Positions 1-64,000 of a stretch of 64,000 nt of DNA are shown here, one piece after another; position 1 is the stretch's first letter, and each line of letters starts with the position of its first letter. A program made the position numbers and the translations under genes. The notes below the pieces were generated by a model. The model made no database searches. It worked only from the letters and a program-made list of their open reading frames with translations, and was not told the origin of the DNA. Where the stretch lies: contig MZZL01000064.1 of assembly GCA_002749535.1 (NCBI GenBank), positions 1-64,000 of the forward strand. Direction: 5' to 3'. The stretch is from Apophysomyces variabilis (Eukaryota; Mucoromycota; Mucoromycetes; Mucorales; Mucoraceae).

Positions 1-140
1 AGAGTTTCTGAAAATGTACGATCCCTGGATCATGGCCGGTCTTTGTTGAGTATTTCAGTCTGGTCACAATTTGACTGGTGACCTAAGTCATGACCCACTC
101 CCTGTTATACCCTAATAGTACATTGATTATCATTAAACAA
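1..140 (-). repeat. Dispersed repeat, inverted copy of 41185-41313
   Basis: The first ~125 bases are almost the exact reverse complement of 41,197-41,313, including the shared block with GATCCCTGGATCATGGCCGG and the block ending CCCTAATAGTACATTG. One clear mismatch is visible (TTATACCC here, TTACACCC in the other copy). Similarity stops at about base 140 and may extend left beyond the window. No coding potential is seen. It is a non-coding dispersed repeat or the end of a larger element; the type is not recognised. Confidence 0.8.
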
Positions 141-645
141 ATAAATTCATTGCCTACACTCATTGCACACGATAAAAGTTCAGAGTTAGCAAATCAAAAT
201 TTACTTAAACTGTTTTCGATCACTCAGTAACTTCATACAAGGTCAGGATGTACATTTACTTCGACCGAGCGCCAGTGTTGTTTTGACAGGATCTTGTAAT
301 TTTCTTGGGTCTCTTCAGTCGCATTATAAGGAGATCATAAACTAATAGAAAAACAAACTATAATAGCATTAGCACAAATCCAGTGATATTGAGAACTATC
401 ATTGTCCCCGGAGGGGAAATTGTAGCCTGAGCTAATAACGTCTTTTTTCCATGTATTTAAGTAGCTATGGTAACTCCTAGTTACAAGTGACATATGGATA
501 CGATATTTCGGGAGGAAAGCGAGTTCACTTTATATTCAGTCAAATGACGGGCAGGAAGACGACTAGTAACTATTTACGGGTGATCTAAAACCAAGAAGAG
601 TAGGAAAGGTAAAAGAAAAAGCTAGTTATCCACAATGTGTTTCAT
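141..645. other. Intergenic, no gene seen
   Basis: AT-rich spacer between the repeat and the 3' end of the Ala/Ser-rich gene. No convincing reading frame, RNA gene or repeat was found. Confidence 0.6.
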
Positions 646-1353
646 CTAATAGAAAGGAGCGTGCTTTTCAATGGTGGGTGGTTCGGCAGCAGGAACCTCG
701 ACATAGACGTGCTCGACGTGCTGAACCAACTTGGTAACATACACAGGCTCGACCGTGTCTTCTTCCTCAACCATTTCAGCCGAGGGGGGTGAAGAGGGCA
801 TCGCCGAGGCGACCGCAGGCATGGCGGAGGAGGCAGAGGCAGAGACCATGGAGGAGGACTGGATAGCTTTGCGAGGTCTAGCCTTGCGGCGGGCGTTGTT
901 GTTGAGCTCGGCCATTGCCTGTCTAAGCGATCGTTTTTCCATCGCAGGTGTGCTACTTGCGGAAGCAGAGGCGATCGAAGCAGAGACTGAGGCGGATGCG
1001 GAGGCCTGGGGCTGGACCAAGCTCTTGAAGAAATCCACAATATCACGCTTTTCAAATCCACGCGAAGCAGCGCTGGCGCTGGCACTGGCGCTGACGGCTG
1101 CGGCAGACATGGATGCAGGTGCAGACAGAACACGTGGGCTCAAAATGTTCTGGATGTAATCCATAATATCGCGCTTGGCAAGGTTCTGAGCGAAGGCTGA
1201 AGAGGAAGCGGACGCAGATGCAGACGCGGAAGCCGATGCGGACGAAACAGCGGCGCGGACGGCACTGGCCTGGTGGGGGTAAAGACCCTCAGGAGCGGCC
1301 AAGGTAGATTGGGCAAGAACAACAGCAATAGCAGAAGCTAGTGCAAAACGCAT
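646..1353 (-). CDS. Secreted Ala/Ser-rich protein with repeated Lys-Arg (Kex2-type) sites
   Basis: Intronless, 235 residues from the ATG at 1353. The frame is open further upstream, but this start gives a textbook signal peptide (MRFALASAIAVVLAQSTLAA, cleavage near APE). The mature part alternates low-complexity Ser-Ala tracts with short non-repetitive blocks that each follow Lys-Arg: KRDIMDYIQNIL, KRDIVDFFKSLV and KRSLRQAMAEL. The first two blocks are clearly related (KR-D-I-x-D-aromatic). A basic RRKARPRK stretch and a Val/Glu/Pro-rich C-terminus follow. Kex2 cleaves secretory proteins after KR, so the layout resembles fungal Kex2-processed repeat proteins (pheromone or surface-peptide precursors); that role is inferred. 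A structural, silk-like wall protein is the alternative. It is GC-richer than its surroundings, and long antisense frames over it are composition artefacts. Confidence 0.75.
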   Translation of the reverse strand: MRFALASAIAVVLAQSTLAAPEGLYPHQASAVRAAVSSASASASASASASSSAFAQNLAKRDIMDYIQNILSPRVLSAPASMSAAAVSASASASAASRGFEKRDIVDFFKSLVQPQASASASVSASIASASASSTPAMEKRSLRQAMAELNNNARRKARPRKAIQSSSMVSASASSAMPAVASAMPSSPPSAEMVEEEDTVEPVYVTKLVQHVEHVYVEVPAAEPPTIEKHAPFY

Positions 1354-1772
1354 GATGCAAAACACAGGAAAGATAGCTGATTTCCCGAATTCACATAGAG
1401 CTATCACTTTGTATTTAAACAACTGCTTGGATAAATTCCAACGCAAATGGTCTGCTATAGTTCCGTTTTCAATATTCCTCACATACCGCCAACAAGAGGA
1501 AATTGCGAGACATCAGACGCGGCATGTTAACAATCTCGATCCATTCATAGAAATGGTATCGTGCACGTGTAGATTGTTGCTATAGAAAGCCTCGTCTGTG
1601 TTCTCTGTCACTCTATCTATCCGTTTCTTTTCGTTTCCTTTTGTTTGGTAAGAATGTACATGCCGTTGTCTTCAGAAGATCACAAGACTATTATTATTAT
1701 TTATTTGGATAACAAGAATGAACTTTTATTCGCATGTTAAGGAAATAACTCTCCTCCAAAACAAGAAAAGTT
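1354..1772. other. Promoter region of the Ala/Ser-rich gene and spacer
   Basis: About 420 bp between two minus-strand genes. It is AT-rich, with no specific motif that can be supported. It must hold the promoter of the secreted protein and the 3' flank of the SWIM gene. Confidence 0.4.
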
Positions 1773-3290
1773 CTAAAGACCCAATTCATCAAACAAGTCA
1801 TCCGTTGTCATCTCTTTGTACTTTTCAGCTCCCGGTGACTTTTCTTTATCCTGCGTACTAGAAGAAGACGCTGCTGTTGCTTCTAAAGTGAGGCTCATTG
1901 GTTCCTGTTCTTGTGCATTTTCTCTATCTTCGTTCCATGACATCGGATCGTTTCTTGATACAGTTCTTGTCTGCCATCCAAATCCATCATCTGTTTCATT
2001 GTCACTATCAGATATCATAGGATCTGATATGAATGTATCCACACTTGAAGTTTGGATCTGCGAAGATCGCGGTTTTGGTTCATCTAGTGTATCCAAAATA
2101 ACCGCTTGTGCCTCGCTATCTTCTGCCTGGTGAGGATTCTCTGATACACCTTGTCCTTGCTGCATCGACTTTGCTTCGTCGTAACTTTTGTCGTCCTTAT
2201 CTTCTTTGCTGCTAAAGCCAGTCTCTGGACCGACCACGGTCTTCTTCTGTCTTTTAGTTGGTTTGCTTTTTTCGTGCGGTTCAGATGGAGCAACCGTTTT
2301 AGTCGACTTTGTTCGTTTAGAAGTCTGTTTCTTCGCTGGCTTTTCTACTACCTCCTCAGTCGCCCATGGTAATTTCCGTCGCCCCGTTCTCACTGGTGTA
2401 GTACCGGTTTTTAGACGATCTTGTATGTCTTCTCCAGGAGTCTTTGCCTTGGATAGTTCCTGGACATTCTGCTCTGTTACTGGTGCCGCTGGCGCGGATA
2501 GTGGTCTAAGGTGCAATTGTCGGCTTTCAACTGCCAACTCAGCTTTCTTCCTTGCCATGGGCGCTTGCGCACTTTTCAATCCAAATTTAAGTGGATCGGA
2601 TTTAAATTGTAGTAAAAGAGCCGCGCAATGCTTGCATCGTCCACCTGATCCCACAGGACATGAACAAAAACCGTTTTCAATCACTACAGACCGTCACAAT
2701 CCTTTAGACTCTGAAAAGATACCATCCCTATTGTACTTGCCTGCACTTAACTGGTCCATGGTCATATCAATTCGCACTGAATATGGTTTAGCAGCAGTGC
2801 CCCTCGCCTCCGCTTCAATGGTAAGCCGTCGGATATTATAATGGATTTTCAATTCATTCAACGTATCAAGAAGTGCTTGTCCGCGTTGAAATGCCCCGGA
2901 ATTGTCAATATAGCTTTTAATGAGGGACTCACTAATCTGGTTAGCCAGTCTTTCCCGCTTTTCCATAGATTCTTCTGTTGATTCTGCTCCTAGAATTAGG
3001 CCACTAGTACTACTTGTGACGCCAGCCTGCTCGGCCTCTCGCCCTAGCTTGGCTTGCATTTTTGTCTTCCAAGCTTTTGCGAGAGTGTCACTCTTAAGTA
3101 CCAGGCAATAAATAGCTTTCTCAATATGCCGTCTTGCGCAAATAAGATTCTTACCGCGACAGAAACACTGTGTACGGCTACATTGTCAACTTGTTCTTTA
3201 TGAGTGAGAACGGACGTACCGTCCAAAAGAGGAGCCATATAGTGGTCTTTAAAGCTTACATTTAAATTCCTTGGTGTGGATTTGGTCAAA
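1773..3290 (-). CDS. SWIM zinc-finger protein, interrupted by an in-frame TGA
   Basis: Two collinear frames (3059-2694 and the one ending at 1773) are in the same phase, separated by a single TGA at about 2691-2693. Just after it comes IENGFCSCPVGSGGRCKHC, a SWIM zinc finger (C-x-C ... C-x-H) of the kind that binds DNA or proteins. Upstream is a helical region (about residues 1-120 of the 3059 frame). Downstream, about 280 residues are charged and disordered, rich in Ser, Lys and acidic residues, ending DDLFDELGL. Additional N-terminal exon(s) are likely between 3060 and 3290, where a frame with CFCRGKNLICARRHIEKAIY runs into the 3059 frame. The TGA could be a nonsense mutation, a sequence error or readthrough; no plausible intron removes it. 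MULE transposases also carry SWIM fingers, but no DDE core was recognised nearby. Confidence 0.55.
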
Positions 3291-3419
3291 ACTATATAAT
3301 TCGCGGTGTATCAAATACTTACAATGACTCTAGAGATATATATCGGATCTTATCCTCATTTGCTCCTTTACTTTGCAAGACAAACAAGCTATTTTCTCAC
3401 GCTTAGATAGTGTACAATC

Positions 3420-4776
3420 TCGAGCGTTCTATGAACTTCCATTACTTACATATCGTTTCTCCAATTCTTAGCCTGCTTTGAAGTGGGTATACTATCGAGT
3501 CTGAAAAATTGCATATCAGCCACATAAGGAGGGCAAGTATCAAAGGATCGGGCATCCTCAAACCATGACACGTAGATCGATCCAGATAAACAAAGGTGAT
3601 GACGATGCTGTAGCCTTATAAGGAAGAATGCAAGTTAAATGCCATTCTGTGTTTGTTCTGTGTATTACCGTGCCAGAATGTATTGCATAGCTTCCTCTCG
3701 GTGCAGTCGGTAATCCTGAAGATACAAATACAGTGGACACTTTCTGGCAAAAGCCTGTAATGACGTCCATAGCTTCTTTCGTTTTTCATCCAATATTTCT
3801 TGTTGTCTATTTCGTGGCACGTTACTGATTCGTGAGACAAAATGCCGCATGGCTTACTTGTCTACTGAACTTTGCGCAAAATTTGATATTTGACCATACA
3901 GACTCTTCTCATTGGCGATAAATATCATTGTACTGCAATAGTGACTCTCCGTCAATATAGCCGCACTTAAAAAAACCACGCGCCTTTTCTTGTAATACCT
4001 AGGTTCTGGTAATTGCTCTGTAGCTTCAATCCAACCATCGATGACTGATTGTACTATTTCTGAAAAGGCCAAGCCTAGATCAGCTGTGAATTGACACATC
4101 TTCTCGTTAATGTGTACAATGAGTGCCTAGGGGACGGAAAGAGGTTCCGTATAGTTTTCATATATGGAAGAAAATTACTTTCTTAATTTACCTTTTTAAT
4201 AAATTTGTCATTTGCAACGCAAAACGGTTCCACATAATCCAGGCATTCTATTTGTCGGCCATTGTCGGGTGCAAATGCCGCGAATACCTTCCTGTCAAAG
4301 GGTACATTACAACGTCTATGCCACAGAATATCTTGCAACGACAAAGACCATCCAGATAACAAGTGATGTTGGAATTCTGTAGATGGAATTACGCAGCAGT
4401 CTATGGCCAGACGTGGACGGCATTTATACAAATATCGAAGAAGATCTTCTCGTGTCTTTGACAACAAAGGCTTCATAAAGTGGACGGCGACCTTTTTATT
4501 ACTTTGCTAGCGAAATTATTTAATTTTGAGAGTATGAACAATGAGCCCACAAAGTAAAGGATATAACAAAGAGAAGGACACGGACGTTTATGTTAACAGA
4601 CGGCAACTTACAGAGTCAACGACATTGAGCATGGCACGAGCCAGTTGACGAATGTGAGGCAGACTTTCTGCCATGTCGTCCGGACAATAAAGAGCATGTG
4701 TTTTCTCTAAATGTTCATGATAGTATAGGGCCGCCATGGCGGGCATGGCTTGCAACCATATAATATCGTGGGACAT
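3420..4776 (-). CDS. Unrecognised multi-exon coding region, possibly the 5' part of the SWIM gene
   Basis: Several protein-like minus-strand frames lie in order and are separated by short gaps that look like introns: 4776-4588 (begins MSHDIIWLQAMPAMAALYY), 4476-4183 (MKPLLSKTREDLLRYLYKCR), 4099-3854 (MCQFTADLGLAFSEIVQ), 3850-3665 (MRHFVSRISNVPRNRQQ) and about 3560-3420 (SWFEDARSFDTCPPYVADM). Composition is that of a folded, mostly helical protein. I do not recognise the family. Because strand and order fit, these may be the N-terminal exons of the SWIM protein just downstream, giving one gene of about 3 kb. The splice junctions were not resolved, so one gene versus two is open. Confidence 0.4.
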
Positions 4777-5072
4777 GAAGTAATCAGCGGAAAGGGAAGG
4801 AGACTGCTAAATGAGAGATAGTCGGTGATCGCTGTTTGACTTTAATTCATATGGTTCGATATCTCTCAACGTCATTATCAACACCGTTGTGAAAGCACTA
4901 ATGTCGTACAATGTTATTGATCTGGCTTTTTTCTGTCGGTCATTTCCTTATACCTTTCTCTCTCCCCTTTTCCTGTGTTCGCTCTTTCCAACCCTCTTCG
5001 TCTTTCTATCTCTCTCCTCTTCCTTCCTTTTTCCTTTTCAACATGCCCTCTCATTTACCATGGTCAACTCCT

Positions 5073-6508
5073 ATGGCGAACTTCCTGTTTCTCTTATATA
5101 GTCTCACTGTATCACAAGGTAAATATCAAAAACCTTGACATTTGGAAAACTTCGATTAATGGTTCATGGGGGATATAGTGGAAAGCGCTTTACCTACGCG
5201 TATAGATAACACAGGTAATCATCAAATTCATGGAATACATGGATTGTTTATCAAACCATTGTAGCAACTATCACATCAGCACCTACTTACATCTCTGGAT
5301 CTACACTTGTTCTTCCCACAAGAAGTGGAACAGCAGACCTAAGCGACATGAACTTTTCTCCCTTATTTGGCTCTGTCACACCCACATTCTCCGCTAATAC
5401 CATGGATGCTACCAACTCCTGTACGCAATGTATGTTTCATTAGCCGAAAAAGAAAAGATCTGTTAATTTTCTCTGTACGGCAGCATGTAGTACTTTATCA
5501 ACTACTGTTTTCCCCACACCTACCTCAACGAACACAATGGCAACGACTCGCATTGATAATCCCGAGGGACTGAATGAAACCCAGATTGGAGCTATTATCG
5601 GCGGAGCTTCAGCGGGCGTACTGTTGATGGCCCTTGCCATTTGTTTGATAGTTCGATCCCGTCGGAAAAAGCCAAAATTTCAACGCGGGCGCGGAATCAC
5701 ACCCTCCATGGTCTTCGGCCAAAATACATCCTCCGTCACGTTGGACAATTCACAGCAAACGCCTGATCGACGTAGTACCTATTCTTTCAATACCCCGAAC
5801 AACGCTTTTGGATCACACAATTACACACCTAGCAAGCCTTCCGAAAAGACAACGGCCCAACTGGATGAGCTTTATAACATCAAACAGTACAATGTCCAAC
5901 CGCGCCCTCGCAATGACGACCCTGTTACACGTGCTAGTCAGGCCGGTGCACGGTTATCAAAGTATAACTACTTGGCACAAGCATTTTCGCAAATGCGAGC
6001 ATCCTACGCCGCTAATGAACCCAAACTGGTACTACCGGAACCTGTACATCACCATAATTCATTACATCCACAAGAGATGTCCTATATCGGATCGAATTCC
6101 TCCTTCCTAACACCCATGCCTTCCTCCCTCTCACCCTCACCGTCCCAACAGCAAAAACCCACCTCTACCACTACCCATACTCTCACTCCTAATACTACTC
6201 CATACAATACGTCATCCAATGCTTCACCACGAGAGATTGAACTGTCTTCATTAAATGGTGACACATCATCTCAACCACCGCGAATTATGATATCGAACGA
6301 GCATAATGAACACGAAGAAATCATCGATTCCTATCGTCACCACACCCACTCCGATATCCGTGACAGTGTCACTTCGGACGTGAGTCAGTACAGTACATTT
6401 TCCACCAGTTCCAATTCCTACCACTTTGCTCTGGACCCTTCAAAGCGGCGAAAAGAGGATCTAAAACCACCTACCAGTAGTAACGGACGTCACTATAATT
6501 ATTTCTAA
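5073..6508 (+). CDS. Single-pass membrane protein with Ser/Thr-rich ectodomain
   Basis: Three exons: to 5118, 5265-5429 and 5484-6508, with introns of 146 and 54 bp whose removal keeps one frame. The ATG at 5073 gives a signal peptide (MANFLFLLYSLTVSQA); an in-frame ATG at 5043 is possible. A short Ser/Thr/Pro-rich extracellular part (about 80 residues, two nearby Cys in NSCTQSCSTLS) is followed by one membrane segment (IGAIIGGASAGVLLMALAICLIV) and a basic stop-transfer RSRRKKPK. About 280 cytoplasmic residues follow, rich in Ser, Thr, Asn and Pro. The architecture resembles fungal wall-stress sensors or polarity landmarks (Wsc/Mid2/Axl2-like in outline only). No WSC or cadherin domain is visible, so the function is unknown. 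It is the only plus-strand gene in the first 24 kb. Confidence 0.75.
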
Positions 6509-7970
6509 TACCAAAGCTAGCCAAAACATATTAACTATTCCTTTTTTTTTTCCTTGCTAACGACCTTTCGCTCTTGCCATTTTTAAATTAATCATACAGT
6601 TTGTTTTCTATTGTTTACACACACGGAACTCGTCGTCCCTCTTGATTTTTTAATGGTTACTAAGGAGACGAAACCAAGAGATATCTCCTTATTTTTCCCT
6701 ATTATGGTTAAACATTTGCTCGTCAACAATTGCCATGTTTTAACGGATGAAACTTTAAGCACCGACTCAAAGCCCAGCTTACGAGGCCTTTCCCCAAATA
6801 AGGGTTATGAGTACAAAGACGATTATCCCCGTCAAAGAGGGATATATGTAGCTGCAAACAAGTCATTCGTGGGGTCTAACAGTCAATCAGTCCTTGTCCT
6901 TATGCAAGAATACATGTAACATTTACAAATGACCGTACATATGCTTGGTCTGACCAAAAAAAAGAGAGGGATTATTTCCAAGGTTTCTTTTAGGAAACAG
7001 GATTAAGACGAAGAAGCAATGACTTTGTTCAACCCCCTTCTCCCTTGTCCACCTGCCTTTTTGCCACGCGGGTCGGGAGCGAAACTCTGAATGGCCACGA
7101 GGGGAAAACAAAATCTTTTCATGCATGTAAATGAAAAAGAATGGTCTAGAATGATTGTATTCCATTCATAGTCTCGAATGGTGTTTACTGCAGGCCTAAA
7201 TTCACTTCACCTGCTTAGACTGACCCATCCCGGTATACCGTTGCAAGCACTTTGAAGCTTTGAAATACCGAAAGCAAACGATTTGCAGCGCCAGTTTCGG
7301 CGTAATTGTTTAACTCGTCTACGAAAAAGCTTTTCTTATCGTTATTTTCAAGACTAAGCTTAGTATCGGAGGCTAAAATGAGGATTTGGAATTCGCATAA
7401 AGTCAAACGATGACCATTAGCAAGATGAAACTTTTGCTCTATATAGCTTGGCCCATGACCAGCGCGACGAGAAAGAAAGATAGAAAAATCATCTCTTAGT
7501 CTATAACGCATCTACTTGATTTAGACTAAAAATGCGTATAGTATTGTTTTGTAAGAATATGGTTTTGGTTAAGCCGTAATCCCATCAAAAAATGGTTTCT
7601 GTTCGGTTACACTTTCTACGCTTGTGTAATGTGAACTTTTTTTTCTTGTGTTAGGACCACAAAGTTAAACCCGTTCAGAGACACGGATGTCTACTTTTAG
7701 ATAATAAGAAAAAAAGACCTTTATACAAATTTTTTTTTGCACTAAAAAAACATTACATCATAAAACGAAAAAGAAATGGCTTAGAGTTCATAAACAGCAT
7801 ACAAAAAAATTAGAAAAAAAGGATAAAGATGACTATAATACAGAAATAATAAAAAAAAGATAGAGATATGGATTTTTGATTTTCCACGGGTTAAGACGGA
7901 CTTTTTTGGGATAATGGGGAAAGAAATAAGCAAAAAAAAGATAGAGATAGAAAATAGAGGATGGGATTGT
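6509..7970. other. Intergenic with one doubtful small minus-strand ORF
   Basis: Convergent spacer between the membrane-protein gene and the CSL gene. A minus-strand frame at 7215-7511 encodes 98 residues starting MRYRLRDDFSIFLSRR and ending TVYRDGSV. It has a protein-like composition but no recognised family, and could be a small gene or chance. The 7,650-7,960 part is A-rich 3' flank of the CSL gene. Confidence 0.35.
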
Positions 7971-10688
7971 CTAAAAGGCATAGAATCTGTCTGTTCGATA
8001 GACCACACCATCGCCTCGAACGAAGAGAATAGGTAACCGACGTTTTCCATCCTCGTCTAGACGCGTTACTGGGCTTTCTAATAACTCGCGTGTATCCGGC
8101 ACAACGCAAGAGATATGTTCGCGTGATTTGTAATCTGTCCGGGCGGCCTTGACATCACCGAACCAGATGGCAAGGTCACGGGTGAAGTTTTCGCCCGACA
8201 AGCTCAGCATGGTATCTTTGGTGGTGACCTGGGTCAGCGTAGGGAAAGGTGCCAAAGGACTAGCGTTTTCGCGTTCAAAGGGTGCATTAAAGCCGTGCGT
8301 GTTGTCTGTCGGAGGGGTCCAGAAGGTGTAGGTGGCGCAATCGGTGCCAACAATGGTCCATACAGCCGCATCCGACACGTCTTCCGTCCAACAAGCACCG
8401 CCTTCGCCAGCAGAGGTACCGTGGGCTCGATTGTTGTTGTCCTTCAGATCATTGAGCGAGTTAATCCGCCGCCGTTGCAACGAAGAAGCTGAATGCGACT
8501 TGGCCGGGAGAGGGGCAGAGGCGCGTCGTTGGTGACTTCGTTTGTCATCACTTACTAGGCTGCGGGGCGACGTTGTCTTGTACATACCAACGACATCATT
8601 AAGACAGGCAAGGTACGTGATCGGATGACTTGATTGTGGTAAGACCCAGTCGGCCGTCATAGAGGATGGGAATGGCGTCACGGTCGTAGGAACTGCTGTT
8701 GGATCTTGTACGATTTGAAACGCAATCTTGTGCAATTGTGACACTGGATCACCCAAGGCTTCGTCGCCACATTCACCTCCTCCGCCTCCGGTACGGCCAA
8801 GACCTGAGAGTTGATGGCCACCAAGAACCATACTTCCTTTATCCACCTTGCGAATCACCATCACAGGACTAACAAGACCTGTGGACACACATTGAAGAAC
8901 GACAGGTTGATTGTAATGAATGGCGACAGGTTGATGATGTGCCGGTGTTTGAAGTGCAATGGCCGGAGGAGGAGGAAATCGTGGGTTGGTAGGATGATGA
9001 GGAGAACGCATGGTGGTATCTGGGCAACGGGTCGTGTCAACAATCCAGATCACAAAGGGATCCCAGGAACCAGTCCTGGCAACAAAACATGTTCCACCAT
9101 TATTGTTATTGGATTTCATCGTGCAGGCATTGGCATTGCTGGCTGGTCCATTCGAGACACCCAGATATTTTGTTGATACTGTTTGTGATCGAATCCGATT
9201 AAATAACGAAATGGTCGTACCATGATGAATGCACACTTGAAAAAAAAAATAAGAATAGGTCTTGGACAAACTAGTACGTTTTCCCATCCCGGATAACGTC
9301 ATTTTTGTTCTATGTCTTTCTTTATACTTACATTCCATGTTCTTGACGCTTTGACGTTTCTTGCTTGGTTTACTGATCACTTTGATCCCTTTGCTTGCCA
9401 ATGTACCCAGTTGGACACCATTACCAAGTTGTATCTTGACCATCACTTCCACTCGCTTCCGTTTCTCGTCTGCGTCATTGATATGTAATTGTTTTGATAC
9501 GCATTTACCCGACAAATTAGTGTCACCCGACGCAGCGGCCACGGCAGAGGAGGAGCTATCCAGGATACCTGTTGGCGAGTGCCATTCAAGTACGCCTGTC
9601 TGGCTTGTGGATTCACCTGAGATCTGGACTGTCAGGGTGGGCGGGCTTACCGTCCGTGAAGGGAAGAGTGATTGATGGGATTGATCATTTGAAGCGGAAG
9701 AAGGGGATGAGGTCCACCAGTTGGCACCCATGAGTAATGTTGTCGGAGGTGGGCAGAGAAATCTAATGTTTGGTTTGAATTTCGACGTCAGAACTAAAGC
9801 CGCCCTTATCAGTTATTTTTTTTTGTTCATGACTTGCCTTTTTTCGGTTCCGTAACTTTTTTGTGCAACCTTGCTCGTCAAGATCATCACGGTCCGTTCG
9901 CCATGATAATGGTCACCAGAAGGAGTATGCGTAGAGTGGAAATACTGTTGGATCAGAGGCTTCAAGGCTGAAGCGGATGTTGCACCTTGAATCATCCGAG
10001 CGGTAACCATACTATTCTTTTGACGCTTTTTGTCGTCGATAGCAGAGTCAAATCCTGGCGCGACAGACTGCAATGGAGTGATAGGTGGAGAGGGTGAAGT
10101 AGAAGACATGGTGTAAGTCGGGGAGGTAGGAGGCGAACAAGCTTTATGTCGTTTTGGGTTCTTTTCGACCAGCCAGTCCATCTCAGTGAGTGCGGAAGGA
10201 GTGATAGTCGTTGACGATGTTTGAAGTCCGTCGAGTAAATTGAACGAAAGGAAATCATCCACCGGGTTTTGTGAGAAGACATCCTGTTCTAGAAGACACG
10301 TGTCGAGAGATTTATTTTCTTCGAGCGATTCAAGAAAGCTTGAGGGTGTGATGGAATCAGGTCGCAGTGACATGGAGCGACGCGGTTCATTGTTTAAGGG
10401 TGTACCGAGTAGTTGATGCAGGTCCAACATGTCAAACTCGTGCTTGAGATTGTCAAATGAATGATAGTTCATCTCACCGACAGCTACTGAATGACGTCTG
10501 GATTGTGAACCTGAGGTAATAGTTTCTTGATCGAATGAAGGAAAAAAGGTGTCCATGGAAAGGACGTCGGAGAAGAGGTCACAAGCAGAAGAGGATGGCG
10601 ATGTGCAGACATACTCGGACCAATTCTCTTGTTTTCTCTTTCGAGATGTAGATGTGGTATCAGTAAAGTTTGGTGTAGTAAGCATCAT
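7971..10688 (-). CDS. CSL (CBF1/RBP-Jk/Su(H)/LAG-1) family transcription factor
   Basis: Three exons (10688-9838, 9762-9332, 9235-7971) give about 848 residues. The N-terminal ~260 residues are disordered and Ser/Thr-rich. The DNA-binding Rel-like domain starts at AQKSYGTEKR, and splicing completes the CSL hallmark YGTEKRFLCPPP. The beta-trefoil region follows (SLFNRIRSQTVSTKYLGVSN), then the C-terminal IPT/TIG-like part ending RTDRFYAF. CSL proteins bind GTGGGAA-type sites; fungi have no Notch, and in fission yeast the paralogues Cbf11 and Cbf12 control cell adhesion and lipid/cell-cycle genes. The long N-terminal extension is a feature of several fungal members. The intron at 9763-9837 has a GC donor (GCAAGT) and lies exactly inside the hallmark motif; the second intron (9236-9331) is GT-AG. 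Family identity is secure; the fungal subclass is not resolved. Confidence 0.93.
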
Positions 10689-11239
10689 TGTCTTTTTGTC
10701 GTTGTTGTTTTTCTTTTGTTTTTGCTTTTTTCTTATTTATAATATATATGATCGACCAGCGAGAACAAAAAAGAAAGAAACAATACACAAAAAAGAAAAA
10801 AACTTGTGGGGCAAAAAAAAAAAGATAGAGTATTTAAACGGGGTAATGTCACACAAACATACAGTACGATTGGATCACATCAAAAAAGGGACTTGGCTAA
10901 AAAAAGGTCCCAGGTTCCAACCCCACATTTTTCGCTAAACCAATAAGAACCCCCTTCTCGCCCGGCCGGCTTAAATCTTTTTACCATAAAAACCACATGA
11001 CCCTACCCTTATCAACCAAAAAGTCCCACCTTCCCCGTCTTCTGTGACCGAACCTACGGGTGGTACAGTCCGCTTCTAACCTTCAAACAATTGTCCAAAT
11101 AATAAACGAACCAATCAAAAAGAAAAACGACACGATCGTTTCGTCATTCTTCATTTCCTTTTTTATGCAAACTACAAGGGCAATCGTGAATCTCGTTAGT
11201 TTTTCGACCTGCTGTCTCAGGTTTCAGACATTTCATATC
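10689..11239. other. Spacer: CSL promoter and ARPC4 3' flank
   Basis: Low-complexity purine/pyrimidine tracts (poly-T and poly-A runs) next to the CSL start codon, then AT-rich sequence. No gene found. Long T runs on the coding strand side are common in fungal promoters, but no specific site is claimed. Confidence 0.5.
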
Positions 11240-12132
11240 TTACGGTACCTGGCTCAAATAACTCTCGGCAACCGTTCTGGCTCGAGTGTTAACACTCAGC
11301 TTCATCTCCGAGATCTCCTTATCAACCTCTTCCATAAAATGAACAATGAAATCCACTAGTTTATGCTTATACATTTGTTCCGTATGAGCGTTCGTGATCA
11401 GGAACGAAATATCATAACCCTAAAGAAATAATCATTCAAGCCTTTCTGCTTTCTTCAGATTCATTCTACTTACTCCTACAGGCTTTCTACGCAAAATCAC
11501 AAAGTTTTCTGCTCTCATCATCAAGAATCGAGAAAACTTGTGACACAGGATACGCTCCAAATCATCGGCTTGCTTGATCTTGATACTCACGCGAATCGAG
11601 TTGACAGATGATTCAATCAATACCTTTTCGTTCTCATTACGGCTAATGACCAACGGATTCATCAACACTTCCTTGGATTTTCTAAACGCTCATCATATTT
11701 AGCATGCATAAACCAAAGGAGTGAACTTCTGTCGTTCTCCCTTATGTCTAATGGTTGCCTTACCCGGATTCCACTTCGGGTGTGTTGTGTCGCTCTACCA
11801 CTTGGGATGAAAAGTTATCGAGACAAAGAGCAGCCGTCAAGGTGGAACGCACGGCGGTAAGATACGGACGAAGTGTGTTTGACTAACAACAGCAGCAGAA
11901 AACAACATGAGCCAATGTGAAAAATACATATATACTTGAATTCGGATGCTCTTTCTCATCACGATGTCGTATCAAGTGGACAGAAAACAGGCATAATCAG
12001 ACAAAGTGAGCATGAGCAACGTTTCTGCTTTTTCATGGAAGAGTCATCCCGTGTCATGGATGGACTGCAATGGTGTTGATGATGCAAAGATGGCAGCGGA
12101 GAGATTGAAATGAAACGAGGAGGACTTACCAT
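11240..12132 (-). CDS. ARPC4: Arp2/3 complex subunit 4 (p20-ARC)
   Basis: Four exons: ATG alone at 12132-12130, then 11882-11764, 11681-11474 and 11419-11240. They total 510 nt (169 residues), matching the usual 168-169. Introns are 247, 82 and 54 bp and all are GT-AG. Conserved stretches include [14 protein letters not shown] at the start, [66 protein letters not shown] and [24 protein letters not shown]4 forms the core dimer with ARPC2 in the seven-subunit complex that nucleates branched actin at endocytic patches. The first coding exon consists of only the start codon. Identity is unambiguous. Confidence 0.96.
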
Positions 12133-14631
12133 AATGTTATGGTGTCTAATGGACCTCTATTCCTCCACACTTTTTTTTTTTGGTCGTAGGGCCTTTCGGT
12201 TATTGCCAAGCAAACCTGAGCCCAACCATACTCGGAGTTCAAACTACAAAACGTCATCTCTTTAAAAGGCCGCTGATCAGTACAGTGTAAGTTGTAAGAG
12301 CTCAAACTGAGACAGGGCGAGACTGAGAACGGATAGAAACAAAGTATAGAGGCATATGCTGCTTTCAACTACATGGGCTCTAAAGAGGTATTTTTTGGTT
12401 TTATTTTTTCATTTGAACATCTAATAATGGCTATTTTTCAAACGGTAACGTATATCCATGCGAGCGTCTCAGTTCTCGGGCCCAACTCAAGCTGAACATA
12501 AAACAACAATCGAGCAAAATTCACAATTATGTAACAAACAGCGTTTCCTTCGTAGAGTGAAGTATCCAACTTAAACCCCATTTAGTTCGCACTCAATCCC
12601 TTTGGATGTGGCGTCTGTTAAGATTTCCATTTGTCCAACCCTGCATTTACAACTTTTCACACCAGATTTTGTTACACCAAAATCCGTCAAATAGTAGACA
12701 ACAAACACTGTTTGTAAGCTTAAGAAACCAAAAGAAAGGAAAGGGCGCCTTGCTTTTTGCGAATTAGAGCAAGCTAGTGAAATAGCTAACCCCATTCTAT
12801 TTTAATGCAGTTTATCCCTACTCAATCTATCATGAAATGAGAAGATCCTTTCCATTTCTGTTCGGTTGTTAGACACCATCATTCAGTTTTCACCTTGACT
12901 CCCCACAAAATGCATTGTTTACCTTCTAACTGACATGAAGACCTTCTATACTTTGATTCTTTATCGTAATACATACGTAAATGGCACCCAAATACGCTAT
13001 TCTCCAGAGTCCAGATTGGAAAGATGGCTGGGAAGCGTCACCCGCTTTGTTAATCTTATCCACTCGGCTTATCCATTTTCTGCAAAAGAATTATCCGCAG
13101 GGTCATGAAACATCATGTGGCGAAGTTTATCTGATGTGACAATAAGCCGGGGTTGTTACTTGCAGATGTCAAAATAGAAAACAAACCTCAAACACGTAGT
13201 AAATATACTTTTACTTATTCCAACTGGTCATGGAACGGCGTTTCGAAAAGATAGAAATGGTCATCCAATTGCTTGCTGTCCTCTTTGCCATTGAGTTATC
13301 TTTCTAGCCTGACGATTGCATCCCGCCTCATCCGTAAAGGAATGACGGTTTACCCAATCCAAAGGTTAAGCTGTTCTTTTCTATTGTGGTAATCCATAGT
13401 GGACTTAGCAGTGCGGCACGCTTTTTGTTAAAGTTTGGTGTTATTCTTTATTTTAATGGGCTGTGTGTATGCACGCGCGGTGCGAAACGGTAAACAGCCG
13501 AAACCAGTGATAGTCCACATTTTAGCGCCGAATAACTTTGAGGATGACCTACATTTTTAGTAACAGTCCTACTACTTGAACCCACTCATCCATCTGCTTT
13601 TTGAACATGACTCTCCATGAATGAAAAGGATCTGTCCAAACGGAAAAACCGATGAGTTACATCCTGATCTTGTTCAGATCTCAATAACGCCACGTGATTG
13701 CTAGCTTTTGAAACCCTCTCAGTACAAGTGACGACCGTTTCCCGATAAAGTTTGATTCTAATGTAAGGGCATCAAGTAGGCATTCCAGGAAAGGTAGCTC
13801 ACGTTTGGCTGAGCAGAAATCTGTAGAAGCGAATAAACTTTTGCTGTTTTCCGTCCCGTCGTAAAAAGAAGAAAATGAAACACCTTTTGTTCAAATGAGG
13901 AAATTTTTGTGGGTGAGGCTATCCAATGTTTTGCTCCGTATGACATAGAAACTTCGGCCAATTCAGTCGCAGCAGAAAAAGAACTTAGAGCGGCAAGATC
14001 TTTGATTCTAGAGTGTCTCGCACTGCATTTGGAAAACAAGCACGCATTGAGCCATTTGCGAATTCTCTATCGTCAGAAGTGTTAACATGCTATTAAACAT
14101 CAAACGCTCTATATACATTCACTGGAATCCAATAAAGTCTTGAAGCTTTGCGGGTTCGTTGGGGGTTATGGTATAGATGGAACCTGAAGTTTTTTACGAC
14201 GAAAAAGGAACGACAGGTCCATGAGACTGAAACCTGATCGGCGCCTTTTTATTTTTTTTTTCTTCCCCACAATGATGATCGGAATTGACTGAGTACGAAA
14301 AAGTGGAACATCCAATAGCACAACAAAAACGAAGAAAATGTATGCTTATTGCAAAAGTTCATTGATAATATGAATAAGAAAACTAAATACGAATTGTACT
14401 GTGATAGAATCACTGTTTTACAAAAATGGTAGGAAGTACTCTATACTAACAGTTTGTCAAGGTGTGTAATTCTACTCTGATCTCTCAAGGAATCTTAAAT
14501 CAAAATGATCGAACATGGTGGATAGAAACAGAAAGAAAGTGCGCTATTAACGATCTTCAAGATACTCTCGGACACTATCAGGATGACCCGTCACTATTCC
14601 TTCTTTTTCTTTTCCTTTTCGAGCGAGACAC
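12133..14631. other. 2.5-kb spacer, no supported gene
   Basis: AT-rich region upstream of ARPC4 and downstream of PABA synthase. Frames at 12571-12795 and 13758-14039 (minus) are open, but their translations show no domain, splice continuity or clear composition bias. No repeat shared with the rest of the window was noticed. Poly-T tracts occur near 12,170 and 14,255. Confidence 0.45.
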
Positions 14632-17736
<3,105 letters not shown>

Positions 17737-18906
17737 AGCGAAACAATAAGCCTTTCTTTTTCTCGTCTGTCTGAATTTTCTGATCCTTTTTTTAAGCGGG
17801 AAGTCCCTTTCTTTCCTATCCAGATCCAGTCACAGTATCCAATCAACCGCCTTGATCTTTTGTGGTTTCGCATCATCTATGGTGTGTACCAGATCTCCTC
17901 TCGGGCACCTCATCTCTAAGATCTTGCACCTCCTCCTCTTTAATCAAAACAAGCAATATCCTCTATATAAAGTAACAGTGAAAGGTACGTTGCTTTGCAT
18001 AATATTCAAACTTAACCTGGAAATGGAGGCAATAGTGGGTGCATGTCACCATTTACCGAAAACAATCGATGTCGCACTTGGCCCGAGTGTGAATGTTTGT
18101 ATCTTGTAAAGGACCCAACGCAGCTTCTCTGTGTTGTATCCGCAAGTGATCAAGAAAGATATTAAATAAAGGTCAGTCATATTCTGTGCTCTCAATCCAA
18201 TTTTACTAGTTGAGACATATAAAAGGGAGCAGCTCATACACTAAATAAAGAATATACCAAAGTCTCACAGTATTTTACTGTTCCCTTTTTTTTCTTGCAA
18301 TCTACACGCGTATATTCTCGACTTTTACTCGAATATTTCACTCTGAAACATATAATGTCGTATTTCCGGAACAGTTTGTCGTACAAGCTTTACCATTTGC
18401 ATGCAAGCATCAGGCGCACCAGTAATCTATGTAACTCTCTTATCAAAACCATACTGGAAAAATCTTTTTTTTTGTTTCTCAATCACACTCTATACCAAGA
18501 CAAGTAATATCATCTATTATAACCATTATGGAACGACAGTATATTTAATACATCTCCTTATTATTCCTTTCCTTGATGGCCGCACTGTATTAGGAATAGC
18601 TAGCACAAGCACCCTTCATTCAAGTCCATACCATTGGGCCGCTATTGCCTGTAACAGATACAATAGCAAGATAGCAGTTTCGAAGCCTATCAGTGATAAG
18701 ACCATTTCCAAACATAGCCGTATACTTTATGCTTTGACAGATGGGAAATGCAGAATAAGCTATGTTAAACACTTCTCTCCGCCAGCATAAGATATGCATA
18801 TAATGACGGCAAAGCCCTTTATTTCCTATTTTTGCAACTTTTGCTCCGCGATGAAAAAAATGGCCGGTCCATAGTTACGTACCACTTTCATCTACTTGCC
18901 TTTTCT
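17737..18906. other. Spacer with a possible small plus-strand transcription unit
   Basis: No conserved gene is seen. An ATATAAAA box at about 18,218 (+) lies some 135 bp before an ATG at 18,355 that opens MSYFRNSLSYKLYHLH, followed by a possible GT donor. The continuation was not convincing. This could be a small spliced gene or non-coding RNA, or chance. Confidence 0.3.
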
Positions 18907-20937
18907 TCAAGCCGCTATAGTGTCGTAACTCCAGATCATTGCACAGCAATCTCCTGATCCCGTAGCAAAACGCGGTTTTCGACCGGGACTGGCGGCAACG
19001 GCGATCACTATCACGCATATTTAGAACACAAACAAAAAAAAAAGCTTTCATTTTTTCTTCAAGCAAGTACCAGAGTTTCTGTGTGCCGTCAACATAAACT
19101 GAGCGTGACCTGTGTATGGATCCCAAAACTGAATTCTACGATCCTTCGAACCGGAAATAATCCAGCGATTATCGGGTGTAGGTACTACTGATAGCACAAA
19201 GTCCTATATTGGTAAAAAGAACAAAAATAGTGAATAAACTGGGCTTTTGCTTTGAAATAGATATTATTACTTTATGTCCCGTGAAAATGCGCGTGCATGC
19301 ATTTCCGCCTCCGAGGCGCCATAACCGAAGCGTATTATCCAGACTACCGCTCACCAACGAGTTCCCGTCAGGCATAAATGCAACCGAATATACGCTGTCT
19401 TCATGACCTTCCAATGTCTCCAGTAGACGACCAGACGATACATCCCAGACCCGGATCATCTTATCTAGACTTCCCGCAGCAACAAACCTGCCGTTAGGTG
19501 ATACGGCAGTGCTTGTTACGCCAGCATCCAGGATACTCTCGCTTCTGATCTGTAGTTTATGGATACATCGCCCGTTGGTCCAGTCCCACACAGCAACACT
19601 ACAGTCTCCTGAACCTGAGACCAGGGTGTGACCATCACTGCTGAATTCAAGCGAATAGATATCCTTTTCATGGCCATCCATCACACGTCGAATGCATTTC
19701 TTCCCAATGTCCCAGATCTGTTAGAAAAAGAACTCAGATCTAACTGAAAAAAGCAAAAGAAAAGAAAGAAAAAAACTGTATCCTGACTTACCCTGATCTG
19801 TCTGTCCTCAGCACCCGTAGCCAAATATTTTCCATCCGGGCTAAAACTGACTGACCGTATATAAAGATCGCCATCTGTCTGAACAGTAGTATCCTGAAGG
19901 GCTCTAACCAGCAAAAGGTAAACAAACTACACCAGACATTAAACAAGATAAACTTACGCAACCAAGGAAGCGGTCATCGTATCGTAGATGTATGCCATTC
20001 GGTTGCAACCCGTAGCAAGATATTGGCCGTCGGGACTAAATGCCACACAACACACAACACTATCATGCTCGAACGTATGGACAAGATCAACATTAAGTAA
20101 CCGAGGGACCTTGGGGCTAAATCTGTGATATATTTCAATACAGAAACCAGCAAAAAAAAAGTAAAGAGCTTGACGTACACTGCACACCAGCGTTGTCCTT
20201 CGATCTTCTTATCGGCAGGCACTGTGTCTATGTCCATGTCTGCTAATGAAGGCATGGGCTCACTTGGCGGAGGGGCTGATACGGGCTGAGCAACTATTGC
20301 GTGGGTAGGCATAGCTATTGAGAATCACTCCATTAACGGTTTATCGAGTGTTTGAGCTGTTTAGTGATGATGATGATGATGTACCTGCCGGTTGTAAGGC
20401 TGGTGGATAACTCGTATGGTCTCTCATTGTTGGTGGTGGGGGAGGTGGGGGAGAATAAGTATTTGAGAGCTTGCGTTTATGTCCACCGGGAACCTTAGAA
20501 ACCTGAAAATGATGGATTGCATAAGCATTTTCTTTCGGGATACATCGATACCTGTTCGATCTGCATACGAAGATGCGCAATTTCATCTTCGTACCTAGAC
20601 CAAATCATCAAGTCAGTCATAGATACATTGTTTGATTTAGAAATTACTGTTTTTGTATCGCTTTTTGTGTGCGTTCTAGTTCGACCAAATGTTGCTGAAG
20701 CATCTTTATTTCTTGTATCTGTCCATTGACTAGCGAAAGAAAATTAAGCATTTTCATATCTCAGTAGTTTCGTCGTTTTCGTTTTTACTTACCTTTATTT
20801 TCATAATCATCTCTCTGGCTTCGAGATACTACGGTTTCTTGCTTTAGTTGGTCAAATTCGATTCTGAGAGTGTCCAAGATTTGTAAAAGACGATTATGGC
20901 CTAAGAGATGGGCTGATCGGTGATTGTAGGCAGACAT
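18907..20937 (-). CDS. TUP1: Tup1-type WD40 transcriptional corepressor
   Basis: The start at 20937 opens [20 protein letters not shown], the N-terminal Tup1 coiled coil that forms a tetramer and binds Ssn6/Cyc8 (exon 1 ends at 20793; further coiled-coil exons reach about 20,520). A Pro-rich linker (SPPPPPPP, near 20,430) leads to seven WD40 repeats at the C-terminus: [96 protein letters not shown], a repeat encoded near 19,150 and the last, [15 protein letters not shown]. Tup1 with Ssn6 is recruited by sequence-specific repressors to silence many regulated genes. At least seven short introns are implied; one carries long A/T tracts near 19,750. A (GAT)n stretch near 20,365 encodes or flanks low-complexity sequence. 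The family call is secure. Confidence 0.93.
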
Positions 20938-22721
20938 GTCAAGCTTGCAGGATGCACGGATGTGGAATGGAGCAGCTCTTCTATAACAGTTTGTTCTCGG
21001 TTTACCAGATAAGAAAAAGAAAAGAGACTCAGACGTTTGGGGAGACGAAAGAGTGCTTTGGTATGAGAAAAAAAGGTCAATGTAAGATTTTAAGGTAACT
21101 ATGCCACTAAAAAGATTTTAGTGGTGGTCCCTGTCTTTCCGCTGCTCGCGTTACACGGATATGTTGTGTTACAGCTGTTTAAGGCAATGCCTCGTTACAA
21201 CTACAACTGCTGTCACAAACAATCATGTAGGTTAACAGCAAGTAATGTATAGACTACAAAATCCAATTACTACAAGGTTAGGAACAAGGTTTATTCTGTT
21301 CTACCAGATGCTGTCACAGGCAATTCTTAAAACCTCCGTATCAATAAAGCAGCTGCAACTCTTGCATTTTTTTTGCAACTCCTAACTCCCGATCAATCGT
21401 CAGCTGTTCTAAAAGCCCATGCTGGTCTTTAAGATGTATTAACTTACTTTCTTTATACTCCATATTCGCTGTGCCATGTTATTCAAGTGGAAGAGGCACG
21501 TATACAGGCTGTAGGGGATCAAGCTTACACGTATTACACAATGGTTGATATTCAGACAACCTTAAACCCTATTCACGCGACCCACGATGAAATTGTTGCT
21601 GATCTTCCCATTGCAGCTTAATGGTACGAAAAATAAGGACATCGATGTAAAAGTCTGACGCATAGATAGCGATCCGCTCATAAGGCGGAGTTTGGTTCGT
21701 CCCCGACAATGCCAACGGTAAACTCCCGTCCGATCCCATTGATGTTCATCCTTAACACTACAAAATCTCTGGCAAAAATAATTTTTTCTTTCAAGGCCAA
21801 AAGGGACTTAGCGGATTCCTTGGAAAGACTGTAACAAAGACAGGTACAAATAAGATCCGTCTTCGGATATACTAAGTGAAATAGAACATCCCGGTCATGC
21901 ACAGACAAAACGGAAGGCCGCACAAGTACAGTAGAATTTGAAAAAGTTTAGCTGCTTTTGGTCACTCCGCCTGTAGTGCAGATGTTATTACAGTCAATTC
22001 TGCAATTACAATGCGCGTTTTACTATGACGTATGCTTATCAAAGCGAGAGAATGAAAGAAAAACAGGAATCTAGTGCAAAAATCTATTGACAGATTGCTA
22101 TGACTTAATATTAGGACTTGGCAAGGATAATGCATCAATGACAACTATGCGCCGCATGGGTTGTCACACCAGACGATCTGCGATTCCTGTATCTGGGATG
22201 GCAGTTTTTCTTTTCCGCTTGAAGAACTCCTTATCGAAAACACCTTGCTGTGGCCTGGTACAGGAAAAGTTTGATTTTTCATCATCAAGCACTAGTACCT
22301 TGGAAAGTACGGTGGGTGAATAATGTATTTTGTTTGCTAGTCTTTGTATTACAAGGTTATCGAATTCAATATTCGAAACTTAAGAAGCTCTTAGCTTAGG
22401 ATCAAATTTAATCATAAGCAGGTTTCTAGGTTAACTGCGCTCGTTCCTACATTGTGTATCGTATTCTCCATTGCACTTACCGACGCTCGTGCCAATGCAC
22501 GCTACTAGCGAGTATTATCAGAGCTATTTCAAGCGCATAACATCTATTGCTTGCGTTCCAGAATAAGCAGCATCATGAAACTCTGTCGTGCCTCTTTCTT
22601 TGCCAAGTGGTTTGCTAATCTTTGTGCAAAATACCATTCACAAACAAATGTGATATCGTCCCATTCGTACACTGAGAAACAGCCGGAACTGACATCTAGA
22701 GACTTTTGATATTGTCACCAT
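20938..22721. other. Intergenic, Tup1 upstream region
   Basis: Likely Tup1 promoter (pyrimidine/purine tracts near 20,990-21,090), then AT-rich sequence. Open frames at 21678-21923 and 21962-22144 show no domain. No repeat or RNA gene was identified. Confidence 0.45.
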
Positions 22722-22978
22722 CTTACTGTTTATTGAAAATTATTTTACGCTACTCTAAATGAATTTTACGTTCATGGAAGAGTCAAGTTTGCGCAAAAAT
22801 TAAAATAAATATGCGTCATTAGTAAAATGAATTATGCGGCAACTATATTTTACTTACATCAACTTGGTCCTCCAGTGGACACAAAATTCATCCGAGTAGC
22901 ATAAAATTATATTCATGGTGAGTAAATGGAAGGATAACTTGACATCTTGTACTTACCCCCGAAGGGTAATCCAACGCA
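22722..22978 (+). repeat. Foldback (imperfect palindrome) repeat, copy A
   Basis: Two arms, 22743-22790 and 22861-22907, are imperfect inverted repeats of each other: TTTTACGCTACTCTAAATGA matches the reverse complement of the second arm, TTTTATGCTACTCGGATGA. About 70 bp of AT-rich sequence lies between them. The repeat continues to a conserved GC-rich block, TTACCCCCGAAGGGTAATCC (around 22,952-22,971). The same unit occurs inverted at 40878-41128. No coding capacity; it looks like a MITE or foldback element. Confidence 0.75.
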
Positions 22979-24289
22979 TGGGTTGGGGACCGCGGCGCAC
23001 CCAGGCCAGGATGGCCAACGGTATTCAGATATTTTATAAAAACAAGTAAAAACTTGCTAAAGAAAAAAGCCACCAGGAGCTACAGAAGGAAAAGAAAAAT
23101 GTTGTCAATATGTAATTGCTCATTCAACAAAAGATAAGGTACTTAAAGACACCTTATCCCAATCCAGGGCATACGCACTCCGCGAGGAGGCGCTGGTGCT
23201 CATCCTGGGGCGAGGGAAGAAGAAAGAAAGAAAAAAAAAAGTGGGAGCGGGAGGGCCATAGAGGCGAAGGCACCTCGACCGCATCGACCACGAGAACAGT
23301 GTCCAACATAAAGTCAGTCTAGGTCAAAGAGTACAATTCCAAAGCGCATATACTTACCAATAGGGGAACGAGTCCTGGCAAAAGAGTAAAGAAGTCCAAA
23401 GAAGAAAAGTAAGCGACAACAATTTCACACGCGTTTATAAAGGAACGTATCTGAAACATCGTCATGATGTCTTACCCAACACCATCATGGGAAGCTCTGT
23501 ATCACACTTATCAACAATACACAATTGACAACAAAAAGATCGGTTCGACTCGCTATCAATTGGAAGTGCGATTGTCCGCACAGTGGAGATAGTACATAAA
23601 GAAAAGAGGTACAACATGCTATCCGAATACGTGGGAACATCATACGAAGAAAATGATATATTAACAACATAATGCTGGCTACATATAACTTTTTTTCAAT
23701 CACTGCAAGGTACTCATGTCATAAAGATGAGATAACTGTCTCTGTTTGCCTGAATTGATAGTTATAGTGCAAGACCAAAGAGATGAAACCAACCGATATC
23801 GAATAAAGCCAGGATGAGGTACATACACCAAAGAGTTACTCACACATGGATTAGCCAAGGCATACACGACCATTCAGTTGACGCAAAAATGGTCCTTAAC
23901 CAACGTATATTGTCCTATGCATAGACGCATAATCATCCGAAACAGGCGCAAACTAATGTTTGAAATACTTTAATTCCAGCTATTCGAGGAAATTTCAAAA
24001 ACCGCCATACATAAAAGAGGAGTCTGCTGCCTTGTTAGACAGGACACTGCCCGTTTCCTGTTGTGGCGATTCGGTTTGCTCAGATGCACAAAGCAGGTGA
24101 TCGATGTCCCTTATGTGATTCATTTCTTCAGGAATACCTGGTCGATTTCGATCGTAAAATGATAATGTGCGGAAATACAAAGGTATGCATACTATTCTTC
24201 TCATGACCTCGACCGAACTAATCAAAAGAAACTAGTGCCATTATCCATTCACTGAAGCATGTGTAAACGACTTCCTTTTATCGGCGACT
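22979..24289. other. Intergenic, with a possible minus-strand exon
   Basis: The segment 22,980-23,320 is locally GC-rich and purine-rich beside the foldback repeat and may be element cargo unrelated to copy B. At 23,995-24,225 a minus-strand frame (ends SNKAADSSFMYGGF) has protein-like composition but no identified partner exon. Nothing else is supported. Confidence 0.35.
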
Positions 24290-24763
24290 GTGACTAAAAC
24301 AAAAAACAACGTTCAAGGACTAAAACCTGACAATAACCAAGGTGTGTTATCGACTGATGTCGACAAAGAAACATATGATCATATGTTGAACATTCTTCAG
24401 TTTCCTCAGAAACAGCCAAACAATAACATATCCCTCAGCATGGATCAAATTTGCTCCTCTCTTGACCAGTGTAAGTACCTATAATAAAGCCATTAGTAGT
24501 CTTCTTTACTGACCTTGTTTTCCATAGTGCTTGGTTCCGCAAGTGAGCTTGCTTCCACACAGCAGGGTAAGATGAACTACTCCTTGGAAGAAATTGAGAA
24601 GTTCCTGACGAACGACGACCCATGCTCAGAGTCATTAGACTTTGAAGACATTACAAATATGCACGACCCCGGCAGTAGCCCTATCCAACTGGAAAACCAC
24701 AACTTTGACTTTTCTTATCCATTGCAGATTGATGATAATCTGAATCTGCTCGCTAATGTATGA
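24290..24763 (+). CDS. Unrecognised acidic protein, 5' end unresolved
   Basis: Two exons joined by a clean 57-bp intron (24471-24527, GTAAGT...CATAG) keep one frame to the stop at 24763. The product is acidic, with a possible short amphipathic segment MNYSLEEIEKFL and a Phe/Asp/Asn-rich tail ending DDNLNLLANV. The frame is open upstream of 24290 but has no in-frame ATG before a stop near 24,235, so either an upstream exon is missed or translation begins at the internal ATG near 24,383. No domain is recognised. The splice junction and composition argue for a real gene, perhaps a transcriptional activator-like or linker protein; the function is unknown. Confidence 0.45.
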
Positions 24764-24919
24764 ACTTGGCTTCTATGTTCTAGCTTTATACCAAAGGTGA
24801 TTAAATCTGATTTATTCTTTTCATCAAAGAAACATTAAGCTTTGTCTTTTATTTACAAGGTTGCGCGATAGGTAAAGAGGGTGAAGGTGTAGGTATAGCA
24901 GGAAGAATTATTGTCCGTA

Positions 24920-25533
24920 TTATTCTAATTTATCCAAATGATCCAGTCGCGTTAAAACGATATTTTTACTTGTTTCCTCGACCTCTCCTGCTAAAAAGAC
25001 CTCGTCTAAAATGGCATAGACCTAAATATTCAAGCATATATCCTTACTTTAGGTGATCCTGCTAACGATAATCGGTAGTAATCATACCTTGTAAAAATTG
25101 AACACAAGATCCAATTCGCATACATTTCCAAAGAACGCATCTAGAACTTCAACGAAGAAATGTATGGCCTCCAAATAGGCCAACTCGTTGTCGTTCGCAT
25201 CCACACAAACGCAGAAGAAAAGACCAGCATAGCGACGATAAACGATTTTGTAATTGCGGAACTGGCATTCCAGCAACGTTGAGTCGTAACTCAGAATATA
25301 CCCTGTATACCTCTTACCTCAACGAAATTACTCTGGTATTTTTGATCTCTTGGGGCAATTAACCGATGGACTTCGCCTTTCAACTTGATTTTCTCGTCAT
25401 CTTCGTAAGGCACATACCATTTAGCCAATCTAGTCTTCCCTTGACGATTTTGTACCAAGATGAAACGAAGCTAATCAGATACTTATTAAAACGGACGCCA
25501 TCACATATAAAGTTTAGTCAGTTAACTTGCCAT
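24920..25533 (-). CDS. AP-2 adaptor complex sigma subunit
   Basis: Four exons: ATG alone at 25533-25531, then 25470-25318, 25261-25088 and 25021-24920. They total 432 nt, 143 residues, against about 142 in animal AP2S1. Diagnostic stretches are [72 protein letters not shown] and [17 protein letters not shown]. This small longin-fold subunit sits in the AP-2 heterotetramer and binds the dileucine sorting signal during clathrin endocytosis at the plasma membrane. The [11 protein letters not shown] region favours AP-2 sigma over AP-1 sigma. The first intron (25471-25530) starts with GC (GCAAGT) right after the ATG; the others are GT-AG. Its 3' end faces the unknown plus-strand gene with a spacer of about 156 bp. 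Confidence 0.93.
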
Positions 25534-25975
25534 GTCAACCTGCAAAAGGTTCGAGTAAAGAAGGGCTAAAAGAGTGCAGCCAATATTCACCAAACAACGA
25601 GGGATTACCAAACGTAGAATAATTTCAAACCCAGTCTCTGTTAATGTGACTGAAGGAGAGGCCAGCACCAAAGGTCCAATGCTTCTTTGCCTTTTACAGA
25701 TTGAAAAGATAATGGTCTCTGAGGTACAGACTTTACTATATTACACATATAGGATTTTTATAAAGTCTTTTAATGTTTCTGATTTTTAATATATTATAAA
25801 CAGCTGTTCACGATTGAGCAGTTACAAATATGGAATATAAGGGAAAAGAGTGTTGGATGGTAAATGGCAGATAATGACAGGAGAAAGAGGCATGACTGGG
25901 AAGTCCCTTCTTATTTTGCTTTGTGATTCATAGATGATGTCGTCGTTTGGCATGCGAAACTAAAGAAAGGGGGAG
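25534..25975. other. Spacer between P450 and AP-2 sigma genes
   Basis: About 440 bp of AT-rich sequence containing the AP-2 sigma promoter and the P450 3' flank. No gene or repeat seen. Confidence 0.5.
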
Positions 25976-27780
25976 CTACGCTACTGCTTGACGTCGTTCT
26001 ACCATGACCTTCATGCCGTTTTTCATTGGCAATGTCAATGAAACTTGGTAAGTGATATCTTGACCAGGTACTAACTTAAACTTATATCGTTTAAGTAAGA
26101 AAATGATAGCCACCAGGGCTTCCAATGTGGCCAAGTGTTGTCCCAGGCAAACGCGTGGACCGCCGTGGAAGGCCGGCCATTGGCCCTGGGATTCTCGCCG
26201 CAGTTCGCCATTGGGTCCGATCCATCGTTCAGGCTTGAATTGCTTTGCGTCGGGTCCCCACACCTTTTCGCAGCGACCTTGGGCATAAGGACACCATAGC
26301 ACGTAGTCACCCTTGCGGATCTGTGTTCCGTCAGGCCAAATGTCATCGTTCAGAGCATATTTTTGGTTCAAGGGCACAGAAGGATAATGACGGAGGACTT
26401 CGTAAAAGACAGCGTGGGCATAGGTCATATTCTTGACAACTTCATACAAGGCAGGCGAGTCATGCATCACACTTTCGTCGATTCCTTTGATTTCTTCAAG
26501 CAGTTTTTCTTCCACACGAGGGTTACAGATAAGCATGTACATCATCCATGACAAGGCCTGAGCTGTTGTGTCACGTCCGGCGATAACGAAGTTAAGCACG
26601 ATATCACGTAGTTCGTTGTTATTCAGGGGTTCTCCTGCAGCATTGCGAGCATTCATGAATCGAGAGAGCAGATCTTTGTGAACCTCCCCATTAGCCAGCT
26701 GAATTCGTCGCTTCTCGGTGACTTCTCGTGCAAAATTGTCAACTACCGCTAGATGATCGGCCATACTAGGTTTCCATGGCATCAGGAGCTTCTGGATCTT
26801 CTCTGTCACTGGCCAGATAGGGTTGACAAAACGCTGGAATGTGTTCTTCTGCGCTTCATCAAAAGCAGCGGCGAAAGGAACCTTATCTTTGGATGACAAT
26901 GCATGGAGATGTACGCCAAAGCCAAGCCTATCAAACTCAAATTAATTTTGCTGGATTCACAAAAGGAGAAAGAGAGAGAGAGAGAGAGAGAGAGATTGAC
27001 AACGTACAGAATGAAAGAGTCAAGCGTAAACTTGAACATTACATCATGAAAATCCACGACTGTTCCGTTCTGAATAGCTGGTTCCCAGATATGCTCGCTC
27101 ATGAAATCGATTTCCTGGACAAAAACGCTAGATCCAAAATTGGTCAGAAGAATTATTCCAAATCAAGCAATTGAACTTTACTCTGTAAATTGGTCTCGGA
27201 AATTTTTGACATTGAAGATATGACTTGCTGTTTTTCGTTGATATTTCCAGCTCTCACCATTAGCATTAAAGATGCCATCACCAAATAGATCAGTGAGAGA
27301 TGCATGGAATTCAGGTCCTTTGATGTAGTTCTCGAAGTTATCTACGTTATTTGCGATTAATGCTCTCCTATCAGTTGCACGGTTTTTCATTTAGCTTACT
27401 TTTAAGAATATGCTCTACATTGCGTGGGTCCAATGTGGCAATATGACGTGGGATACCGAGAGCTGACATGGTTCTTTTTTAAAAAAAGAAAAGGAGATAT
27501 AAGCTATGAATTTCTTGTTTTCTTTGGATTATACAACTTACAGAGTTAATTCGTCTAGACGAGTGAATCCTTCGAGGAGGAAATCATGGATTTCATCCTT
27601 CCATTGCAATAAGATTGGCAGATTACCGACCAATGGCCATCCTGGCTGGGTTTTGATGCCAGGACGATGGCTATCAAACACGGCTCGATCACGATAAATG
27701 GCAGCTAGCAAGGTCACACCAGCCATAGCAGCACCACCTACATAACGGCCTTGGTTTTGATTGAAGATGAGACTAGTCAT
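25976..27780 (-). CDS. Cytochrome P450 monooxygenase
   Basis: Five or so exons from the ATG at 27780 to the stop at 25976. The N-terminus has a weak membrane anchor (YVGGAAMAGVTLLAAIY) and a proline-rich hinge (RPGIKTQPGWPLVGNLP). Canonical landmarks appear in order: a GDGIFNANGESWKYQRK helix-C region, I-helix AGRDTTAQ, K-helix EVLR in YEVLRHYPSVP, the PERW motif, and the heme loop FHGGPRVCLGQ with its Cys thiolate ligand. It is an ER-anchored, NADPH-P450-reductase-dependent oxygenase; the substrate cannot be inferred. Overall style resembles fatty-acid/alkane-type or Mucorales-expanded P450s (CYP509-like), which is an inference. One intron near 26,960-26,990 carries an (AG)n microsatellite. 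No disabling change seen. Confidence 0.92.
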
Positions 27781-27840
27781 GGCAGATAAGGGAAGAAAAA
27801 GTAAAGTGCAGAAAAGACAAGCAGGTCAACAAAACATGCA

Positions 27841-27850
27841 AGATATATAG
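27841..27850 (-). promoter_or_regulatory. TATA-like box upstream of the P450 gene
   Basis: TATATATC on the minus strand, about 60 bp before the P450 ATG. Spacing fits a TATA element; no transcript start is known. Confidence 0.4.
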
Positions 27851-28263
27851 TCCATGGTGACACAACGTGGGGAAATCGACCTCCCCCATCTCTTTTCGGC
27901 CCCTTTCACATGGGGACCTTTTTTTTTGCAAAGCTTTTGGATCTATCCTATCGATTCACATGCTCTACTTCCCCACATTAAACTTTGGATTCAATGACAG
28001 TGTACCCCAATTCCACATGTGGAAATATTGGAATAGATTGGTTTCGCATTCACTTTCCCCATAACTTTTTTTTTAATCTTGCGAAGAAAAAATGCGTAGT
28101 AACTTAAGACATATGAAAATATGTTCATACAAAAAGAAAGAGAAAGTAATGCATAGATGCATAATGAAAAGGAAAAGCAGGGGGAAAGTGAAGAATAAGA
28201 ATAGCTAGAAGCATATCACTTAAGAAGAAAAAAAGAAATAATGAAGAGAGCAATAAAAGAAAA
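27851..28263. other. P450 upstream region / CP2 3' flank
   Basis: AT-rich spacer with poly-T/poly-A runs near 27,920, 28,070 and 28,200. No gene is supported. Confidence 0.5.
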
Positions 28264-30372
28264 CTAATATTGCAGTAACAATCGAACTGTTCCGTCTGCT
28301 TTGATCTCCCAGTCAACACGCATCACAGTATGGTCAGGCATGTGTTGTACTACGGCATCCTCGACCAATACCAATACATCTTCTTGTTTATCTCCTCTTT
28401 TCTTCCGCCATACAACATCCGATACCTGACTAGGATGGAGCGAGAGAGTCATTGAGAGTCGCAAAATAAGCTCCTTCACTGTTAAGTTCGCTAGATCAAT
28501 TTGCTGCAGATTTCGGTCGGGAAGTAATGGGCTCGTGGGTGAAGTCGGTCGTTGAGACATGTCCACAAAAAGAGTAAGCACTTTTTATGATCAAGGTTAA
28601 TAAGGCGCATAACTTGAACTGCTACCAAACCTGATGCATGGTGCCGTTTTGTTTTTCCGTCGTACACATCATCTATTTGTCCATGCGACCGTTTAACACC
28701 ATTCACACTAGTGTTGATCGGATAAGTGTTAGGAAGCATCATGGAATGGTCTGTTAATGGATGATTGATCGAGCCAGTTGTTGTTTGCATTGGTGGTGAA
28801 CCATCCACCGCACAAGAAGGAAACGTATCTAACTTATTTTCTGTGTTTTGTTTTTCCTCCTGTTGCAAAGGGTCCAATGCTTCCAAGACAGGCGAAGTGG
28901 GTATTTCCCCGAAAACGCTGTATGGTAACGGTTGATTGTACATCAATGTCATAGGGTGGTATCTAGGATCACGTTCGGCTTTTCAAAATAAAACCATATG
29001 TCAATAATGATCTACGTTGATGTAACAGAGTCATAGAGAGTAATATTTTTTACTTGCCATGGATCTTCTCAAATTGCTTTCCTATTTGCTTTGCATCATC
29101 TTTATTTTTACGCTCCGCCCCCTAATGAATATGTGATGAAAAAGGCAGGAAGTATTGGCCATTTTGTCCTACCTTATCTCGAAATAATTTGATCTTACAA
29201 AAACAGCGTTCAGCGGTTCCGTCTCCATCTTCCGCTTTGCATTCCATGTGAGCCCGCAAAGGAATACCCTTGATCCCCTTTATTCTCGAGAAGTCGGTGG
29301 ATAGGCAATTAAATCGAACATAGATCTTAGCTCCTTGACTACCGTTCCAGTCAAATGTAATACGATCGAAGCTCGGGTACCGCACTTGTAATAAGCCAGT
29401 GGACTGGTTTACATCTGTTACACGAAAGGTTTCAATACAATGGATGCTAGCGAAACAACGTAAATGTACCAATATCAATTGCCCTGGCATGGTGTGGATC
29501 CTTTTGTTGCCCAATCCAGAACTTCCAATAATTCAAGGCAACTCTCCGATGCGATGGGTCATGGAACATAATCACAAATGTACTGGTGATACGTCCGTCA
29601 TAGCCTTGCTTGTCAACCAACTGAATAGCATAAGCTTGACCGCGGTTAAGGTATGTCACAGGTGTCTCTGTTTTCTGCGTCACTGCCGTAGAGGCTTTAT
29701 TTTTCAAAGCTATAGGTCAGTACAAACCAGGCTCGTGTTAAATCATGCCTTACCTTGAAGTATGATGTTAAATCGTAGATGCTTTCTGGAAAAAGGAAAA
29801 TTAAAAAAAAATGAATTAGCACCAATTGAATGTTTCTTCTTGTTCTAGTTTACATTTTGTTATGCATATCGGAATGAGGGTTGTGCTGAAACAAAGGATA
29901 TTGGGACTGGGCATCATTAGCACTTTGATGTCGGTGATGGTATCGTTCTGTAGGAGGTAGTGCACCGAACGATGTGGCAGGGGATACCGAGTGGGGTCGT
30001 TTGGACTGAAATGGGGAGGCATACATGTTATACATTCGAGCACTGCTGACGGGCGATGAAGTGGAGGGATGAGTGTATGGAGAGGCAACAAAAGTGTCCT
30101 CGTAGAGAATCGGACGATTGAACGATGGGTAGAATGCATCGCAAACAGGTGAAATGGAGTGGTCAGAAGTAGAGGGCGACACCAGAGGAGGCTGTGTTTG
30201 GTTTTGAAGTTCGCGTAGGGCGTTGTCATTGATCTGTTGTTTCAATGGTGCTGCATCAGACCTAGATATAATAATAAGCATTTGCAGTACATTTTTAATG
30301 CTTTGTACTATACTGAGTCACTGCTTGATGCTCCGTAGCATGTGATAGAGTGCCATAGTGATTAGCTATCAT
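28264..30372 (-). CDS. Grainyhead/CP2-family transcription factor
   Basis: The ATG at 30372 begins MIANHYGTLSHATEHQAVTQ; a 52-bp intron (30262-30313) links it to a Ser/Pro-rich N-terminal region. The CP2 DNA-binding domain follows over several exons: TPVTYLNRGQAYAIQLVDKQ, FVIMFHDPSHRRVALNYWKF, ATG-independent segments around TGLLQVRYPSFDRITFDW, GAKIYVRFNCLSTDFSRIKG and IKGIPLRAHMECKAEDGDG, then CFCKIKLFRDK. This is the p53-like immunoglobulin fold of the family. The C-terminal 100 residues (from DMSQRPTSP to VRLLLQY) are the ubiquitin-like/dimerization region expected for CP2 proteins. In animals Grainyhead controls epithelial barriers; in Neurospora the homologue affects cell-wall remodelling and conidial separation, so a wall role is reasonable but inferred. 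Exon limits inside the domain are approximate. Confidence 0.9.
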
Positions 30373-31740
30373 TAAGAAAAATAACTAGACGGAAACAAGG
30401 TAAGACGTTTCTATGATATTAATACGTAGTAAAGATGGTCTTTACCTGGAGAAGGATTTAAGAGTAGAAGAAGATGATGAATATGTTTGGACGGGAAAGA
30501 AAGGGAGAATAAGCTTCTTATGTAGCACGGGAACTAACTGTTAAGTGCAAGGATCTTGCACATTGACAAAAGAAATGCAGGGTAAAGGCAAAAAAAAAAG
30601 AAAAAGAAAGAAAAGCAACCCGTTGTCAGAAAATAGTCTGGGTTGTATAGATAGATGAATTGAAGGAGCGTTCTCCAGCTTTCTTTCAGTAAGATGCCCA
30701 CATCAATGACTATACTTTCACTTAGTTACCATATTTTACCACAAACAAATTACGAATGATCAACCAAAACCAATTTACATTCATTATTGATTCAACAGAG
30801 CGATAACGTATCCAACCTAAAAAGGGAAAAAGTTGACTAAGGATACGGGACGGGGAAATAAAAACTAAACTAGGGGTAGGGAGGCATTAAAAGGCAAAAG
30901 GATATTAGCACGTCCCAGAAAGGAGAAGAGGAAGTGCTTTAAGTAACAAGATCAAATCATAGGATATGGAATTGAATGGATAAGTAGGTAACTACTATTT
31001 GATTAACCGCTGTTAATGGAAGCACTGCTTAGAACCATCTTGTAGATTCCTCGGAAGAAACGTGTGTAGCACAATCGCTAAGGTTGATCACAATTTGGTA
31101 CGATCGGCACAAAGTCGCCGGTGATGCCAGATCACAGACCATGCTGCCATACCACGTAAATAAACCCCCTCTCCCTTTCCTTAATCGCTCGGGAAAGCTT
31201 GTTCCATGCTTCTTTTTATCTTGGCTTGTGGGAGAAAACCTCCATTGGAGGTACGAATGTCCGAAAAAAAACAGTGAGCCGAAGGTGAATGCAACAATGT
31301 GCTTCTCCTGCGCTTTTCCTCCCCAGTCTCCCTAGTTACAGGAAAAAAAAGGGCTCTCTGTCTGGCAAATAGACTGATTGCTTCTTATATTCATTCGTAG
31401 CAACGATTTTCTTTTGTCCATCTGTTACATTTCCACGGTGAAGCAACGTATACAAATTGCATGCTTCCCTTTTTTGCAATTATTATGATGTAACTTCGTT
31501 TTTTGAGCTTCGGCATCAAAGACACTTTGCTCCTTGCTTGTCATCGAATGAATCAAATGTGCTTTAACTTTTCTTTTCCATGCCCTGCTTATCCCAGATC
31601 GACCATTCAAACTGTCCATTTGGGAAATATGACATGGTTTTAAATCTTTGCCCACGCGTCGCTTTAATTTTTAGGGCTTTGGCAACGCACTATTTTGTTT
31701 TCTATGATTAACTTATTTTTTTTCTTTCTTTTTTCTTGCA
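30373..31740. other. Intergenic, 1.4 kb
   Basis: CP2 promoter and DUF2009 3' flank. It is AT-rich with purine tracts near 30,590. ORFs at 31084-31335 (+) and 31425-31655 (-) show no domain. Nothing further seen. Confidence 0.5.
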
Positions 31741-34219
31741 TTAATTCCATCCGTCTCCATCGAAACCGATAAATCCCTATCGTCCCAAAGAAATTCAATC
31801 TACCATTCTCATATGTATATGACTAAAACTTACTGCTAAGAGAAAAATAGGAAAGAATTTTTTCTTTTCGATTTGTGAACACCCTACCATTTCATGTTAG
31901 CAAACTTATCTACAATTGGAAATAGGGAAAGCTTACAGTTCCACGCCGATGTAAGTCGCCCATCAATACAGCTGCCAGCATCGAAATAGTTATCCGCACC
32001 AGAACCGTCAAACCCATACCGAAAAAAGTCATCTAGTAGGATACACATTGTTCAACACCATACCGAAAAAAGTTAGTCCTAGTACTTACGAAGGATGTCT
32101 TTCCGACAACGATCAACACCTCCATATTCTTCCTCGATGTACTTTGCTATTTCAGGATCCTCTTGCAATCGATCTAATTTGTCCAACACATTGACGATCG
32201 GCGTTAAGATCCGGGAGACTTGGTTATACTAAACAATCTTGGTTGATCAGGTGATCCACTACATAATAACAAGATGATCATACCTTATCAATAAACATGA
32301 AAGCATTAGGTACGTTTCTATCGCCAAGATGCACAACACTACTGCCAACCCAAGATCCGCATTTGTTTTGAGCACGGTTCAGTATTTTGTGCATAGCCTT
32401 TGAAATATTCGGACAGGTCTGAATCCGTTGCAATCCTTGACCGGTATTTGTAAGACGGTATGGATTGGTACAGATCAAATCTTCATCAGCCAAACTCCAA
32501 AGCATAAACATTTCGTGCACAATTTCTCGCCAAAGACTGAAAGATTGATGAACATAAGCGTATTGAGTCGAATGCGAATGAGTCAAGCGATGCCCATGAC
32601 GACCAGCCATAATAGCTAAAGAATAACCACTTTCTGACTTGGATTGATTAAAGTACTTTGAAAGATATTTTAACATCTTATCGCATGGGTCACTAAAACA
32701 TAAAGAGTCAGTTATTGTTTGTACCTAGTCCACCCACCGATTCGCTTTCAAATAGGCATGATTATCTGAAAGGGATGCCAGACAACGCTCAATATCTTCC
32801 GCTGATATCCGTTCATTCGCATATTTTTGGCAAAGCATCTCGACAGTACCCCTTTTGCGCTGCACCTCGGCGTTAATCTGTGTTCGTGTCTTGAACTCTG
32901 TTGAAACTTCACGAGTCGCAAGGGCAATATTATCATCGTGAAGCAAATCTACCGATTCTCTCTCTTTAAGAAAGCTATAAACAGTCTTGATTGGGATCAC
33001 ACACGAGAAGCCGAGGGCTTCCTCAACTTCCGGGATAACAGAATCCTAGATCCTTATTCAATGTTTGCCTATCATGACATCCATTTACCATCAGAAGGTA
33101 CATCAACTTTCCGTAAGTTGAACGCATTTTTTCGGGATTCATGATTTTAAAGCTATCCTGACCATCAGCCTATAATCATTATACAAATTCCTACCGTCTG
33201 CCCACTTCGAAAACCCTTTGGAAAAACTCTTCATTCTCTTTCACGCTTTGCCTCGCGAAATGCTGAGCTCCTATTTTATAATCGCCAGAAGCAAGCAGCC
33301 CCGAAATAATTGCACACAAGTCCCTAATCTGCGTAACGATGCGTTTTCCTTTGTTAGAATACGTAATAATATCGATCTTGTCTAAATCGTGAATAGTCAG
33401 ATCTTGTAGTCCCCATACCGCAGAGCGCAATCACCTGTGTATTCCGAAACATTCAAGGCTGCCTCAAGTCTGCGTATAGTTTTTAGTAGAGTTTTACAAA
33501 GAGGATGGCTTACAATCGCATTAAATTGCGCTCTTGTGCATCCAATCTCAGGGGCACAAACTTTGCACTAACAACAAACCATCATTGAGCGTGTTATGTC
33601 GCCAATTCATCCTGCCGCTTACCGTTTCGTCATCCATTCTCCAAAAGTTGCACCCGCTCCATTAATTACTGTACCATCCAAATTCATAAATAGATTTGTT
33701 CCTTCACCGTTATTTTCGTTTTCCTGTTATTGACTATCAGATCCCTCCAAAAGCAGAGTGCCACACTTGCTTACGGTGGATGTATTTGGGTTGCCTGCAG
33801 TGACTTTCGTAACATTAACGTGTTCTCCATTGGTAGGCACCGGTAGTTTAAGATTTTTCGTAATATGTTTGCGACGATTACCCGTGCGATGCAGCATCGC
33901 TATTGTCAAGTGGGAATGAACAAGGTGTCATAAGATTTAAACGTCGACAAACCATGGCAAACTTCGCAAAAGTCTTCATCGCATTGCTCGCAAAAAATAG
34001 ATGCCTATAGATTAAAGTAATGGATTAATTGCAGCGAAGACGGGACCAGTAAGTTCACGAATATGTTCGATAACGTGGACTAGGTCTACTGAGCTCCATA
34101 TACTAAGCACAACGCTCGAGATCTGGTTGTGTAGGTGCTGTAGAATTTTCTAAACAAGATCTCACCTCTTGATCTCTGCATTCGACGCAAAAATCCTGTG
34201 CATTACTCGTTGCCTGCAT
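31741..34219 (-). CDS. DUF2009-family protein with N-terminal B-box-like zinc finger
   Basis: Multi-exon gene from the ATG at 34219 (MQATSNAQDFCVECRDQE) to the stop at 31741. The first exons give a Cys/His-rich zinc finger: CVECRDQE, then IFCEQCDEDFCEVCH, then HRTGNRRKHITKNL. A conserved helical block follows (RLEAALNVSEYTG, GKRIVTQIRDLCAIISGLLA, PIKTVYSFL). The signature core is SLAIMAGRHGHRLTHSHSTQ, VGSSVVHLGDRNVPNAFMFI, YGFDGSGADNYFDAGSCIDG and RLTSAWNWC. The last two small exons add KKKFFPIFLLA and GFIGFDGDGWN before the stop. Members occur across eukaryotes as a domain of unknown function; no reaction is known. The strongly conserved His/Asp/Gly motifs suggest a folded catalytic or binding core. 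The tail was recovered only by splicing a 31,784-31,840 region exon, so the gene appears intact. Confidence 0.82.
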
Positions 34220-36435
34220 CCTTGTTAGAGGTTAAAGTAAATTTACTGCAGGTGACGGCCTCAGTTGGATAGATTCGCCGTTTCCAACAGAGCAGATTTG
34301 ACTCCGCTGAACTCATTTTGAACCTACGTTTAAACGCTTTGAACGACCAGCTATTGGCGTCAGATTTCTAGCTAATTCATAGGTAAGGAGATAATTTACA
34401 ATAGTGAATACAGTTTGTAACAATTCTTTTGAAGTTGGACCAAAAGACTTCACATGATGGGAAAATCACGTCAGCAGGCCGTCTGTCTATGCATTTTTTG
34501 GATGTTGGAATGGATATAAAGATACATGAGCACGGTGTCATAGACAGGGACCGGCGAAAGGCAGTCTACTACAGGCGTACAACCTGGAAAATCATCATTA
34601 GAAGCGAAAATTTTATCCAAGTTGGCGAGAGAGAAGATTTAGTCCTCTTGACAGCTTTAAATAAGGCATTACAGTCAACTTGATCAGACTATACATGAGC
34701 CAAGTCTGCTAAATGTGCTGGACCAAACAAGCGATACTATTATATAGCAAACATTCAAGGCTCTATTGAATGAAACGAATAGCTACAGGCTAGCAGAAAT
34801 AGTGCTCAGAGGCAAACTAGAGTAAGAGAAAGTGTGTATGCGGCACTTTACTGAATGGCTGACAAAGCAAGCCAAGAAAAATAGAATCTACTAGTCTTTC
34901 TGTACATTTTGCATCATATCGCTAGGACAGTCAGATGCTGGTCAAAAACTAGCTCCACTGTTTTCACCTCACCCACCCTGGCCGGAAAGAATGAGTGCGA
35001 GCTAGTGTGTCTTCTAACGAAGTTCAGCTTGTCTGCCTAGCGAATAGCTTCTTGTCTGCTTTTACGCAGCATTTTTGAATGCATCAAAGCAAAAAACGGT
35101 CCATGGACTCTTTGGATACTGGTTGTTCTATTTCTGCTTATATATAGTTTAATACTGCTTTTAACCACTTCCTAACATCTTCACGCTTCATACCCAATCG
35201 GTCTACTGTGCTAAAGCTATTGCATTATCGCACTGTAGACAATAGCACACGATGAAATCGCAAACAGTAATCTAGCGTTTATGCATGGTTCACCAATCAG
35301 CTACTGCAAATAGTGGAGCTAAGGAAGGTGTTTGGGCTAGAATCACAACGTCGATGAAGTGACATGTGATCAAACGTCCGGTTTAGGTTAGCTAAGATAG
35401 CTTTTTGCCGAGACGTTACTAAATTGTTAGTGTCCGGAATTTGATCACGGTTTTCGACTAGCACACGGAGGAAACGACTGGGCTTGGCCTTAACATGACT
35501 TTGGATGAAGGCTTTCTGGCTAATCGATAAACGTGTAACCTCGATCTATTTTTATTTCTGCAAGAATGGAAACTGTTAAGTGGAAATATATTTATGTTAA
35601 GCGCTGTTGCTAGTGAGGCACCTTTAACTTCTAAAAAGATAGAGAGCGCCTTCTGTGTGCATGTAATATACTAATACATATGCATACTCGGCTACTGTAA
35701 AAGGTATGCCTATACCACAGTATGGGTATTTGACTTCATCTGCCGTATACCGTAGCTGCGTCATGTTACGTTTTTCTTTACCTAAATGCATGATGTTCAA
35801 ATCCAAACAAACTCGGTATCAAGCGGATATTCGGAAGGTGAGGTTGATGGTGCTTGCTTGGTAAACCTGGTCGGTCACAAATCTAGAATGGTACGTATAT
35901 GTAAGTCCATGGTGGCTCTACTACTGTTTGGTGCTGAGAATATTTGCTTCGCACAATTTAACCCACTTCAATAGCTACCATAAAAACCTTTCCTACAGAC
36001 AGACAGTAAATTTACTGTTCTAACTGTGAAGCAATGTTGTATTTTATTTTGTTTGTACTGATGGAAAAAGTAAGTAGGCCAGCTGGGATCCTTGGAATAC
36101 ATGTGTCAAATATTACTCATCAGTTGTATCTCTCCTTAGTAAAAATCATTCTATGCAACCATCTTGGACTGCGCCAGATTCCGCAGTGATTGCCTTTCTG
36201 GCGTTGAGTTACACATATCTACGGAACTGGATTCAACACATGAAACTGCCATGTCAGATTGGTTTCGCAAGGAATGAATGCCTTTTTGATATAAATACAC
36301 CTGTGATTATCGGGAATGGACGACCTTTTTGGCTCTCATCTTCTCGTACCACGAGTTTTCTCATTGTACACGCCAATCCTTTTTACTTCTGCACACAATC
36401 AGATATACCCGAAGTAAGATATCTAGCACCGCACA
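34220..36435. other. Start of the accessory, repeat-rich region; no firm gene
   Basis: About 2.2 kb of AT-rich sequence. A plus-strand frame at 34429-34683 (85 codons) and others at 35786-35974 and 36153-36458 have no recognisable domain; they may be decayed element fragments. No RNA gene seen. Confidence 0.4.
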
Positions 36436-36861
36436 ATGACTGTCGCCATTGCATTTAGAAGAAAACATTCCAACGCTATCTATGATGTGCACAATACCGT
36501 GTTTCCTCAAATTGCAGCAGTCTTTGACAAAATGTCCGCCATACAAGAGCAAATTTATACACAGGCTATAGTCCAACAACAAGAGTCAGCTGAGCTGCGG
36601 CAGCAAAACGAACAGCTGTTATCAATTCTTGCGTCGTTGCAGAAAAAGTTTGACGATGTTAATCAGCAGATTGCTGAAGATAACACATCCGCGTCAAGTA
36701 ACGAGCTTACTGAACTATCAGTCACCAGGACTGGAGACTTATTTCAAACGGAAGACGCCGTCGCCTTAGCCTTAACAAGAAACAGCGGACCTATAAAGAA
36801 GAATTCGATAGCAGAAAAAGTTATGCGGGCTTTTTCGAGGCAGAGGAAAATCTACGTTTGA
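36436..36861 (+). CDS. Small coiled-coil protein, paralogue of the ORF at 38410-38847
   Basis: Intronless, 141 residues. A central coiled coil (about residues 30-75) contains ESAELRQQNEQLLSILASLQ followed by KKFDDVNQQI, then a polar linker and a basic C-terminus KVMRAFSRQRKIYV. The same order (Gln-rich helix, ELRQQN/DLRRQN motif, LQKK/MQKK, basic tail) is found in the facing gene 1.5 kb away. No family is recognised; possibilities are a small nuclear or structural protein or an accessory protein of a mobile element. Both lie in the transposon-rich segment. Confidence 0.5.
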   Translation: MTVAIAFRRKHSNAIYDVHNTVFPQIAAVFDKMSAIQEQIYTQAIVQQQESAELRQQNEQLLSILASLQKKFDDVNQQIAEDNTSASSNELTELSVTRTGDLFQTEDAVALALTRNSGPIKKNSIAEKVMRAFSRQRKIYV

Positions 36862-38409
36862 CACATTCATGGCGGTTGACGTTGATCGTAAAAGCCTGTA
36901 CCTGTATTTGTGCCTCAAACCCTTTATGAACTTCGTCTTTCTGCGTTACCGTTCCTGTTCTTACTTTTGTTTTTTAAAGTCGCAAATTCAAATAAACCAA
37001 CGGCATGGAGGCATGCATTGAGTCATTTGTATCCTCTACAATCAAATTTTCCTACCACAGCAAATTCAATAACACTTGCTGAAAATAGCTTTGGTGAATT
37101 CGCATGGTAGTTGTCAAACTTGAAAAATTCCGTATGTACAAAGAAACTGGCTTGTCGTTCAACTACAACTATTGACTTAGTACTATGTACCCTCCATGAG
37201 CCTACACAACGAATCAAATAATGTTCCTTAACCTTATTTTTTAGTAAAAGCTGTTTGACAATGAATCGATACACTATTCTGAAAACATATAGACAAGTAA
37301 TCCTAACAGACAGAACACTCAAGCGTATAGGTGACTTTCGGCCATTTTTGGGTAGCAAACTTAGGTTTTGTTCATCTTCGCTTGTGAAAAGATCTGGCAT
37401 TGATAACGATTCCTACTATTAATAAAGATAATATATGAAACCCACACATGATCTCAAAAGTGAACGTCCGTCTAACTTCACTCCCAAACTACGCTGTCTT
37501 GTTTCTGCTTAGTTGAAAGATGGCTTTACGCTCTTTTTACAGTGATGCAGTGCGGCTTCTGATATTGAGCTCTTTGTATGACGACAACCTTTTTATTCGT
37601 GCTTTTCTTTGGAACATTGTACCAAAGAGTATTCGGATCTTTTCGGCCTGTCTACTGAGCTTATGCTTGCCATAATTTATCATCCATCCCTTACATACAG
37701 AATGACCTTAGAGCACGTATGTTTTGTTCCTAAGAGAAGAACATCTAAATCTAAAACATTTATTGTATCTTTTCCAGGTAGTCTCTTATATAAAGACATG
37801 AGATGCAGTAAATCATTGAGGGCCATCACTTAGACCAAAACTATTAATTCTGACAGATGCTGTACATCGCTTTTATTGCGTATGTATTCGAATATTGCCC
37901 TAAAACATAATAATGGCTCAGGCAGTAAAGTAAAGGTGCTAAGCCGAACTCTGCCGAAGATACTTAAACTTTAAATAGAATAACAGCAAATATTGCTGCA
38001 GTTTGACATTGCCATAAATGATAGGAAAGGGAGTTTTCATAGGGAAATATGACTACCGTAGCCATCGGCTGAAATGCGAGTCTGGGTTTACTAACAAGGA
38101 AATAGACAACTGTGTCTGCATGTCAGGTAATACAAATCCGCCAAGAGCATAGCCACTGTGCCAGTTTTCGGTTCTTGCAGGAAAAACAGATTCGACGAGT
38201 TGTCGGTAGATGCAAACCCTCCCGGAGCTCACTTTCTTCGTTACACGCAAAAAGACGTACTGCGTATAGTTCATAAGCTTGAGGCGCTGTTTCCGTGCCA
38301 AGTATGTTACAGCGTTTGTCGGTATCGGATGTTTTGGTACAGGGTGATATTAAATGAAAATGTGTCATGGATAGCTGCGCGTCTTTGTCAAAATTAGTTG
38401 GAGGAAAGT
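36862..38409. other. Spacer between the two facing coiled-coil ORFs
   Basis: AT-rich, 1.5 kb. Minus frames at 37023-37400 and 38053-38431 show no domain. No inverted repeat or element boundary was noticed by eye. Confidence 0.4.
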
Positions 38410-38847
38410 TTAAAGAATCCTCTCCACCCATTCAGAGATCAACCGCAAGGCTGACTTTCGTTTTTTCTTTTTCGATCTTGTGCTATTTGGTTTTGAAAGC
38501 CTTGTCGGTGGTACGTTTTTGGGGATATTTGATTCCACTTGATTATTTATGATCATATTGGCTTGTGCATTCATTCTGAGATTTGACTGCTTGCCTTGAT
38601 TCCGCGTCTCGATTTCGTTTATTTTTTTTTGCATTGATGTTACTGCTGCCAGTAGACAATCATTTTGCCGGCGAAGATCAGTCATTTCCTTCTGATGAGC
38701 CATAAATTGAGCCTGCTGCACTTCTTGCAGTGCGACCAGATTTCCGTTGACCTGCTCCAGAAACGCTGTGAGCCACTCGTCGTTTCCATTGATGAGCGGC
38801 ATGTTTGCCACGGTGCTAAAGAGTTGATTTGTGTTTATAGTGCTCAT
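38410..38847 (-). CDS. Small coiled-coil protein, paralogue of the ORF at 36436-36861
   Basis: Intronless, 145 residues, starting MSTINTNQLFSTVANMPLIN. A coiled coil spans roughly residues 28-80 with HQKEMTDLRRQNDCLLAAVT followed by SMQKKINEIETRN. A polar linker and a strongly basic stretch (TRSKKKKRKSALRL) near the C-terminus follow, the latter like a nuclear localisation signal. It is similar in length, domain order and key motif to the plus-strand ORF 1.5 kb to the left; the two genes converge. Function unknown. Gene reality is supported mainly by the paralogy. Confidence 0.5.
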   Translation of the reverse strand: MSTINTNQLFSTVANMPLINGNDEWLTAFLEQVNGNLVALQEVQQAQFMAHQKEMTDLRRQNDCLLAAVTSMQKKINEIETRNQGKQSNLRMNAQANMIINNQVESNIPKNVPPTRLSKPNSTRSKKKKRKSALRLISEWVERIL

Positions 38848-39829
38848 ACTGCTACGTTGGATCTATTAGACAGAGATTGCGAAGTGGTATATGTTTCAAT
38901 TGGGAACGGCAATAACCTGTATGGGATCTGAATAACAACGAGAAGTGTAAATTAAGTTAAAAAATAAAAAAAGAAATAAGCGTCCCGCTTATATCTGGGG
39001 TTCCCTTTTTATAATTTTCGAGAAATTGCCGCAGCTCAAAACACCAAATGGTGGAACCACCTTTGCCATAATAAAATATAGAAAAAGAAGGCGTTTAAAA
39101 CAGTCAACTCCAATGGTAACTGTTTGTAGATTAGGGTAATAACGGTAATCATTTTCGCTGTTTAAGCGTTTAACATATCTTTCTCTTTGCGCAATGAGGT
39201 ACGTGGCTCCAAATTGCGGCAAAAATTGAAAGGTATTGTGGTGTGCACCCTACATATATTAAATAACCATAAGTTCCCCCTTTTGCTGCCGTCACGTTCC
39301 TGCGTTTAACTCGCAAACGAACTGTAGAAGTAGTTGAACGTAACCAATAGGCCACAGTTGGCTTATACAGTATTTCCCAAAAATAAATTTTGCAAAATAT
39401 AAACATCAAAGTCGCAATCTATTGGAAATGAAATTTACATATGGATCTGGCATTTGCTTGGTGGGAGATAGGTATGGCGTTGTTAGTTTTCGACAGTTAT
39501 GTAGAATTGTTCAGTTCGAGCTCTTATAACACGATGGTTAATGTGATTTGTTAGCGTCAAGCCCAGTTTCCAAAATGCGCCAAGTGAATTTGCTAGATGC
39601 GACTTTAATTTTCGGAAATAAAGTACAATGCTCTTACCAAGTCTAGACCAAACTTTGACTGCTCAGCGATTTACTGGCTTTTGCATGATTGGATGAAAAT
39701 ATTTGCGGTCAGACTACCCTTCTTTGCGTACAGTCGTGTCCAGGTTCACTATCTACCGAGATAGTTTATTTCAAACCACAGCAAGACGAATTTATTTAAA
39801 GAAGTGTTTCTCTATTTTTGCATCTAAAG
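38848..39829. other. Intergenic, AT-rich
   Basis: Upstream region of the minus-strand coiled-coil ORF and flank of the transposase fossil. Open frames at 38989-39222 and 39170-39409 (minus) show no domain. Confidence 0.45.
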
Positions 39830-40135
39830 AAAAATCTCTCAGCGCGTCTGACCCATCCTTGACAGTCTGAGCGCTTTACTTTTCGCGCTGCTTGAACAAT
39901 ACGCTCTTGAAGGTTATCGTCAACTTGTAGGGGCTCCCTTCTTACCCCAGCTTTCACTTTGGCCCAAAACTCTTCTATTGGGTTGAGAAAGGGAGAGTAG
40001 AGAGGAACATAGAGATATTTGTATCTCTTTCTTCGGCCAACTGCTTAACCTTGACTGGTGTATGGATGGGTACATTATCCATGACAAGATAGTACGCGTT
40101 CATTCCGTGGCAATCCAATCTTTTGTGATTCTTTA
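39830..40135 (-). pseudogene. Tc1/mariner-type DDE transposase remnant
   Basis: Minus-strand translation gives RLDCHGMNAYYLVMDNVPIH (second catalytic Asp in MDN) and then, after a one-base frameshift near 40,030, KRYKYLYVPLYSPFLNPIEE followed by FWAKVK. The YSPxLNPIExFW block holds the third catalytic acid of the Tc1/mariner/IS630 DDE_3 superfamily. The tail runs to about 39,830 (VQAARKVKRSDCQGWVRRAE). The first Asp and the HTH region upstream (to about 40,490) are not recognisable. The copy is frameshifted and N-terminally decayed, hence dead. Confidence 0.8.
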
Positions 40136-40877
40136 ATAGACCAAGTTTAAGATAAAATAGAAAAAAAAAAGAACATAACTACATGCAGGGAATATCAAAG
40201 TGGAATATAAGGCAATACAATTGAGCAGAACCGGAACTGGGTGCCATTGCCCTGACAGCTTCTAATACCATAACTGACACAAATGGATATGATAGCATCA
40301 ATGACGTATAGAAGCGAACGAAGAGGGTTTATTTCCTCTACAGATGTTCCATTCTGTTCCAGACTTTCTGTCAGACTGAGTCCCATTTTACTCTTGGGAG
40401 AATTGTTGTCTTATATCTGAATTGTTGTCATCCATAAGACATCCATCGATTTCTTATCCATGACTGTGATTTTTGGTTTCATTAATCACGTACAATTTAA
40501 AAGCGAAGGGACAACACCTTTTTGGCTCTTTGGCTCTGTTCTCCAAAAACATCCCCGGTATGTACTTCGCATTGATCATATGTACAGAATGACTGATACC
40601 CCTCTTCTGTAACCTTTAGCCTGCATGACCTCTGTCCCGAACCACCTTGGTTGTGTGAGTAAGCTCCCTGCACTCCACTTGGCAAGTGAAAAATAAATGT
40701 TGTTTATTTATGTACAGTGTTATTCATTATCTTCTTCTTCCAAGCCCTCGCCAGGTATTGCATCGCTTCAAGTCCTCTGCAGTGCGTTACACACAAACAG
40801 ACCGCTCATGGAAGCCGTGTCTCTTTCTCGTCGCCCCCACCGACACAGGTGCATGGCCGGCCCCTGTCTTTGGGCAG
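40136..40877. other. Decayed transposon flank / spacer
   Basis: May include the eroded N-terminal half of the transposase (a minus frame at 40195-40386) and cargo beside foldback repeat copy B (40,740-40,870, relatively GC-rich). No functional gene is supported. Confidence 0.35.
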
Positions 40878-41128
40878 GATTACCCTTCGGGGGTAAGTAA
40901 AAAAGATGTCAAGCTATCCTTCCATTTACTAACCATAAACATATTTTTTACGCTGCTCAAATGAATTTTGTGTCCACGGAAGGACCAAGTTGAGGTAAGT
41001 AAAATATATTTCCCGCATAATACATTTACTAATGACGCATATTTCTATCCCTTTTAGCGCAAACTTGATTCTTGCATGGACGCAAAATTTATTTAGAGTA
41101 GCGTAAAAAGTTGTTCAATAGACAGTAT
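40878..41128 (-). repeat. Foldback repeat, copy B (inverted relative to copy A)
   Basis: Reverse-complement relative of 22722-22978. It holds the block GGATTACCCTTCGGGGGTAA (about 40,878-40,897) and the inverted arms at about 40,943-40,992 and 41,060-41,109 (TTTTTTACGCTGCTCAAATG against AGAGTAGCGTAAAAA). It ends near TTCAATAGACAGTATAA, which matches the start of copy A. It is diverged but full length. Confidence 0.75.
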
Positions 41129-41184
41129 AATTAGTAGTACCTCCATTTGTTCTAATACAGGTAATAGTTTGTATCTTTTCGTTT

Positions 41185-41313
41185 ATCAGCAATGTACTAT
41201 TAGGGTGTAACAGGGAGTGGGTCATGACTTAGGTCACCAGTCAAATTGTGACCAGACTGAAATACTCAACAAAGACCGGCCATGATCCAGGGATCGTACA
41301 TTTTCAGAAACTC
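41185..41313 (+). repeat. Dispersed repeat, inverted copy of 1-140
   Basis: Near-identical reverse complement of the first ~125 bases of the window, directly next to foldback copy B. Non-coding. The high identity implies recent duplication or an active family. Confidence 0.8.
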
Positions 41314-42312
41314 TCTCTTCACAGTATCTCTGTGTGTGTCACTTCCACCTAAATCTAAATTCAGATAAGGTTAGGTGTATAAGGTTAAAAAAATATATAA
41401 AGAAAAGGGAACATAACAACAGGAATCCAAAGCAGACAACTGTGGATAAACTAATGATAATGTGAGCTTCATTCACCATTGTCTTCTTAATCTTCTTGGA
41501 GAAAAAAAGAAATGGAAGCTAAAAAACAAAGAGAAAGAACAGATCGAATTCAAACTATAGTAAGCTTCTGTTTGAATGGGTTATCTATTTAGCATTCGGT
41601 TAATCTGTAGTATAGCGTTTCTTCCACACACATGCCTATTGTCGTGTGCCAGCAAGAATTTGCAACACATCGCTGCCCTTATTAAACGCAAAATGGAATC
41701 AAATCATCAGTAGTTCGGGCTTTCAGTCATATACATTGACACTGATAAGCGAGGTGTTAAGCTTTTTAAATACCTTTTACAAAGTACCATAGCTTCACAT
41801 AATCAGAAATCTGGAAGCTGGCCGTATTTGGTTCTTTGAACTTGGAGAAAATCTCCTAGTTAAAGTTAAGTTTTTATTGACTTAGATAAGACAGTGTAGT
41901 AATGGCGGGGATATATCAACGAACCGGGTACGTTTTCCCCAAAATGGCTGTTCTTTATATAAAGATTGTAAATGTACTTCTTTTCCTTTCCTTTTTCCTT
42001 AAAAGTTTTTGATAACTAGATCTTTAAAAGGCTAGTGAAGCACTACATCGAACGTTCCAAATATTATCGTTCAACAGCAGTGCCTCCGAAGCATGTACCC
42101 CAGACTAACAGCAGGAAGATATCCCTCTAACGGTTGCAAGCAGTAGTGCTGATGCTATTGAGCCTGCATTATAGGAGTCGATTCAAAACTGTATGCGGGA
42201 CCATGAAGTTGTGGTGCATGCATTGGGTTTGAAAACGGAGATGCAGAGCTCTAACACAAAAGCGCAATATAAATCGAAACAGAAAGCAATTCATTATAAC
42301 GTGCTTACTATT
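41314..42312. other. Intergenic, AT-rich
   Basis: No coding region, RNA gene or further repeat seen. Confidence 0.5.
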
Positions 42313-43029
42313 TCATTCTTTATTTAAACCGTAGGACGCATTTTCTTGCTGAATTTTCTGTAGGTCTATCGTAGCGGTCAGCAGTACGCAGATGGTCACA
42401 TCGTAATCAAGGCAAAACTTAGTCTTGAAGAAGTGGTTTCCATACAAGGATATCCCAAAGAAAACGACGGTACACCTTAGCAATTTGGACATTTTACGGG
42501 GGATTCGTACGTAAAAGTTGATTGCCGTCTTTACTTTACTCAAACAGCGTTGAGATTACACTCACATCGGCATTCTTATGGGAAGGACTTGAAGATGTGG
42601 CAGCAGAGTAAAAATCACCCACAAGTCTATGAGAAAAAATACAATTACATCGACCGTTGATGGGGGCAATCCAAAAAGATTATACATGTGAAGTACCGCT
42701 CAATTTGTCCATGTATTACCTTTATGTAAACACGGAGGCGCGTTTACGCAACTGTATGAGATTTCTGTTGCAATGTACGATGTTACTGCGAACAGAGGCC
42801 ACGCGATTTCTGGAGCATGCAGGTCTTTGATTTTGAGATGGAAGGGTACAGCAAGTGCCCGGCTTTTATCGATCTTTTGATGCAAGGCTAAATCAACCCA
42901 ACCAACTGGAGCAATTATGCGGCCTGTATCCGACACAAAGACATTTAATTGTGTGCCTTTTCTGCTCTCGTACTTTGTTTTCTTCTTTCGCTGATACGTT
43001 GCAAGCGAACCTTTTCCATCTTTTTCCAT
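42313..43029 (-). CDS. Unrecognised small gene, divergent from the Fanzor-like gene
   Basis: Minus-strand exon 1 (from the ATG at 43029) opens MEKDGKGSLATYQRKKKTKY and continues LNVFVSDTGRIIAPVGWVDL to about 42,717. A frame at about 42,610-42,550 (FYSAATSSSPSHKNADV) and the frame 42543-42313 (NFYVRIPRKMSKLLRCTVVF ... ASYGLNKE) look like later exons, with a GTAATA donor near 42,716, an ATAG acceptor near 42,625 and a GTGAGT donor near 42,553. Phases do not all close, so the model is provisional. No family is recognised. It sits head to head with the large plus-strand gene, with a 455-bp shared upstream region, so it may belong to the same mobile element. Confidence 0.4.
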
Positions 43030-43484
43030 GAACCAAGATTGGTTGGATATAAAGGTAGTAAAAGGTAAGGAATAAAAGTGGGAGTGCGATCATGAATATT
43101 CAAGTCAGCTTAACCTTTATCCCTTGCTTCCCTGTGATTTTCTTTATTCGTATTGCCGCTTCTTTCTCAATAGCAATCACTATAACCTAGGTTCTTTATA
43201 CTTTGTATCCTTGGTCTTTCCCTTCTTTGCCAACCGTTATAAAGACTTGTCCATTTTTTCTCTGTTGTCCGAATCGAATTTTTCTCGTTATCTTCTTTCT
43301 CCTTTTCAACTACATGAGAGCTAGCCACGATAAATAAAGTGATAAAGTTTCAGTTTTTTTTTTATCAGAAAAGTTCGCAGTCCAATCTGTCAAGTGAAAA
43401 TTGGACAACAGTTCAGAGAACAATTCGCATATCACCTTTCCGTTCTACTTTTGAGAACTAGATCCAACATTTCTTGTATTTTTT
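43030..43484. promoter_or_regulatory. Shared upstream region of two divergent genes
   Basis: A 455-bp AT-rich divergent intergenic region with pyrimidine tracts and a T run near 43,356. A bidirectional promoter is inferred from gene orientation only. Confidence 0.35.
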
Positions 43485-46400
43485 ATGAACGAAATACAAT
43501 TACCTACACCACGCGGTAGCGCCAGAAGAAAAAGGAAAAGGCAAACAGAGCCTCAGATATCCTACGATCAAGCCAAAAATACCTTGCTTGGAGTACTTTT
43601 ACAGAAGTTGAAGAGTACTATAGCAAACGAACTGTGGAAAAATGAGACAAAAAATTCTAGAAAAACAAAGAAAGGAAAACAGTCTGCCAAAACAAAAGAA
43701 AAGAGACTGAAGGCTCAAGAAAAAAGGATGGATCGTTTGCGACAAGCTCTTGAAAAAGCAGACAGAATCCCTCGAGGAAGTTTTGAGGAAGCAGACAAAA
43801 AAGCGGGCGTCCCTAAAGGGACAATAGAGAAACAGATACGTTCTAGACTCTCGTCGTCCCATAAAACAGGCGAATTTTGGAGACAATGCGCGGTCGATAA
43901 CTTCGATGATGTCTTGGCTGTGGTCAAAGCTGAAGGAAAGCAGAACAGACCCAAAAAGAAAGATGAAGACTCGGATAACCTTTTCAGGACATGTACAGTT
44001 CCTTTGAAATCCGTACTGCGGCCGGATCTTGACGAAAATCTGAAAAGGATTTTTATGCACACGGTAGAGTCGACGTCCGTGCAAATGACGGATTATGTGT
44101 CCGACTTGGCAACTGTTGTACGTGCTACCATGTTGAAATACGTGTCAGTTTCCTTGTCTCTAGACCCAGCATCAGGTTCAGTGAAAGCTGAATTGGACCA
44201 AACATCAACTGGCTTCGATATCCGTACAGTTGTACCCAAAGAAAAATTACGTGACGAAAGTATGCTGGTAGATGACTATTTTGTACCTGTAGCCCCAATG
44301 CCAGATAATCTTTCGCAGTTTCTTGACGAGATGCCAGGCAGGCGAAACAACGATCTACTTTCCATGTTCAATGAGAACCATATCCAATTTCTGCACGGGT
44401 TATATTTTGGCACAAAAGGAAACGTGAGCAAAGAAAAACACTACTTATGGATGCAGTTCCATGATCAAACTCTTGACAATCAGCCTGTAATTCCCGATGG
44501 TCTTTGCAGGACGTCTCATTTTTACATGAAGCAATTTTCGACGAATTTAAAGAATATGTGGGCAGGATCTCTTTACAACAGAAGCATGAATCACTTATTG
44601 CGTGTTCTACTCCGTGTTAATCTTGCACCAAGGCGTGAAGAAAAAGTACGAGAAATCAGAGAGAAGGCAAAACTAGCAAGAGAAAAAGAAATCGAGCAGC
44701 AACAAGTGATCAAGTACCAATATCGGAAAAAAGCTATCAAAAGGAAATTAAAAAACGAGAAAAAGCAATTGCGAAACTTGAAGAAGCAGATCGAGCAGGA
44801 AGAAGAAGATGATATCTTGGTAAGGCTAGCCACGCGTGCGGCGACGTGTGCTGAGGCGATCGAACGGCTCGAAAACCAATTGCTGGCGCGATCGGAGTCC
44901 AGGTCCAACCCAAAATCAATAAAAGTAGAGCAAATGAACAACCGAGCGTCGGTTACAAAAGAAGAGGTAAACTTCATTATTGATTAGGATATATGCTTAC
45001 GTGGCAAAATAGGAGCAGCAAGCGAAGATTTTGATATCCCTCGGTGAAACACACATCGGTGTGTTCGAACAAATAGAAGAAGAACTGGAGGAGGAGGAGA
45101 AGGAGGAGACAAGTGAGCCAAGCAGGCGAAAGCTCGGTATCCTGCAAGCTATTACCAAAGCCCTCCTACAGTCAGATAAGATCAGCGGCCATGTAACAGT
45201 GGAAGATGTGCTAGCTACCTCTCATGCGGACGATGCATTTTCTCCTCAAGAAATCGATACCGTGGTGAATATCGCAAACGCATTAAGGCCGTACGTCATT
45301 AGGGGACAAATTGCTCCTTGTATACCGCTGCGTCTCAATTTCGTAGTATTGGCGAACGCTTTGCTCTGTTCGATTGGATATCAAGAGTTCACTGCTTCGA
45401 TATGTCCCACAATCAGCCCTGCTTCTGTTCACGCACTACCACTAGATGCAGTAGCCATGTATGAAATGTTTGGGTCAAGCTATGCCCAGCTTGATATTTA
45501 CAAGGCAGACGGCTCAGTGTTCACAAACAGAGACGAAGCAATAGCAGAAAAGCGAACAGTGATTGGATCGTTTTTCAACGTAGAGGCTATTGAAAAAACA
45601 TGCAAGGAGCGTGGGTTGGTACCACGCTGGCGCATCACAGTAACTCCGCAGAAAACAGCAATTATTGATGGTAACGTTTGTGAACAAAGAAGACCCATAG
45701 AATCACGGTACGAGGCGAGACGAAAGAAGTATTATAGGAAAAAGGAACCCTACGTCCAAGAGCCGAGCATCGAACAACAAAGCACGCCTGAGTTAGCAAA
45801 GACTCTCGATGATACAAAGAAGGATGTAAAAACTCTTGAAACGTTGAAATGTCAACACACCAAGCTTGTGAAAGAAGCCACGAAGTTAGTTGCAGGTTTG
45901 CGCTCTAGCTATCAGGAAAATCAAGCTATTTGTCAAAAGCGCATAAGGGACAAAAGAAAGGCAGACAAACATGAAAACGTTACTGAAAAGGAAGCAGCAT
46001 ATCAACAGCAGAAACTGAGCTATGAAGCTTTAAAAGCTGCAAAATTGAACTGGTCAAACCAACAAATGGCTTTGAATCAAGTACACGATCGGTTAGCAAA
46101 TGCAAGACGGAAGAAGTACAAGTTGGAACAGGTAACGTTGAATACAAACTTGCATCAACATAAAAGCGTATATTAATATACAGAATCGTACAGTTGGTGA
46201 AAGCGCATCAAAAGAAAAAAGGTAAAAGTCCTGCTGGCAGAAAAGAGAGAAAAAGCAAAGGAGAAGAAGACGAGAAAATGGAGGAAGCAGATGGTGATGA
46301 AGAAGATACCAAATACAAAAAAGAAAAGGAGAAAAAGAAGGACAATCACAACGATGATAACGACGAGGAGGATGAGGAGGAGGAGGAGGAGGAGGATAGC

Positions 46401-47474
46401 CTGTGCAGACCCCAAAGTGGGAGATGCCCCGGCTGTGAAGACAGCGTAGGCCGATCAGATCTTGGGCCACTTTTAGAAGATCAGAACAATGTACTGACGT
46501 TCAGTGGCACTGATTACGGTTTGCAAGTGCTGTCGACTACAGTGCCTATTACGAGACAAAGAGCAGATTTCCATTTACAGCTTTACAATCGATATTCGAT
46601 GCTGGGTGTCAATAACGTCAATGATCACGATGATGATATCGATGTCTCTCCTACTAACATGCTCCAGCTACCAAAGCCGATACGTATCACGGCAAAATCG
46701 CTCGATGAAAAAACACTTGCAAGGACATTCCGCAAGAAACGGNNNNNNNNNNNNNNNNNNNNNNNNNNNNNNNNNNNNNNNNNNNNNNNNNNNNNNNNNN
46801 NNNNNNNNNNNNNNNNNNNNNNNNNNNNNNNNNNNNNNNNNNNNNNNNNNNNNNNNNNNNNNNNNNNNNNNNNNNNNNNNNNNNNNNNNNNNNNNNNNNN
46901 NNNNNNNNNNNNNNNNNNNNNNNNNNNNNNNNNNNNNNNNNNNNNNNNNNNNNNNNNNNNNNNNNNNNNNNNNNNNNNNNNNNNNNNNNNNNNNNNNNNN
47001 NNNNNNNNNNNNNNNNNNNNNNNNNNNNNNNNNNNNNNNNNNNNNNNNNNNNNNNNNNNNNNNNNNNNNNNNNNNNNNNNNNNNNNNNNNNNNNNNNNNN
47101 NNNNNNNNNNNNNNNNNNNNNNNNNNNNNNNNNNNNNNNNNNNNNNNNNNNNNNNNNNNNNNNNNNNNNNNNNNNNNNNNNNNNNNNNNNNNNNNNNNNN
47201 NNNNNNNNNNNNNNNNNNNNNNNNNNNNNNNNNNNNNNNNNNNNNNNNNNNNNNNNNNNNNNNNNNNNNNNNNNNNNNNNNNNNNNNNNNNNNNNNNNNN
47301 NNNNNNNNNNNNNNNNNNNNNNNNNNNNNNNNNNNNNNNNNNNNNNNNNNNNNNNNNNNNNNNNNNNNNNNNNNNNNNNNNTTTTCTGCAGAGAGGATAA
47401 CGTTGCCACCATTTGATCCCAGCCATTTTGACGCTGGAATATCCAATATTGCCGATACCACCGTTCAAAGGTAA
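43485..47474 (+). CDS. Large Fanzor/TnpB-like (RuvC-type) protein, with assembly gap
   Basis: Three exons, 43485-44966, 45013-46131 and 46194-47474, are joined by phase-0 introns of 46 and 62 bp, giving about 1,293 codons with a 639-N gap (46743-47381) that keeps frame. Exons 1 and 2 are helical, Lys/Glu-rich and coiled-coil-prone, with a folded part around IGSFFNVEAIEKTCKERGLV and RWRITVTPQKTAIIDG. Exon 3 starts with a highly basic then highly acidic linker, then VLTFSGTDYGLQVLSTTVPI. GTDYG fits the GxDxG RuvC-I motif that carries the first catalytic Asp in TnpB, Cas12 and eukaryotic Fanzor nucleases. RuvC-II, the zinc ribbon and RuvC-III would fall in the gap; only a tail (LPPFDPSHFDAGISNIADT) is seen after it. 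Fanzors are RNA-guided DNA nucleases carried by eukaryotic transposons and expanded in Mucoromycota. The assignment is inference from motif, layout and setting. No stop or frameshift is visible outside the gap. Confidence 0.5.
46743..47381. other. Assembly gap (639 N)
   Basis: Run of undetermined bases inside exon 3 of the Fanzor-like gene. Its length is a multiple of three; whether it is a true or an estimated size is unknown. Confidence 1.
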
Positions 47475-48685
47475 CCGACATATTTAAAGTGTGGCAGCTT
47501 TAACAGCTAATATATCTTTACTATAGGTGCGTACAGTCGTCTTCAGAAAGCCACCATACTGGTAGGTGTTACTGTTAGTTATCTGCACAAGTAATTTGCT
47601 TATTTTATAAACAGGATGCGAAGGCCGGCATCTGTCGCTATGACGGACATATAACAGGTTTCTTTTTTTAAATTCAGTCTCATTGTGTGACTCACAACAA
47701 TGCCTATTATAGGAATTTGTTATACTATGGCAGCATCCGTTATAAAGTGCTCACAAATAAAGTAACTTAATAAGTTTTTTCGGAATACGTGCTATCTTCC
47801 TCTGTGATTCATATGCTATACCAGAAACGTTTCTTATTGTATTTGGCAACTATGAAATAACGTCAACCATATGTTGATGTTGTTATGGTACTACTGATTT
47901 GACCAGATCACTAAGCCTAGCTAAGTATGCTGCGCCGTATCTGAGCCGTTCCATCAAACAGTAACTCTCCCAACCTTTGTATACGACTCACCCAAAGTTC
48001 TCCATATGCTGCTTATTTACTAATGTTCAGCCGTATTGCAATAGGGATTAGTTTATTTATATAGGCAACATACAGCTCGTATGTCGTATAAGCTGAGAAT
48101 TCTTGATTTGATCCACACAAAGCTTGATGGGCTGTCAGAAGGCATTGGATGATTTCTGCTGATTCGAGCATCTTTATTTATGTTTTTTATCACAATATTT
48201 CCCATTTATAAGCAGAGAATGACCGACAGTAAAGCCACTGCTGTTATAGTCTGTTCTAGGAAAGATCTACTGAGAATAATATCTGAAATAAGCTATTGAG
48301 TCCTCGCAGATTGCTTTTAGGTAAAACCTTGTTGTGCTATATGTGTATAGAAAAAGGGACGGATAGAATCTTTTGAGACTGTTGGATATCTTTATTTCAT
48401 TCAACTTGTCTGCCTATTTATAATTATTTGATCTTATGCGGGATTTGTAATTAGTGAACGTTCTTCTCGGCGATAGGTGTATGATTTAGCTAAGTGTAAT
48501 AACTGCAGTAGAGCAGTGTCACCTTGTCTTCATCCTCGGTGATAGATCTCTGATTTAGAGAAGAGGTGTAGTCAGTGTTCCAAACTAGAGAAGTTCACTG
48601 TAAATGGAAACACGTTAATTCCGATCATCCTGTTCATGGAACACAAGTACTATGAAGTCACACTTCGACGGCGACGTATACCACA
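47475..48685. other. Spacer containing a presumed old LTR
   Basis: No gene is seen. The right end, up to 48,685, is probably the 3' LTR of the chromovirus fragment that follows: it ends CA directly before a polypurine-tract complement (TTACCCCCTTCC). The left LTR boundary could not be set because no second copy is present. Confidence 0.4.
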
Positions 48686-49010
48686 TTACCCCCTTCCAGG
48701 TTAGACATAACCGTTAAAACTGTAATAGTTTGTGAAGGTATTAATGGCGTGTACGTTTTGTTGGTCGTGTATTTGTCTGGTTTCTATTCAGACGTTTTTC
48801 GGAACGTGTGTTTGATGATGTGCGTGTCTGACGCGTTGTCTTGTTATTTGGTTTAGAACCAAGTCGTTCCCAGTAATCCATTATAGGCTTTGGACTGCTG
48901 AAGGAGTCTGGCTCCTGCCATGTGTCGTCCTTTTCATCATAGCCTTCCCATCTTACTCTGTAAATATAATTTCCCTTTGAAATTTCTTTGTGACCGACAA
49001 CAGCTTCAAC
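48686..49010 (-). mobile_element. 3' end of an old Ty3/gypsy chromovirus (chromodomain + PPT)
   Basis: Minus-strand translation from 49,010 gives VEAVVGHKEISKGNYIYRVR, then WEGYDEKDDTWQEPDSF and PIMDYWERLG, a chromodomain with its aromatic residues. A basic tail ends RPTKRTRH at the stop 48,741-48,743. A purine-rich tract (GGAAGGGGGTAA in sense) at 48,686-48,697 then marks the 3' LTR start. The same layout ends the intact chromovirus at 50.5 kb, but the sequences differ clearly, so this is a second, older family member. It is cut off at about 49,010, exactly where the hAT-type terminal repeats begin. Confidence 0.8.
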
Positions 49011-49014
49011 AATA

Positions 49015-49135
49015 GGGTTCCGTACGGTTCGGTTCTTCTCGGTTCTTCGGCAGAACCGAATCGAACCGTCATAGTGAAGGAACCGAACCGAACCGAACCG
49101 AGAAGAACCGAGGAACTGAGGAACCGAACCGAATT
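49015..49135 (+). repeat. Palindromic GGTTC/GAACC array at left end of hAT element
   Basis: Tandem CGGTTCGGTTCTTCTCGGTT on one side and its complement GAACCGAACCGAGAAGAACC on the other, about 40 bp apart, form a strong potential hairpin. Terminal and subterminal repeats of this kind are transposase binding sites in hAT elements. A related, decayed array lies at 57,628-57,760 on the other side of the transposase gene. Confidence 0.65.
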
Positions 49136-49735
49136 AATCAAACTATAACTTGGGAAAACGAGAAAAGGACTATATAGGAACCTTTTTACTGGAAAGCCAA
49201 GGAGTATAAAACCTGTATATAATGTGATTATTGTGAAAAGAGAATAACTTCTGTAGAAAATACAGTCATCGTAGTTCAAAAACTGTTTTACATTGAGATT
49301 AGCTTGGCATTTCACTCATTTCAGTTGGCTAAGATGAGCCTTGGTTTTGCGCTCTACTAATTCATTCAGATGATGAAATGAGCATTTCGTCATTAATGAA
49401 TTTCTATGGAGATGGTCGTAAATCAGGCAAATGGTATGCGCTGGACACGGTAAGTGAAATGACGTACGTACTGTATCCCTGTTTTGGCTTCGCGCAGTAG
49501 CAGCAAAAGGCCGTAGAAGTTACCCAAAATGGATAGCCGTAGGATCTGTTCAATGAGATCATCGGCCTTGCTCCTCTTTTAGAAAGACAGGCCGTATTAT
49601 CGTTTGAAGCAAAGCTGTCAACCTTTTAAGTACTTTAATTGTCAAAATGCCAAATTGACAAATAGTATAAATACTGAGAAGTCTCCTACAATAAAAAGTC
49701 AATATCTTTTTCAATACGATTTTCAGACACTTATA
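49136..49735. other. hAT 5' internal region
   Basis: AT-rich sequence between the left terminal array and the transposase start. A minus frame at 48953-49315 overlaps the array and is an artefact. No separate gene seen. Confidence 0.45.
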
Positions 49736-50534
49736 ATGGTTTTCGAACGCGGTGAATCTTCCAGAGATCCTCGAGGTGCTCTCTCAGATAGGGTAAAATT
49801 ACTATCGTTTATTGTACCCTGTCTCGATTAACCTTTGTCAGCAGGCAATGACAGAACGTATGTCGATAGCACGAGAGTCATCTGTGATGTCGCTAGACTC
49901 TATGGCTTCAGGCACTGACCTAGGAGAATCTGGATCCTTCATGCTGGATACACAGTCTCAAGAATCTGTTTCAACTGACATTGATAATGACGAGGCCAAG
50001 GGTAGTTGGATTTTAAAATTCAAGTATGGCGAGCGGTTCGTTGATAAAGATGGGAAAAGCCGGATTCGATGCCTTCTTCCTGGATGTGGTGGCAAGCATT
50101 TTGCAGCAAACCAGTCGTGCACATCTGGACTACTTAAACATTTACGCGTCAAGCACGATGTCACCAAGGATCATGGCCCTCATGCAGGCAAAAATAAACG
50201 GGTTCTTGGTGCTCTCGACAAGTTTCTAATTGGCACAAAACGACCTCGAACTTTCGACAAAGTGCAGTTTCATGAGCAATTTGTCAAATTCCTTGTGAAG
50301 GCTAAGCTACCATTCAATATCAGCGAAAACGAGGAACTACACAGATTACTTGAAATGGCACAGTCAGCACCAACGGTTGATTCGGTGAAGCTTCCGTCGG
50401 CAGACACAGTTGCCAAAAAGGTTTTTTATTTCCATCTTATCCATACATGTTTAACTTACAGAGAAATAGACCAGAGAGCAGTATTTCCGTTATAAGGACA
50501 AGGTTGCCGCTTTGTTGAGCAAAGTACCAATGTT

Positions 50535-50884
50535 ACGTATAAAACGAAAATAACAGGACGCTAAGAATAAGCGAGACTGAAAAAGATGTTCTTTATTTCA
50601 CGAATGACTGTTCTCTTTAAATATCTTTAGAAACGCATGCGGGTAAAAGTGGGTTGGGGTAGTTACTAATATCTTTTGTAAAATCTGTATGATCGGTAAT
50701 GACACGTTAATCTTCTGTCTTTTGATATTCTGTGTCCGCTAGGGTCCCAGCAACAGATGAATAGATTATGAAGATGTTAGTGTAACCTGATCCATACAGG
50801 CATTATAGCCAATATGTTCACTGACAGTCTAGACCTGATGTTTTATCCACTAAATATAGTGATGTAATCATGTCAGATATGACA
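50535..50884 (-). repeat. 3' LTR of the chromovirus
   Basis: 350 bp, identical to 55,731-56,080 except one transition (ATATAGTG here, ATATAGTA there). Sense start TGTCATATCTGACA, itself a short palindrome. Confidence 0.95.
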
Positions 50885-51037
50885 TTACCCCCCACCAGCT
50901 TCTTGACAGCGTTGGAAAGATAGTAATTGATGTAGTAAAAGCATGGTTGAAAGTATTAGATAATAATACTGTGGCGCGTCGATAAAAAACCTCAGAAAAA
51001 ACCCAGTGGGAAAAAAGTGTAGAGGAAAAAGACTTGC

Positions 51038-53689
51038 CTACATGCGTTTGGTACGTTTGGTAGTAGAAGGTCCTGATTGTTGGGCCTGTTTCCTTTTGCC
51101 AGTACCTGATCGGCGTTGCCAATACCTTTCAATAATAGCAGGATCGTTGAAATCCTCAGGGTTCTGCCAAGTATTTTCGTCGTCTTTATAACCTTTCCAT
51201 TTGACGAAGTACTGGTAGTGTCCTTTGCGCACTTCCCTGTGATTGACGATGTTCTGCACTTCATAGTAGTCGTCTGAAACTACTGTGTCAGGCGAAATAA
51301 GTTTCATATGAGATGGTGCGACATCTCGTGGAAGCAACATGTTCTGCTCATCAACCAAAGTATAGCTGCCTCCTTTGTTCTGTCTCAGAACAGTGAATGG
51401 TCCTTCGTATCTTGGGTCTGTTTTGCTGCTTCTAGACACGTTCACGATCATGACCTTGCTTCCAGGAGGAAATTCAACAATGCGATGATTACTGTCGAAC
51501 TTGTTGCTTTGTTTATTCTGCATTGTTTTAATGCGTTCATGGATAGCAGGTATCACTACTCGTTCCATTTGTTCGAGGCGTTTGGTCATTGCCCGAGTAT
51601 CATTAGAAGTCTGTTGTACATTTCCCACTTTTACTTTACGATAGTCCTTGAAATTGTTTGGTTGACGGGCAAACATCAACGCAAAAGGACGTGTGTTGTG
51701 CAAAGAGGAAATTTTCAGATTGATAGCAAGTTGTGCACTTGGTAAATACAAATCCCAATCTTGTTTCTTACCTTGCAATCTTTTGACAACAACCTCTTTC
51801 ATGGTTTTTACCCATCGTTCTGCGACGCCGTTTGCGCGTGGATGATATGGTGTTACCAGTCTGTGGTCTATTCCTGAGTGTTCTGTAACGAGTGTGATGA
51901 CTTCGTTGACAAATTCAGTGCCATTGTCTGATTGCAGGACTTTCGGGAAACCATAGTCGCAGAATACTTGAATAAGTTGCCTAGCGACAGAAAGTGCGGA
52001 TTTGTCTGGTAACGCTCGTAAAATGCAAAAGCGTGAAAATACATCAACCATAACTAATACAAAGTTATTACCGTTGATAGTGGTAGTGTTGAAGTCACCA
52101 AGGTCAATAGCCCAGTGGTCTCCAGGTTGGTCTGCGGTTATGTGTCGTAAGGGATGATAACCGTGTTTTCCGATGTTGAATCGTTGACAGTCAATACACT
52201 TGGCTACTGTGTTAAGTGCGTCTTGTTTGATAGTGCTCCAGTGGATTCCGTCACTGTGTAAAGCATTCACGATAGCATCTGAACCGAAATGGCCAAGAAG
52301 ATGCGCTTTCTCCAGCAGTGATTGTCGTTCTGCTGTAGGAGGTGTCATATACTCGTGTGGTTTCAGTAAGCGTTGCGTGAGAACGTGTGTGGGAGTAGAT
52401 GAAGGTGTTCCTGAATTGTCATGAGATGACGTGTTTGTGGAAATACCCCCCTCCGAAAATGGAACAGGTGGTGCAAACAGACGCGAGAGAGCATCCGGTA
52501 AAACGTTGGCGATGCCAGGACGATGTACCACACGGTAAGTATAATCACAAATGGTATCAAGCCAGTTGATCATCATTGGATTGGCAATTTCCTGGGTGTG
52601 CAGGTAAGTTAAAGCGCGATGATCAGTGTAGAGCGTGAATTTGTTACCCCAAAGAAATTTGTGAAACTTTTTGAGGGCGTAGACAACGGCAAGTAATTCA
52701 CGTTGTGTGACAGAATAGTTGCGCTCTGATCGACTGAGGGAGCGTGCCATGAAACCGATGTAATGAATGCGGTTGTTAATGACTTGATAGAGGACAGCGC
52801 CAATACCGTCGTTGGATGCGTCTGTAGCAACCGAGAAGGGTTCATCCATGTTTGGATGGCTGAGGATAGGAGCTTTCTCCAAAATTGCCTTGACACGATT
52901 GAATGTATCAGTGTGCTGTGATGTCCAGAGGTTTTCAAGGCTACCAGCATTGCGTAATTTGTCAAGTGGTGCCGTAAGAGTGGAAATGGTAGGTATGTGC
53001 ACTCGGAAGTAATTGACAAGTCCAAGAAACCTTTGAATATCTTTGCCTGTTTTGGGCTGTGGCCAAGTTTGGACGTTTGTAACCTTGCGCGGGTCAAGGC
53101 GAATACCATCTGCATCCACGCAGAAACCAAGTAAATAAACAGCGCGTTGCGTGAAGTGACATTTCTCTGGATTGAGTATGAGATTGACAGCAGTGAGACG
53201 GCGGATTGCATCTGCAACGTGTTCCGTGTGTTCTTCCAGTGTTTTGGAAAAGATGATGATATCGTCAACGAACGTAGTAACATAGTTAAGTCCGTGAAAG
53301 ACATAATTCATGACGCGTTGAAATTTTGAGGAGATGGGTTTGAGTCCAAAAGGACAACCGCGGAACATGTATTGTATGCCATCGACAGTGAAGGCAGTTT
53401 TGTGTTGGTGAGGTTCATAAATTTGAAACCGATGAAAAGCATTTTTCAGGTCAAGTGTGGAGAACACTGTTGCGCCATGCATCTTCTGAAAGATGTCATT
53501 AATTAACGGAAGTGGGAAACGATCATCTGGAAGCAGATTGTTGATGTGGCGTGGGTCTAGGCAAGGTCGTCTGCCTGTTAGATTGCCATACGCGTCCTTT
53601 TTCGGTGCGAAAGTCAGAGGGCTATTCCATCTGGTATTCACTGGTGCACGGGTGATGATGCCGTCAGTGAGCCATTTGTTCACTTGCTC
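51038..53689 (-). CDS. Chromovirus pol: reverse transcriptase, RNase H, integrase, chromodomain
   Basis: About 883 codons after the TGA at 53,690-53,692, in frame with the upstream part. In order: RT with FRGCPFGLKPISSKFQRVMN and active site TTFVDDIIIFSK (about residue 140); RNase H with VATDASNDGIGAVLYQ (about 290); integrase zinc finger HLLGHFGSDA ... CIDCQ (about 465-505); integrase DDE core with AIDLGDFN, LQSDNGTEFVNEV and GVAERWVKTMKE; and a chromodomain NIVNHREVRKGHYQYFVKWK with GYKDDENTWQNPEDF (about 795-850), ending in a basic tail. All catalytic motifs are present. The chromodomain directs integration to modified chromatin in this clade. The lack of an own ATG near the RT start shows it was made as part of a Gag-Pol fusion. 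Confidence 0.93.
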   Translation of the reverse strand, partial: EQVNKWLTDGIITRAPVNTRWNSPLTFAPKKDAYGNLTGRRPCLDPRHINNLLPDDRFPLPLINDIFQKMHGATVFSTLDLKNAFHRFQIYEPHQHKTAFTVDGIQYMFRGCPFGLKPISSKFQRVMNYVFHGLNYVTTFVDDIIIFSKTLEEHTEHVADAIRRLTAVNLILNPEKCHFTQRAVYLLGFCVDADGIRLDPRKVTNVQTWPQPKTGKDIQRFLGLVNYFRVHIPTISTLTAPLDKLRNAGSLENLWTSQHTDTFNRVKAILEKAPILSHPNMDEPFSVATDASNDGIGAVLYQVINNRIHYIGFMARSLSRSERNYSVTQRELLAVVYALKKFHKFLWGNKFTLYTDHRALTYLHTQEIANPMMINWLDTICDYTYRVVHRPGIANVLPDALSRLFAPPVPFSEGGISTNTSSHDNSGTPSSTPTHVLTQRLLKPHEYMTPPTAERQSLLEKAHLLGHFGSDAIVNALHSDGIHWSTIKQDALNTVAKCIDCQRFNIGKHGYHPLRHITADQPGDHWAIDLGDFNTTTINGNNFVLVMVDVFSRFCILRALPDKSALSVARQLIQVFCDYGFPKVLQSDNGTEFVNEVITLVTEHSGIDHRLVTPYHPRANGVAERWVKTMKEVVVKRLQGKKQDWDLYLPSAQLAINLKISSLHNTRPFALMFARQPNNFKDYRKVKVGNVQQTSNDTRAMTKRLEQMERVVIPAIHERIKTMQNKQSNKFDSNHRIVEFPPGSKVMIVNVSRSSKTDPRYEGPFTVLRQNKGGSYTLVDEQNMLLPRDVAPSHMKLISPDTVVSDDYYEVQNIVNHREVRKGHYQYFVKWKGYKDDENTWQNPEDFNDPAIIERYWQRRSGTGKRKQAQQSGPSTTKRTKRM

Positions 53690-54730
53690 TCATAAAAGAG
53701 GTAGCAGTTTGTGGGGAAGATCGTATTGTCTTCGATAAGCAGTTTGGTTAGGTGGGGTGTCTAACCTGACAATAGATTCTGGAACGGTACAGAATGAAGA
53801 GTTTGGTATTTTTAGATTTTCATCCAGCAAGGGTTGGATCGTTTTCATTAAAAGTGTGCGTTCAGTGGGGGTGCCAACTGGTGAATTGTTTGGCTCAAGG
53901 TCGTCTTGAGGTTCTTTAGTTTCCGGTGCTTTAGGTAAACCGGGTTGGTGCCAGCATACAGGTAAACCAATGAAGTGAATACCTAGGCGTGTCATAAGAT
54001 CAGTACCAATGCAAATATTGGCGAGAGGATCATTTAGATCAAACACTTCGAAAGAGTGGTAGATTGGAATATTATTGCAAACAATTTTTATGGGTGGAGT
54101 CTTTCCAACACGCGAAACAAATTGGTTTTGAGCTGCAAGCTTTATTTTGCCTGTTTGGGGGCGAATTTGCCAACCGTTTTCTAAACAAAGGGCACGAGAA
54201 ACAGTGCTAACTGTGGCACCTGAATCCAGAAGAGCTCGTAGGTTTTGGTCCTGTAAAGTGATAGGCACATAATAAGAACCAGTTTTTGGGAATGAATAAT
54301 CCATACTGGATGTGTGTAACTTACACATGCTGCAAGAATCCGCGATCGCGGTGTCAATCTCTTTGGCTGCCATTTCAATGTCTTCTTCAATTTCTTCTTG
54401 AATATCATTGGTGCTGTCAGAGGGGCTGTCCTCAACACGCGTTGTGCGGATCGCCAAAGAATTCCTGGGGTTGTTGGGATCGACGTTACACACATGACCA
54501 CGGGTCCAGGTCGCGCCACAACCCTTGTAACACAATTTCGTGTTGTTGGGAATTGCTGGAGGACGGGAAGCAGTGGGTGGTTGGGGTGTGGTTGTCCCAG
54601 TAGCAGAAGAACGAGTGTTCTTGTCAATACGTTGGCCGGGTTGGACTGTTCTGAGAGTGTCCGCCAAAACCCTACATTCGTTTGTTGAATGTGAACCTTT
54701 ACCGTGAATACGGCAGTGTTGATCTTTACG
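53690..54730 (-). CDS. Chromovirus zinc knuckle and aspartic protease region
   Basis: In frame with gag and pol, bounded by TAG (54,731-54,733, counted with gag) and TGA (53,690-53,692). It starts with CRIHGKGSHSTNEC, a zinc knuckle with His as second ligand (C-x2-H-x4-H-x4-C) instead of the retroviral CCHC. A second Cys/His stretch, CYKGCGATWTRGHVCN, follows. The retropepsin motif LLDSGATVSTVSRALC lies about residue 165, and ANICIGTDLMTRLGIHFIG is the C-terminal protease strand. The tail leads into the RT connection. No ATG is needed if readthrough occurs or if the TAG is a recent mutation. Confidence 0.85.
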   Translation of the reverse strand, partial: RKDQHCRIHGKGSHSTNECRVLADTLRTVQPGQRIDKNTRSSATGTTTPQPPTASRPPAIPNNTKLCYKGCGATWTRGHVCNVDPNNPRNSLAIRTTRVEDSPSDSTNDIQEEIEEDIEMAAKEIDTAIADSCSMCKLHTSSMDYSFPKTGSYYVPITLQDQNLRALLDSGATVSTVSRALCLENGWQIRPQTGKIKLAAQNQFVSRVGKTPPIKIVCNNIPIYHSFEVFDLNDPLANICIGTDLMTRLGIHFIGLPVCWHQPGLPKAPETKEPQDDLEPNNSPVGTPTERTLLMKTIQPLLDENLKIPNSSFCTVPESIVRLDTPPNQTAYRRQYDLPHKLLPLL

Positions 54731-55693
54731 CTAAGGAGCGCGTGAAACCAATTTTAAACCTTTCAGTTCTGAAGATCCTATAGGGGTGCCAGAAGAGACA
54801 GGACGGACAACTTGCGGATAAAGAGCTCTTGCCATGGCAGCAGCCTGGTCTACCATGCACCTTTGTTCAATGGGTAAATTGACTTGAGCAAGTTTGACTT
54901 GCTGAGACAGCTCAGAAAGCAAGGAGTTTGTGTAGAGGATAGCCATTACTCGGTCATCATTTACACCTGCCTCACGGCGCACCTTATGGAAACGGTCGGT
55001 ATACTTCTCCACAGATTCATTTCTTGACATTTTCATTGTGATCAATTCTTGAGTAAAGCTTGCTTGACGTTCTGCATCATTGATACTGTACTTTTGCAAA
55101 AGAGCGTTTCGTGCATACGACCATGGCAAATGAGGCACCTTCCGGAGATAGGCATCGAACCACGAGCGTTGTTCAGGAGAGAGTGTACGTGGCAACAAAC
55201 AATGCCAGCTATCATCAAGTTCTTGGCCATATGACAAGACAATATCTTCTAACTTGTCCAAACATTCCTGGATTGATGTAAACACCGTCTTGGTAGGGTC
55301 TACCACATTTCCTGTCCACTGTAGCAGAGGAAGATCCTTGGGAACAATACAGGGTGGCCGGTAGGTTACTTGATGATGCTTGTTTTTTGGCGATACCAAT
55401 TTACTCTTAGTTTGTAAGAGCAAGTCCAAGTCTTGGTTGGCTTCATGATAAGCTTGTCTAGCAGCTTCTTTCTCCTCAGCTGATGCGGATGACGAGGCAA
55501 TTCTCTCACCAAGGGTAGCTAGACGTTCGGAAACCTCCCTAATGGCCACATCGGTACGTTGTTCAGCTGACAATGGTGTGTTTGCAGCGTCTACATTCAT
55601 GTTCTCAGTGACTTGGCTAGATATGCTTTTTGTTCCAGCAACGACTTGAGCATATGAGGATAGAGGGCTTGACAAATTTGTTTGGGACATCAT
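54731..55693 (-). CDS. Chromovirus Gag
   Basis: 320 residues from the ATG at 55693 (MMSQTNLSSPLSSYAQVVAG). It has a helical N-terminal half and a Gag-like capsid region (LPRTLSPEQRSWFDAYLRKV, RNALLQKYSINDAERQASFT, RNESVEKYTDRFHKVRREAG), as in fungal and plant Ty3/gypsy Gag. It ends at an in-frame TAG directly before the zinc knuckle, so the encoded Gag lacks its RNA-binding domain unless the stop is read through. Confidence 0.88.
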   Translation of the reverse strand: MMSQTNLSSPLSSYAQVVAGTKSISSQVTENMNVDAANTPLSAEQRTDVAIREVSERLATLGERIASSSASAEEKEAARQAYHEANQDLDLLLQTKSKLVSPKNKHHQVTYRPPCIVPKDLPLLQWTGNVVDPTKTVFTSIQECLDKLEDIVLSYGQELDDSWHCLLPRTLSPEQRSWFDAYLRKVPHLPWSYARNALLQKYSINDAERQASFTQELITMKMSRNESVEKYTDRFHKVRREAGVNDDRVMAILYTNSLLSELSQQVKLAQVNLPIEQRCMVDQAAAMARALYPQVVRPVSSGTPIGSSELKGLKLVSRAP

Positions 55694-55730
55694 GGATAAG
55701 GAGAAAATAAGTATTCGCTTAAAAAAAATG

Positions 55731-56080
55731 ACGTATAAAACGAAAATAACAGGACGCTAAGAATAAGCGAGACTGAAAAAGATGTTCTTTATTTCACGAA
55801 TGACTGTTCTCTTTAAATATCTTTAGAAACGCATGCGGGTAAAAGTGGGTTGGGGTAGTTACTAATATCTTTTGTAAAATCTGTATGATCGGTAATGACA
55901 CGTTAATCTTCTGTCTTTTGATATTCTGTGTCCGCTAGGGTCCCAGCAACAGATGAATAGATTATGAAGATGTTAGTGTAACCTGATCCATACAGGCATT
56001 ATAGCCAATATGTTCACTGACAGTCTAGACCTGATGTTTTATCCACTAAATATAGTAATGTAATCATGTCAGATATGACA
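55731..56080 (-). repeat. 5' LTR of the chromovirus
   Basis: 350 bp, one transition from the 3' LTR. Holds the element's promoter by analogy. The outermost bases toward the leader differ (CA here, AA at the 3' copy), so the exact LTR edge is uncertain by two bases. Confidence 0.95.
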
Positions 56081-57627
56081 CAATGATACCCTGTACCATT
56101 GACTCTTGGACAAGTCCTTTTCGTTAAGAACGCCTTGGGGTTACAAGTCATTGGATTTCCACATCAACTTGGACGATGCAAGAATTACGGTTGGGCTTTG
56201 AGCCTTTGAACGGTCCACATACTGGAGAAATTCTGGCGGAAGCATTCTTAACAATCCTTAAAGAGTTTGATCTGTGCGAAAATCTCTTTACTATAACCAG
56301 TGATAATGCGTCAAATATGCTAAAGATGACACAGGTTATAGAAACACGCGCTATAGAAAATGGATGGGTAATTAGATTAATCATATAATTCCTGTATACT
56401 TATAATCTCTTGCAAAACTAGCCTTTCCGAGCAGAGTTGCATCATATACCTTGCTTGGGTCATATTATCAACTTGGCTGTCCAAGACATACTGAAGATCG
56501 GCCTATCAGCACAAGCACCAGAAACTGAGGACGAACTTGATAATAAACACGAATTCATGGAGACAAATGTCATCATTAATCTGCGAAAAGGCATTAACAA
56601 GATAAGGTACAAATGCGCATTCATTTTTCGTCTTTGCTAAATAACTACTTACCAGATTCTCACCCCAACGGATTGAAAAATTCAAGCATATTCAATTAAA
56701 TGAAAAGTGCCCCGACCTTATACTTATAAGTGACGTTCATACCTGTTGGAATTCAACGTTTCAAATGCTTGCTCATGTGTTAGTTTTGAAGGATGCTTAC
56801 ATGGCAATGTGTTCCAGTTTGCCAGAGTTGAATCACTATAAACTTATGGACCACGAGTGGACATGCATTGATCAAGTGAAGAATCTGCTCCATATGTTTG
56901 ATGTCATGACTGAACGTCTTTCTGCAAGCAAATTCCATCTGACAATCAATACAAGCATCTTATTTTACAATAAGCTCATGGACTCGCTGGAAGATTTCAT
57001 AGCTGATACTCAGAACTATATGGAATTGCAAAATGCTGCTGGGATTGGATTAATAAAGCTGCAAAAGTATTACTGCAAAATGGATAATACACACATCTAC
57101 ACAGTTGCCACTGCAATGGACCCACGTATAAAGTTCTCATGGTAGTATCGAAGTGGTTGGGAGGAAGAATAGCAGGTCCTTAGCCAGAACATGGTGAAGG
57201 ACATTTGGTCCAGTTTTCTGAAAAGAGGAGAAGCCGAAGCTGTGGTTGACAAAAAGATGAAGGAGCTTTATGACTTATATGGAATGCCAAATACATCAGA
57301 CGAGCTAGCTAATTACATTTTAAAATCTGCGCTCCTACTACAGAAGGTAACAAAGCCTTGGAATTGGTATACTAGCAAATGCAGTCACATTGATGGCCAA
57401 ATCTTGCTAACATGGTGGCACAATATTTAGCTGTTCCAGTAATGTCAACGCCATCTGAATAATGCTTTTCAGCATTACACCTTTTACTTCCCTACATATG
57501 TAATTGACTAGACCCACATGTTATAAAACAGTTAATGCTTTTAGAATCTTGATCATCCTTTTCTATTGAATAAACTGGATCTGATTTAGAATTGTGCTAA
57601 TTAGTCCAAGTGAAAAATAGCTTCAGT

Positions 57628-57760
57628 TCTTCAGTTCTTCAGTTTTTTTATAAAGAACTAACCTTGGTTTCAGCTTGGTTCTAGGAAAGAATTAAACTAA
57701 TTTTTTCAGTTCAGTTCCAGTTCAGTTCTGGTTCTTCTGTTTTTTTGCAGAACACTAACC
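57628..57760 (-). repeat. Decayed AGTTC/GGTTC array at right end of hAT element
   Basis: Repeated TTCAGTTCTTCAGTTCTTCAG and AGTTCAGTTCCAGTTCAGTT units. They mirror the left GGTTC array but with G replaced by A in many units, as expected after C-to-T decay. A precise terminal inverted repeat and 8-bp duplication could not be set. Confidence 0.5.
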
Positions 57761-58022
57761 CAAATTTTACCCAGGATAAAACATCCTTTTAACTGCAATA
57801 AAGTCTTAATTTTAACTTTAACTTTTATAAACATTTATAAAAAAAATAGGAAAAATAAAGGCTTTAAAACCTCATTATACCTTTATTTAAAGGAAAAACA
57901 ACTATATACAACTTAGAATATAGTAACTTATACATGTTTTTACAATTTCTATAAGCTATTATAAAGCCGACCTTAATATTAAGATATTTCTAGTATGAGC
58001 GGGTGGGATGGTTATGAGAAAA

Positions 58023-58094
58023 GGTTGTGTAGTGTAATGGCTATCACATTGGACTTTGAATCCAATAATCCGAGTTCGATCCTCGGCACGACCT
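58023..58094 (+). tRNA. tRNA-Gln (anticodon TTG)
   Basis: A 72-nt cloverleaf without intron. Acceptor GGTTGTG pairs with CACGACC (one T-G), the D arm is within GTGTAATGGCTATCAC, and the anticodon arm TTGGA-CTTTGAA-TCCAA has TTG in the loop. The T arm is CCGAG-TTCGATC-CTCGG, with discriminator T. The internal A box (TAGTGTAATGG) and B box (GTTCGATCC) are intact. It reads CAA codons. It lies just outside the hAT remnant. Confidence 0.95.
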
Positions 58095-58100
58095 TTTTTT
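58094..58100 (+). terminator. RNA polymerase III T-run terminator
   Basis: Seven T residues start at the discriminator base of the tRNA-Gln gene, the standard Pol III stop. Confidence 0.8.
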
Positions 58101-60107
58101 ACATGCTTTTTGGTGTGTGTTACACAAGATTTTCGTATCTTTAATATTTTACATCAGATTCAAGTAACGATACAACAGACTGATCTCCGCCAAGGACTCG
58201 AAATGGAAGTCATTTCTTTTTACTTTGGCCAACGCCCAAGAAAAAAGTTTCTTTTGCCATAGAAGTTTATGTAATGCATCCAGTTGATCTTTTTATGATG
58301 ATAGGTTACACGAGTTAAAGAGATCTACTTTATTGTAATTCCGTTTCTGGGTTTTTAGTCCCTCTTTTGTCTTTCGAGGGAGAGAGGGTGGAAAAGAAGC
58401 ACATATATTGTTTTCTTTACAGTATTTGTTGGATAAAGGGAAGCAAAATATTGCGAAAGCTCTATTTAGTCTCATAGCAACCTTTTCCAAAATCATCGGG
58501 ATATTGCCAAAAATGGTTCACTTTGCTCCCCGCTTACGATTGATACATTGGTTCCATACAAGTAATCAGAATCCATTCAACCAAGCTTTTTGTACTATTC
58601 ACTTCTCTTTGATTTCATTCCATGTAATGTTGTTTAAAGTGAAAAAAAGGCTTTGGTAACATGAATACAATTTGCTGCGCACCGTTAGTTATTCTTATGC
58701 TGGCCGGAGATTTTGAGAGAACACCATATCAGGCGAATGGCAAGAAAGAAAATAATATCCTTTCCTTTCATTTACAGTGAGGTCTCATATTTCTCACAAA
58801 GAAGAAGCAAAAAATGCAAGGAATATCCAAGCAACAAGAAGGAATGAAACGTGTGGGAAAGGAATAGAGAAGCAGTCTCAATGGCCGCCCTCTTTATCAG
58901 CAACGACATGTCAATTGAAGAAAAGTAGGTATTTAACGAAAACGCAGTTTGCCTCGAGGTCCTACGATCCGTAGGAATGTGCCGAGTCTTCATCAGCAAA
59001 ATGACAGGACCAGCTAACTGATGTCAGACTCCCATAGAAAAGACGACTAGGAGTAGGGCTTCCCCTTAACGAAGGTCTGGCTTCTAGTGATAAGATTGAT
59101 GATGCTTCAGTTGAATTCTTCTCCTTGCACTACTCTTCGTTATAGTTAGCATTTGCGTAAATAAGGATTTATAATTGAGCGACCTATGTTCTCACAATGT
59201 AATCGTATGCCTTATTCCCAGTCAAGGACAGTTACTTTCAAAGAGATATTACAGAACGTACAATTTGCTGATTTTAACAAATATGCGCTTTCTTTTTCTC
59301 GTCTTACCGAGTGCGAGGCAGAGAAAGTACGCGCTTAGCCATGAATGATCCTGCCTTGCGATCAATTCACGGTTATCTGGACATTTTTGAGACGAACAAA
59401 GCTAAACAGTGAAAATGGGAGTTATCTGTCCCACGCAGCTAGTTGGAACCATTGAAACCAAAATCACAGACACTGATAAGGAAAATCCAGTGAATGATAC
59501 GTCAATATGTAGGTAAGGCAACTAAAACAGGCTTGCATTGGATTATTGATCCATGAAAGGCAGCACTTCCAAAGCAGTACACATCGTTAATCAAGGCATA
59601 ATCCATATCCGAAACAAACCAAGTGTTTTCTGACGGCAGTGAGATACAAGTATAATGATAGAAAACAGCAGTAAATGGATGAAAAGTAGTTTATTTTTGA
59701 TGATAGGTAACTGTACAGTCAAATACGACTGTTTCCTCAAGATGGGAGAGGCTGAGAAGTTTGCAATAGTAAATGGAGAGACACTGACGGGCTTTTTTAG
59801 GCTTTGGCTCTGTGTCAGCTAATTTTGCATCGACTGTACTACCATTGTCGTCGACTGAAAAGGCAAATTTATTTACCTGCTATTTACAACAAGTCGACGT
59901 AATGCAATTCCCTTTTGTTCTATCCTTCGGGGAACAATGCTATATGAATTATTAATACATGAAGAGAAAAGAGCGCTTGCTGTTTGCGGCTATTTGTGGC
60001 AATTGCACTCCGTTATGACACAAGGCAAAGGTAACCGTTTTAAATGCCGACCACCTTACCTCGGAGTGAATTTTTTCCACGCAAGTTTCCCTTTAAGATC
60101 TTGGTCC
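58101..60107. other. Upstream region of the Zn2Cys6 gene
   Basis: 2 kb without a supported gene. In-frame ATGs at 59,937 and others precede the chosen start of the regulator and could extend its N-terminus. No repeat was recognised. Confidence 0.45.
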
Positions 60108-63100
60108 ATGAATTATCTTGACGATTCAGCTGCACATTCCGCGTCTTCCACGCATGATCATTCCGCAGAGGACATGTCGTCGTCCGAAAGGAAACGGTTA
60201 CGTATAACTCGTGCATGGCAAGTTTTTAAAACAACATTAGACACAATCCAGCTGATTCTCATTTGCCTTTTCGTTCTTTTCGCTTCCCTGTTCACAGTGA
60301 CTTTTGCCGACGAAAAAAGGTCAAATGCTATTTTACACCGGGACAAGCATGTACAAACTGCGCCTCATATGGGGTGGCCTGTGAATTCAATGATGGGTAA
60401 ACATAAGCCGAGCAGCAGAAAAAGAAAAGCGGGACATTTTCTTAGTAATCCAGGATTTTAGGGCGAAAAAGCGAGGGCCACCGAAAGGGTAAGTGCAAAG
60501 CTCATTAAGTGCGCCAAGTTTATCATTGATTACGATAATGAAAGATATATCGATGCATTGGAGAAACGTATACGCAAAATTGAAGATATTCTTGTGAATA
60601 TGCCAAGAGACGAATCCGACGGTCGCCGTCTTGGCCAAACACCTTCTGCACATGCACCGTCTAGCAAACGTTCATGGCAACAGTCTAATGAGACTATTTA
60701 TTCGAGAAAGCAACCCCTGGGAGGCTCTTCCGACCGTGTACAATATCTGGGAGACTTATCAAGCTTCCAGTTTTTCTCCAACAAAATGCATTTAGAGGGT
60801 AACAACCGAGCAATATGGAAAGGTCACCAAATCCGAAAATTTGGAAAGCAAGTAGTATTAGTGGAGGATCGTCCCGAAGAGAACACAACTGGTCGCAAAG
60901 TACCACATATGTCCTATCCAGAATTATTTCCACGGACTGAGAGTATCGATCGTTGGATTTATTCAGTCACTGGTGCCGATCGGCACACAAGCGACCGATT
61001 ATTGAAAATGTATTTATTTGGTTTGCTACGATGAATGTCTAAACATCGAGTCCTAGATATTTTGCCAATGTTCATCCTGTTCTTCCAGTCGTAAACAAGA
61101 CGGAATTTCTAAAACAGTATCGGGATCAAGCTGATACGTATCCTCCACCTGATCTCCTCAATGCCATGTTTGGTGCAGCCGCACGCTTTGTCGAATGTGA
61201 AGCTCTGACGAAAAAGGACAACAAGAAACATCAACCTCCAGAAACTGTGTGGGATGTACCATGGGGCTGGTCTGATCAATTCTTTGATCAAGCACAGACG
61301 ATCATCTCTTCATCTGCAGCCAATCCAACTATATCCAAAGTCCAATCCATTATTTTAATTCATAATCACAGTGGCAATCTGGATTCTAAATCATCAGCTT
61401 GCTGGCTACTCGGCGGTCTTGCCATACGTTTGGTAAAAACACAAAGTATCAATTGTCAATTCATTTAATTTTCCATGTTGGTAGGCGCAAGGAATGGGTT
61501 TAAACCGGGATTGCGAAGAATGGGACATTCCCGAGAGCGAAAAGCAGACTAGAAAGCGAATATGGTGGGCACTTTATGTCACAGACAGATTCCATTCTGC
61601 CTCTTTAGGGCGGCCGATAAATATTCGAGACGAGGTAAGACTACACATTAACCGTTATAAGCGGTCTAACCGAGAAAAAGGATAATGATGTCGGCTACCC
61701 AGACGCAACAGCAAGCTGGGAAGAAGTTCTTGATGAACCAAAGACGGCTACCGAGATACATGGTTCACGGTTTCCCTCTGCAGCGTACAGGCCTTCGTCG
61801 CTCGATGGACGGGTAGAAATCTATCAATTATTCATTCAGCTTGTCAAGCTTTCAGAAATTCTTGGTCGCATTTTACAAGGTCTCTATACACCAAAAGCAC
61901 GAAAAATCAGTCATGAACAAGGCAGTGATGCCATCGTTACTAGGCTGGATCATGAACTCACCGAATGGCGGTTTGGATTCCCCAAAGCCTTGCAGCGAGC
62001 AAACTTTGATGATTTTGATGAAACCAAAGGATATCTTGCTCCAGTAGCAGGTAAGTTTTGGACGGGGTTGAGCGGTGCTGACCTTTCCCTAAATTTTATA
62101 GCATCTGTCTTGTTATGCTATTTCAGTCTTCTCATTTTATTACATCGGCCTTTCATTGAACGCATTGCAGTGGGAAACACAAAGGTCCGGTCATCCTATT
62201 CATCATTCCGCATTGGTACCAGCGCAGCTACCCGAGGTATGCGAATAGCTGCCCAGATGACAGTACGGGACTTCTTGATGTTTCCTTACTCGTTCAGTCT
62301 GTATCCTGTATTACAATGTTGCTTGATTCACATGTACAATACGAAAAACCCCGACGCACGGATATCATCACCAGCAAAGGTTGATCTTGCCAAAGGGCTT
62401 GATCTAGTTGATCGATTACGTCAGATGTCAAATTCTGCTAAAAAGCTACATACCTTACTAAGCATTATCATGGACAACAAAGACATTGATGTGAGCACCT
62501 CTCAAACCGAACAAGATGAACACAAGAAATCGGTGTCAAATGGATCGGAAAACGTCAACGTCAGTTTCGCAGCTCGACTCTCAGACGTAGGTCGTGGAAT
62601 ATTTCGCCAATCAGCTAAACGATCCACTCCTCCATCCCCCTTGGCAGATAACTTGACGAGAGACACGACTCCCCTTCTTTTTCAGCAACCCACTCTATCT
62701 GATAGTGCATTTTCGTCATTTAATGATACGTCTGGCTGTATGTATAAACTTCAATTGTTATATTCTAGTATTCACAGTCTATATCTCTAGTAGCGTCATC
62801 TTCCCCTTCACCGACTTCTATGGCAGAAGCGTTCAGTCTGAAACAATTTGGATTCAACACACCAGGCGATCCGTCACAGTTCGATTATATCCTTCAAGAT
62901 GTCTCTGCCTTCTCGGGCATGGATTCGCTCCCTCCTTTACCAGCCAATCAGCCATATAATAATCAACCGATCACGCACACTGGCAGTAGCAGTAGCAGCA
63001 AGTCGTTCGAAACGCCAACGCCGATAAACATTCCCTCAAGTGCTTCCATACTATCTTCATCTTCTACAATAACACCTTCACAACATATTCCATCATCATT

Positions 63101-63278
63101 GCCCCTTCCCTCTCTCAGTATGTCATTGCCTGACACAACAGCAACCGAAGAAGGCAACGTGTTCCGCAACAACCCAAATAATCCATTTTTTGGGATTCCA
63201 AGTTCTATGGATTGGACGGAGTGGAACGAATGGAACCAGAGTGCACAAGGAATGGCATCCTGGCAGCCTCTTCAATAG
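60108..63278 (+). CDS. Zn2Cys6 fungal-specific transcription factor
   Basis: The start at 60108 (MNYLDDSAAHSASSTHDHSA) precedes a binuclear zinc cluster that appears only after splicing the 60218-60297 intron: CDFCRRKKVKC then CTNCASYGVAC, i.e. C-x2-C-x6-C-x7-C-x2-C-x6-C. The linker and coiled coil follow (AKKRGPPKGYIDALEKR, exon 60462-60488 plus 60545 onward), then the fungal-specific middle homology domain (YPPPDLLNAMFGAAARFVEC, GLNRDCEEWDIPESEKQTRK, RIWWALYVTDRFHSASLGRP). The C-terminal activation-like region is Ser/Pro-rich and ends WNQSAQGMASWQPLQ at 63278. Introns near 60,397, 60,489, 61,040, 61,435, 61,632, 62,050 and 62,735 are short. The GC donor of the first intron is GCAAGT. GPPKGYI and RIWWALYVTDR are typical of carbon or cell-wall-degrading regulators, but the target genes are not inferable. 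Confidence 0.9.
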
Positions 63279-63652
63279 TAAACATGTTATGAATATTATG
63301 CATATGAAACAAAATGAGCTAATGTACAGTACGGTCCTGCTTTGCCTTAGTCATATTAGTTTGTGACAGGTCACAAACCTTGGTTATGCTGGTGCGCCGT
63401 CAGTTGGCCGTAGCTATTGCGGGATATTCATGGAAACGGCCTACAATAAAGAAACGCCCGCTTCTCTTAAAGTGCATTTAAACGTTCTGTCTTCGATGTA
63501 GACTCATCCTATGTCACTGAACGAATAGGGACAATGAGACTTGTTATGGTTATGATTGAATCTGTGTATTTATTACGATTCCATAGATGTAATGCTATTT
63601 TGCATGAATGAAGGAAATAAAGGGGAAAGTAATTACAATAAGATATTTAAAA
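63279..63652. other. Convergent spacer
   Basis: 3' flanks of the regulator and the metacaspase gene. A TGACAGGTCACAAACCTTGG stretch near 63,363 is not interpretable. No gene. Confidence 0.5.
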
Positions 63653-64000
63653 CTAGCACACAAACTTCAGATGCACGTCAATTGGATGTGAGCAACTCAA
63701 CTGAGGGCGCTGTTCATATTTATCACGCAGGATGTCACGAATGCTGTTTAGTAACTGTTGGTATGATTGATCTGGGTTTTGCCGCAAGGTAGCTATAAGA
63801 CGTTGGTTAATCAGCTAAGATACATATTTGCACTGAATCCAGCTTACTGGTGAATGCATAGCTCATCGCTCCTGTTGCTCGACCTGCTTCTTGTGCATCG
63901 GCTGATGTCTGATCATCCTTACAGCTAAAACCGCATGTAAATTGTTTGTTTCTTTTTCTGATACAGACTGTAACAACGACTATCTTTACCCAGAGAACAT
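63653..64000 (-). CDS. Metacaspase, C-terminal part (5' end beyond the window)
   Basis: Three exon pieces: the one at the window edge (to about 63,988), about 63,926-63,848, and 63,792-63,653. Spliced, they read [20 protein letters not shown], then [40 protein letters not shown] and [15 protein letters not shown], ending at TAG. This is the C-terminal half of the p10-like region of type I metacaspases (Yca1 type), Ca2+-dependent cysteine proteases cutting after Arg/Lys, linked to protein quality control and ageing. The catalytic His and Cys lie outside the window. Introns are short (55 bp at 63793-63847). Confidence 0.88.

Follow-up and report, generated by a model that had tools for sequence, protein, structure and literature searches.

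A divergent, very long candidate branch of the TnpB/Fanzor superfamily on a single-gene mobile element of Apophysomyces variabilis

The DNA analysed here is the first 64,000 nucleotides of contig MZZL01000064.1 of the soil mould Apophysomyces variabilis (assembly GCA_002749535.1), referred to below as the window, and at 41192..47726 (+) it carries a mobile element of ~6.5 kb, family A, delimited by the borders of its homology to 12 other copies. The gene of the element starts at the ATG at 43485 (+), a start that was confirmed, and all its parts lie on the same strand. Exon 1 (43485..44966) is an open frame encoding a basic N-terminus and the N-terminal half of the protein; intron 1 (44967..45012; 46 nt, phase 0, GT-AG) matches the position of an intron in a second family, B; exon 2 (45013..46131) encodes the conserved block ANALRPYV ... 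ICPTISPASVHALPLDAVAMYEMFG, with a coiled coil after it; and intron 2 (46132..46193) has 62 nt and is also of phase 0. Exon 3 can be followed from 46194 to 46742, through an acidic linker and the RuvC-I site GTDYG, up to an assembly gap of 639 N, or 213 codons of N (46743..47381). The end of exon 5 (47382..47470) begins directly past the final Asp and reads FSAERITLPPFDPSHFDAGISNIADTTVQ. A probable intron 5 follows (47471..47526), whose donor at 47471 lines up with one in family B and with the splicing of P0001, the deposited protein, and the TAA at 47472–47474 probably lies within this intron rather than being the stop of the gene. The coding tail past intron 5 is uncertain, so that the length of the predicted protein, about 1,300 residues, varies with the last-exon model (~1,280–1,303 aa).

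The sequence-only reading of this locus had joined three frames through two phase-0 introns, and removal of these introns indeed leaves an open frame; the GxDxG-type RuvC-I site that it saw in exon 3 was recovered as VLTFSGTDYGLQ, with the Asp codon at 46512–46514. Its figure of 1,293 codons is almost equal to the length of the true protein, but it was reached by reading through 213 codons of N. Straight reading across the gap is wrong because a sister copy, L051, has 714 nt there, comprising the end of exon 3, intron 3, exon 4, intron 4, and most of exon 5, that is, two further introns. The open frame and the splice model are not due to chance, because the introns of a family B paralogue (45% identical to the window gene) coincide with those described here in place and phase, and the junctions of the deposited family B protein P0001 (EC973_007782, 1285 aa) agree with ours up to the last exons. 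Between families A and B, pS is 0.86 vs a pN of 0.38 over 1,206 codons (pN/pS ~0.45), and this comparison of coding sequences shows purifying selection along the whole predicted protein.

Other copies and shared ends were sought in the genome, and 14 sister loci of family A were found, 98–100% identical in protein sequence (exon 1). In eight of the 14 none of the five main exons is interrupted, and a ninth is open as far as it can be read; four carry frameshifts or stops, and in one the start codon is altered and part of the sequence within exon 3 is duplicated. Family B comprises 12 full-length copies, of which 11 were fetched; their coding exons are open in 11/11 and they are at least 99.7% identical. 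Identity between B and A is 55% in the RuvC part and 38% in exon 1. The surroundings of the window gene are rich in transposons, as had been supposed, with repeats in the flanks and a Ty3/gypsy-type pol.

The left border of homology to the 12 other A copies falls mostly at 41191–41196 (two alignments give 41178 and 41188), and the right border at 47725–47730. Element A begins with ATGTACTATTAGGGTGTAACAGG and ends with ...GGAATTTGTTATACT, TACT being present at both the left and the right. Inspection revealed no conserved terminal inverted repeat (TIR) at the ends of either family. No consistent target site duplication (TSD) was found: the junctions match by 0–1 bases in 8/8 paired sister copies of A and by only 0–2 bases in 11/11 copies of B, and the window copy of A is flanked on both sides by ATG (3 bases). 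The TIR and TSD that go with the Mariner, MuDR, Sola, and IS4-like superfamilies were not found in A or B, and neither element contains a tyrosine recombinase or Rep-helicase gene of the Crypton or Helitron kind, although either might be a non-autonomous member of those groups. A subterminal inverted match had pointed to Helitron2-like ends, a reading set aside because the element has no second gene. In B, frames of at least 100 aa are all either exons of the gene or antisense to it, and in A the single upstream frame longer than 100 aa is not matched by Pfam. The 12 left and 12 right ends of family B all pair at about 4.95 kb, and no short derivative carries both ends. When the two flanks of each of the 11 B copies fetched were joined and used to look for empty sites, none was seen among the 40 of 392 candidates scored, and no tRNA lies near the element. 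If joined, the A ends would form 8-bp inverted arms round a 14-bp core (by inspection), and at the left end the first 7 bases vary more (8/126 cells) than the next 13 (1/234). The many near-identical copies suggest that the element, which as far as its sequence can tell carries a single gene, was recently active.

The right end of A is occupied by a hairpin (47648..47726, +) that stops where the element stops and is a candidate for the end of a guide-RNA scaffold (RNA fold z = −2.87; 1/200 shuffles equally good). Family B has a hairpin of unrelated sequence at the equivalent place (z = −2.69; 1/200), so that two sequences underlie these scores. Recognition of the DNA end by a recombinase could explain the hairpins equally well. 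Of the left ends, that of B folds (z = −3.21) and that of A does not (z = 0.23). Rfam gave no match at the right end. The conserved CTGTCGCTATGAC near the right end was also considered as an RNA hairpin and was dropped as evidence because it may be coding sequence of the last exon.

The residues that the sequence-only reading expected within the gap (the RuvC-II Glu, a Cys ribbon, and the final Asp) are all present in L051, namely TDEHRSSQTC with a Glu in the alternative position, the C4 zinc ribbon CVFC...CVNSKC, which has the form CxxC...CxxxxC, and the final Asp in NRDVQAA. This position of the Glu, immediately upstream of the zinc finger, is that of Fanzors (PMC10711439). The Glu precedes the first Cys by 7 positions in A, B, and the relatives P0003–P0009, the identical spacing being found in SpuFz1; it is replaced by G in P0002, and the position is unreadable in P0010–P0013. 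RuvC-I, readable in 10/12 relatives (P0009 and P0010 are unreadable), is D-Y-G in A, B, and nine relatives and N-Y-G in P0003. The composite motif defined for the TnpB/Fanzor superfamily, D-X(125,275)-[TS][TS]XX-C4-X(5,50)-RD (PMC3627910), slightly loosened here to admit a spacer of 290 residues and a shorter final one, is present in A, B (and P0001), and 5/12 relatives (P0004–P0008). It is absent from the other seven, of which P0002 and P0003 have lost residues and P0009–P0013 are fragments. In its generic form it appeared in 0/5000 shuffles of the last 420 residues of B.

Database searches gave little when single sequences were used. In Pfam the window-gene exons, taken singly, had only sub-threshold coiled-coil and low-complexity matches, the best non-Fanzor scores (e.g., KASH_CCD and BUD22) lying on the coiled coil and the acidic linker; NCBIfam gave nothing above cut-off, and the N-terminal half had no significant match. 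A better match to another family, which would speak against a Fanzor/TnpB-like protein, was therefore not obtained, no other family exceeding its Pfam or NCBIfam cut-off. The Cas12f1-like TNB profile PF07282 (cut-off 26.3 bits) scored 12.3 bits in A and did not match B, and it scored 10–16 bits, in the correct place, in 5/8 relatives scanned. Standard domain databases thus fail to recognise the family of the window gene.

With the whole B protein or its conserved middle as the query, the deposited B protein alone was matched, whereas a profile built from two sequences of the RuvC half retrieved 12 relatives. These come from Mortierella, Radiomyces, further Apophysomyces, and metagenomes. P0004–P0008 share 35–56% identity with B in the RuvC part. 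No relative was confirmed in viral contigs, nor in prokaryotes by a pattern scan of 84,980 genomes. Profile A5, made of eight RuvC sequences (P0002, P0003, and P0010–P0013 being omitted as degenerate or lacking RuvC-II/III, and the others trimmed), was compared with 177,635 PDB sequences and ranked SpuFz1 first (E = 5.4e-4) and PpFz1 second (E = 0.015). The Glu, all four Cys, and the final Asp occupy corresponding positions in these alignments; the RuvC-I Asp falls outside the aligned stretch. Fanzors were matched only once relatives had been added: the two-sequence profile A1 retrieved none, and B alone reached SpuFz1 only at E = 0.12. The N-terminal exon of an ordinary Fanzor of the same genome, L003, likewise had no PDB match with an E value of 1 or below. 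The proposed kinship with TnpB/Fanzor profiles is thus borne out by the structures of Fanzor1 at the top of the PDB search and not by the PF07282 cut-off. Alignment by hhalign to exons of ordinary Fanzors from this genome, six in number, gave E = 1.8e-5 (probability 78%), against 0.3 for the N-terminal 400 residues as a control. Bridging ORFs of 279 aa in this genome match P0004 (E about 5e-19); their loci score 24.9 bits with PF07282, or 26.6 with neighbours, and the fetched part of one scores 24.5 bits (E = 3e-5), slightly under the cut-off.

Fanzors are the RNA-guided nucleases of eukaryotes. The closest known proteins are the Fanzor1 proteins SpuFz1 of Spizellomyces punctatus (PDB 8gkh) and PpFz1 of Parasitella parasitica (PDB 9cf0), whose structures share with the window-gene family the Glu 7 positions before the first Cys, a C4 ribbon with GxxxCxNxxC, and NRD; like Fanzor1, the gene belongs to a fungal mobile element. 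It differs in length (~1,300 aa, most Fanzor1 proteins having 600–700 aa; PMC11423790), in DYG instead of DPG, in a long coiled-coil and acidic insert ahead of RuvC-I, and in an element without TIR or consistent TSD. DPG in RuvC-I is nearly exclusive to Fanzors (PMC10711439), and because RuvC-I is D-Y-G here and DPG occurs in none of the family, we do not file it as a canonical Fanzor. The ordinary Fanzors that PF07282 recognises in this genome (L001–L008) have a similar DE[FY]xTSxxCxxC ... RD but differ in a second knuckle CxxC, in recognition by Pfam, and in DPG in the sole locus read (L003). Among mobile elements, the Fanzor1 elements MCi-2 and MCi-5 of Mucor circinelloides are likewise mucoralean, without recognisable TIRs and with an unclassified mobiliser, and MCi-2 also has near-identical copies of several kb (PMC3627910). 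The TSDs of MCi-2 and MCi-5 measure 11–12 or 6 bp, and a Harbinger transposase or a partial Crypton is present in some of their copies (PMC3627910), whereas here there is no TSD (11/11 in B) and no second gene. We consider it likely that the window gene, borne by a single-gene mobile element, represents a branch of the TnpB/Fanzor superfamily that is new, divergent, and very long; the earlier suggestion that a large N-terminal half sets it apart as a new subfamily holds, ~945–975 residues preceding RuvC-I.

In this reading, the protein would be RNA-guided. It would bind an RNA transcribed from the right end of the element; the hairpin there adjoins the flank, and the bases just beyond it could thus serve as the guide. 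The matching DNA that it would cut would be the empty site on the sister or homologous chromosome, and repair after the cut would restore or copy the element.

Other origins and functions are less probable. A chance open frame or dead repeat might be suspected from the five altered sister loci of A, but it is refuted, at the level of the coding sequences, by the eight (plus one) open A sisters, the 11/11 open B copies, and the pN/pS of ~0.45. It is very improbable that the protein is catalytically dead or repurposed, for example as a DNA-binding regulator: two annotated Apophysomyces sp. proteins are degenerate, P0002 in the Glu and the final Asp and P0003 in both Asp, yet Asp, Glu, and Asp are kept in A, B, and P0004–P0008 despite the low identity of their RuvC parts.

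A separate clade of bacterial TnpBs combines D-phi-G with the alternative Glu (PMC10711439), the same RuvC-I/RuvC-II pair as here, and a third eukaryotic lineage could have arisen from it, entering fungi independently of the DPG Fanzors. Although DYG in nine of the ten readable relatives and DPG in none agree with such an origin, it seems unlikely, as the second knuckle CxNxxC and NRD resemble SpuFz1 and PpFz1 and not the CxxC of ordinary Fanzors, and the prokaryote scan confirmed no relative; compared with D-phi-G TnpBs, the protein is also larger and its gene has introns. Slightly less likely still, the protein could be the transposase or recombinase of its own element, the N-terminal half recognising the ends and the RuvC nuclease having an optional role. 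The lack of a second gene in B and of a Pfam match for the upstream frame of A, the 12/12 full-length B copies without short derivatives, the inverted arms of the joined A ends, and the variable first seven bases would fit this; against it, no recombinase or DDE profile in Pfam is matched, and TnpB and Fanzor proteins are not known to transpose alone. Both ideas combined, that is, a third TnpB-type lineage (D-Y-G, alternative Glu, ~950 residues before RuvC-I) forming a transposon in which one polypeptide recognises the ends and cuts guide-matched DNA, are improbable.

Surveys based on PF07282 or DPG would miss families A and B, despite the 151 matched segments (at the level of exons, in dozens of loci) found in one genome with a single relative as the query. 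The intact near-identical copies suggest recent activity, and therefore the role that Fanzors play for their transposons should be testable in the A/B system, where each element has one gene to explain.

C94:282475-296519, considered as a 14-kb autonomous relative, is more simply read as a copy of family A interrupted by a long stretch of N: the two fetched 6-kb pieces contain 5,901 and 5,493 N, and an A-type RuvC exon lies near the right end. In the window itself, the left end of another A copy, truncated by the contig start, lies at 101..120 (−) as an exact 20-base match, whose match count no shuffle equalled.

The window gene starts at 43485 and has phase-0 introns at 44967–45012 and 46132–46193; with these removed, its frame stays open until a run of 639 N at 46743–47381. 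The start, the two introns and the open frame of the three-frame join proposed in the sequence-only reading were thus recovered, with the reservation that the frame runs into the N. The RuvC-I-type motif noticed there in exon 3, VLTFSGTDYGLQ, is present, with its Asp codon at 46512–46514. In L051, a gap-free sister copy, the counterpart of the gap was read through as 714 nt comprising the remainder of exon 3, intron 3, exon 4, intron 4 and most of exon 5. It encodes TDEHRSSQTCVFC, CVNSKC and NRDVQAA; therefore, the Glu, the C4 zinc ribbon and the final Asp, for which filling the gap had been set as a test, are all found in the sister copy. The whole protein of family A (the window gene and its sister loci) is some 1,300 aa long. 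Its last exons are uncertain: the deposited protein of family B, a second, paralogous family of the same genome, and the present gene model disagree at the tail.

Several lines of sequence evidence indicate that families A and B belong to TnpB/Fanzor. The composite TnpB/Fanzor motif of Bao and Jurka, as given in PMC3627910, fits A, B and five relatives when slightly loosened; its generic form fits none of 5000 shuffles of the last 420 residues of B. Against the PDB, the eight-sequence RuvC profile A5 ranked the Fanzor1 proteins SpuFz1 first (E 5.4e-4) and PpFz1 second (E 0.015); in the alignments the Glu, all four Cys and the final Asp coincide, and the RuvC-I Asp falls outside the aligned stretch. 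With a 14-sequence profile including degenerate members, SpuFz1 kept the top rank (E 0.0019) and PpFz1 came fourth (E 0.16), a single sequence reached SpuFz1 at E 0.12, and a two-sequence profile matched no Fanzor in the PDB. In hhalign, the comparison with six exons of ordinary Fanzors from this genome gave E 1.8e-5, and the control with the N-terminal 400 residues gave 0.3. A family of 279-aa ORFs (C27:199766, C79:226208, C95:3320619, C107:34902 and C110:80510) matches the relative P0004 at E ~5e-19; with PF07282 these loci score 24.9 bits, or 26.6 with neighbours (cut-off 26.3), and the fetched part, which scores 24.5 bits, reads VNEYNTSKTCHWC...CVNPNC...NRDGNASKNIA. Judged by its residues, this ORF is half-way between the ordinary Fanzor type and the types of families A and B.

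In the profile check suggested earlier, PF07282 applied directly stays below its cut-off of 26.3 (A 12.3 bits, B no match). According to PMC10711439, DPG with the alternative Glu is the fingerprint of Fanzors, whereas families A and B have DYG with the alternative Glu; the same paper assigns the combination of D-phi-G and alternative Glu to a TnpB clade of its own. The second knuckle, CxNxxC, and the residues downstream of it resemble their counterparts in SpuFz1 and PpFz1; this speaks for a derived Fanzor1 over a new entry. PMC11423790 puts Fanzor1 length mostly at 600–700 aa; here the region ahead of RuvC-I alone has about 945 residues (B) or 975 (A), and the stretches tried from it had no significant PDB match. 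Topic searches of the open-licence literature brought up no paper whose title points to such a family, which does not imply wider absence.

A search of the whole genome (38.7 Mb, 126 contigs) for other copies, likewise suggested earlier, yielded 14 family A sister loci with exon 1 at 98–100% identity (15 rows including the window), besides further partial and degenerate loci. In eight of the 14 all five main exons are open, four have a stop or frameshift, one combines an altered start codon with a duplication inside exon 3, and one is open over its readable extent. Family B has 11 loci by the same search and a twelfth from end searches and a protein search. The 11 fetched copies are 99.7–99.9% identical across ~4.95 kb with differing flanks, and in all of them the aligned coding exons are stop-free and without indels relative to one another. 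The deposited Apophysomyces ossiformis protein EC973_007782 is essentially identical to family B; by this match the genome was assigned to that species or a strain very near it. Intron positions are common to the two families, and amino-acid differences between them amount to 55% overall and 44% across the RuvC part; over 1,206 codons pS is 0.86 and pN 0.38, with pN below pS in each part, exon 1 included.

In protein searches, the family B protein matched nothing beyond its own deposited copy. Searching with a profile built from the RuvC halves of A and B brought up 12 proteins, several of them fragments: P0002, P0003, P0008 and P0010 from Apophysomyces or Mortierella alpina, P0011 and P0012 from Radiomyces spectabilis, and six from metagenomes; none carries a precomputed Pfam domain. 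Those covering the stretches share GTDYG, IGxxGTxxGxRxxGHxxRGG, T[ND]ExxxS[QK]xCxxC, CxNxxC and RDxxAA; the exceptions come chiefly from P0002 and P0003, which are degenerate. P0008 (Mortierella) and P0009 (metagenome) have an extra Cys/His-rich insert ahead of the IGDAG strand (CCAHHVPRH...CP and CxxCKAHHTPH...CP), possibly a second zinc site. Queried against the genome that holds the window, P0004 gave 151 matched segments, at C112:276455-277385 and dozens of further places; they include many diverged members at ~30–50% identity, one of which lies on the same contig as the window.

The family A element spans window 41192–47726, with left end ATGTACTATTAGGG and right end GTTATACT; family B elements end in AAATACCGAGTGGG (left) and AGATACCG (right). 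No second gene besides the nuclease-like one was recognised in either. The two element ends have four to six bases in common as a direct repeat. No consistent target site duplication was found, the junction matches being 0–2 bases in all 11 B copies and 0–1 in all eight paired A sister copies; the window copy has ATG at both flanks. End searches allowing up to three mismatches, with the reversed pattern as control, gave 12 left and 12 right B ends plus one weak right match (control 0), 17 A right ends (control 0) and 24 A left-end matches (control 7); they showed no short derivatives of B. For A left-end variation, 18 of the 24 matches were kept, those on C64 and C91 apart from known copies and four three-mismatch matches (C71 and C80 among them A-related) being dropped; positions 1–7 contain eight of the nine variant cells, against a background rate of 0.6% that is our own estimate. 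A terminal hairpin closes at the right end in both families (z −2.87 and −2.69), in unrelated sequences; the left end folds in B (z −3.21) and has no fold in A (z 0.23).

By analogy, the protein most likely works like other Fanzors, as described in PMC10432273: an RNA would come from the element's right end and its guide from the flank, the protein would cut DNA matching the guide, and repair would favour the element.

The contig start falls within another family A copy, whose left end is at window 101–120 (minus strand), and A left ends also lie near the starts of C48 (bases 106–125) and C15 (bases 89–108); it is therefore likely that the assembly breaks at A copies and that their number is underestimated. 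PF07282 matches 73 places in the genome, and the eight read (L001–L008) resemble ordinary Fanzors, L008 with K at the position of the alternative Glu. To the right of the element lie a 130-aa open frame on the minus strand (48741–49133) with a stretch, VVGHKEISKGNYIYRVRWEGYDEKDDTWQEPDSF, chromodomain-like by eye, adjoined by short GGTTC/CGAACC-type repeats near 49030–49135; a plus-strand 232-aa frame (49797–50495) with a C2H2/BED-like pattern by eye, CLLPGCGGKHFAANQSCTSGLLKHLRVKH, for which Pfam gave nothing at E ≤ 0.1; and an open Ty3/gypsy-type pol frame on the minus strand (51041–53689) with reverse transcriptase, RNase H, integrase and chromodomain. A 1.45-kb repeat (39677–41128), which has more than 20 relatives at 88–93% identity, some of them partial, immediately precedes the element on its upstream side.
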